The notes: generated from the sequence alone by a model not told the origin. DNA of 32,797 bases from an uncultured Lachnospiraceae bacterium (GCA_946630035.1 CAMOYN010000002.1:1-32797); one strand, 5' to 3'. Counted from the stretch's first letter, positions 1 through 32,797 are shown. Numbers and translations are program-made.

Positions 1-215
1 TAAAGCATACGCAGAGCCGAATAGCCGATGGCCGTTCCCACCTCCAGCACCCGCCGGGGCTGTACCATCTCCACCATCACTTCCAGAAAAGAGGCAGTCT
101 CTCTCCGGATGATGGGCACATGGTCCCGGACAGCCAGCTGTTCCATCTCCCGCAGCAGGGGAGGGGAATCCGTTTCCAGAGACCGCAGATAGCTTGCCAG
201 ACGTTGTTCATCCAT
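1..215 (-). CDS. O-methyltransferase, N-terminal part (runs off the left window edge)
   Basis: Minus-strand translation from ATG at 215: MDEQRLASYLRSLETDSPPLLREMEQLAVRDHVPIIRRETASFLEVMVEMVQPRRVLEVGTAIGYSALRML; the LEVGTAIGYSA motif is a SAM-binding motif I of the O-methyltransferase (methyltransf_3) type. Open frame to base 1; not in the ORF track. Confidence 0.8.
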   Translation of the reverse strand, partial: MDEQRLASYLRSLETDSPPLLREMEQLAVRDHVPIIRRETASFLEVMVEMVQPRRVLEVGTAIGYSALRML

Positions 216-232
216 CCTGTCGCTCCTCGGTT

Positions 233-664
233 TCAGGCGCCTCCGCCGCTTTGTTTTTTCGGTATCACGTTCTCCGCCTCCGTCTCCGGTTCCACCGACA
301 TGATGGCCACCATCTGACTGATCGACTGAGAGGTGTTCAGTATATAGGTTCCCGGATACACCCGGTACCGGTAGATCCTGGCCTGGACCGCATAGACCCG
401 GCTGTCCCGGATCAGTCCCTTTCGCACCAGGAGGTCTCCCACCTCACCGGAGGACATTCCCTCCGTAATGGTTACGGCAATATCTTTTCCCGGTGCTCCG
501 GTCATGGGACTGGAGTGAAACACAGAGTATCCGAACCGGTAAGCCTCTCTGGAAAAAAACACAGCCAGCAGAACCACCAGTACATAAAATGCCACTCTGG
601 CCGCGATCCGGGTAACCAGAAACAGCGTAGAAAAGCTATTTTCACTGTGATCTCTCCGTGCCAT
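233..664 (-). CDS. Short membrane protein related to the N-terminal region of endolytic transglycosylase MltG/YceG
   Basis: 143 aa, one N-terminal TM segment, then ITEGMSSGEVGDLLVRKGLIRDSRVYAVQARIYRYRVYPGTYILNTSQSISQMVAIMS, resembling the YceG LysM-like region; no catalytic domain. Confidence 0.6.
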   Translation of the reverse strand: MARRDHSENSFSTLFLVTRIAARVAFYVLVVLLAVFFSREAYRFGYSVFHSSPMTGAPGKDIAVTITEGMSSGEVGDLLVRKGLIRDSRVYAVQARIYRYRVYPGTYILNTSQSISQMVAIMSVEPETEAENVIPKKQSGGGA

Positions 665-679
665 AGATCTCCCTCCTGT

Positions 680-2365
680 TTATGCCTCCATGATAATGGG
701 AAGAATCACCGGACTGCGCTTCATGCGTTTCCACAGGAAGTCATTCAGATCATCCCGAATAGTATTCTTGATCTTACTCCAGTCGGTCACATGGCGGTCC
801 TGACAGTGCATAATCGCATTCAGCACCACGGACTGGGCTTCTTCCATCAGTTCTTCATTCTCCCGGACATACACAAATCCCCGGGTGACAATATCCGGAC
901 CGGAGAGCAGCTGATTGGTTCCCCTCTCCAGTACCGCCACCGCGATAATGATTCCGTGCTGGGCCAGCGTCTGGCGGTCTCTCAGCACGATATTACCTAC
1001 ATCGCCCACGCCGAGGCCGTCCACCATCAGACTTCCCACCGGAACCTGGTCCACTACCGCTGCGTAATCCCGGTTCATCTCCAGCACGTCACCGGAGTGG
1101 AGCAGGAAGATATCCTCTTCCGGAATTCCCAGTTCATGCACCATATGGGCATGTTCCTGGCGATGCCGGTGCTCTCCGTGAATCGGAATCGCGTACTTGG
1201 GTTTTGTCAATGCATAGATCAGTTTGATCTCTTCTCTGCAGGCATGGCCGGATACATGGGTATCCTGGAAAATCACATTGGCTCCCAGCTGCTGCAGATC
1301 GTTAATAACCTTCGCTACGGCTTTTTCATTTCCGGGGATCGGTGCCGAGCTCAGAATAATCGTATCCCCCGGTTCAATCTTTACTTTTCTGTGGATATTG
1401 GCAGCCATCCGGGACAGGGAAGCCATCGATTCGCCCTGACTGCCGGTGGTGATCAGGACCGTCTGTTCCTTCGGATACCGTTTCAGGTCTTCGATGGAGA
1501 TCAGACAATGATCCGGAACCTGAATATATCCCAGTTCCACAGCGGCGGAAAGAATATTTACCATACTTCTTCCGTCCACTACCACCTTTTTTCCGTATTT
1601 TGCTGCCGTGTTGATAATCAGCTGCACCCGGCTCACATTGGACGCAAAGGTCGAAACGATGATCCGGCTGTTCTGATTCTCTGCAAACATGGTGTCGATA
1701 TTTTTTCTCACCCACTGTTCCGAGACCGTAAATCCTTCCCGGAAAATATTGGTACTCTCACAGAGCAGTGCCAGCACGCCTTTCTTTCCCAGTTCCGCGA
1801 AGCGGGCCAGATCCGCCGGTTCGCCAAACAGGGGCGTGTAATCGATCTTAAAGTCCCCGGTATGAATCAGGGTTCCCACCGGTGTGCCGATCGCCAGAGC
1901 CGCCGCATCCACGATACTGTGGTTCACACGGATGTATTCCACGGAAAATGCCCCGGCGTTGATGGTCTGGCCGTAGGAAACGACCTTTCTTTTCACTCCG
2001 TCCGGTGCCGGATGTTCCTCCAGCTTTCCTTCTATGATGGCCATGGTCAGCCGGGTTCCATATACCGGCACCGGGACCCGCTGCAGCACATAGGGCAGGG
2101 CGCCGATGTGATCTTCATGACCATGGGTGATGAAAAATGCCTTTACCCGGCTCAGATTCTCTTCCAGCCAGGAGACATCCGGAATCACCAGATCTACTCC
2201 CAGCATATCGTCGTCGGGGAAGGCCAGACCGCAGTCGATGACGATAATACTGTCACCGTATTCCAGTGCGGTCATATTCATGCCAATCTGTTCCAGTCCG
2301 CCCAGCGGAAGGATCCGCAGACGTTCTTTTTTACTTACAGTTTTTTTCTTTCTTGCTTCTGCCAA
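680..2365 (-). CDS. rnj: Ribonuclease J (metallo-beta-lactamase/beta-CASP RNase)
   Basis: 561 aa; LRILPLGGLEQIGMNMTALEYGDSIIVIDCGLAFP, metal-binding THGHEDHIGALPY, ITTGSQGE, PIHGEHRH; RBS aggaggtag upstream. Confidence 0.95.
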   Translation of the reverse strand: MAEARKKKTVSKKERLRILPLGGLEQIGMNMTALEYGDSIIVIDCGLAFPDDDMLGVDLVIPDVSWLEENLSRVKAFFITHGHEDHIGALPYVLQRVPVPVYGTRLTMAIIEGKLEEHPAPDGVKRKVVSYGQTINAGAFSVEYIRVNHSIVDAAALAIGTPVGTLIHTGDFKIDYTPLFGEPADLARFAELGKKGVLALLCESTNIFREGFTVSEQWVRKNIDTMFAENQNSRIIVSTFASNVSRVQLIINTAAKYGKKVVVDGRSMVNILSAAVELGYIQVPDHCLISIEDLKRYPKEQTVLITTGSQGESMASLSRMAANIHRKVKIEPGDTIILSSAPIPGNEKAVAKVINDLQQLGANVIFQDTHVSGHACREEIKLIYALTKPKYAIPIHGEHRHRQEHAHMVHELGIPEEDIFLLHSGDVLEMNRDYAAVVDQVPVGSLMVDGLGVGDVGNIVLRDRQTLAQHGIIIAVAVLERGTNQLLSGPDIVTRGFVYVRENEELMEEAQSVVLNAIMHCQDRHVTDWSKIKNTIRDDLNDFLWKRMKRSPVILPIIMEA

Positions 2366-2381
2366 ATACTACCTCCTCACA

Positions 2382-2443
2382 GGCAAAGACCGCAGTCTGT
2401 CTTTGCCCTGCACTCCAAAAGGACAGGCCTGTACTGCCTGTCC
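2382..2443 (-). promoter_or_regulatory. Two adjacent stem-loops between DUF1292 and rnj (candidate terminator and/or rnj 5' UTR structure)
   Basis: Stem 1 ggcaaagac(2382-2390)/gtctttgcc(2399-2407); stem 2 ggacaggc(2421-2428)/gcctgtcc(2436-2443), followed on the minus strand by CTTTTGG. Confidence 0.6.
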
Positions 2444-2471
2444 AGCATTACTTATTATATCTACACGGCCA

Positions 2472-2738
2472 TCAGCCTTCCAGATCCACATCATCCAGCA
2501 GTTCCGCGAACACGGAGAGCAGGTAGTCCAGTTCTTTTTCGTCTTCTACCATCTCGTAAACTGCTTCCTCTGAATCCTCCTTAGAATGATCTTTCAATAT
2601 ATAGCAGTTTCCGTCGCCCGCAGGCACATCGGCTGCCAGTATATAATCCATCCCTGCCAGGCGGGTACTCTCCAGAACGTACAGCTCCAGTTCTTCCCCG
2701 GCCTCTCCGGTAAATATGATCTTTTCCATCTGGGTCAA
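2472..2738 (-). CDS. DUF1292 domain-containing protein
   Basis: 88 aa acidic protein [38 protein letters not shown]...; small acidic family normally adjacent to ruvX/ireB; overlaps the ruvX stop by 4 nt. Confidence 0.85.
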
Positions 2739-3181
2739 ATATCCCCTTCCGTCTCTTCCTGCGCCTTTCCGGAAGCCAAAAATCCTTCCAGAATAAAGGC
2801 GGCAGCCACCTGATCAATCACTTCCTTGCGGTTTTCCCGCCGGATCCCGCTCTCGATCAGCACTTTCTCCGCTGCCACGGTTGTCAGTCTCTCATCCCAC
2901 AGAAAAACCGCCAGACCCGTACGACGGCGCAGCATCTGGGCAAACTCCATCGTCTTTTCGGCCCGTTCTCCCACAGAATAATCCATATTTCTGGGCAATC
3001 CCAGAACAATCTTTTCCACCTGGTACTCCGCGATCAGAGACTCGATCCTGGCCAGTGTTTTGCGCAGTTTGTTTTCTTCCTTCCTCTCGATGGTCAGAAG
3101 AGGCTGCGCCGTCACTCCCAGGGGATCGCTGATCGCCACTCCTACCGTACGCGATCCATAATCCAGCCCAAGAATCCGCAT
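2735..3181 (-). CDS. ruvX: Holliday junction resolvase-like RuvX/YqgF
   Basis: [28 protein letters not shown]..., [26 protein letters not shown]: YqgF motifs. Confidence 0.95.
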
Positions 3182-3188
3182 CCTGCGC

Positions 3189-3452
3189 TTACCTCTGATT
3201 GCGGTAACGAATGTACACCCGCATCAGTTCCTCCAGGATCTCATCTCTCTCCACTTTGGAGATCAGACTTCTTGCGCCACGATAATTTGTGATATATGTA
3301 GGATCTCCCGACATAATATATCCTACCATCTGATTCACAGGATTGTATCCCTTCTCGCTCAATGCATCGTAGACATGCTCCAGCACTTCACTGACCTTCA
3401 GAGGATTATCCTGTACTGCCACAAAATTCTGTGTTCTCTGTAAATCTGACAT
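3189..3452 (-). CDS. ireB: IreB family regulatory phosphoprotein (DUF965)
   Basis: 87 aa; [55 protein letters not shown]; conserved synteny with ruvX. Confidence 0.93.
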
Positions 3453-3512
3453 GATACCTCCCTGGCAGCTCCTTCCTGAGCCGCTTATACTGTTGCTTAT
3501 TGTAATACATTA

Positions 3513-4799
3513 TCAGAAAAGGCGCAACCCCAAACTTTTTTCATCCACAAATGTCGTAAAAGGAACACCTGCCCGGTGTCCTTCCTCCGGCACCCACAGT
3601 TTTACATACTCACGGGTGTACCCTTCCAGGCAGGATACCCCCTCCCGCAGGATGCTCTGCTCCGGCAGGAAATCCACTTCCTTCCCCAAAGAGTAACGGC
3701 GGAAGTCCTCCGACTGTCTGGCCGTCAGGTCCAGCAAAATGCGGCTGCGCTCATTTTTGACCGTCTCCGGAATCTGATCCGGCATCTGGTCGGCCCGGGT
3801 CCCTTTTCTCCGGGAATATTTGAAAATATGTGCCTCGTAGAAGCCGATATCCTCCAGAAACTGCCTTGTTTCCTCAAATTCCTCTTCGGTCTCTCCCGGA
3901 AATCCCACAATCACGTCGGTGGTGATGGCAGGATGTTCATAGTACTGCCGCAGGAGATGGCATCGCTCCCGGTATTCCTCCGGGGTATAGTGGCGGTTCA
4001 TTCTTTTCAGCACCGTGGCGGAACCACTCTGCAGGGAGAGATGAAAATGAGGACATACCTTCTCGCAGGAGGCGATCGCTTTCACGAAAGATTCGGTAAT
4101 AATCCTCGGCTCCAGCGACCCCAGACGGATTCTCTGAATTCCCGGGATCTCCGCCAGCGCCAGGATCAGGTCCTTCAGAGGCTCCTCCCCCGGCTCCGGC
4201 CAGTCTTTTCCGTAGGAACTCAGGTGAATACCGGTCAGGACGATCTCACAGAATCCTCGGTCCGCCAGGCGTCCGGCCTCTTCCAGCACGTCCTCTGCCC
4301 TCCGGCTGCGGATTCTCCCCCGCACATAGGGGATCAGGCAGTAACTGCAGAACTGATTGCAACCGTCCTGTATCTTCATAAAGGCCCGGGTGTGCTCGGA
4401 ACTGTCAGAGATCGAGAGGGGCTCATATTCTTTGGGTGCTTTCAGATCCAGAACCGCACTCTGATGCGCTTCGATCAGTTCCCTCAGCCTTCCCTTCTGA
4501 TCATTTCCCACAATCAGATCCGCCACTCCCTCCAGGGCGACCTTCTCCGGATCCGCCTGGGCATAACAGCCGGCGGCCACCACCAGGGCTTTGGGATTCA
4601 TCTTCTTCGCCCGGTGGATCATCTGGCGGGATTTGCGGTCCGCTATATTGGTCACGGTACAGGTATTAATCACGTAGATATCGGCTTTCTCCTCAAAAGG
4701 AACAATCTCATAGCCGGAAGCTGCCATCTGCTGGATCATGGCTTCCGTCTCATAGGAATTGACCTTGCAGCCCAGATTATGAAAAGCAATCTTCGTCAT
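3513..4799 (-). CDS. mtaB: tRNA (N6-threonylcarbamoyladenosine(37)-C2)-methylthiotransferase MtaB (radical SAM)
   Basis: 428 aa; HNLGCKVNSYETEAM, N-terminal UPF0004 cysteines, radical-SAM CNQFCSYCLIPYVRGRIRSR, VGFPGETEEEFEET. Confidence 0.94.
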   Translation of the reverse strand: MTKIAFHNLGCKVNSYETEAMIQQMAASGYEIVPFEEKADIYVINTCTVTNIADRKSRQMIHRAKKMNPKALVVAAGCYAQADPEKVALEGVADLIVGNDQKGRLRELIEAHQSAVLDLKAPKEYEPLSISDSSEHTRAFMKIQDGCNQFCSYCLIPYVRGRIRSRRAEDVLEEAGRLADRGFCEIVLTGIHLSSYGKDWPEPGEEPLKDLILALAEIPGIQRIRLGSLEPRIITESFVKAIASCEKVCPHFHLSLQSGSATVLKRMNRHYTPEEYRERCHLLRQYYEHPAITTDVIVGFPGETEEEFEETRQFLEDIGFYEAHIFKYSRRKGTRADQMPDQIPETVKNERSRILLDLTARQSEDFRRYSLGKEVDFLPEQSILREGVSCLEGYTREYVKLWVPEEGHRAGVPFTTFVDEKSLGLRLF

Positions 4800-4868
4800 A
4801 TTATCCTCCTGTACCTGTTATTACAACCTTATATTTAAAATACTTTTTCTCTTTTTTTCAGAATACTC

Positions 4869-4900
4869 TTGACTTTTGGCCCAATCGATTTTACTATAAT
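4869..4900 (+). promoter_or_regulatory. Possible promoter for the HPr-like gene (suboptimal spacing)
   Basis: TTGACT (4869-4874) and TATAAT (4895-4900), but the spacer is 20 nt, longer than the 16-18 nt optimum. Confidence 0.35.
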
Positions 4901-4950
4901 ATTGATGCAGCTTGTTGCCAGCTCAGTATTTTAAGAAAAGAGGATCAACT

Positions 4951-5184
4951 ATGACAACCGTTCAGATTATGCTCAATTCCATCGATAAGGTTAAAAATTT
5001 CGTCAATGATATCACCCGTTTTGACAGCGACTTCGACCTGGTATCCGGCCGTTATGTCATTGACGCCAAATCCATTATGGGTATCTTCAGCCTGGATCTT
5101 TCCAAGCCGATCAATCTCAGCATCCATTCCGATTCCGATCTGGATCAGATCATGGAGACGCTGAAACCTTATATCATTGAGTAA
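4951..5184 (+). CDS. HPr-like phosphocarrier-family protein lacking the active-site histidine
   Basis: 77 aa from ATG 4951: MTTVQIMLNSIDKVKNFVNDITRFDSDFDLVSGRYVIDAKSIMGIFSLDLSKPINLSIHSDSDLDQIMETLKPYIIE; the FDSDFDL...DAKSIMGIFSL region matches HPr around Ser46; the track's upstream start (4912) is less likely. Confidence 0.8.
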   Translation: MTTVQIMLNSIDKVKNFVNDITRFDSDFDLVSGRYVIDAKSIMGIFSLDLSKPINLSIHSDSDLDQIMETLKPYIIE

Positions 5185-5200
5185 TACCATTCATGCAGGA

Positions 5201-5229
5201 GAGAAGCGCCGAAGCGCTTCTCTTTTTTT
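5201..5229 (+). terminator. Rho-independent terminator of the HPr-like gene
   Basis: gagaagcgc-cgaa-gcgcttctc followed by TTTTTTT. Confidence 0.9.
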
Positions 5230-5282
5230 GTCGGCAAAGCCGACCGCACATAGCGCGCAAGAATCGCAAACGAGTCTTGAAT

Positions 5283-6467
5283 TTATGGTTCGACTACAAT
5301 GGTCTCTACCGTAGACAGGGCCTGCTCCATCAGCGCCGGCATCACTTCTGTCAGTTTTTCTTCCGAATGCTGGATCACCGAAAGTTTCGGCTTTGTGACC
5401 GGATGCTTTGCCACAAAGATGGTGCAGCAATCCTCAAAGGGCTGAATCGACACTTCAAAGGTTCCGATCTTCTCGGATATTTCAATGATCTCCTGTTTGT
5501 CAAAGGCAATCACCGGCCGGAATACCGGCATATGGCAGACCTCGTTGGTGACCGTCAGGCTCTGCATCGTCTGGGATGCCACCTGGCCGATGCTCTCTCC
5601 TGTCACCAGAGCCAGACAGCCGTTTTTCTCTGCCAGTGCCTCTGCGATCTTCATCATATAGCGGCGCATGATGATCGTCAGTTCATCGTGGGGGCATTTT
5701 TCATAGATCGCCAGCTGAATGTCGGTAAAATTCACCACATGCAGCTGGATCGTGCCGCTGTATTTCGCCACCAGACGGGCCAGATCCACCACTTTCTGTT
5801 TCGCTCTTTCGCTGGTGTAGGGCGGGGCGTGGAAATAGACGGCATCCAGCATAACTCCGCGCTTGGCGATCATATAGCCGGCCACCGGGCTGTCGATTCC
5901 GCCGGACAAAAGCAGCATGGCTCTTCCGTTGGTTCCCAGGGGCATGCCGCCGGCCCCGCGAATCACCTCGGTGTAGATATTGATCTCATCCCGCACTTCT
6001 ACCGTCACATAGACATCCGGTTCATGTACATTGACCTTCATGCGAGGGCAGGCATTCAGTATCGCCTCTCCCAGCCTGGCATTCAGCTCGTTGCTGTCCA
6101 TCGGATAGCTTTTTCTGGCACGCCGGGCCATCACCTTAAAGGTGAGATCCTGGTCCGGGTAACGCTCCTGCATATACTCCACCACGGTCCGGGAGAGATC
6201 CTCGAAACCGGTATCTTCGATCTGAATCACCGGGCAGATCCCCACCACACCAAATACATGCTTGAGTGCATCCAGCGCTTCTTCATAATCATACTCGGAA
6301 AGCGCTTTGACATAGATTCTGCCGCTGGTCTTCCACACCTCAAACTCGCCCTCTACGCGCTGCATCTTCTGTGCCAGCTGAGAGACCAGTTTGTCTTCAA
6401 ATATATACCGGTTTTTCCCTTTTACCGCGATTTCCGCATATTTAATCAAAAACAGCTGAAATTTCAT
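5283..6467 (-). CDS. thiI: tRNA 4-thiouridine synthase ThiI (no C-terminal rhodanese domain)
   Basis: MKFQLFLIKYAEIAVKGKNRYIFEDKL, THUMP domain, PP-loop LLLSGGIDSPVAGYMIAKRG; start chosen at MKFQ (6467). Confidence 0.95.
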   Translation of the reverse strand: MKFQLFLIKYAEIAVKGKNRYIFEDKLVSQLAQKMQRVEGEFEVWKTSGRIYVKALSEYDYEEALDALKHVFGVVGICPVIQIEDTGFEDLSRTVVEYMQERYPDQDLTFKVMARRARKSYPMDSNELNARLGEAILNACPRMKVNVHEPDVYVTVEVRDEINIYTEVIRGAGGMPLGTNGRAMLLLSGGIDSPVAGYMIAKRGVMLDAVYFHAPPYTSERAKQKVVDLARLVAKYSGTIQLHVVNFTDIQLAIYEKCPHDELTIIMRRYMMKIAEALAEKNGCLALVTGESIGQVASQTMQSLTVTNEVCHMPVFRPVIAFDKQEIIEISEKIGTFEVSIQPFEDCCTIFVAKHPVTKPKLSVIQHSEEKLTEVMPALMEQALSTVETIVVEP

Positions 6468-6487
6468 TCTTGTCCTCCGAGTCTCTC

Positions 6488-7648
6488 TCATTTTCTCACA
6501 AACCGTCTCAGAACCGGAAGCACTTTTCCCAGCACCTGGAGGGTTTCATCGATCTCTTCTTCTGTGTTGTAGATTCCCAGGCTGAAGCGAATCGTGGAAT
6601 CCAGCAGCTGCCGGTCCATATGAATCGCCGTCAGGGTCTCACTGGGATGTTTTTTCCCGTTGGAGGCACAGGCCGATCCCGCCGACACACAGATTCCGGC
6701 TTCTTCCAGACTGTGAAGCAGCACCTCACTGCGCACGCCGGCAAAGCTGGCGCTTACGATCTGGGGCGCCCGGGCACTTCCCTCCGGCCCGTTGCTCGTT
6801 ACGTCGGGCAGCTGTTTCAGGCCCTCCGTCAGACGGTCCCGCAGGCGGATCATCTCCTGCCGGTGTTTTTCCTGATTCCGGTACATATAATCGGCTGCCA
6901 CTCCCAGGCCGACAATGCCGGGGACATTCTCTGTGCCGGAGCGCAGATTCTTCTGCTGCCCTCCCCCGTACATCAGCGGGGGCAGTTTCACTCCGTCCCG
7001 GATATACAGAAATCCGCAGCCCTTCGGCCCATGAATCTTATGGCCGCTGACCGACATCAGATCCACTCCCATCGTATGGGGGCGGATCGGCAGTTTCCCG
7101 TAGGCCTGAACCGCATCTACGTGAAAGAGGATCTTCCGGTTCTGCCGGGAAAGGATCTTCCCGATCTCCTCGATGGGCTCCACGGCACCGATCTCATTGT
7201 TTACCATCATCACGGAAACCAGCACGGTCTCCGGCCGGATCGCCTGCTCCAGCTCCTCCGGAGATATCAGCCCGGTACGGTCCACCGGCAGCCGGGTCAC
7301 CGAAAAGCCCTGGCTCTCCAGCCAGTCAGCGGTTCTGCCGATGGAGGGATGCTCGATGGCCGTGGTAATCATATGATTTCCGCTTCGTTTCATCGCCTGC
7401 ATCACCCCCAGCAGAGCCTGGTTGTTGGACTCCGTCCCTCCGGAGGTAAACAGGATCTCCTTTTCTGACACATGCAGTGTCTGCGCGATCTGCTCCCGGG
7501 ATTTCCTCACCAGATTCTCGGCGGAAAAGCCTTTCATATGCATGGAAGAAGGATTCCCGTAGTCCTCCAGCATGGCCCGGCTCACGGCCTCCGCCACTTC
7601 CGGCAGAGCTCTGGTCGTCGCAGAATTATCCAGGTATATTTCTCTCAT
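6488..7648 (-). CDS. Cysteine desulfurase (NifS/IscS type, class V aminotransferase)
   Basis: MREIYLDNSATTRALPEV, SGGTESNNQALLG, HVDAVQAYGK, SGHKIHGPKGCGFLYI, VSAGSACASNGKKHPSETL; adjacent to thiI. Confidence 0.94.
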   Translation of the reverse strand: MREIYLDNSATTRALPEVAEAVSRAMLEDYGNPSSMHMKGFSAENLVRKSREQIAQTLHVSEKEILFTSGGTESNNQALLGVMQAMKRSGNHMITTAIEHPSIGRTADWLESQGFSVTRLPVDRTGLISPEELEQAIRPETVLVSVMMVNNEIGAVEPIEEIGKILSRQNRKILFHVDAVQAYGKLPIRPHTMGVDLMSVSGHKIHGPKGCGFLYIRDGVKLPPLMYGGGQQKNLRSGTENVPGIVGLGVAADYMYRNQEKHRQEMIRLRDRLTEGLKQLPDVTSNGPEGSARAPQIVSASFAGVRSEVLLHSLEEAGICVSAGSACASNGKKHPSETLTAIHMDRQLLDSTIRFSLGIYNTEEEIDETLQVLGKVLPVLRRFVRK

Positions 7649-8402
7649 GTTCTTCTCTTTCCTCTCTGGCAATCTCCAGAGCAGCCATGCAGAGGGTAAG
7701 GGCTGCCGGTCCGGCGGTCTCCGTCCGCAGGATCCGCCGTCCCAGACTGATCACCTTTGCCCCTGCGGCCTGCAGTGCTTCTACTTCGGAAGGCTCCAGC
7801 CCTCCCTCCGGTCCGATCACGATTCCGATATTCATCCCCGGGGTCAGCGTCCTGAGGACATCCCGGACCTCCCGCATACCTCTGGCATTTTCATAGGGGA
7901 CCAGCAGCAGATCCAGGGAGGAAGCCTCTTCCAGCATCCCCCGCATATCACATACTTCCGCCACTTCCGGTATGATCCGCCGGCCGCACTGCTTGGCAGC
8001 GCTCTCCGAGATCCGGTTCCATCGCGCTGCTTTTTCTTTCTTTTTCTTCGGATCGATCCTTGCCACAGACCGCTTCATCGCCACCGGTACGATGCGCCAG
8101 GCTCCCAGCTCCACCGATTTCTGAATGATATGTTCCAGTTTATCCGATTTCGGCACGCCCTGATACAGCGTCAGTCTGGCCGGCAGTTCTGCATCCTCGA
8201 CTTCTTCGGGAAGCACTTCCGCCAGGACCTCCTCATCTCTCAGTTCCCGGATCCGGCAGTAAAAATCCCTGTCCTCTCCGTTGCTGATTACCACAGTTTC
8301 TCCCGGTTTCATCCGCAGGACGTTCTTAATATGATTCACATCCCCGCCGGTGATAGAAATGATGGGGCCGTCGCCCGCCCCCGGCACAAAAAAATGATAC
8401 AT
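7626..8402 (-). CDS. rsmE: 16S rRNA (uracil(1498)-N(3))-methyltransferase RsmE
   Basis: MYHFFVPGAGDGPIISITGGDVNHIKNVLRMKPGE, YQGVPKSDKLEHIIQKSVELGAWRIVPV, IGPEGGLEPSEVEAL, SLGRRILRTETAGPAAL. An alternative GTG start lies at 8426. Confidence 0.94.
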   Translation of the reverse strand: MYHFFVPGAGDGPIISITGGDVNHIKNVLRMKPGETVVISNGEDRDFYCRIRELRDEEVLAEVLPEEVEDAELPARLTLYQGVPKSDKLEHIIQKSVELGAWRIVPVAMKRSVARIDPKKKKEKAARWNRISESAAKQCGRRIIPEVAEVCDMRGMLEEASSLDLLLVPYENARGMREVRDVLRTLTPGMNIGIVIGPEGGLEPSEVEALQAAGAKVISLGRRILRTETAGPAALTLCMAALEIAREEREEHERNIPG

Positions 8403-8416
8403 ATGATTCACAAATT

Positions 8417-8440
8417 GGGAGAGCACGTCTGTGCTCTCCC
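8417..8440 (-). promoter_or_regulatory. 10-bp hairpin immediately upstream of (or overlapping the start of) rsmE
   Basis: gggagagcac-gtct-gtgctctccc, perfect stem, between ftsZ and rsmE. Confidence 0.55.
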
Positions 8441-8493
8441 ATCTATGCTAAGGTTTGAACTTGCTTCCTATGACAAAACAGAATCCTGCCGGA

Positions 8494-9663
8494 TTACCGA
8501 CGCAGGAAATCCGGGATATTGATCGTCTTCTCCTGTACCTTGGAATCCGGGGAACGATACGGTTTCCGGGGAGTATACTCACCGGAGGGAGTCGTTCCGG
8601 CCGTGGTCGGTCTTACCGGAGTCACCGGTGTCTGAGTCCCGGATACAGGTTTCGCTGCCGGGGTCACACTGCCTGTGGTACGGCCGCCGAACATCGGCTT
8701 CACAGATGCGGGTTCCTCTTCCAGACCGGTAGCGATCACAGTGATCGTACATTCATCCTGCACATTCTCATCGAAACGGGCGCCGAAGATGATGTTGGCA
8801 TCCTCGCCGGCCAGTTCCTGTACATAGCTGGCAGCTTCGTTGGCCTCAATGAGTCCGATATCGCCTGATACATTGATAATGACATGGGTGGCACCGGCAA
8901 TGCTGGTCTCCAGCAGAGGGCTGGCCACGGCCTGTTTCACCGCTTCCAGAGCCTTGTCATCACCCTTCGCATTGCCGATACCGATATGGGCAATGCCCTT
9001 GTCGGTCATCACGGTCTGTACATCTGCGAAGTCCAGGTTGATCAGAGCAGGAACGTTGATCAGATCCGTGATGCCCTGCACTGCCTGCTGCAGTACTTCA
9101 TCGGCTTTTTTCAGAGCTTCGGGCATAGTGGTCCGACGATCAACGATCTCCAGGAGTTTGTCATTGGGGATGACGATCAGGGTATCCACGTTTTTCTTCA
9201 GGTTCTCAATACCCTGAATCGCATTGCTCATGCGCACTTTTCCCTCAAAGCGGAAAGGCTTGGTCACAACACCTACCGTCAGAATTCCCATCTCTTTGGC
9301 AAGACGGGCAATCACCGGAGCGGCTCCGGTACCGGTACCGCCGCCCATACCACAGGTGACGAATACCATATCTGCCCCTTTGACGGCTGCCGAAAGTTCT
9401 TCTGCGCTCTCTTCTGCTGCCTTTTCACCGATTTCAGGCTTTGCGCCTGCACCCAGTCCCTTGGTTAGCTTCTCTCCGATCTGAATGGCTGTAGGCGCTT
9501 TGCAAAGCTGCAGGGCCTGCCGGTCGGAATTAACGCCGATAAACTCAACACATTCTACATCACTGTCTACCATCCGGTTTACAGCATTATTCCCAGCGCC
9601 GCCGATACCGATCACGATTATCTTCGCTGCGCTTTCTGACTCATTCAGCTTTATCTCTAACAA
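8494..9663 (-). CDS. ftsZ: Cell division protein FtsZ
   Basis: [17 protein letters not shown], tubulin signature [11 protein letters not shown]-terminal peptide [10 protein letters not shown]. Confidence 0.98.
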
Positions 9664-9740
9664 CTTCCGGATCCTCCTTTAGTCTCTACTCTTTCAAAAG
9701 AAACATATACGCACGGATTTTGCGCACACTCATGTTATCT

Positions 9741-9769
9741 ATTGTATTTTATTTTGCGCAAATAATCAA
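9741..9769 (-). promoter_or_regulatory. Predicted sigma-A promoter for ftsZ
   Basis: Minus strand TTGATT (9764-9769), 17-nt spacer, TACAAT (9741-9746). Confidence 0.6.
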
Positions 9770-9806
9770 GTATCTGCAGCCACTTTTTTTCAGGGTTATT
9801 TACGGG

Positions 9807-10574
9807 TTATTTAAATACGTAACCCGGGCTTTCCGCGTTGGGGTCATAATTATCCAGATATAACGTGCCGGAACGTCCGAAAAGCTGTGGTAGGATATCC
9901 TTCATGATCAGCAGTTTTTCTTCCATATATTTATTCCCGCCCAGATAAACCGAGAGGTCTCCCATTAAAACGGTGACATTTCCCCTCTCATCGAGGCTCA
10001 CCTCATCGACCAGCCCGATCAGGTCTGCCTTCGTCTGGCCCCAGTCGGTGGACTGACTGGTAAGGAACTGACTGACACTGACGATTTCTTCCAGAACCGA
10101 GGCATTTTCCAGGGGGAGTGCCTCTCCCGGCTCCAGCACCTTGTCGCAGACTCCGGAAAACACCGGGATGTCCTCCAGCCGGACGTCGGAACGTTCCACA
10201 ATCTTCCCGTTGTAATCAAAGTACTGACAGGTATCTCCCACCTCGGTCAGACCGGCCAGATTTTTTTCATAGATCCGTATACGCAGCGAGGTCAGGCCGG
10301 TCGGCATGGCCCGGAATCCCTGCACGAAGGGAATCTCCGGGGTCTGACGCAGCAGCGCCATCAGCAGAAAATAAACCGGGTTGCGCATCTCTCCCTCGGG
10401 CAGCAGCAAGGCCTCCAGTTCCGCATCCGTGTAATGGACATTTCCTTCAAATTCCACCTTATCCACCTGCAGACTGGCTCCGGCAACGGTTAATACCCCC
10501 ATAACCAGAACAAGGATCAGAAATTTTCTGATCCGTCCTCCGCCGCCATTCTGTTTTCTGCCGGTTTCACTCAT
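9807..10574 (-). CDS. Cell division protein FtsQ/DivIB
   Basis: N-terminal TM, POTRA-like VDKVEFEGNVHYTDAELEALL, position within the dcw cluster. Confidence 0.85.
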   Translation of the reverse strand: MSETGRKQNGGGGRIRKFLILVLVMGVLTVAGASLQVDKVEFEGNVHYTDAELEALLLPEGEMRNPVYFLLMALLRQTPEIPFVQGFRAMPTGLTSLRIRIYEKNLAGLTEVGDTCQYFDYNGKIVERSDVRLEDIPVFSGVCDKVLEPGEALPLENASVLEEIVSVSQFLTSQSTDWGQTKADLIGLVDEVSLDERGNVTVLMGDLSVYLGGNKYMEEKLLIMKDILPQLFGRSGTLYLDNYDPNAESPGYVFK

Positions 10575-10634
10575 ATCTCAAAAATCCTTCTATATCTCCC
10601 CGGGACCCTATGGTACCCGGACCAGGTATCCCTT

Positions 10635-11789
10635 TCAGTCCAGCCGGATCTTCCGGGACACCCCCAGAGCCATACCGATCTCTGCCATCAGAAACACCAG
10701 AGAGGTTCCGCCATAACTGATCAGGGGGAGCGAAACGCCCGTATTCGGAATAAAGTTGGTAACCACCGCAATATTCAGAAATACCTGAAGGGCAATCTGT
10801 GCCATTACACCCACCACCAGCATGGATCCCAGCAGGTCCGGTGCATTATTGGCAATCACAAGAAAACGATACAACATAAACAGGAAGAGCAGGATCACAC
10901 ACACAGCTCCGAACAGCCCCAGTTCCTCGCAGATAATGGAAAAGATCATGTCATTTTCCGCCTCCGGGACGAACCCCAGTTTCTGCACACTGTTTCCCAG
11001 GCCTTTCCCGAAGACGCCGCCGGAGCCGATGGCATACAGTCCCTGAAGCACCTGCCAGCCACCGTTCTTCGGATAGGCGGCTGGATTCTGCCACACCAGG
11101 ATCCGGCTCACCTGATACTGCTCCAGAATACCGGTCTCCACCAGGCGGTCCGCCAGCATCACGGCAGAAAATGCCACCAGCGCCACCAGTCCCGCCAGAC
11201 GGAGAAACAGCCGTCTCTCACGGGTTGCCACAAAAAACATGGCAGCCACAATTCCTCCGATGATGATACCGGAGCTCAGGTTATTCTTTGCCACCAGGGC
11301 TATAGGGATCAGTGCGTACCCAAGAATTCTCAGAATCGCGTCGGACCGGGTCAGATGACCGACATATTTCACAATCAAGGCCGCCATGGTAAGAATCAGA
11401 GCGATTTTTACCAGCTCAGCCGGCTGGCAGATCGCGTGATTCCGGTATCCGAACCACCGTTTACTTCCGTTGTATTCCACTCCGAAGGGAGTAAAATCCA
11501 CGAGAAACATCATGGCGGTAGAGCCAAGCCAGGCCAGCGGCCAAAGTCTGGCATAGAGATGATAATCCATCACCGATACAAACAGCATCACAGCGAATCC
11601 GATCAGCAGGTTACGGATCTGCTTTTTTACATAAAAAGCACCTCCGATATTCTTCAGCTGGCCGATATAATAGCTGGAACTGTACAGCATCACAAGACCG
11701 AAGCAGCACAAAAAGACCGTGACAAACAACAGGTTGTAGTCAAAGTACCTTTCCCTCTTTTGTTTATTTCTGCTTCGGTCTCTGCTCAT
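10635..11789 (-). CDS. ftsW: FtsW/RodA/SpoVE family peptidoglycan polymerase
   Basis: Multi-TM SEDS protein; YNGSKRWFGYRNHAICQPAELVKIALILTMA, NTGVSLPLISYGGTSLVFLMAEIGM. Confidence 0.93.
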   Translation of the reverse strand: MSRDRSRNKQKRERYFDYNLLFVTVFLCCFGLVMLYSSSYYIGQLKNIGGAFYVKKQIRNLLIGFAVMLFVSVMDYHLYARLWPLAWLGSTAMMFLVDFTPFGVEYNGSKRWFGYRNHAICQPAELVKIALILTMAALIVKYVGHLTRSDAILRILGYALIPIALVAKNNLSSGIIIGGIVAAMFFVATRERRLFLRLAGLVALVAFSAVMLADRLVETGILEQYQVSRILVWQNPAAYPKNGGWQVLQGLYAIGSGGVFGKGLGNSVQKLGFVPEAENDMIFSIICEELGLFGAVCVILLFLFMLYRFLVIANNAPDLLGSMLVVGVMAQIALQVFLNIAVVTNFIPNTGVSLPLISYGGTSLVFLMAEIGMALGVSRKIRLD

Positions 11790-11814
11790 CCTTCTCTCCT
11801 ATACAACCCTGTTT

Positions 11815-13161
11815 TTACAGTGCGCGGACCAGTTCTTTGAACTCGCGGCCGCGAACTTCGTAATTCGGGAACATACCCCAGCTGGCACAGGCGGGGGACA
11901 GAAGTACTGCGTCTCCGGGCTCTGCCACTCTGGCCGCTTCTTCCACGGCTTCTTTGAGGCTGTTCACAAATACGATCCGCTCCATGCCATACTTTCTGGC
12001 CGTCGCAGCGATCCTCTCAGCCGTGGCTCCCATGAGGATCAGTTCCTTCACCTTGGGACAGGCTGCCTGAATCCACTCATCAAATTCGCCGCCTTTATCA
12101 TAACCGCCTCCCAGCAGCACGGTAGGACGTACCATCGCACGGATGGCCTGGATGGCCGCATCCGGATTCGTACCCTTGGAATCATTGTAATAGACAACCC
12201 CGTTTTTCTCGGTTACGTATTCAATCCTGTGTTCCACCGCGGTAAAGGCCCGCAGGGTCTCACGGATCGACTCCATCGGAACACCGATACAGAGGCTCAT
12301 AAGAACCGCCGCCATTACATTCTCATAATTGTGGCGTCCCAGAAGCTTCAGCTCGTGAATGTTTACCACTTTTTCTGTCGTTCCGTTCAGACGGACATAG
12401 ATATCCTCGCCCTCGAGGAAGGCGCCTTCGGACAATTCCCGGGCGCTGCTGAAGAACAGTACCTTGGCCGGGCAGGAAGGAGCAAAGGCTTTCAGTCTCT
12501 CATCCTCCGCATTCAGGATGCAGAAATCCTCCCCGGTCTGATTTTTCGTGACACTCTCTTTCACCTCAGCATAGCACTCCATGGTCTTGTGCCGGTTCAG
12601 ATGGTCCGGGGTAATATTCAGTATCGCCGAAACCTGGGGATGGAAATCGCGGATGGTCTCCAGCTGGAAGCTGCTGACTTCCGCCACCGTAACCGTATCC
12701 TCTTCGGTCTTGAGGGCTTCCTTGGTGTAGGCATTTCCGATATTGCCTACGACAAATACCGAGCGGAAATAGTTTTTGCAGATCTCACCGGTCAGAGCCG
12801 TCGTTGTCGTCTTTCCATTGGTGCCGGTAATGGCAATCAGTCTTCCCTTCGCAGCTTCAAAGGCCAGTTCAATCTCACTGATGACAGGGATTCCTGCGCC
12901 TTTCAGTTCTTCTGCCAGAGGGGAGTCCATCGGGATCCCGGGGCTCACAACACAGACGGAAATCTCCGGAAGCAGTTCCTCCGGAAGGGCTCCCAGCACG
13001 ATCTGAAGATTCGAAGTCTCCGGGAACTCCTTTTTCAGCTCTGCCGGATCCTTATCGGCATTGCCGTCGTATAACACTACTTCTTTCCCCTGTGCCAGCA
13101 GCAGGCTGCAGGCATGAAGGCCGCTGATTCCGGCCCCCGCCACCAATACTTTCTTATTCAT
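11815..13161 (-). CDS. murD: UDP-N-acetylmuramoylalanine--D-glutamate ligase
   Basis: ITGTNGKTTTTALTGEI, VSSFQLETI, NITPDHLNRH, YYNDSKGTNPDA, LSPACASWGMFPNYEVRGREF. Confidence 0.97.
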   Translation of the reverse strand: MNKKVLVAGAGISGLHACSLLLAQGKEVVLYDGNADKDPAELKKEFPETSNLQIVLGALPEELLPEISVCVVSPGIPMDSPLAEELKGAGIPVISEIELAFEAAKGRLIAITGTNGKTTTTALTGEICKNYFRSVFVVGNIGNAYTKEALKTEEDTVTVAEVSSFQLETIRDFHPQVSAILNITPDHLNRHKTMECYAEVKESVTKNQTGEDFCILNAEDERLKAFAPSCPAKVLFFSSARELSEGAFLEGEDIYVRLNGTTEKVVNIHELKLLGRHNYENVMAAVLMSLCIGVPMESIRETLRAFTAVEHRIEYVTEKNGVVYYNDSKGTNPDAAIQAIRAMVRPTVLLGGGYDKGGEFDEWIQAACPKVKELILMGATAERIAATARKYGMERIVFVNSLKEAVEEAARVAEPGDAVLLSPACASWGMFPNYEVRGREFKELVRAL

Positions 13162-13237
13162 GGTAAATCTTTCAATCTCCTTTCAATCCCTGACGGATCC
13201 GATTATATAAAATAACATAGATTTCCTTCGCATTTTC

Positions 13238-14188
13238 CTATGCCATAGCCGCAACCAGGCAGAGCACTGCCGTCACGACAGAAAATACTGCTACGATCCG
13301 GGTCTCCGACCACCCTCCCAGTTCAAAGTGATGATGGATGGGAGCCATACGGAACAACCGTTTTCCTCCGGTCTTTTTAAAATATCCTACCTGAAGAATC
13401 ACCGAGATTACCTCTGCCAGGTAAATGAAGCCCACCAGCAGAATCAGCAGAGGCTGCTGCAGCATCAGAGCCGTGGAGGCCACAAACGCTCCCAGACCCA
13501 GAGAACCGGTATCCCCCATGAACACTTTGGCAGGATATACATTAAACAGCAGAAATCCACCCAGTGCACCGCCCACGGCAGCCGTCACGGGTTCCAGCCC
13601 GCCCCCGGTCTTCAGGGAGAGCCAGGTGAAGAAGACGGATACAACGATCGTGACCGTAGAACAGAGGCCGTCCAGACCATCGGTAAAATTCACTCCGTTA
13701 TCCGTTCCCAGTACAACAAAGAACAGGAAAGGCACATAGAGCCATCCCATATTCCACTCTGCTCCGAAGAAAGGAATCTTTATTACCGTTCCGCAGCCGG
13801 AGTGAGCCATCATATAATAGCAGAAAATTGCGGTAAGCACAAACTGCGCTGCCATTTTCTGTTTTGGATTCAATCCCTCGGAATGTTTCTTTACGATTTT
13901 GATATAGTCATCGGTAAAGCCGATCAGTCCGAACCCCAGCGTCATCAGCATCACCGGCAGAATCCGGGGATGCGAAGGAATCCAGAACAGACAGGTCACG
14001 GTGATCGCCAGAATAAAGGCGATTCCTCCCATGGTGGGTGTACCTGCTTTTTTCAGATGCGCCTGTGGTCCATCGTCTCTCACCTGCTGACCGAATTTCA
14101 GTTTTTTAAGAAAAGGGATAAAAACCGGGCAGGCAGCTGCGCTGAGGGCAAATGCAAATAATGCAGGCATAATAATCTGTAGATCCAT
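13238..14188 (-). CDS. mraY: Phospho-N-acetylmuramoyl-pentapeptide-transferase
   Basis: HLKKAGTPTMGGIAFI, GFTDDYIKI, DGLDGL, FMGDTGSLGLGAF, PIHHHFE; start MDLQIIMPAL at 14188. Confidence 0.97.
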   Translation of the reverse strand: MDLQIIMPALFAFALSAAACPVFIPFLKKLKFGQQVRDDGPQAHLKKAGTPTMGGIAFILAITVTCLFWIPSHPRILPVMLMTLGFGLIGFTDDYIKIVKKHSEGLNPKQKMAAQFVLTAIFCYYMMAHSGCGTVIKIPFFGAEWNMGWLYVPFLFFVVLGTDNGVNFTDGLDGLCSTVTIVVSVFFTWLSLKTGGGLEPVTAAVGGALGGFLLFNVYPAKVFMGDTGSLGLGAFVASTALMLQQPLLILLVGFIYLAEVISVILQVGYFKKTGGKRLFRMAPIHHHFELGGWSETRIVAVFSVVTAVLCLVAAMA

Positions 14189-14212
14189 GATATTTCCTTT
14201 CCGGCGAAGCAC

Positions 14213-16330
14213 TTACTCCTCCGCCACTTCTGTTTCCATCCGTACTTCCTCCGATTCCGTCTCTGCCTGAGTAGGAGGACCGCTGTCCTGATCCATGAAA
14301 CCACCCTCGGGGATTTCATCTTCCCACTCATTCCCGGCGTTGGTCGGCTCGATGATCTCTTCCTCCTCGGTCGTCCCGTCGCTTTCCCCGGACTCAGAGG
14401 CCGCTGCTTTCTGGCCGTCCGCCTCTTCCGCTCCTGCCGTTGCAGCAACCGCATCCGGATCCGGAGTGATGTTCAGGTACTCCACCAGAGAAGCCATGAT
14501 CTTTTTTTCCAGAGGAACGGCTGTCTCAGAAACCGTATATTTCGATTTTTCCGGTTTATAGATCTTTGGTTTACCGGAGCCCTTCTGGGGATTATCTATT
14601 ACCACATAGATCAGGAGTTCCGGATTCTCTGCCGGGACACACCCGACAAAAGAATGAATGTATTTGTTTTTATTCCGGGGGTATTTCTCGGCCGTCCCGG
14701 TCTTTCCTCCCACACTGTATCCGTTCACCTTTGCCAGCTGTCCGGTTCCCTCCGGATCGTTGACACCCAGGGCCAGACCTTCCAGCAGGATCTCCGCCGT
14801 GGAAGTACTTACCGTCTCTCGCACCACGGTGTTCTCCGTCGTCTTAAGCACCTCCCCGGTCTCACTCAGTATCTCTTTTACAATATGAGGACGATAATAG
14901 GCTCCTCCGTTGAGGACCGAGCAGTAAGCGGCCGCCACCTGAATCATGGTAGCATTGAAGTTCTGTCCGAAGGTATTGGTCGCCAGATCAACCGGATCCA
15001 TGTTATCCACACTATGCAGGATGCCGCTGGACTCACCGGGCAGATCCACGCCGGTCTGCCGGCCCAGGCCGAACTGACTCTGGTACTCGGAAAATACATT
15101 TTTGCCCATGATTTTTCCCAGCTGCATCATCACATCATTACAGGAAAAAGCGAGGGCCTGGGCCAGATTGATATTTCCATGGAGATGGGCGCAGCGGATA
15201 AACCGGTCCACCACCTGTTCGCCCCGGTCACAGACATAGGTGGAATTCTCATTCGCCAGATTCTCTTCCAGCACCGCCGCCTCGGTAAAGAGCTTGGTGG
15301 TCGATCCCGGTTCGAAGGCTTCCGCCACGCAGAAATTCCGCCACATCTGATTCAGGGAGTCCGCCCGGCTCTCGGAAGTCATCGCCTCGATCTCCGCTTC
15401 CGTGTAACTCAGAGACAGGTCATTGGGATTGTTCAGATCATACACCGAATCCGTCGCCATGGCAAGTATTTCCGCATTGGAGGGATCCATCACCAGTACA
15501 CCGACATGATCGGTCTCGACATCTTCGCAGAATTCCGCAATGGCATTCTCGACGATTTTCTGAACCGTGTAATCCAGGGTAGTGATGATGGTGTTTCCAT
15601 TCCGTGCCGGTTTCGTAGTCCGTTCCACCACGCCGTCAGAATTCAGATAGCCAAACTGACGTCCGTCTGTACCCACCAGATAATCGTTGTAGTACTGTTC
15701 AATCCCCCAGTTTCCTTTCCGGCTGTCAGACCCGGAAAACCCGAGGGCTGTACAGGCCAGGGAATCATAGGGATACACTCTCCGGTACTCTGACTCAAAC
15801 CAGACGCCGCTGATCTTTCCCCGGGCTTCCTTATCCCGGTTGTGTTCCTCCTGAAGAGTTTCAAACAAAGTCTTCTGTTCTTCCGGAAGTCCCTTCTGAT
15901 ATCTCACATAGGCGCTCTTTGCGTTCTCTTCGATGGCACTTCTTATTTCGTCCTTCGTAAACCCGAAGGCTTCCGCCACCGCATCCACCGTGGCATCCAC
16001 GTCATCCTGATTTCCCTCCAGGATTACCGACGGGTCTAGAATCAGATTATAGACCTGCTCACTGGCCGCCAGAATCGTCTGGTTCCGGTCCATAATCGTC
16101 CCCCGCTTGAAGGGAAGCACGGTACTGCTGTAATTCTGCTGGTTCATCACCTTTTTCTGATAGTCATCTCCCCGGGTAAGAATAATCCGGATGATTACCA
16201 GCACCAACACAAATAAAGCTAACGCCGCAATGCAAAATGCGAACGCCAGCTTTCTCTGCATATACTTTCTTATTCGAATAGGTCTTTTTCTGGACCGACG
16301 GGAATCAGTCGCTGGTCGGGATGTCTTCAT
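14213..16330 (-). CDS. Class B penicillin-binding protein (FtsI/SpoVD-like) with acidic C-terminal tail
   Basis: Transpeptidase motifs EPGSTTKLF, SCNDVM, GKTGTAEK; single N-terminal TM; no recognisable PASTA domain, ends in a low-complexity Glu-rich tail. Start uncertain (16330 or 16363). Confidence 0.93.
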   Translation of the reverse strand: MKTSRPATDSRRSRKRPIRIRKYMQRKLAFAFCIAALALFVLVLVIIRIILTRGDDYQKKVMNQQNYSSTVLPFKRGTIMDRNQTILAASEQVYNLILDPSVILEGNQDDVDATVDAVAEAFGFTKDEIRSAIEENAKSAYVRYQKGLPEEQKTLFETLQEEHNRDKEARGKISGVWFESEYRRVYPYDSLACTALGFSGSDSRKGNWGIEQYYNDYLVGTDGRQFGYLNSDGVVERTTKPARNGNTIITTLDYTVQKIVENAIAEFCEDVETDHVGVLVMDPSNAEILAMATDSVYDLNNPNDLSLSYTEAEIEAMTSESRADSLNQMWRNFCVAEAFEPGSTTKLFTEAAVLEENLANENSTYVCDRGEQVVDRFIRCAHLHGNINLAQALAFSCNDVMMQLGKIMGKNVFSEYQSQFGLGRQTGVDLPGESSGILHSVDNMDPVDLATNTFGQNFNATMIQVAAAYCSVLNGGAYYRPHIVKEILSETGEVLKTTENTVVRETVSTSTAEILLEGLALGVNDPEGTGQLAKVNGYSVGGKTGTAEKYPRNKNKYIHSFVGCVPAENPELLIYVVIDNPQKGSGKPKIYKPEKSKYTVSETAVPLEKKIMASLVEYLNITPDPDAVAATAGAEEADGQKAAASESGESDGTTEEEEIIEPTNAGNEWEDEIPEGGFMDQDSGPPTQAETESEEVRMETEVAEE

Positions 16331-16862
16331 ACTGGCGCACATACTCACTTTCTGTTCGATCAAACCGGATTACCTGATCTTCACTCGGATAGGTCATCCC
16401 CAGCTTTTTGGTCGCCACTTTATAGATATAATCCAGATCCGTATAAATCTTAAGGCTGTCCTCTGCCGCATTATTCGCTGCCTTCAGTTTCGATACTGAA
16501 ACCTGCAGCTCCTGGACACTTCGCTTCGATGCACTGATTTCAGACTGCAGGCGGAGCGAATGATAACAGACGAAAACGCTCAGAACCGTGGCCACCGACA
16601 ACATCATAACATAAGGAAGGCTCATATGCATAGCCTTTTCTTGATTTTTTCTGACTTTCCGGTGATTTCGCCGTCTTTTCTCTTCTCTGACCTGTCTTTG
16701 CCGGCTCTGTTCCCACTCTGTCTCTTCCTGGATCTCTTCCACATAGTCCTCTGCGTAAGAATCCAGATAATCTACATAATAATCCTCCAGACGCACCGTG
16801 TTGCCGGATTGATAATATCGCACCGACGACGCGGGACTAATTCTTCTTCTATTACCAGCCAT
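16305..16862 (-). CDS. FtsL-like septum formation protein
   Basis: Single TM (YVMMLSVATVLSVFVCYHSL) followed by a short coiled coil (LQSEISASKRSVQELQVSVSKLKAANNAAEDSLKIYTDLDYIYKVATKKLGM); between rsmH and the class B PBP. Confidence 0.82.
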   Translation of the reverse strand: MAGNRRRISPASSVRYYQSGNTVRLEDYYVDYLDSYAEDYVEEIQEETEWEQSRQRQVREEKRRRNHRKVRKNQEKAMHMSLPYVMMLSVATVLSVFVCYHSLRLQSEISASKRSVQELQVSVSKLKAANNAAEDSLKIYTDLDYIYKVATKKLGMTYPSEDQVIRFDRTESEYVRQYEDIPTSD

Positions 16863-16904
16863 ACATCTCTCCCCTTTACCCGCGTTTTACACATCAGCAA
16901 GTTG

Positions 16905-16984
16905 CTTTCGTTACGGTTCTCTTTCGCTACAGTTCTCTTTCGTTACAATTCTCTTTCGTTGCGGTTCTCTTTCGTTCCGATCCT
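16905..16984. repeat. Five tandem 16-bp repeats between rsmH and ftsL
   Basis: ctttcgttacggttct / ctttcgctacagttct / ctttcgttacaattct / ctttcgttgcggttct / ctttcgttccgatcct, head-to-tail without gaps. Confidence 0.95.
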
Positions 16985-16989
16985 TTGGT

Positions 16990-17928
16990 TCAGAGCCTCT
17001 CAAACACCCTCAATTTGGCGCTTTTGGCCCGACTGTTAGCTTCCATCTCTTCTTCCGAAGGCAAAATCGGTTTCCTGGTCACAACTCGTCCAAGACTCTT
17101 CTTCCCACAGACACATACCGGGAAACTGGGCGGGCAGATACACGGATTCTCCGCCTGCCGGAACTTATTCTTTATAATGCGGTCCTCCAGACTGTGGAAC
17201 GTGATGACGCAGAGTCTGCCTCCCGGAGCCAGCGCCTCTATCATCGTATCCATCACATCTTCCAGGACCGTCAGTTCCCGGTTCAGTTCGATCCGGATGG
17301 CCTGAAAGGTTCTTTTGGCCGGATGGCCTCCCGTCTTCTGGATCTTCATGGGAATCGCACTCTGGATCACACGGACCAGGTCAAAGGTGGTCCGGATGGG
17401 AGCCTTTTCCCTCTCCGATACGATCCTGGCCGCAATCTTTGCGGCAAACCGGTCCTCCCCGTAATCCCGGATGATGCGGGCCAGTTCCGGCTCCTCATAT
17501 CCGTTCACGATGTCATAGGCGGTCAGGCTCTCCTCCTGATCCATCCGCATATCCAACGGGGCATCGGCACTGTAGGAAAATCCGCGGTCTGCGGTATCCA
17601 GCTGATAGGAAGAAACTCCCAGATCCAGCAGAATCCCATCCACCCGCGGAATCTTTTGGGAATCCAGGACAGAACGGATCTCTCCATAGTTGGCTTTTAC
17701 GATCGTCACACGATCCTGATAAGGAGCCAGCCGCTCTCCGGCCGCGCGAATCGCATCCGCATCCCGATCGATGCCGATCAGTCTGCCTCCCTCTGTAAGC
17801 CGCCGGGCAATCTGAAAAGAATGTCCGCCGCCCCCCAGTGTACCGTCGACATAGGTACCGTCGGGACGGATATTCAGATTGTCTATCACCGGCTCCAGGA
17901 GCACGGAAACATGAGAAAACTCTGCCAT
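16990..17928 (-). CDS. rsmH: 16S rRNA (cytosine(1402)-N(4))-methyltransferase RsmH (MraW)
   Basis: [86 protein letters not shown]. Confidence 0.97.
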
Positions 17929-18353
17929 CAGATACCCAGTCCTTCCATATTCTCCGCGATCTCTTCCATGTCCTCATAGGTGGAATTCTCCTCCCAGCGG
18001 GCACTGTCCCAGATCTCGATTCTGCTTCCCACACCTGCCAGCACAACATCCTTTGTCAGATCGGCCGACTGACGAAGCTTCTGCGGGAGCAGAATCCTCC
18101 CCTGCTTGTCCACTTCGCAGGATGTCGCACCTGCCAGAAAATATCGGGTGAATTTTCTGGCCTTAAGGTTAGTAAGAGGAAGCTGCTTCAGCTTTTCAGT
18201 GAAGGCTTCCCACTCTTCATTCCCATATATAAACAGGCATCCGTCCAACCCCTGAGTCACTACGAAGGTGTCTCCCAGCTGTTCACGGAATTTTGCGGGA
18301 ATGATTAATCGTCCCTTGTTGTCAATACTGTGGTTGTATTCACCCATGAACAT
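17928..18353 (-). CDS. mraZ: Transcriptional regulator MraZ
   Basis: [48 protein letters not shown]..., two AbrB-like repeats; SD ggaggtga just upstream of ATG 18353 (the track start 18419 is too far upstream). Confidence 0.95.
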
Positions 18354-18447
18354 GGAAAGCTCACCTCCTCGCGCCCTCGGATCCGCCGACTCCCCTTCGT
18401 CAGACCCCATTATCTTCACAGGAATATGAGATTTCCATCCATAAGCT

Positions 18448-18482
18448 TACCACTTTGTGACACTTTCCCCCACAATCTCCCA
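18448..18482 (-). promoter_or_regulatory. Candidate MraZ operator (four TGGGN-like boxes, 10-bp period)
   Basis: Minus strand TGGGA-gattg-TGGGG-gaaag-TGTCA-caaag-TGGTA, directly downstream of the mraZ promoter -10. Confidence 0.75.
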
Positions 18483-18491
18483 TGTATCTCC

Positions 18492-18520
18492 ATTCTAAAG
18501 CATGTTTTTCCAAATATCAA
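18492..18520 (-). promoter_or_regulatory. Predicted sigma-A promoter of the dcw operon
   Basis: Minus strand TTGATA (18515-18520), 17-nt spacer, TAGAAT (18492-18497). Confidence 0.75.
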
Positions 18521-18571
18521 GTCCCTTTCCAGAGATTTTTCCATTTTTATTTTTTTCAAATTTTTTTCAAC

Positions 18572-18599
18572 AAAAAAGGAACGGGCAGATACCCGTTCC
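18572..18599 (-). terminator. Rho-independent terminator after the BMP-family gene
   Basis: Minus strand GGAACGGG-tatctg-CCCGTTCC-TTTTTT. Confidence 0.92.
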
Positions 18600-18665
18600 G
18601 GAGATTTTGCTTTCTTATGTTATTTATCAGGAACGCCTCTGCGTTCTTGCCACGCCGCGATTGCT

Positions 18666-19856
18666 CTATTCCACGGAAATAATATCCGGGAGAAGATAGT
18701 AGAACGACGGATAGGAGGAGCGTTCATTCTCTAAAAAACCACCGTTCAGATCTATCGTAACGGAGGAATCCGTCGCACTGACCGCCGTCACGTCGGTTTT
18801 AAAGGCCTGACGTTTATTCCCCGTTTTAAACTGTCCGATCGCCTCGTCGATCTTCTCTTTCGTTCCGGGAGCCGCCAGCGCCGCATTCAGGTCCATCACC
18901 TCGACCCACCCATATTCAAATCCGGCGGATACATCGTTCCCATGAACATTCCCTTTTACCACACTTTCAATGGTCTCCCGGTTCAGCACCGCTTCCACCG
19001 CGGAGACAATATAAGGCGTCCAGTTGATTCTTGCCGCAATCAGCGCAGATCGCGGGGCTACTCCCAGCAGGCTCTGATTATAGGCGACATGGTACACATT
19101 ATGCGTCAGAGATGCCTCCTCGCAGGCCAGCACCGGACCGATGGTATCGGTGTGCTGCGATATAATCACACAGCCTTCCTGAATTAGTTCCTCCGTCATC
19201 CGCTTTTCCAGGGAAAAGCTGCCCCAGGTCCCGGTATAGCGCACGCGCATAAAGGCTTCCGGAGCCACGGAACGAGCCCCCAGGAGAAAGGCTGTATATC
19301 CGGAAATTACTTCCGGATCCGGGAAGGCAGCCACATAGCCGATGCACGCCTCCTCCGGAGTCAGGAGGCGACGATCGATCAGCTGCCGCAGAACACTGCC
19401 CGCAGCAATACCACTGACATACCGGGCCTGATAGGCTTCTCCCTTAAATGTGTGATAGTTTTCCGGGACACTCTCCTCACTCATATCCTTCCATGAGGCC
19501 TGGCAGAACTGCACCTCCGGATATTCCTTTGCCACCTCCAGGACCTGAGGGCTGTATCCATTCAGAAAAATGATACTGCAGCCTTTATTCACCAGATCTC
19601 TCAGAGGTTCTTCGGTTTCGTCATCCAGGACATTGCTGTGGCTTAGGATTTCAATGCGATCGTCATAAGTCTTTTTCAGCTCATCCGCTGCCAGTGAGAA
19701 ATTATAGGTGTACGAGGTACTTTCATCACTGTCATATACAAAACCCACATATATCTTTTCCTGCTCTACATTGGGATTAATCCACGTCTTGTAGACGTAA
19801 ACCAGGATCACTGCCAGCAGGCAGGTAGAAATCGTGGCAGCATATACACGCTTCAT
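18666..19856 (-). CDS. BMP/PnrA-like (Med family) substrate-binding protein, membrane-anchored, no lipobox
   Basis: IYVGFVYDSDESTSYTYNFSLAADELKKTY..., GEAYQARYVSGIAAGSVL, IGYVAAFPDPEVISGYTAFLLGARSVAPEAFMRVRYTGTWGS, NVYHVAYNQSLLGVAPRSALIAARINWTPYIVSAVEAVL; N-terminal TM (TISTCLLAVILVYVYKTW) without a lipobox Cys. Confidence 0.85.
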   Translation of the reverse strand: MKRVYAATISTCLLAVILVYVYKTWINPNVEQEKIYVGFVYDSDESTSYTYNFSLAADELKKTYDDRIEILSHSNVLDDETEEPLRDLVNKGCSIIFLNGYSPQVLEVAKEYPEVQFCQASWKDMSEESVPENYHTFKGEAYQARYVSGIAAGSVLRQLIDRRLLTPEEACIGYVAAFPDPEVISGYTAFLLGARSVAPEAFMRVRYTGTWGSFSLEKRMTEELIQEGCVIISQHTDTIGPVLACEEASLTHNVYHVAYNQSLLGVAPRSALIAARINWTPYIVSAVEAVLNRETIESVVKGNVHGNDVSAGFEYGWVEVMDLNAALAAPGTKEKIDEAIGQFKTGNKRQAFKTDVTAVSATDSSVTIDLNGGFLENERSSYPSFYYLLPDIISVE

Positions 19857-22800
19857 TTCTTCTCCTCCCCTCCGTCCGGTCCGGAAGCGGCTTCTGGCTC
19901 CGGTGAGTCTTTTTTCATGGCAGCTTCCTGGATTTTACGATCCTCCTCTACACGTCTGGCCACTTCTTCCTTTGTCTTCTGGTCCGCCTCACTGATCTCA
20001 GCTGCCTTCTCGCTGTAAAGTGCCTCCAGATCAATGATTCCCTTATCCACCAGGCGCAGGAAGGCATCCAGTGCGTTCGGATCAAACTGAGTCCCACGGC
20101 CACGTTTCATCTCATTCATAACATAATCCGTATCCATCTGATTCCGGTATACTCGATTGGATGTCATGGCGTCGAAGGCATCCGCCACACCGATGATACG
20201 GCCGATCAGCGGAATATCCTCCCCTTTCAGTCCCAGGGGATATCCCCGCCCGTCATAGCGTTCATGATGGAAGTTGGCTCCTTCCGCCACGTTTTCCACC
20301 AGTGTAAAATCCTTCAGGATATCTGCGCCCCGGGTAACATGAGACTTCATCTCCGCATACTCATCGTTGGTCAGACGGCCCACTTTGTTAAGGACATTAT
20401 CCCGGATACCGATTTTACCGATATCATGCATCTGGGCAGCCCTGCGCAGATTTTCCAGTCTTTTATCCCGCTGCCAGCCTTTGTAGCAGCCCATTTCCTT
20501 CGCAATCATGACCGAGTATTCGGCCACCCGCTTTGAGTGCTGACTGGTGCGTACATCCTTCGCGTCGACGGCATTGGCGATGGCCACCACAGTCTCATTG
20601 GCCATTTCCAGTTTCACTTTCTGTTTGTTGATCTGTCTCTGAACAAGCAGCCAGGTGATCCAGACGAAAAATGCTACAAGCACTGTCATCAGATAAACGG
20701 CAAAGCTTCTCTGTTCATACAGTTCACTCTTTTTAATCAGAGGCAGCTGTAATTCTTCCAGTATATTATCACCGGTACTGTCAAACACCGCCAGACGCAG
20801 CGTATACTGGCCGGAGGGAAGATTCGTATAGATCAGATGGCCCAGTTTGCTGTGGGGCATTAAGGTCCAGTTCTGGTCATATCCCTCCAGGATATATCCC
20901 ACATTCGGGTCCTGAATCGTATAATTCAGGATCTCCGGTTCAATCTCCAGCCGGTTCACCCCCTGATCCACCACGATGGACCCAGTCTGTTTCAGAGACT
21001 GCAGAGTATTATCAAAGTACAGTGAAGCGATGTGAATCCGGTAGGAATAGGTAAGCTGATTGTAACGGCGGGTATCAATAATATACATACCAGTATCACA
21101 GGGCAGGAACAGATCCCCCTGATCATCCAGGTAATTCCAGGAATTCGCCGTCAGAGCGGTGCTCAGCCCGCTCCGGGTATCCAGGAGCCGGAAGGGCATG
21201 TTTTCGCGATCTGCCACCAGATCATCCCGTTCCACGATATATACACCCGCACTCGACATGATCATCAGTATATCTCCATCCAGAGAACGGATATCGTAGT
21301 TGTTGTAGTAAGGGAAGTTCTTAATCGGCCGTGTTGTGTTATCTTCTTCCAGATAGCAGAGGCCGTTACTGGTAACCAGCATGACTCCGTCGGATTTCGG
21401 ATCCTTAATGGTACGGAGAATCACGCCGCTGGTCAGACCATTCGCCTGGGTGATCGTCTCCCGGATGGTTCCATCTTCAATGATCGCGATTCCGCCTCCG
21501 TCCGTACCGGCCAGGACCGTTCCGTCGCTTCTCTCGGTAATCGACAGAATCATCGTACTGGTGAGGCCGTCATGACTGCCGATCGTATGAACAACTTCGT
21601 GGTTACGGATAAATACGACCCCCGTGTCTGTTCCGGCTGCCAGTGTACCATCCGAAAGTTCCGTCGCCAGGCGGGCACGGTTTCCGATGCCGTGACTTTG
21701 CTCATCGTACTGCCAGATCTGCCCGTCGGGTGAAACTTCCAGGAGACCGGTACCATAGGTACAGATCCACAGGTCATCCTGACTGTCCACACAGAGACAA
21801 CGAATCCGCACATTCTTCAGCCGGGCTGTCAGCTCATTCTCTATCTGATTCCGGCAGGAAGAATCTACAATATCCAGACCATTATCCGTTCCGATATAAT
21901 AACAGTTCTGCCACCGGGTAATCGCATTCACCACACATCGTTCCATGCCAACCGTTCCATATACATCCTTAAAGGCGGAGTTTGCCATCCGCAGCAGTCC
22001 CAGACGGGTCGAAGTAAACCAGAGATTTCCCTGATAATCCTGCAGCATCTTATATATGGAAGCATTAAATTCATTGGTGTTGACCAGATGACACACTTTA
22101 TCCTTTCCCATATAGGCAACACAGTTATCGGAAGTGATAAAAAGAACGCCATCCTCCAGATAGTAGAGACGGTTTAAACGGGTAACCCCATCCAGGGTAA
22201 TCGTTTCTTTCAGTTCGAAACCGTTGTCCGCAATATCGTACCGATAGATATGATTGGTGGAGGTTCCCGCCATCAGGCTTCCATCCGGCGCGAAGGTACA
22301 GCAGTTAAACACTTCATCCACACCGGAAAGACGCAGGGAAGAAAGGATCCGCCCTTCCCGTAAGAGAAAGAGCCGTCCGTCCGATGTCAGAGCCGCGACA
22401 TGCCCCTGATCGTCTGCCGCGATGCACTCCGCATAGTTAATCTCACGAATGGTATTGAAAACTCTCAGGCCGTTATTCATGGCCAGGATCTGCATGCTGC
22501 TGGTCGTCCCGATATAGTAGTATCCGTCCGAGGACTGAATGATGGAACGGACAGAGTTCGAGGGCAGACCGGAATTCTGATCAATCACATTTACGATCTT
22601 CTCATTGATAGCAATGGAAAGGCCGTTATCATTGGTTCCGATCCAGAGCCGTCCTTCCTCATCCACATACAGGCAGTTTACATTTCGCACGGAATCATAA
22701 TTGCTGATCCACCGAAACTCCAGTCCATTGTAGCGATACAGTCCGGCATAGGTTCCGATCCACAGAACTCCGTCATTGGTCTGTACGATATCATTCGCCT

Positions 22801-23512
22801 GACCGCAGGGCAGTCCGTTATTTCCGGAATACACGGTCTTTACATAATCGTTGTAATCCGTGAAATCAATATCTGCGGCCTGCACAGACATCGTTCCGAC
22901 CCCCAGTCCCAGCAGAAGGATCAGGAAACATCCGGCCTTCGTCCGCCGGACAGCCACCAGCTCGTCTTCCTCGGTCAGCCTCCGGAAGATCTTCACTATA
23001 ATGAAAAGTATCAGCACCAGAAGCACCTTATCTGAAAACTCCACCAGGAGCTGTCCCACGATGGCACACAGCATAAAGGACCAGCCCAGACTCTGGAAGT
23101 ACTTGATGATGGCGTCTCCCCAGATATTATTGGTATAGCCCTCGTTGACAATCCAGTTCAGAGGAAGAGAAATCGCCAGGGCTATAAGCATCACTACCAG
23201 GGCGGTTCTCATGGCCTCATACAGATTATCCATCCATTGGTATATGCCGGCAAATCCCATTATCACGCCTATACCGATACTTGTCAGAGAATATGCCAGT
23301 GCCATTGCATTCATGTGCCCGTAGAGCAGATTACTTGTCAGCCCCAGCAGCGCCCCGCAGCTCGGGCCAGCCATATAACCATATAACATCGTCCCCAGGG
23401 AATCCATCCAGAACGGCCACTGAAAATGAGCTGCCAGAACCCTTCCGCCCACATTAAGTCCGAGACACAACAAGGCAAACAAAACGATCTGGTACGTCTT
23501 CCACTTTCTCAT
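19853..23512 (-). CDS. Multi-TM N-terminus + extracellular regulator beta-propellers + Y_Y_Y-like domain + TM + HD-GYP c-di-GMP phosphodiesterase
   Basis: Repeated blades such as GLPCGQANDIVQTNDGVLWIGTYAGLYRYNG; Y_Y_Y-like YILEGYDQNWTLMPHSKLGHLIYTNLPSGQYTLRLAVFD; TM AVYLMTVLVAFFVWITWLLV; HD-GYP HSKRVAEYS...MHDIGKIGIRDNVLNKVG...HHERYDGRGYPLGLKGEDIPLIGRIIGVADAFDAM. ATG 23512 has SD ggggagg. Overlaps the next gene by 4 nt. Confidence 0.92.
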   Translation of the reverse strand: MRKWKTYQIVLFALLCLGLNVGGRVLAAHFQWPFWMDSLGTMLYGYMAGPSCGALLGLTSNLLYGHMNAMALAYSLTSIGIGVIMGFAGIYQWMDNLYEAMRTALVVMLIALAISLPLNWIVNEGYTNNIWGDAIIKYFQSLGWSFMLCAIVGQLLVEFSDKVLLVLILFIIVKIFRRLTEEDELVAVRRTKAGCFLILLLGLGVGTMSVQAADIDFTDYNDYVKTVYSGNNGLPCGQANDIVQTNDGVLWIGTYAGLYRYNGLEFRWISNYDSVRNVNCLYVDEEGRLWIGTNDNGLSIAINEKIVNVIDQNSGLPSNSVRSIIQSSDGYYYIGTTSSMQILAMNNGLRVFNTIREINYAECIAADDQGHVAALTSDGRLFLLREGRILSSLRLSGVDEVFNCCTFAPDGSLMAGTSTNHIYRYDIADNGFELKETITLDGVTRLNRLYYLEDGVLFITSDNCVAYMGKDKVCHLVNTNEFNASIYKMLQDYQGNLWFTSTRLGLLRMANSAFKDVYGTVGMERCVVNAITRWQNCYYIGTDNGLDIVDSSCRNQIENELTARLKNVRIRCLCVDSQDDLWICTYGTGLLEVSPDGQIWQYDEQSHGIGNRARLATELSDGTLAAGTDTGVVFIRNHEVVHTIGSHDGLTSTMILSITERSDGTVLAGTDGGGIAIIEDGTIRETITQANGLTSGVILRTIKDPKSDGVMLVTSNGLCYLEEDNTTRPIKNFPYYNNYDIRSLDGDILMIMSSAGVYIVERDDLVADRENMPFRLLDTRSGLSTALTANSWNYLDDQGDLFLPCDTGMYIIDTRRYNQLTYSYRIHIASLYFDNTLQSLKQTGSIVVDQGVNRLEIEPEILNYTIQDPNVGYILEGYDQNWTLMPHSKLGHLIYTNLPSGQYTLRLAVFDSTGDNILEELQLPLIKKSELYEQRSFAVYLMTVLVAFFVWITWLLVQRQINKQKVKLEMANETVVAIANAVDAKDVRTSQHSKRVAEYSVMIAKEMGCYKGWQRDKRLENLRRAAQMHDIGKIGIRDNVLNKVGRLTNDEYAEMKSHVTRGADILKDFTLVENVAEGANFHHERYDGRGYPLGLKGEDIPLIGRIIGVADAFDAMTSNRVYRNQMDTDYVMNEMKRGRGTQFDPNALDAFLRLVDKGIIDLEALYSEKAAEISEADQKTKEEVARRVEEDRKIQEAAMKKDSPEPEAASGPDGGEEKK

Positions 23513-23527
23513 CCACAGCACCTCCCC

Positions 23528-24463
23528 TCAATTCAGAGAATACTGTTCAAACCAGCGGTTGTACTGATCTGCAGCCAGAACCTCATCTATAACCCCGTTC
23601 ACAAAATACATCAGCTGGATCTCACCTTTTGCAGCTGCAATCCGGTCTCCTTTATACTCCTCCATCAGAGTAAATTCAGGGATCGGTACAAACATAAGGC
23701 CACAGTCCGGGTGCAGAGTAATATGAGACGTGGCAATCGCAACATCGACAACGCCGGCATCCACTTTTCCCGTCTGCACCGCATCGATCACATCCGCAAC
23801 CGAATCCATCCGCCGGAACTGGCGGTAGAAAGGGGCGGCATCCACGGCCATGGACTCCTGCAGGGAACGGCTCTGGGCTGCGATATCCATCATCTCCAGA
23901 TCCTCGATACCGCGAATCTCCGGCTCTCTCTCCGCCCGGATCAACAGACCGCAGGTCGTCTCCTCTCCACTGTAGTAGTATCCCTTCGACATCTCCAGCC
24001 TGGCCGCCCGCGCTTCTGTAAAAGCCAGCGCCGAGATCGCCAGGTCATATTTTCCTTCTGCCACCGAATCCAGCACAGCGGAGAACTCCATCGGAACAAT
24101 CTCCAGTTCCACGCCCATCCGCTCCGCGATCCGCCGGGCCAGCTCCATGTCCGCTCCCACGTACTGATCCTGACCGGAGAGCGACTCGTCGATAAACTCC
24201 TGGGGAGGATAGTAAGGTTCCGTAGCCACCGTCAGTTTTCCTTTTTCCCGGATCATCCCCAGACGTCCCAGGGCATCCTCCGGAATTCCCTGAGAAACAT
24301 CCATGGATCCGTCCACATAGTTCCATTCATTCTCCACATAGACCGGTTCATCCAAAACCGGTGACTCGGCCAAGACCGTCTGAAAAGTAAGGCAAAGGCC
24401 AAGCACGGCAATAAGAAAAATCCCCATTCTCCCATCCCTTCGTTTTTTGCAATGGACCTCCAT
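23528..24463 (-). CDS. Extracellular solute-binding protein family 3 (PBPb/amino-acid-binding type), no lipobox
   Basis: REKGKLTVATEPYYPPQEFIDESLSGQDQYVGADMELARRIAERMGVELEIVPMEFSAVLDSVAEGKYDLAISALAFTEARAARLEMSKGYYYSG...; signal peptide MGIFLIAVLGLCLTFQTVLA. Confidence 0.88.
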   Translation of the reverse strand: MEVHCKKRRDGRMGIFLIAVLGLCLTFQTVLAESPVLDEPVYVENEWNYVDGSMDVSQGIPEDALGRLGMIREKGKLTVATEPYYPPQEFIDESLSGQDQYVGADMELARRIAERMGVELEIVPMEFSAVLDSVAEGKYDLAISALAFTEARAARLEMSKGYYYSGEETTCGLLIRAEREPEIRGIEDLEMMDIAAQSRSLQESMAVDAAPFYRQFRRMDSVADVIDAVQTGKVDAGVVDVAIATSHITLHPDCGLMFVPIPEFTLMEEYKGDRIAAAKGEIQLMYFVNGVIDEVLAADQYNRWFEQYSLN

Positions 24464-24514
24464 AAAACACCTCATATACGTGCAAGCCAATTGTAGAAAT
24501 ATTTTTTTGCGACT

Positions 24515-24543
24515 TTTATAGCCTTTTAGGTATATTTTTACAA
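24515..24543 (-). promoter_or_regulatory. Predicted sigma-A promoter of the binding-protein/HD-GYP operon
   Basis: Minus strand TTGTAA (24538-24543), 17-nt spacer, TATAAA (24515-24520). Confidence 0.6.
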
Positions 24544-24615
24544 ATAAATGATACCATATTGAGTATTGTATTTCAAGTAGAACCTATGGATCCCTATATT
24601 ATTGAGCAATTCCGG

Positions 24616-24645
24616 TTGACCAGAGGATTCCTCATACCTTATAAT
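24616..24645 (+). promoter_or_regulatory. Predicted sigma-A promoter of the divergent EAL gene
   Basis: TTGACC (24616-24621), 18-nt spacer, TATAAT (24640-24645). Confidence 0.65.
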
Positions 24646-24713
24646 AAATGAACTACAAACATATACATCTGACTCTGATCTACGCACCCAATGCGAACCG
24701 GAGGATACATATT

Positions 24714-27617
24714 ATGACAAAGCAGGAGTTCTGGGCACTGTTTTATGACCCGCAGGAAGAAGAGATTTCCCTCGCTGAAGAGATGAACCGCACTTCCTTT
24801 GATGAACTACTGGAAATCGATCTGGAAACCGGAAGATACCGCATCATCTATCATGTGCCGGAAAAATATCTGGGTACCTCACTGGAGGGTGATTTCCGCC
24901 GGTTTTATTTGTTTGCTCTGGAGCACTTTGTTCATCCGGAAGACCACGATGCCTATTCCGCCATGGTTGACCCGGACTTTCTCGCAGAACGTCTGAAAAA
25001 AGCATCCAACCGAGGGATTCTGAAAGGGCTCTTCCGCCTGAAAGGAAGCGACGAGAGCTGGATCTGGACCATGCACCTTCTGATATCCGGTACCGAGCTC
25101 GGCCTGCCGGAACACATCATCCGCTGTTATGTCTATGATATTCAGCGCCAGAAAGAACGCGTCCACGGTGAGATACCGGAATCCGAAGAAAGCTCCCATA
25201 CCAAGCATGAAGATGTCACCGGACTGCTGCTCGGCCAGGATTATTTCCGTCTGGTAGACAGCAAGCTCCCCCTCCTTACGGACGGCTGGTGCATCATCGA
25301 TATCGATATCGAACACTTCAAGCTGTTCGTGGACTGGTATGGGATGGAATCCGGGCGATATCTGCTAAGTCAGATCGGCGGGATTCTGAGGGAAGAAAGC
25401 AAAGCCAACGGAGGATTGCCAGGGTACCTGGGTTCGGAACATTTTTGCCTCGTCACTCCCTGCAACATGGAGCAGATCCGTTCCCTCCATGAGAAGATCC
25501 ACTCCCTGATCTCCACGCTCAGCATGATCGAAGGCTTCTCTCCCATCTTCGGCATTGCCCGGATCGATGGTTCCGCCAGCCATATTCTTGAATATTATAA
25601 TCATGCCGGCCTGAAGACCGAAGAGATCAAGGGAAACCTCCATAAACGGATCGATCTCTACGACGCCGGTCTCCATCGCAAGAATGCGGAAGAATATCAG
25701 CTTCTTTACGCTTTTCAGAATGCCCTTGACAATGGGGAGATCGGTTTTTATCTGCAGCCCCAGTACCGGGTTTCCAACCGCAAGATCGTCGGTGCCGAAT
25801 CTCTGGCCCGGTGGTGGAAAAAAGACGGAAGCATGATCAGCCCGGCCGTCTTTGTCCCCATTCTTGAGAAGCACGGTATCATCACCCGGCTGGATATTTT
25901 TATCTGGGAGGCGGTCTGCCAGTGGATCCGCCAGTGGATGGATCAGGGGCATCCCATCATACCGGTTTCGGTCAACGTATCCCAGATCGATATCCTATCT
26001 CTCGATGTCCCTGAACATTTCGCTTCCCTACTGAAAAAATACGAACTTCCCGTGGAGAGCATCAAAGTCGAAATCACCGAATCCGCCTATGTAGACAACG
26101 GGCTCTTTGTACAGGAGGCCGTAAGCAAGCTGCGCAAAATGGGCTTTATGGTCCTGATGGATGATTTCGGCAGCGGCTATTCTTCTCTGAACATGCTTCG
26201 CAGTCTGGACGTGGACCTGATCAAACTGGACGCTCAGTTTCTTAAGATTTCAGAAAATGAAGAACACAAAGGCATCAGCATTCTTGAGTCCATCATCAAC
26301 ATGACGCAGAATCTGGCCACTCCGATCATTGTGGAAGGTGTGGAGACCGAGGTGCAGGCCCGTTTTCTCTCCGATCTCGGCTGCCGGTATATGCAAGGCT
26401 TCTTATTTAACAGGCCCATGCCGGTAGAAGAATTCGAGCAGATTGCCCGGGATCCGTCTCACATCGACACCCACGGGTTTGTTTTCAAGGCCAATCAGCA
26501 GTTCCACACCCGGGAGTTTCTGGATGAAAACATCTACAGCGATGCCATGCTGAACAACATTCTGGGGCCGGTCGCTTTTTATAATGTTACCGGCGAGAGC
26601 CAAAAAAACATAGATATCATCCGTTTCAATGAGCAGTTCTATCAGCTCGTCGGTCTGGAAGTAGAAGATTTTGAAAAACGACGTTTTCACATTCAGGACT
26701 ACATCTATCCGGAAGATCTGCCAAAACTTTATGAACTGTTCCAGTATGCCACTCTCTACCGAAATGTCGGCGCCAAAGGAATCATCCGGGTCTACCGGCC
26801 CAGCGGCATGCTGGTCTGGTGGTCCCTGCAGATCTATTTTATTAATGAAGATATTCAGGGCCAGAAGTTCTACGGCAGCGCCCAGGATGTAACCGAACTG
26901 CAATTCATCCATTCCGATCTTCCCGGTGCCTACTATCGCTGTACCCTGGAAGACGAATTTGAATTCCTGTTCATAAGCAACAATTTCCAGCGAATCACCG
27001 GCTTTTCGGAGAATGAAATCAAGATTCTCTTCGACAACCGTCTTCTTCGCATGGTTCACCCCATGGACGCACCGCGGCTGATAGAGGAATCACAGGAACT
27101 CCTGCGCGGCAACCTGAACAGACTGCGTCCTTACCGGATTCAGCGCAAATGCGGAGATTATATCTATATGGCGGAGCAGACGCAGCTGACCGATCGTTAT
27201 GGCGAACTGTGCTGGCAGTGCATCGCCATTGATGTAACCGATGTGATGCATGTGAGAAATCAGATGCGTATTCTCTCCGCCCATTTAAAAGACACTATCC
27301 TCTTCCTTCATCGAACCACCGAAGGATTGATCTACGAAGTAGCCATACACGGACTGACCGAGGCTCTGGGACTGGACACCCAGGCCCTCCAGATCGCCCT
27401 GAACTCCGGAATCTTCTGCACCTGGGTGGAAGGCTATCAAAACATTCCTCATCAGGAATATACCGAAAGATTCATCCGGCAGATCGCCGGCAGTCAGAAG
27501 GAACTGAACCTCACCCTCCCGGATGGGAGAAAAACCACCCTCGTAGTCCGGGCCGATCTGGTAGGCGGGGAAAGAGGCGACATCGAATACATCGTTGTCA
27601 TCCGCCTCCACGAATAA
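24714..27617 (+). CDS. PAS - degenerate GGDEF - EAL - PAS-like regulatory protein (predicted c-di-GMP phosphodiesterase)
   Basis: GGDEF-like region with signature replaced (GYLGSEHFCLV); EAL with GAESLARW, VNVS, KVEITES, LMDDFGSGYSSL, DLIKLD, VEGVET, MQGF; PAS-type segments before and after. ATG 24714 has SD ggagg. Confidence 0.92.
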   Translation: MTKQEFWALFYDPQEEEISLAEEMNRTSFDELLEIDLETGRYRIIYHVPEKYLGTSLEGDFRRFYLFALEHFVHPEDHDAYSAMVDPDFLAERLKKASNRGILKGLFRLKGSDESWIWTMHLLISGTELGLPEHIIRCYVYDIQRQKERVHGEIPESEESSHTKHEDVTGLLLGQDYFRLVDSKLPLLTDGWCIIDIDIEHFKLFVDWYGMESGRYLLSQIGGILREESKANGGLPGYLGSEHFCLVTPCNMEQIRSLHEKIHSLISTLSMIEGFSPIFGIARIDGSASHILEYYNHAGLKTEEIKGNLHKRIDLYDAGLHRKNAEEYQLLYAFQNALDNGEIGFYLQPQYRVSNRKIVGAESLARWWKKDGSMISPAVFVPILEKHGIITRLDIFIWEAVCQWIRQWMDQGHPIIPVSVNVSQIDILSLDVPEHFASLLKKYELPVESIKVEITESAYVDNGLFVQEAVSKLRKMGFMVLMDDFGSGYSSLNMLRSLDVDLIKLDAQFLKISENEEHKGISILESIINMTQNLATPIIVEGVETEVQARFLSDLGCRYMQGFLFNRPMPVEEFEQIARDPSHIDTHGFVFKANQQFHTREFLDENIYSDAMLNNILGPVAFYNVTGESQKNIDIIRFNEQFYQLVGLEVEDFEKRRFHIQDYIYPEDLPKLYELFQYATLYRNVGAKGIIRVYRPSGMLVWWSLQIYFINEDIQGQKFYGSAQDVTELQFIHSDLPGAYYRCTLEDEFEFLFISNNFQRITGFSENEIKILFDNRLLRMVHPMDAPRLIEESQELLRGNLNRLRPYRIQRKCGDYIYMAEQTQLTDRYGELCWQCIAIDVTDVMHVRNQMRILSAHLKDTILFLHRTTEGLIYEVAIHGLTEALGLDTQALQIALNSGIFCTWVEGYQNIPHQEYTERFIRQIAGSQKELNLTLPDGRKTTLVVRADLVGGERGDIEYIVVIRLHE

Positions 27618-27663
27618 CCCATCGGAGCAGGGGGGCCGTGTCCCGGCAAAAGAATGTAAACAG

Positions 27664-27703
27664 AAGGGGCTTTCGCACGAAGAAATTCGTGCGAAAGCCC
27701 CTT
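27664..27703. terminator. Bidirectional terminator between convergent genes
   Basis: Perfect 18-bp stem aaggggctttcgcacgaa-gaaa-ttcgtgcgaaagcccctt. Confidence 0.85.
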
Positions 27704-27759
27704 TGTTGAGATCCGGTTTCCGTTACGCAGAATTCCGACACCTGCTAAGCCGTAGACTT

Positions 27760-29409
27760 CTACCGGATGGTGAGTTCCACCGTCTTTTTTCCGGACTTGT
27801 ACTGCGCAGAGGGAAGAGCATAGACCATAATCTTTACGGTGCCCTTCTTTTTGGCCGTGACGACGCCTTTCCCGGAGACAGATGCCATTTCCGGGTTGGA
27901 GGATTCGTAGATCAGCTGCCCGGTACCGGAGGTTCTTACGGCGTTCAGCGAAATCTTCGCTCCTTTTTTCATCTCCCGTCTGCTTCTGACACTGATCTTC
28001 TGCGCTGTCTTTCCGGCTTTTACACCAAACCCCTTTACCAGAGCATTGTAAAGACGGTAGGTATATTCTCCTGCGGAGATTTTGGACTGTACGGTGATTC
28101 CCTGCCAGCTGCCGCCGCTTTGAATAAACGACTGTCCGCTCTGTATGACGGCGGGTCTGGCACCTTTGTCCACGACGTCCTGCAGCTCGAAGGGAATAAA
28201 ATACCGGCCCGAAGGCGCCTTTGCCGATATAAGAATACTGAAGGAAGCGCCTTCGGGAATGCCGATCTGTTTCCCCAGATCCATGCGGCTGTATCCGGCC
28301 TGCTTTTTCGTGAAGGTCTTGTTATACAGTCGGACTCCGGAGACCGGGGTGCTGCCGTCATTTGCTGCGTAGATCTGAATGTTCACCCGACAGTTATCCT
28401 CCGGCGTAAAGGTCATGACCTGATCCAGCAGAATGTCCGACCTGGCTGTGAAACAGTTCGCTCCAGCCGTTTCGCTGCCGCTCATCAGGATATAGTCGCC
28501 GATTCCGGTACCATCGTACTGATAGATTTCTTTTCCGCTGCTTTTCTGCCCGACGAAGCTCACCGCCTGGGAGATGCAGGGGCTGTAGTACGAGACGTAC
28601 ATATAGCCGTCTCCGTGAAGATCCGTTCCGTAGGAGTCCTTCACAATCCAGGCTCCGGGGCCTGCCGGCTTGTCTTCGGACCGGAAATCCCGGAAGGTAT
28701 CGTCCCAGCCCACAATCGTCACGGCATGGTCCGCAAGTTCTTCTTCCGAGTAATAGGTTTTCGTCTGGTTCGGAATCCTTGTCCCGAAGACCTTTTCCCA
28801 ACTGTAGAAATCGGGGAAACAGATCTTCGAGGCGACGGCTCCGTTTTTCATGATCAGCTGCTTGATCCGACGGTACGCAGCCCGGTCGTATTTTTCCACA
28901 GTATTGTTTACCTGGACAAAGACCGCCTGCTTTAGTTCATACTGAGACTTCGTCATCATTTTTTGCGTGATGTACTTTCCCCCGGGCATACTGTCACCGC
29001 TGAAGAGAGAATAGGGCATGGTTTTTTCCGTGACAGCCCCGTAACCTCTGGCCAGTTCCGCAGCGGCCGTATAGAAATTCGTCGCATCCCCGCTGTGGAA
29101 ATAGGCATCCTTCCCGGCGTATTTGCTGACAGCTTCGCTGCTCTTCGGATTCAGCATAAAACAAGCCATGTGCGCCTCCGACAGGTCAATCTCCGGCCCG
29201 GCGATCCCCTGGGTGATCAGATTGGATTCCATAGAGGCCAGAGTGGCAAAAGCCCAGCAGAAAGTACGTTCCGATCCCTGGTCCTTGACCCCGGTGACAC
29301 GGCCCTGTTTTCTCAGATCATATTTTGACGGCAGAGATGCTGCCCGGCTGGGCAGTGCGGCAGACAGGAGCAGCGCCGCCGAAAGAATCAGTACCGAAAA
29401 TTTCTTCAT
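27760..29409 (-). CDS. Secreted C1 (papain-like) peptidase with lectin-like domain and C-terminal Big-like domain
   Basis: Signal peptide MKKFSVLILSAALLLSAALPSRAAS; YDLRKQGRVTGVKDQGSERTFCWAFATLASMESNL; DHAVTIVGWDDTF; AWIVKDSYGTDLHGDGYMYVSYY; C-terminal YESSNPEMASVSGKGVVTAKKKGTVKIMVYA. Confidence 0.85.
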   Translation of the reverse strand: MKKFSVLILSAALLLSAALPSRAASLPSKYDLRKQGRVTGVKDQGSERTFCWAFATLASMESNLITQGIAGPEIDLSEAHMACFMLNPKSSEAVSKYAGKDAYFHSGDATNFYTAAAELARGYGAVTEKTMPYSLFSGDSMPGGKYITQKMMTKSQYELKQAVFVQVNNTVEKYDRAAYRRIKQLIMKNGAVASKICFPDFYSWEKVFGTRIPNQTKTYYSEEELADHAVTIVGWDDTFRDFRSEDKPAGPGAWIVKDSYGTDLHGDGYMYVSYYSPCISQAVSFVGQKSSGKEIYQYDGTGIGDYILMSGSETAGANCFTARSDILLDQVMTFTPEDNCRVNIQIYAANDGSTPVSGVRLYNKTFTKKQAGYSRMDLGKQIGIPEGASFSILISAKAPSGRYFIPFELQDVVDKGARPAVIQSGQSFIQSGGSWQGITVQSKISAGEYTYRLYNALVKGFGVKAGKTAQKISVRSRREMKKGAKISLNAVRTSGTGQLIYESSNPEMASVSGKGVVTAKKKGTVKIMVYALPSAQYKSGKKTVELTIR

Positions 29410-29421
29410 AGTTGTCTCCTC

Positions 29422-30663
29422 CTATCGGATTACCATTGTTTTCACGGCGGACCATTTGCCATACACGGTTCTCCCGGCTACCCTGGTAAAGGGACGAATC
29501 TTCCAGGCAGTTGTCTGTCCTTTTTTCACGCCGGCCAGTTTTTTACTGGTCCATTGGACGGTACCGCTGTTTTTAATCGAAGCCGCTTTCTTATAGCTGC
29601 CCGTTTTCCCCATTCGCCAGAAAATCTGATATCCGCCGGCATGTTTCACTTTCTTCCATTGCAGGCGGACCTTTCTCCCTCTGAGCGCCTCGGTTTTCTT
29701 CCATTCCGTCCCGAACTGCCTGGCGCTGATCTCACTGACAAGTGTCAGGTCATTGTCTGAGGCGTATTCTGCCGCTGCGGAGAAAGCACCGGCATATATT
29801 ACAAAGCCGGGAACCTTTGTGTATATGATCTCCTGTGTTTTCGGATGGATTCTGTGGTTGATTCCGAAAGCCTCCGTGCCGATCGCCTCTACCGCAGCCG
29901 GAATTGAAATCTGTTGCAGACCCGTATTGGCAAAGGCTCCGTCCCCGATCTCCGTGATCGTATCCGGCAGCTTTACCGCCGTGATCTTTTTGTTCCCGCT
30001 GAATGCACCGTTGCAGATTTCCGTGACCGGATAAATTTTATTATCTATGCGGACATTCTTTCTGATCCCGATGGTTCCCGACAGTTTGCCATCCCCCAGA
30101 ATCACACTCGCCGTCTCCTGGCCATCGTACACATAATACAGGATGCCATTTACGGTTTTTTCGATGTGATCATCCAACGCCCGGATTGACAGGATCTCCG
30201 TAGTGGCACAGAAATAAATGTCATCGATCCCGGCTGCCGGTCTGCCCTCCGAATCCAGAGGGTTCCCCTCTTCATCTATTCTGTACAGACCAAAAAGATA
30301 GGTGCACGTCTGGCCAATGCCCCCATCGGGATCCAAGAGCCCGGTGTTATCCACCCATCGATACATTATACCGAACCCATATTTCCCGATACTCTTCCAG
30401 TTCTTATCATAGAAATCGTTGAAGCGGTACGTAAATTTCAGAGTTTTCCCATGGTCGGTGACAGTGATTCTTTCCCCCTGGTTGAACTCCGTCGGGATGT
30501 ACATGACATAATAATACACTACTTCCTCGACCGCGGGCCTGTCCTCAAAGCGAATCCCATAATCCGCCGAAGCCGCCGAAGCCTGTTCCGGCCTGACAAA
30601 GCCCGCGAGGATAATGCTCAATACAAACAGCAGAAATAGTGTTTTCCATTTTTTCTCTCTCAT
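29422..30663 (-). CDS. Secreted BspA-like leucine-rich-repeat protein with C-terminal Fn3-like domain
   Basis: Signal peptide after MREKKWKTLFLLFVLSIILAGFVRPEQASA; LRR_5-type ICNGAFSGNKKITAVKLPDTITEIGDGAFANTGLQQISIPAAVEAIGTEAFG; Fn3-like RKVRLQWKKVKHAGGYQIFWRMGKTGSYKKAASIKNSGT. Start at 30663 (SD gaggagg). Confidence 0.83.
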   Translation of the reverse strand: MREKKWKTLFLLFVLSIILAGFVRPEQASAASADYGIRFEDRPAVEEVVYYYVMYIPTEFNQGERITVTDHGKTLKFTYRFNDFYDKNWKSIGKYGFGIMYRWVDNTGLLDPDGGIGQTCTYLFGLYRIDEEGNPLDSEGRPAAGIDDIYFCATTEILSIRALDDHIEKTVNGILYYVYDGQETASVILGDGKLSGTIGIRKNVRIDNKIYPVTEICNGAFSGNKKITAVKLPDTITEIGDGAFANTGLQQISIPAAVEAIGTEAFGINHRIHPKTQEIIYTKVPGFVIYAGAFSAAAEYASDNDLTLVSEISARQFGTEWKKTEALRGRKVRLQWKKVKHAGGYQIFWRMGKTGSYKKAASIKNSGTVQWTSKKLAGVKKGQTTAWKIRPFTRVAGRTVYGKWSAVKTMVIR

Positions 30664-30728
30664 ATCAAACCTCCTCGTACGTGATCCATGGCCCGGCAAC
30701 CGATGTTCCCGGGTAACCAGATATTATT

Positions 30729-30756
30729 ATTTTACTCCTTTTTTATCTTTTTTCAA
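30729..30756 (-). promoter_or_regulatory. Predicted sigma-A promoter for the LRR/C1-peptidase operon
   Basis: Minus strand TTGAAA (30751-30756), 16-nt spacer, TAAAAT (30729-30734). Confidence 0.55.
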
Positions 30757-30794
30757 CTGACGATATTTTTACTCCGTCCCCCTGAAATTTGACC

Positions 30795-30823
30795 TTGCCT
30801 TTTTCTCTGCATCGTGTTATAGT
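30795..30823 (+). promoter_or_regulatory. Predicted sigma-A promoter for queT
   Basis: TTGCCT (30795-30800), 17-nt spacer, TATAGT (30818-30823). Confidence 0.55.
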
Positions 30824-30866
30824 ATCCCTCGTCGCTGTTCTCCCTATGTGAGCCAGCGGGAAATAC

Positions 30867-30908
30867 CGTGAGTTCGTAACCATCCTCACGTAAATCAAAA
30901 CTAAGGAG
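30867..30908 (+). ncRNA. preQ1-I riboswitch (RBS-overlapping)
   Basis: P1 cgtgag/ctcacg, loop ttcgtaaccatc, A-rich tail taaatcaaaactaa running into the SD (aaggag); matches the compact preQ1-I layout and lies directly upstream of a QueT-type transporter. Confidence 0.85.
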
Positions 30909-30918
30909 ACAACAGAAC

Positions 30919-31410
30919 ATGAAGAACAAACAGACGCAATTCCTGACCCAGGCGGCGATGATCGCTGCCCTCTATGTCGTCATCACCTGGCTTTTCGCCG
31001 CCTTTTCCTTCGGCGAGGTGCAGGTGAGGCTCTCGGAAGCCCTCACGATCCTTCCGCTCTTTACGCCGGCGGCCGTTCCCGGGCTCTTCGTGGGGTGTAT
31101 CATAGGCAATATCCTCGGCGGTGCAGTCCTGCCGGATATCATCTTTGGCAGCCTTGCCACCCTGATCGGAGCCTTCTTCACGAGGAAGCTTTCGGACTCC
31201 AATCCTTTCCTCGGACCGATCCCACCGATCGTCGCCAACACCCTGATCGTACCCTTCGTTCTCAAGTATGCCTACAGCGTACCGCTCCCGATTCCTTTTA
31301 TGATGCTCACCGTGGGCATCGGCGAGGTGATTTCCTGCGGAGTGCTCGGTATGGCGCTGTATTTCACATTGAGCCGCAGCCAGAGCGTGATCTTCAACGC
31401 TCAGAGCTGA
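30919..31410 (+). CDS. queT: QueT family transporter (ECF S component, queuosine precursor)
   Basis: QFLTQAAMIAALYVVITWLFAAFSFGEVQVRLSEALTILPLFTPAAVPGLFVGCIIGNILGGAVLPDIIFGSLATLIGAFFTRKL; preQ1 riboswitch upstream. Confidence 0.93.
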   Translation: MKNKQTQFLTQAAMIAALYVVITWLFAAFSFGEVQVRLSEALTILPLFTPAAVPGLFVGCIIGNILGGAVLPDIIFGSLATLIGAFFTRKLSDSNPFLGPIPPIVANTLIVPFVLKYAYSVPLPIPFMMLTVGIGEVISCGVLGMALYFTLSRSQSVIFNAQS

Positions 31411-31438
31411 GTCCGGTTCCCTATCGATATATCAAGAA

Positions 31439-31467
31439 CGGCCTGCTCCGATGAGCAGGCCGCTTTT
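31439..31467 (+). terminator. Rho-independent terminator of queT
   Basis: cggcctgctc-cgat-gagcaggccg followed by CTTTTT. Confidence 0.9.
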
Positions 31468-31474
31468 TATGATT

Positions 31475-31508
31475 AAAGACCGCAGGAAATATAGACTGCG
31501 GTCTTTTT
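31475..31508 (+). terminator. Second terminator-like hairpin downstream of queT
   Basis: aaagaccgca ... tgcggtcttt followed by TT. Confidence 0.7.
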
Positions 31509-31974
31509 CGCTGAATATAAATCTAGAAGGACATACGCAGAGGGGATCTTTTCGGCGAGTGGAGATTTAATCTCCTCGCGCTAAATAAGCAGAGAAAATT
31601 TTTCATAGGCTATACGCTAATTTAATTTGTCAAAAATTGGATAATCGGGTGTGGTAAGGAATGGCCAACCATTTCGGATTTCAGATTGTGCAATTTCCGA
31701 CTGCACAATTCCATTTTCCGCCTTCTCCCGGCAGCTGATCCGGAACGCATTCGCTAAAATAAAAGATGATTGTTTCCGGTAGATACACAATTTCACCTTT
31801 CCCGTTTCTCTCATTCATCTGGGATAGCCATAAAATTTTTCTGACATTTCTGCATAAAGCTGCCGTTATCCCCTCGAGGTCATGTCCGTGGGTATTACCA
31901 AGAACTGTCAGTCAATATCAGAGCGGGCAACCGCAGAGCATTTCCATCCGTAAAACATAATCGGGTAATCCCAC

Positions 31975-32003
31975 TTGACACTCTATCTTCATCAAACTAT
32001 AAT
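31975..32003 (+). promoter_or_regulatory. Consensus sigma-A promoter upstream of the Cys/His-repeat protein gene
   Basis: TTGACA (31975-31980), 17-nt spacer, TATAAT (31998-32003): exact consensus hexamers. Confidence 0.85.
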
Positions 32004-32061
32004 TATTATATTCTAAGTAAATATAAACAATTATTCTTTCTGAAAGGGAATGATAACAACA

Positions 32062-32797
32062 ATGAAAACACGTGTAAAAAGCTCCGTTATTAGTATTCTT
32101 CTCCTGGCATTTGCCGCTATCATTCTATCCGGAACTGTATATGCATCCGATCATAATCATGATTGGTCTCTTGATGATACGTCCTACCATTCCATTTCCG
32201 ACACACAGCACGAAATCATTTATACCTATCGTTGTGTTGAGTGTGACGCAGAAATGACGGAAAAGAAGGTCGAAAATCATGACCTGCAACTATGGGAAGA
32301 AGAATATAATTCCGTCTCTGACACACAGCATGAAATAGTAGCCACATACTATTGCAGATTATGTGACGCGAAGGTAGTGAAGAAATCATACAAAGCTCAT
32401 AGCCTGATTTTTTCCTACGAATATGGCGTAGATTATGAAAAATCATCTCCCACGAATCATAAGGCAATATATCATTATGAATGTGAGCAATGTAATGCCA
32501 TCATTGATACGCAGAAAATGGAAAATCACGTCTGGGTAAAAGACGATGAATACATAGAGGAAGGGGACTCCTTCCATAATCTGGTTACACTTTATATATG
32601 TGACAAATGTGAGGAAGAGAAGGAAGAAAAGAAGCCCCAGGAACACACCTGGAAGGCATATGATGAAGAAGGAACCTATAAAAGCATTTCTTCCAAGGAG
32701 CATACTTCGGTGGTATATTACGAATGCACCAAATGTGAAACAACAAAAAAAGAAGTTGTCAAGCAGGAACACACATTCGACAAATACGGAGAGTGTA
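32062..32797 (+). CDS. Secreted protein with tandem H-x(n)-C-x-x-C repeats (truncated by the right window edge)
   Basis: Own translation from ATG 32062 (absent from the ORF track because it is open to the edge): MKTRVKSSVISILLLAFAAIILSGTVYASDHNHDWSLDDTSYHSISDTQHEIIYTYRCVECDAEMTEKKVENHDLQLWEEEYNSVSDTQHEIVATYYCRLCDAKVVKKSYKAHSL...; signal peptide, no stop over 245 codons. Confidence 0.88.
   Translation, partial: MKTRVKSSVISILLLAFAAIILSGTVYASDHNHDWSLDDTSYHSISDTQHEIIYTYRCVECDAEMTEKKVENHDLQLWEEEYNSVSDTQHEIVATYYCRLCDAKVVKKSYKAHSLIFSYEYGVDYEKSSPTNHKAIYHYECEQCNAIIDTQKMENHVWVKDDEYIEEGDSFHNLVTLYICDKCEEEKEEKKPQEHTWKAYDEEGTYKSISSKEHTSVVYYECTKCETTKKEVVKQEHTFDKYGEC

Follow-up and report, generated by a model that had tools for sequence, protein, structure and literature searches.

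A predicted extracellular-input c-di-GMP phosphodiesterase encoded with a membrane-anchored BMP-family protein, its candidate co-receptor, in Lachnospiraceae

Introduction

In the NspS-MbaA systems of Vibrio cholerae and Sinorhizobium meliloti a sensing binding protein docks on a membrane-bound c-di-GMP enzyme, whose activity is set by the ligand (PMC8967002, PMC9993111). In the AgtS and AruS systems of Pseudomonas binding proteins are encoded near sensor kinases that they activate (PMC11113362) and, according to a 2022 review, within the periplasmic-binding-protein clan only SBP_bac_3 domains have been studied in c-di-GMP networks (PMC8846402). For most c-di-GMP enzymes no input is known, and the gene pair considered here offers a sensor whose ligand class is predicted to be purine.

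Banse et al., cited in PMC11210211, are said to have found in 2011 that Med, a membrane protein of Bacillus subtilis without an importer, is needed for the sensor kinase KinD; we take Med to be BMP-like, and it is not known to be encoded together with KinD. Our search of the literature for a regulator propeller combined with an HD-GYP domain, or for an ECF S component combined with one, found none.

The locus and its regulatory sites

The locus lies in a window of 32,797 nucleotides (the whole stretch of DNA analysed) from a gut or rumen Lachnospiraceae bacterium. Its genes and sites are as follows.

18578-18599, minus strand: intrinsic terminator ending the operon before mraZ, a 9-bp stem and then TTTTTTG
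18666-19856, minus strand: BMP/PnrA-like binding protein, membrane-anchored partner of the HD-GYP protein (PF02608)
19853-23512, minus strand: HD-GYP sensor with an S-component-like membrane domain, Reg_prop propeller, Y_Y_Y domain, one transmembrane (TM) helix and HD-GYP domain (Pfam, NCBIfam, PDB relatives, fold model)
23528-24463, minus strand: SBP_bac_3 protein of the polar amino-acid type, with a signal peptide and no lipobox (PF00497, 82 bits)
24548-24576, minus strand: promoter-like site of the SBP-HD-GYP-BMP operon, TTGAAA-17-TATCAT, an extended -10 with TG
24616-24645, plus strand: promoter-like site of the divergent EAL gene, TTGACC-18-TATAAT
24714-27617, plus strand: PAS / degenerate GGDEF / EAL / PAS-PAS protein without TM helices (EAL, 207 bits)

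The initial annotation had described these four genes, and BMP, HD-GYP, SBP_bac_3 and EAL were each found with the expected domains where it had placed them. Its account of the spacing was equally exact: the SBP stop codon lies 15 nt 5' of the ATG of the HD-GYP gene, which has the Shine-Dalgarno sequence GGGGAGG, and the HD-GYP and BMP genes share 4 nt, ATGA. It had also given the operon a promoter and a terminator of its own, and matching sites are present, the assignments being plausible, though not proven, from their position. The two promoter-like sites point outwards with about 40 bp between them. Promoter-like sites across the region are in modest excess (12 against a shuffle mean of 7.2), and terminator-like sites across it show no excess over shuffled sequence. 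Among the identified neighbours of the four genes there is no ABC gene, as had been claimed: mraZ and rsmH lie to one side, and to the other a gene for a papain-like protease and one for an LRR protein. The papain-like C1 protease (27760-30699 of the window, minus strand) has lectin-like and Big_2 domains, and the adjoining gene, also on the minus strand, encodes an LRR_5 protein.

Architecture of the HD-GYP protein

Four parts of the sensor can be delimited, given here from its N-terminus.

22868-23512, minus strand: N-terminal ECF S-component-like membrane domain, residues 1-215 (NF045596 match, AlphaFold2, PDB fold matches)
20762-22849, minus strand: extracellular Reg_prop propeller and Y_Y_Y domain, limits approximate (PF07494, PF07495; PDB 4a2l, 3v9f)
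20642-20707, minus strand: TM helix joining Y_Y_Y to HD-GYP, residues 936-957 (from the sequence)
20075-20578, minus strand: HD-GYP domain with HDIGK and HHERYDGRGYP (PF13487)

The HD_5 profile scores 118 bits (cut-off 27.2), the HDxGK and HHExxDGxGYP motifs are both present and these catalytic motifs are kept in relatives; the protein is predicted to be a membrane c-di-GMP phosphodiesterase. This reading is supported by the presence of diguanylate cyclase domains in the window's genome, since that fragmented assembly, 67% complete, encodes 12 GGDEF domains above cut-off, the degenerate one in the window included. A Pfam search of the protein found no HAMP, PAS or other domain between Y_Y_Y and HD-GYP, and both halves of the protein have relatives in the PDB.

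The multi-TM part noted by the initial annotation is indeed there and can be refined to an ECF S-component-like domain. NCBIfam NF045596 (the CD3073 S component) matches it with 54.8 bits and an E-value of 9e-15, under the curated cut-off of 180. An AlphaFold2 model of residues 1-215, made as a single chain like all the structure predictions here, has a pLDDT of 89.8 from an alignment of 41 homologues, and in a Foldseek search of the PDB its best 17 matches are all ECF S components (RibU, ThiT, FolT, PanT, BioY), with TM-scores by target of at most 0.67 and weak E-values of 0.01 to 1. An S-component-like fold for the domain is, on this modelling, well supported. Deeper relatives that keep the S-like domain and the propeller have the output domain swapped, for HD-GYP plus a receiver or for a hybrid kinase with Hpt.

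A conserved pair, not a trio

The loci of relatives were gathered with the HD-GYP protein alone, so that adjacency of a BMP gene is not built into the count, and their genes were called as mechanical ORFs. Of the 74 related loci whose downstream sequence is long enough, 73 have a BMP gene directly 3' of the HD-GYP gene; the sole exception has a split HD-GYP ORF, and there too a BMP gene stands behind. Among 98 junctions, 79 measure exactly -4 nt, and the outer neighbours differ locus by locus. Across 298 genomes of the family the partner type of BMP never occurs without an HD-GYP protein of this kind in the same genome, and the HD-GYP protein occurs without any partner BMP in two of them (G009 and G247), which shows that the BMP is not strictly needed.

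The gene for the SBP is present in the window and in 7 of the 64 loci with upstream sequence. For that reason the SBP-HD-GYP-BMP trio was rejected as the conserved unit: the unit is the HD-GYP and BMP pair, and the SBP is a lineage-limited third component of the module. Of the permease-free trio whose conservation the initial annotation had wanted tested, the pair is conserved without BMP-type permeases and the SBP is mostly missing. Named carriers are mostly rumen Butyrivibrio and their relatives. A search of 288 class-wide genomes for the pair outside the order yielded, beyond the family itself, nothing but propeller-HD-GYP relatives that lack the N-terminal domain, and in two loci from a neighbouring family (L216, L217) contig ends hide the position of the BMP gene; the pair appears to be confined to Lachnospiraceae, perhaps with a neighbouring family.

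The BMP partner

The window's BMP matches PF02608 with 71 bits (cut-off 24.1) and begins with a hydrophobic segment.

19773-19856, minus strand: N-terminal membrane anchor of the BMP, residues 1-28, without a lipobox (hydrophobic segment)

Neither binding protein has a lipobox, in agreement with the initial annotation, the SBP having a plain signal peptide and the BMP this anchor, and among the partner BMPs listed the hydrophobic N-terminal segment without a lipobox is kept. A maximum-likelihood tree unites the partner BMPs in one clade (support 100/100) whose sister group consists of importer BMPs; the nearest of these that were sampled are lipoproteins, and almost all have ATPase and permease genes adjoining. 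Within about four genes of the partner BMP no BMP-type permease was found in any of 71 loci, and an ABC-like gene of any sort in 7 of them, mostly ATPase matches of other kinds. Set against what marks an importer subunit, the window's BMP is not a lipoprotein and has no BMP-type ATPase or permease genes beside it.

The purine site of AtzT (PMC6834077) served as the reference for pocket positions, which were mapped by alignment with PDB 6pi5 and 3s99. Partner BMPs have the Tyr in 91 of 91, the Glu in 91 of 91, the Trp in 90 of 91 and the Asp in 90 of 91, Tyr and Trp being the stacking residues. With the pocket near-invariant and the features of transport gone, ligand binding seems, from the sequences, to be kept under selection, and we infer purine as the ligand class. 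In the partner BMPs, which come from anaerobes, four cysteines (C93, C118, C229 and C245) are conserved to 97% or more, possibly as disulfides or a metal site.

The SBP_bac_3 protein

The PDB relatives of the window's SBP are amino-acid SBPs. All eight HD-GYP-linked copies retain the Arg and the Asp typical of such proteins, and the ligand would be an alpha-amino acid. Relatives of the transporter type are lipoproteins, several of them adjoining permease and ATPase genes; relative to these homologues the HD-GYP-linked SBPs have lost the lipobox; they share a signal peptide. At four further loci (L163, L164, L166, L169) lipoprotein SBPs 37 to 38% identical to that of the window are encoded without a recognised permease or ATPase gene as immediate neighbour.

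An aligned segment common to the HD-GYP-linked SBPs, YVxNEWNYVDGSMDVSxGIPEDAxGRL, corresponds in the window to the following.

24260-24340, minus strand: N-terminal motif YVENEWNYVDGSMDVSQGIPEDALGRL, SBP residues 42-68 (from the alignment; specific to HD-GYP-linked SBPs)

The whole motif has no other occurrence in 298 genomes. In the model of the protein confidence is low to about residue 46 and high from about residue 51, so that the motif is weak at its start and ordered over its remainder. A clade of 72 rows in the HD-GYP tree has L085 and the window as its two deepest branches, while the remaining SBP loci, six in number, make up one nested group, a distribution reflecting either a single gain with losses or transfer.

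Anchored BMPs at other sensors

Ten other Lachnospiraceae genomes (L212, L225-L232, L234) have genes for two tandem TM-anchored BMPs immediately adjoining one for a hybrid histidine kinase; in an eleventh (L233) a single anchored BMP precedes a hybrid sensor kinase. One of the kinases was identified with Pfam, the others by similarity. In the tree the kinase-linked BMPs are separate from the HD-GYP-linked ones, a second recruitment which supports the general notion of anchored BMPs working for sensors in Lachnospiraceae. Elsewhere a BMP lipoprotein gene lies directly 5' of a chemoreceptor gene (sCache, HAMP, MCP signal; L213:704-3622), and one genome has three tandem BMP lipoproteins, which the tree places close to those linked to kinases (L224:5127-9159).

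The divergent EAL gene

The EAL gene and its domain are present as the initial annotation had it, with the start moved to what is most likely the true one, ATG 24714, which follows GGAGG and lies downstream of the promoter-like site. Its sequence points to a cytosolic protein with the EAL catalytic residues. No EAL ortholog adjoins the HD-GYP-BMP pair in relatives, SBP-bearing loci included, and the gene was rejected as a conserved partner. Genes for c-di-GMP proteins of any kind are nevertheless more frequent within 3 kb of the pair than far from it (22 vs 10, p 3e-4; p 0.003 once close relatives are dropped), at densities of 6.0 near and 1.6 far per 100 kb and 1.7 in control loci. Around the pair, then, c-di-GMP genes are common, but this particular EAL partner is not conserved.

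Proposed mechanism and rival explanations

The sequences themselves show gene order, conservation and domain content, pockets and catalytic motifs that have been retained, and transporter features that have been lost; complex formation, the identity of the ligands, the direction of control and regulation of the HD-GYP protein by the binding proteins are inferred. We consider it fairly probable that the locus is an extracellular-input c-di-GMP phosphodiesterase with captured binding proteins as its co-receptors. The BMP would have been captured from a purine/nucleoside ABC importer and would be made by translational coupling with the HD-GYP protein and tethered to the membrane, where it would most likely dock on the propeller as a ligand-presenting co-receptor. 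In the window and a few related lineages the amino-acid SBP, without a lipid anchor and with its candidate docking motif, may add a second input. Closure of the binding proteins on their ligands would shift the propeller/Y_Y_Y dimer and with it HD-GYP activity, which the presence of nutrients would probably raise, though we attach little confidence to that direction. Such an arrangement suggests that outside nutrients could switch c-di-GMP without being imported. The co-receptor role put forward in the initial annotation is supported for the BMP by its adjacency, overlap, lack of a permease, anchor, pocket and separate clade, and more weakly for the SBP with its few loci. Bolder, and rather doubtful as a whole, is the notion that one phosphodiesterase combines binding parts of three kinds of importer (BMP-type ABC, polar amino-acid ABC and, built in, an ECF S-like domain) to integrate three nutrient inputs without transport, and that together with the BMP-BMP-kinase cassette it marks out a broader class of Lachnospiraceae co-receptors made from membrane-anchored BMPs.

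Might both binding proteins instead be ordinary importer subunits, for permeases encoded elsewhere, with adjacency to the HD-GYP gene reflecting co-regulation only? Both families normally serve importers, their ligand pockets are retained and, there being two BMP-type ABC importers elsewhere in the genome, anchored proteins could deliver ligand to distant permeases. Such importers, however, come with lipoprotein BMPs of their own, every copy examined here has a TM anchor or a plain signal peptide in place of a lipobox, the partner BMPs are a clade apart and their overlap with the HD-GYP gene is near-obligate, all of which makes this quite improbable.

The pair could also be real with a BMP that carries no signal and helps the propeller only structurally or in folding, the HD-GYP protein sensing by its propeller or S-like domain alone. 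The two genomes with an HD-GYP protein and no BMP speak for this, as does the lack of a BMP in deeper relatives with the S-like domain and propeller, but a structural role has no need of a ligand pocket near-invariant in 91 partners, and we hold it to be unlikely. That the trio and the divergent EAL protein make up one c-di-GMP-lowering module, as the initial annotation proposed, is more improbable still: the divergent promoter-like sites and the enrichment described above favour it, yet the lack of an orthologous EAL gene beside the pair leaves of the proposal a general excess of unrelated c-di-GMP genes within 3 kb.

Comparison with known systems

The preferred reading, in which binding proteins act as co-receptors, would make the locus an illustration of how importer parts may become receptors in a monoderm family, and since the pair has a predicted ligand class and spans many Lachnospiraceae genera of rumen and gut, it opens the control of an HD-GYP enzyme by ligand to direct testing. 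The N-terminal domain shares its fold with ECF S components (RibU, ThiT, FolT; CD3073 of NF045596) and differs from them in being fused to a signalling enzyme and in scoring far under the CD3073 cut-off. With the Reg_prop hybrid two-component sensors (PDB 4a2l, 3v9f) the protein shares an outer propeller and Y_Y_Y domain from which one TM helix leads into the signalling domain; unlike them it has an HD-GYP output, the added S-like membrane domain and binding proteins encoded alongside. Med likewise is taken here to be a BMP-family membrane protein without an importer that serves a sensor, but KinD is a kinase with dCache whereas the output in the window is HD-GYP. As in the AgtS and AruS systems an SBP gene lies near a sensor gene, the sensors there being histidine kinases and the setting the proteobacterial periplasm. 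In NspS-MbaA a permease-free binding protein gene also stands beside the gene for a membrane c-di-GMP enzyme, a likeness at the level of gene order. In place of a polyamine-type SBP and a GGDEF-EAL enzyme in diderms there are BMP and SBP_bac_3 proteins, one of them anchored in the membrane, a Reg_prop propeller and an HD-GYP domain in a monoderm family: by analogy, the locus would resemble an NspS-MbaA built from other protein families.
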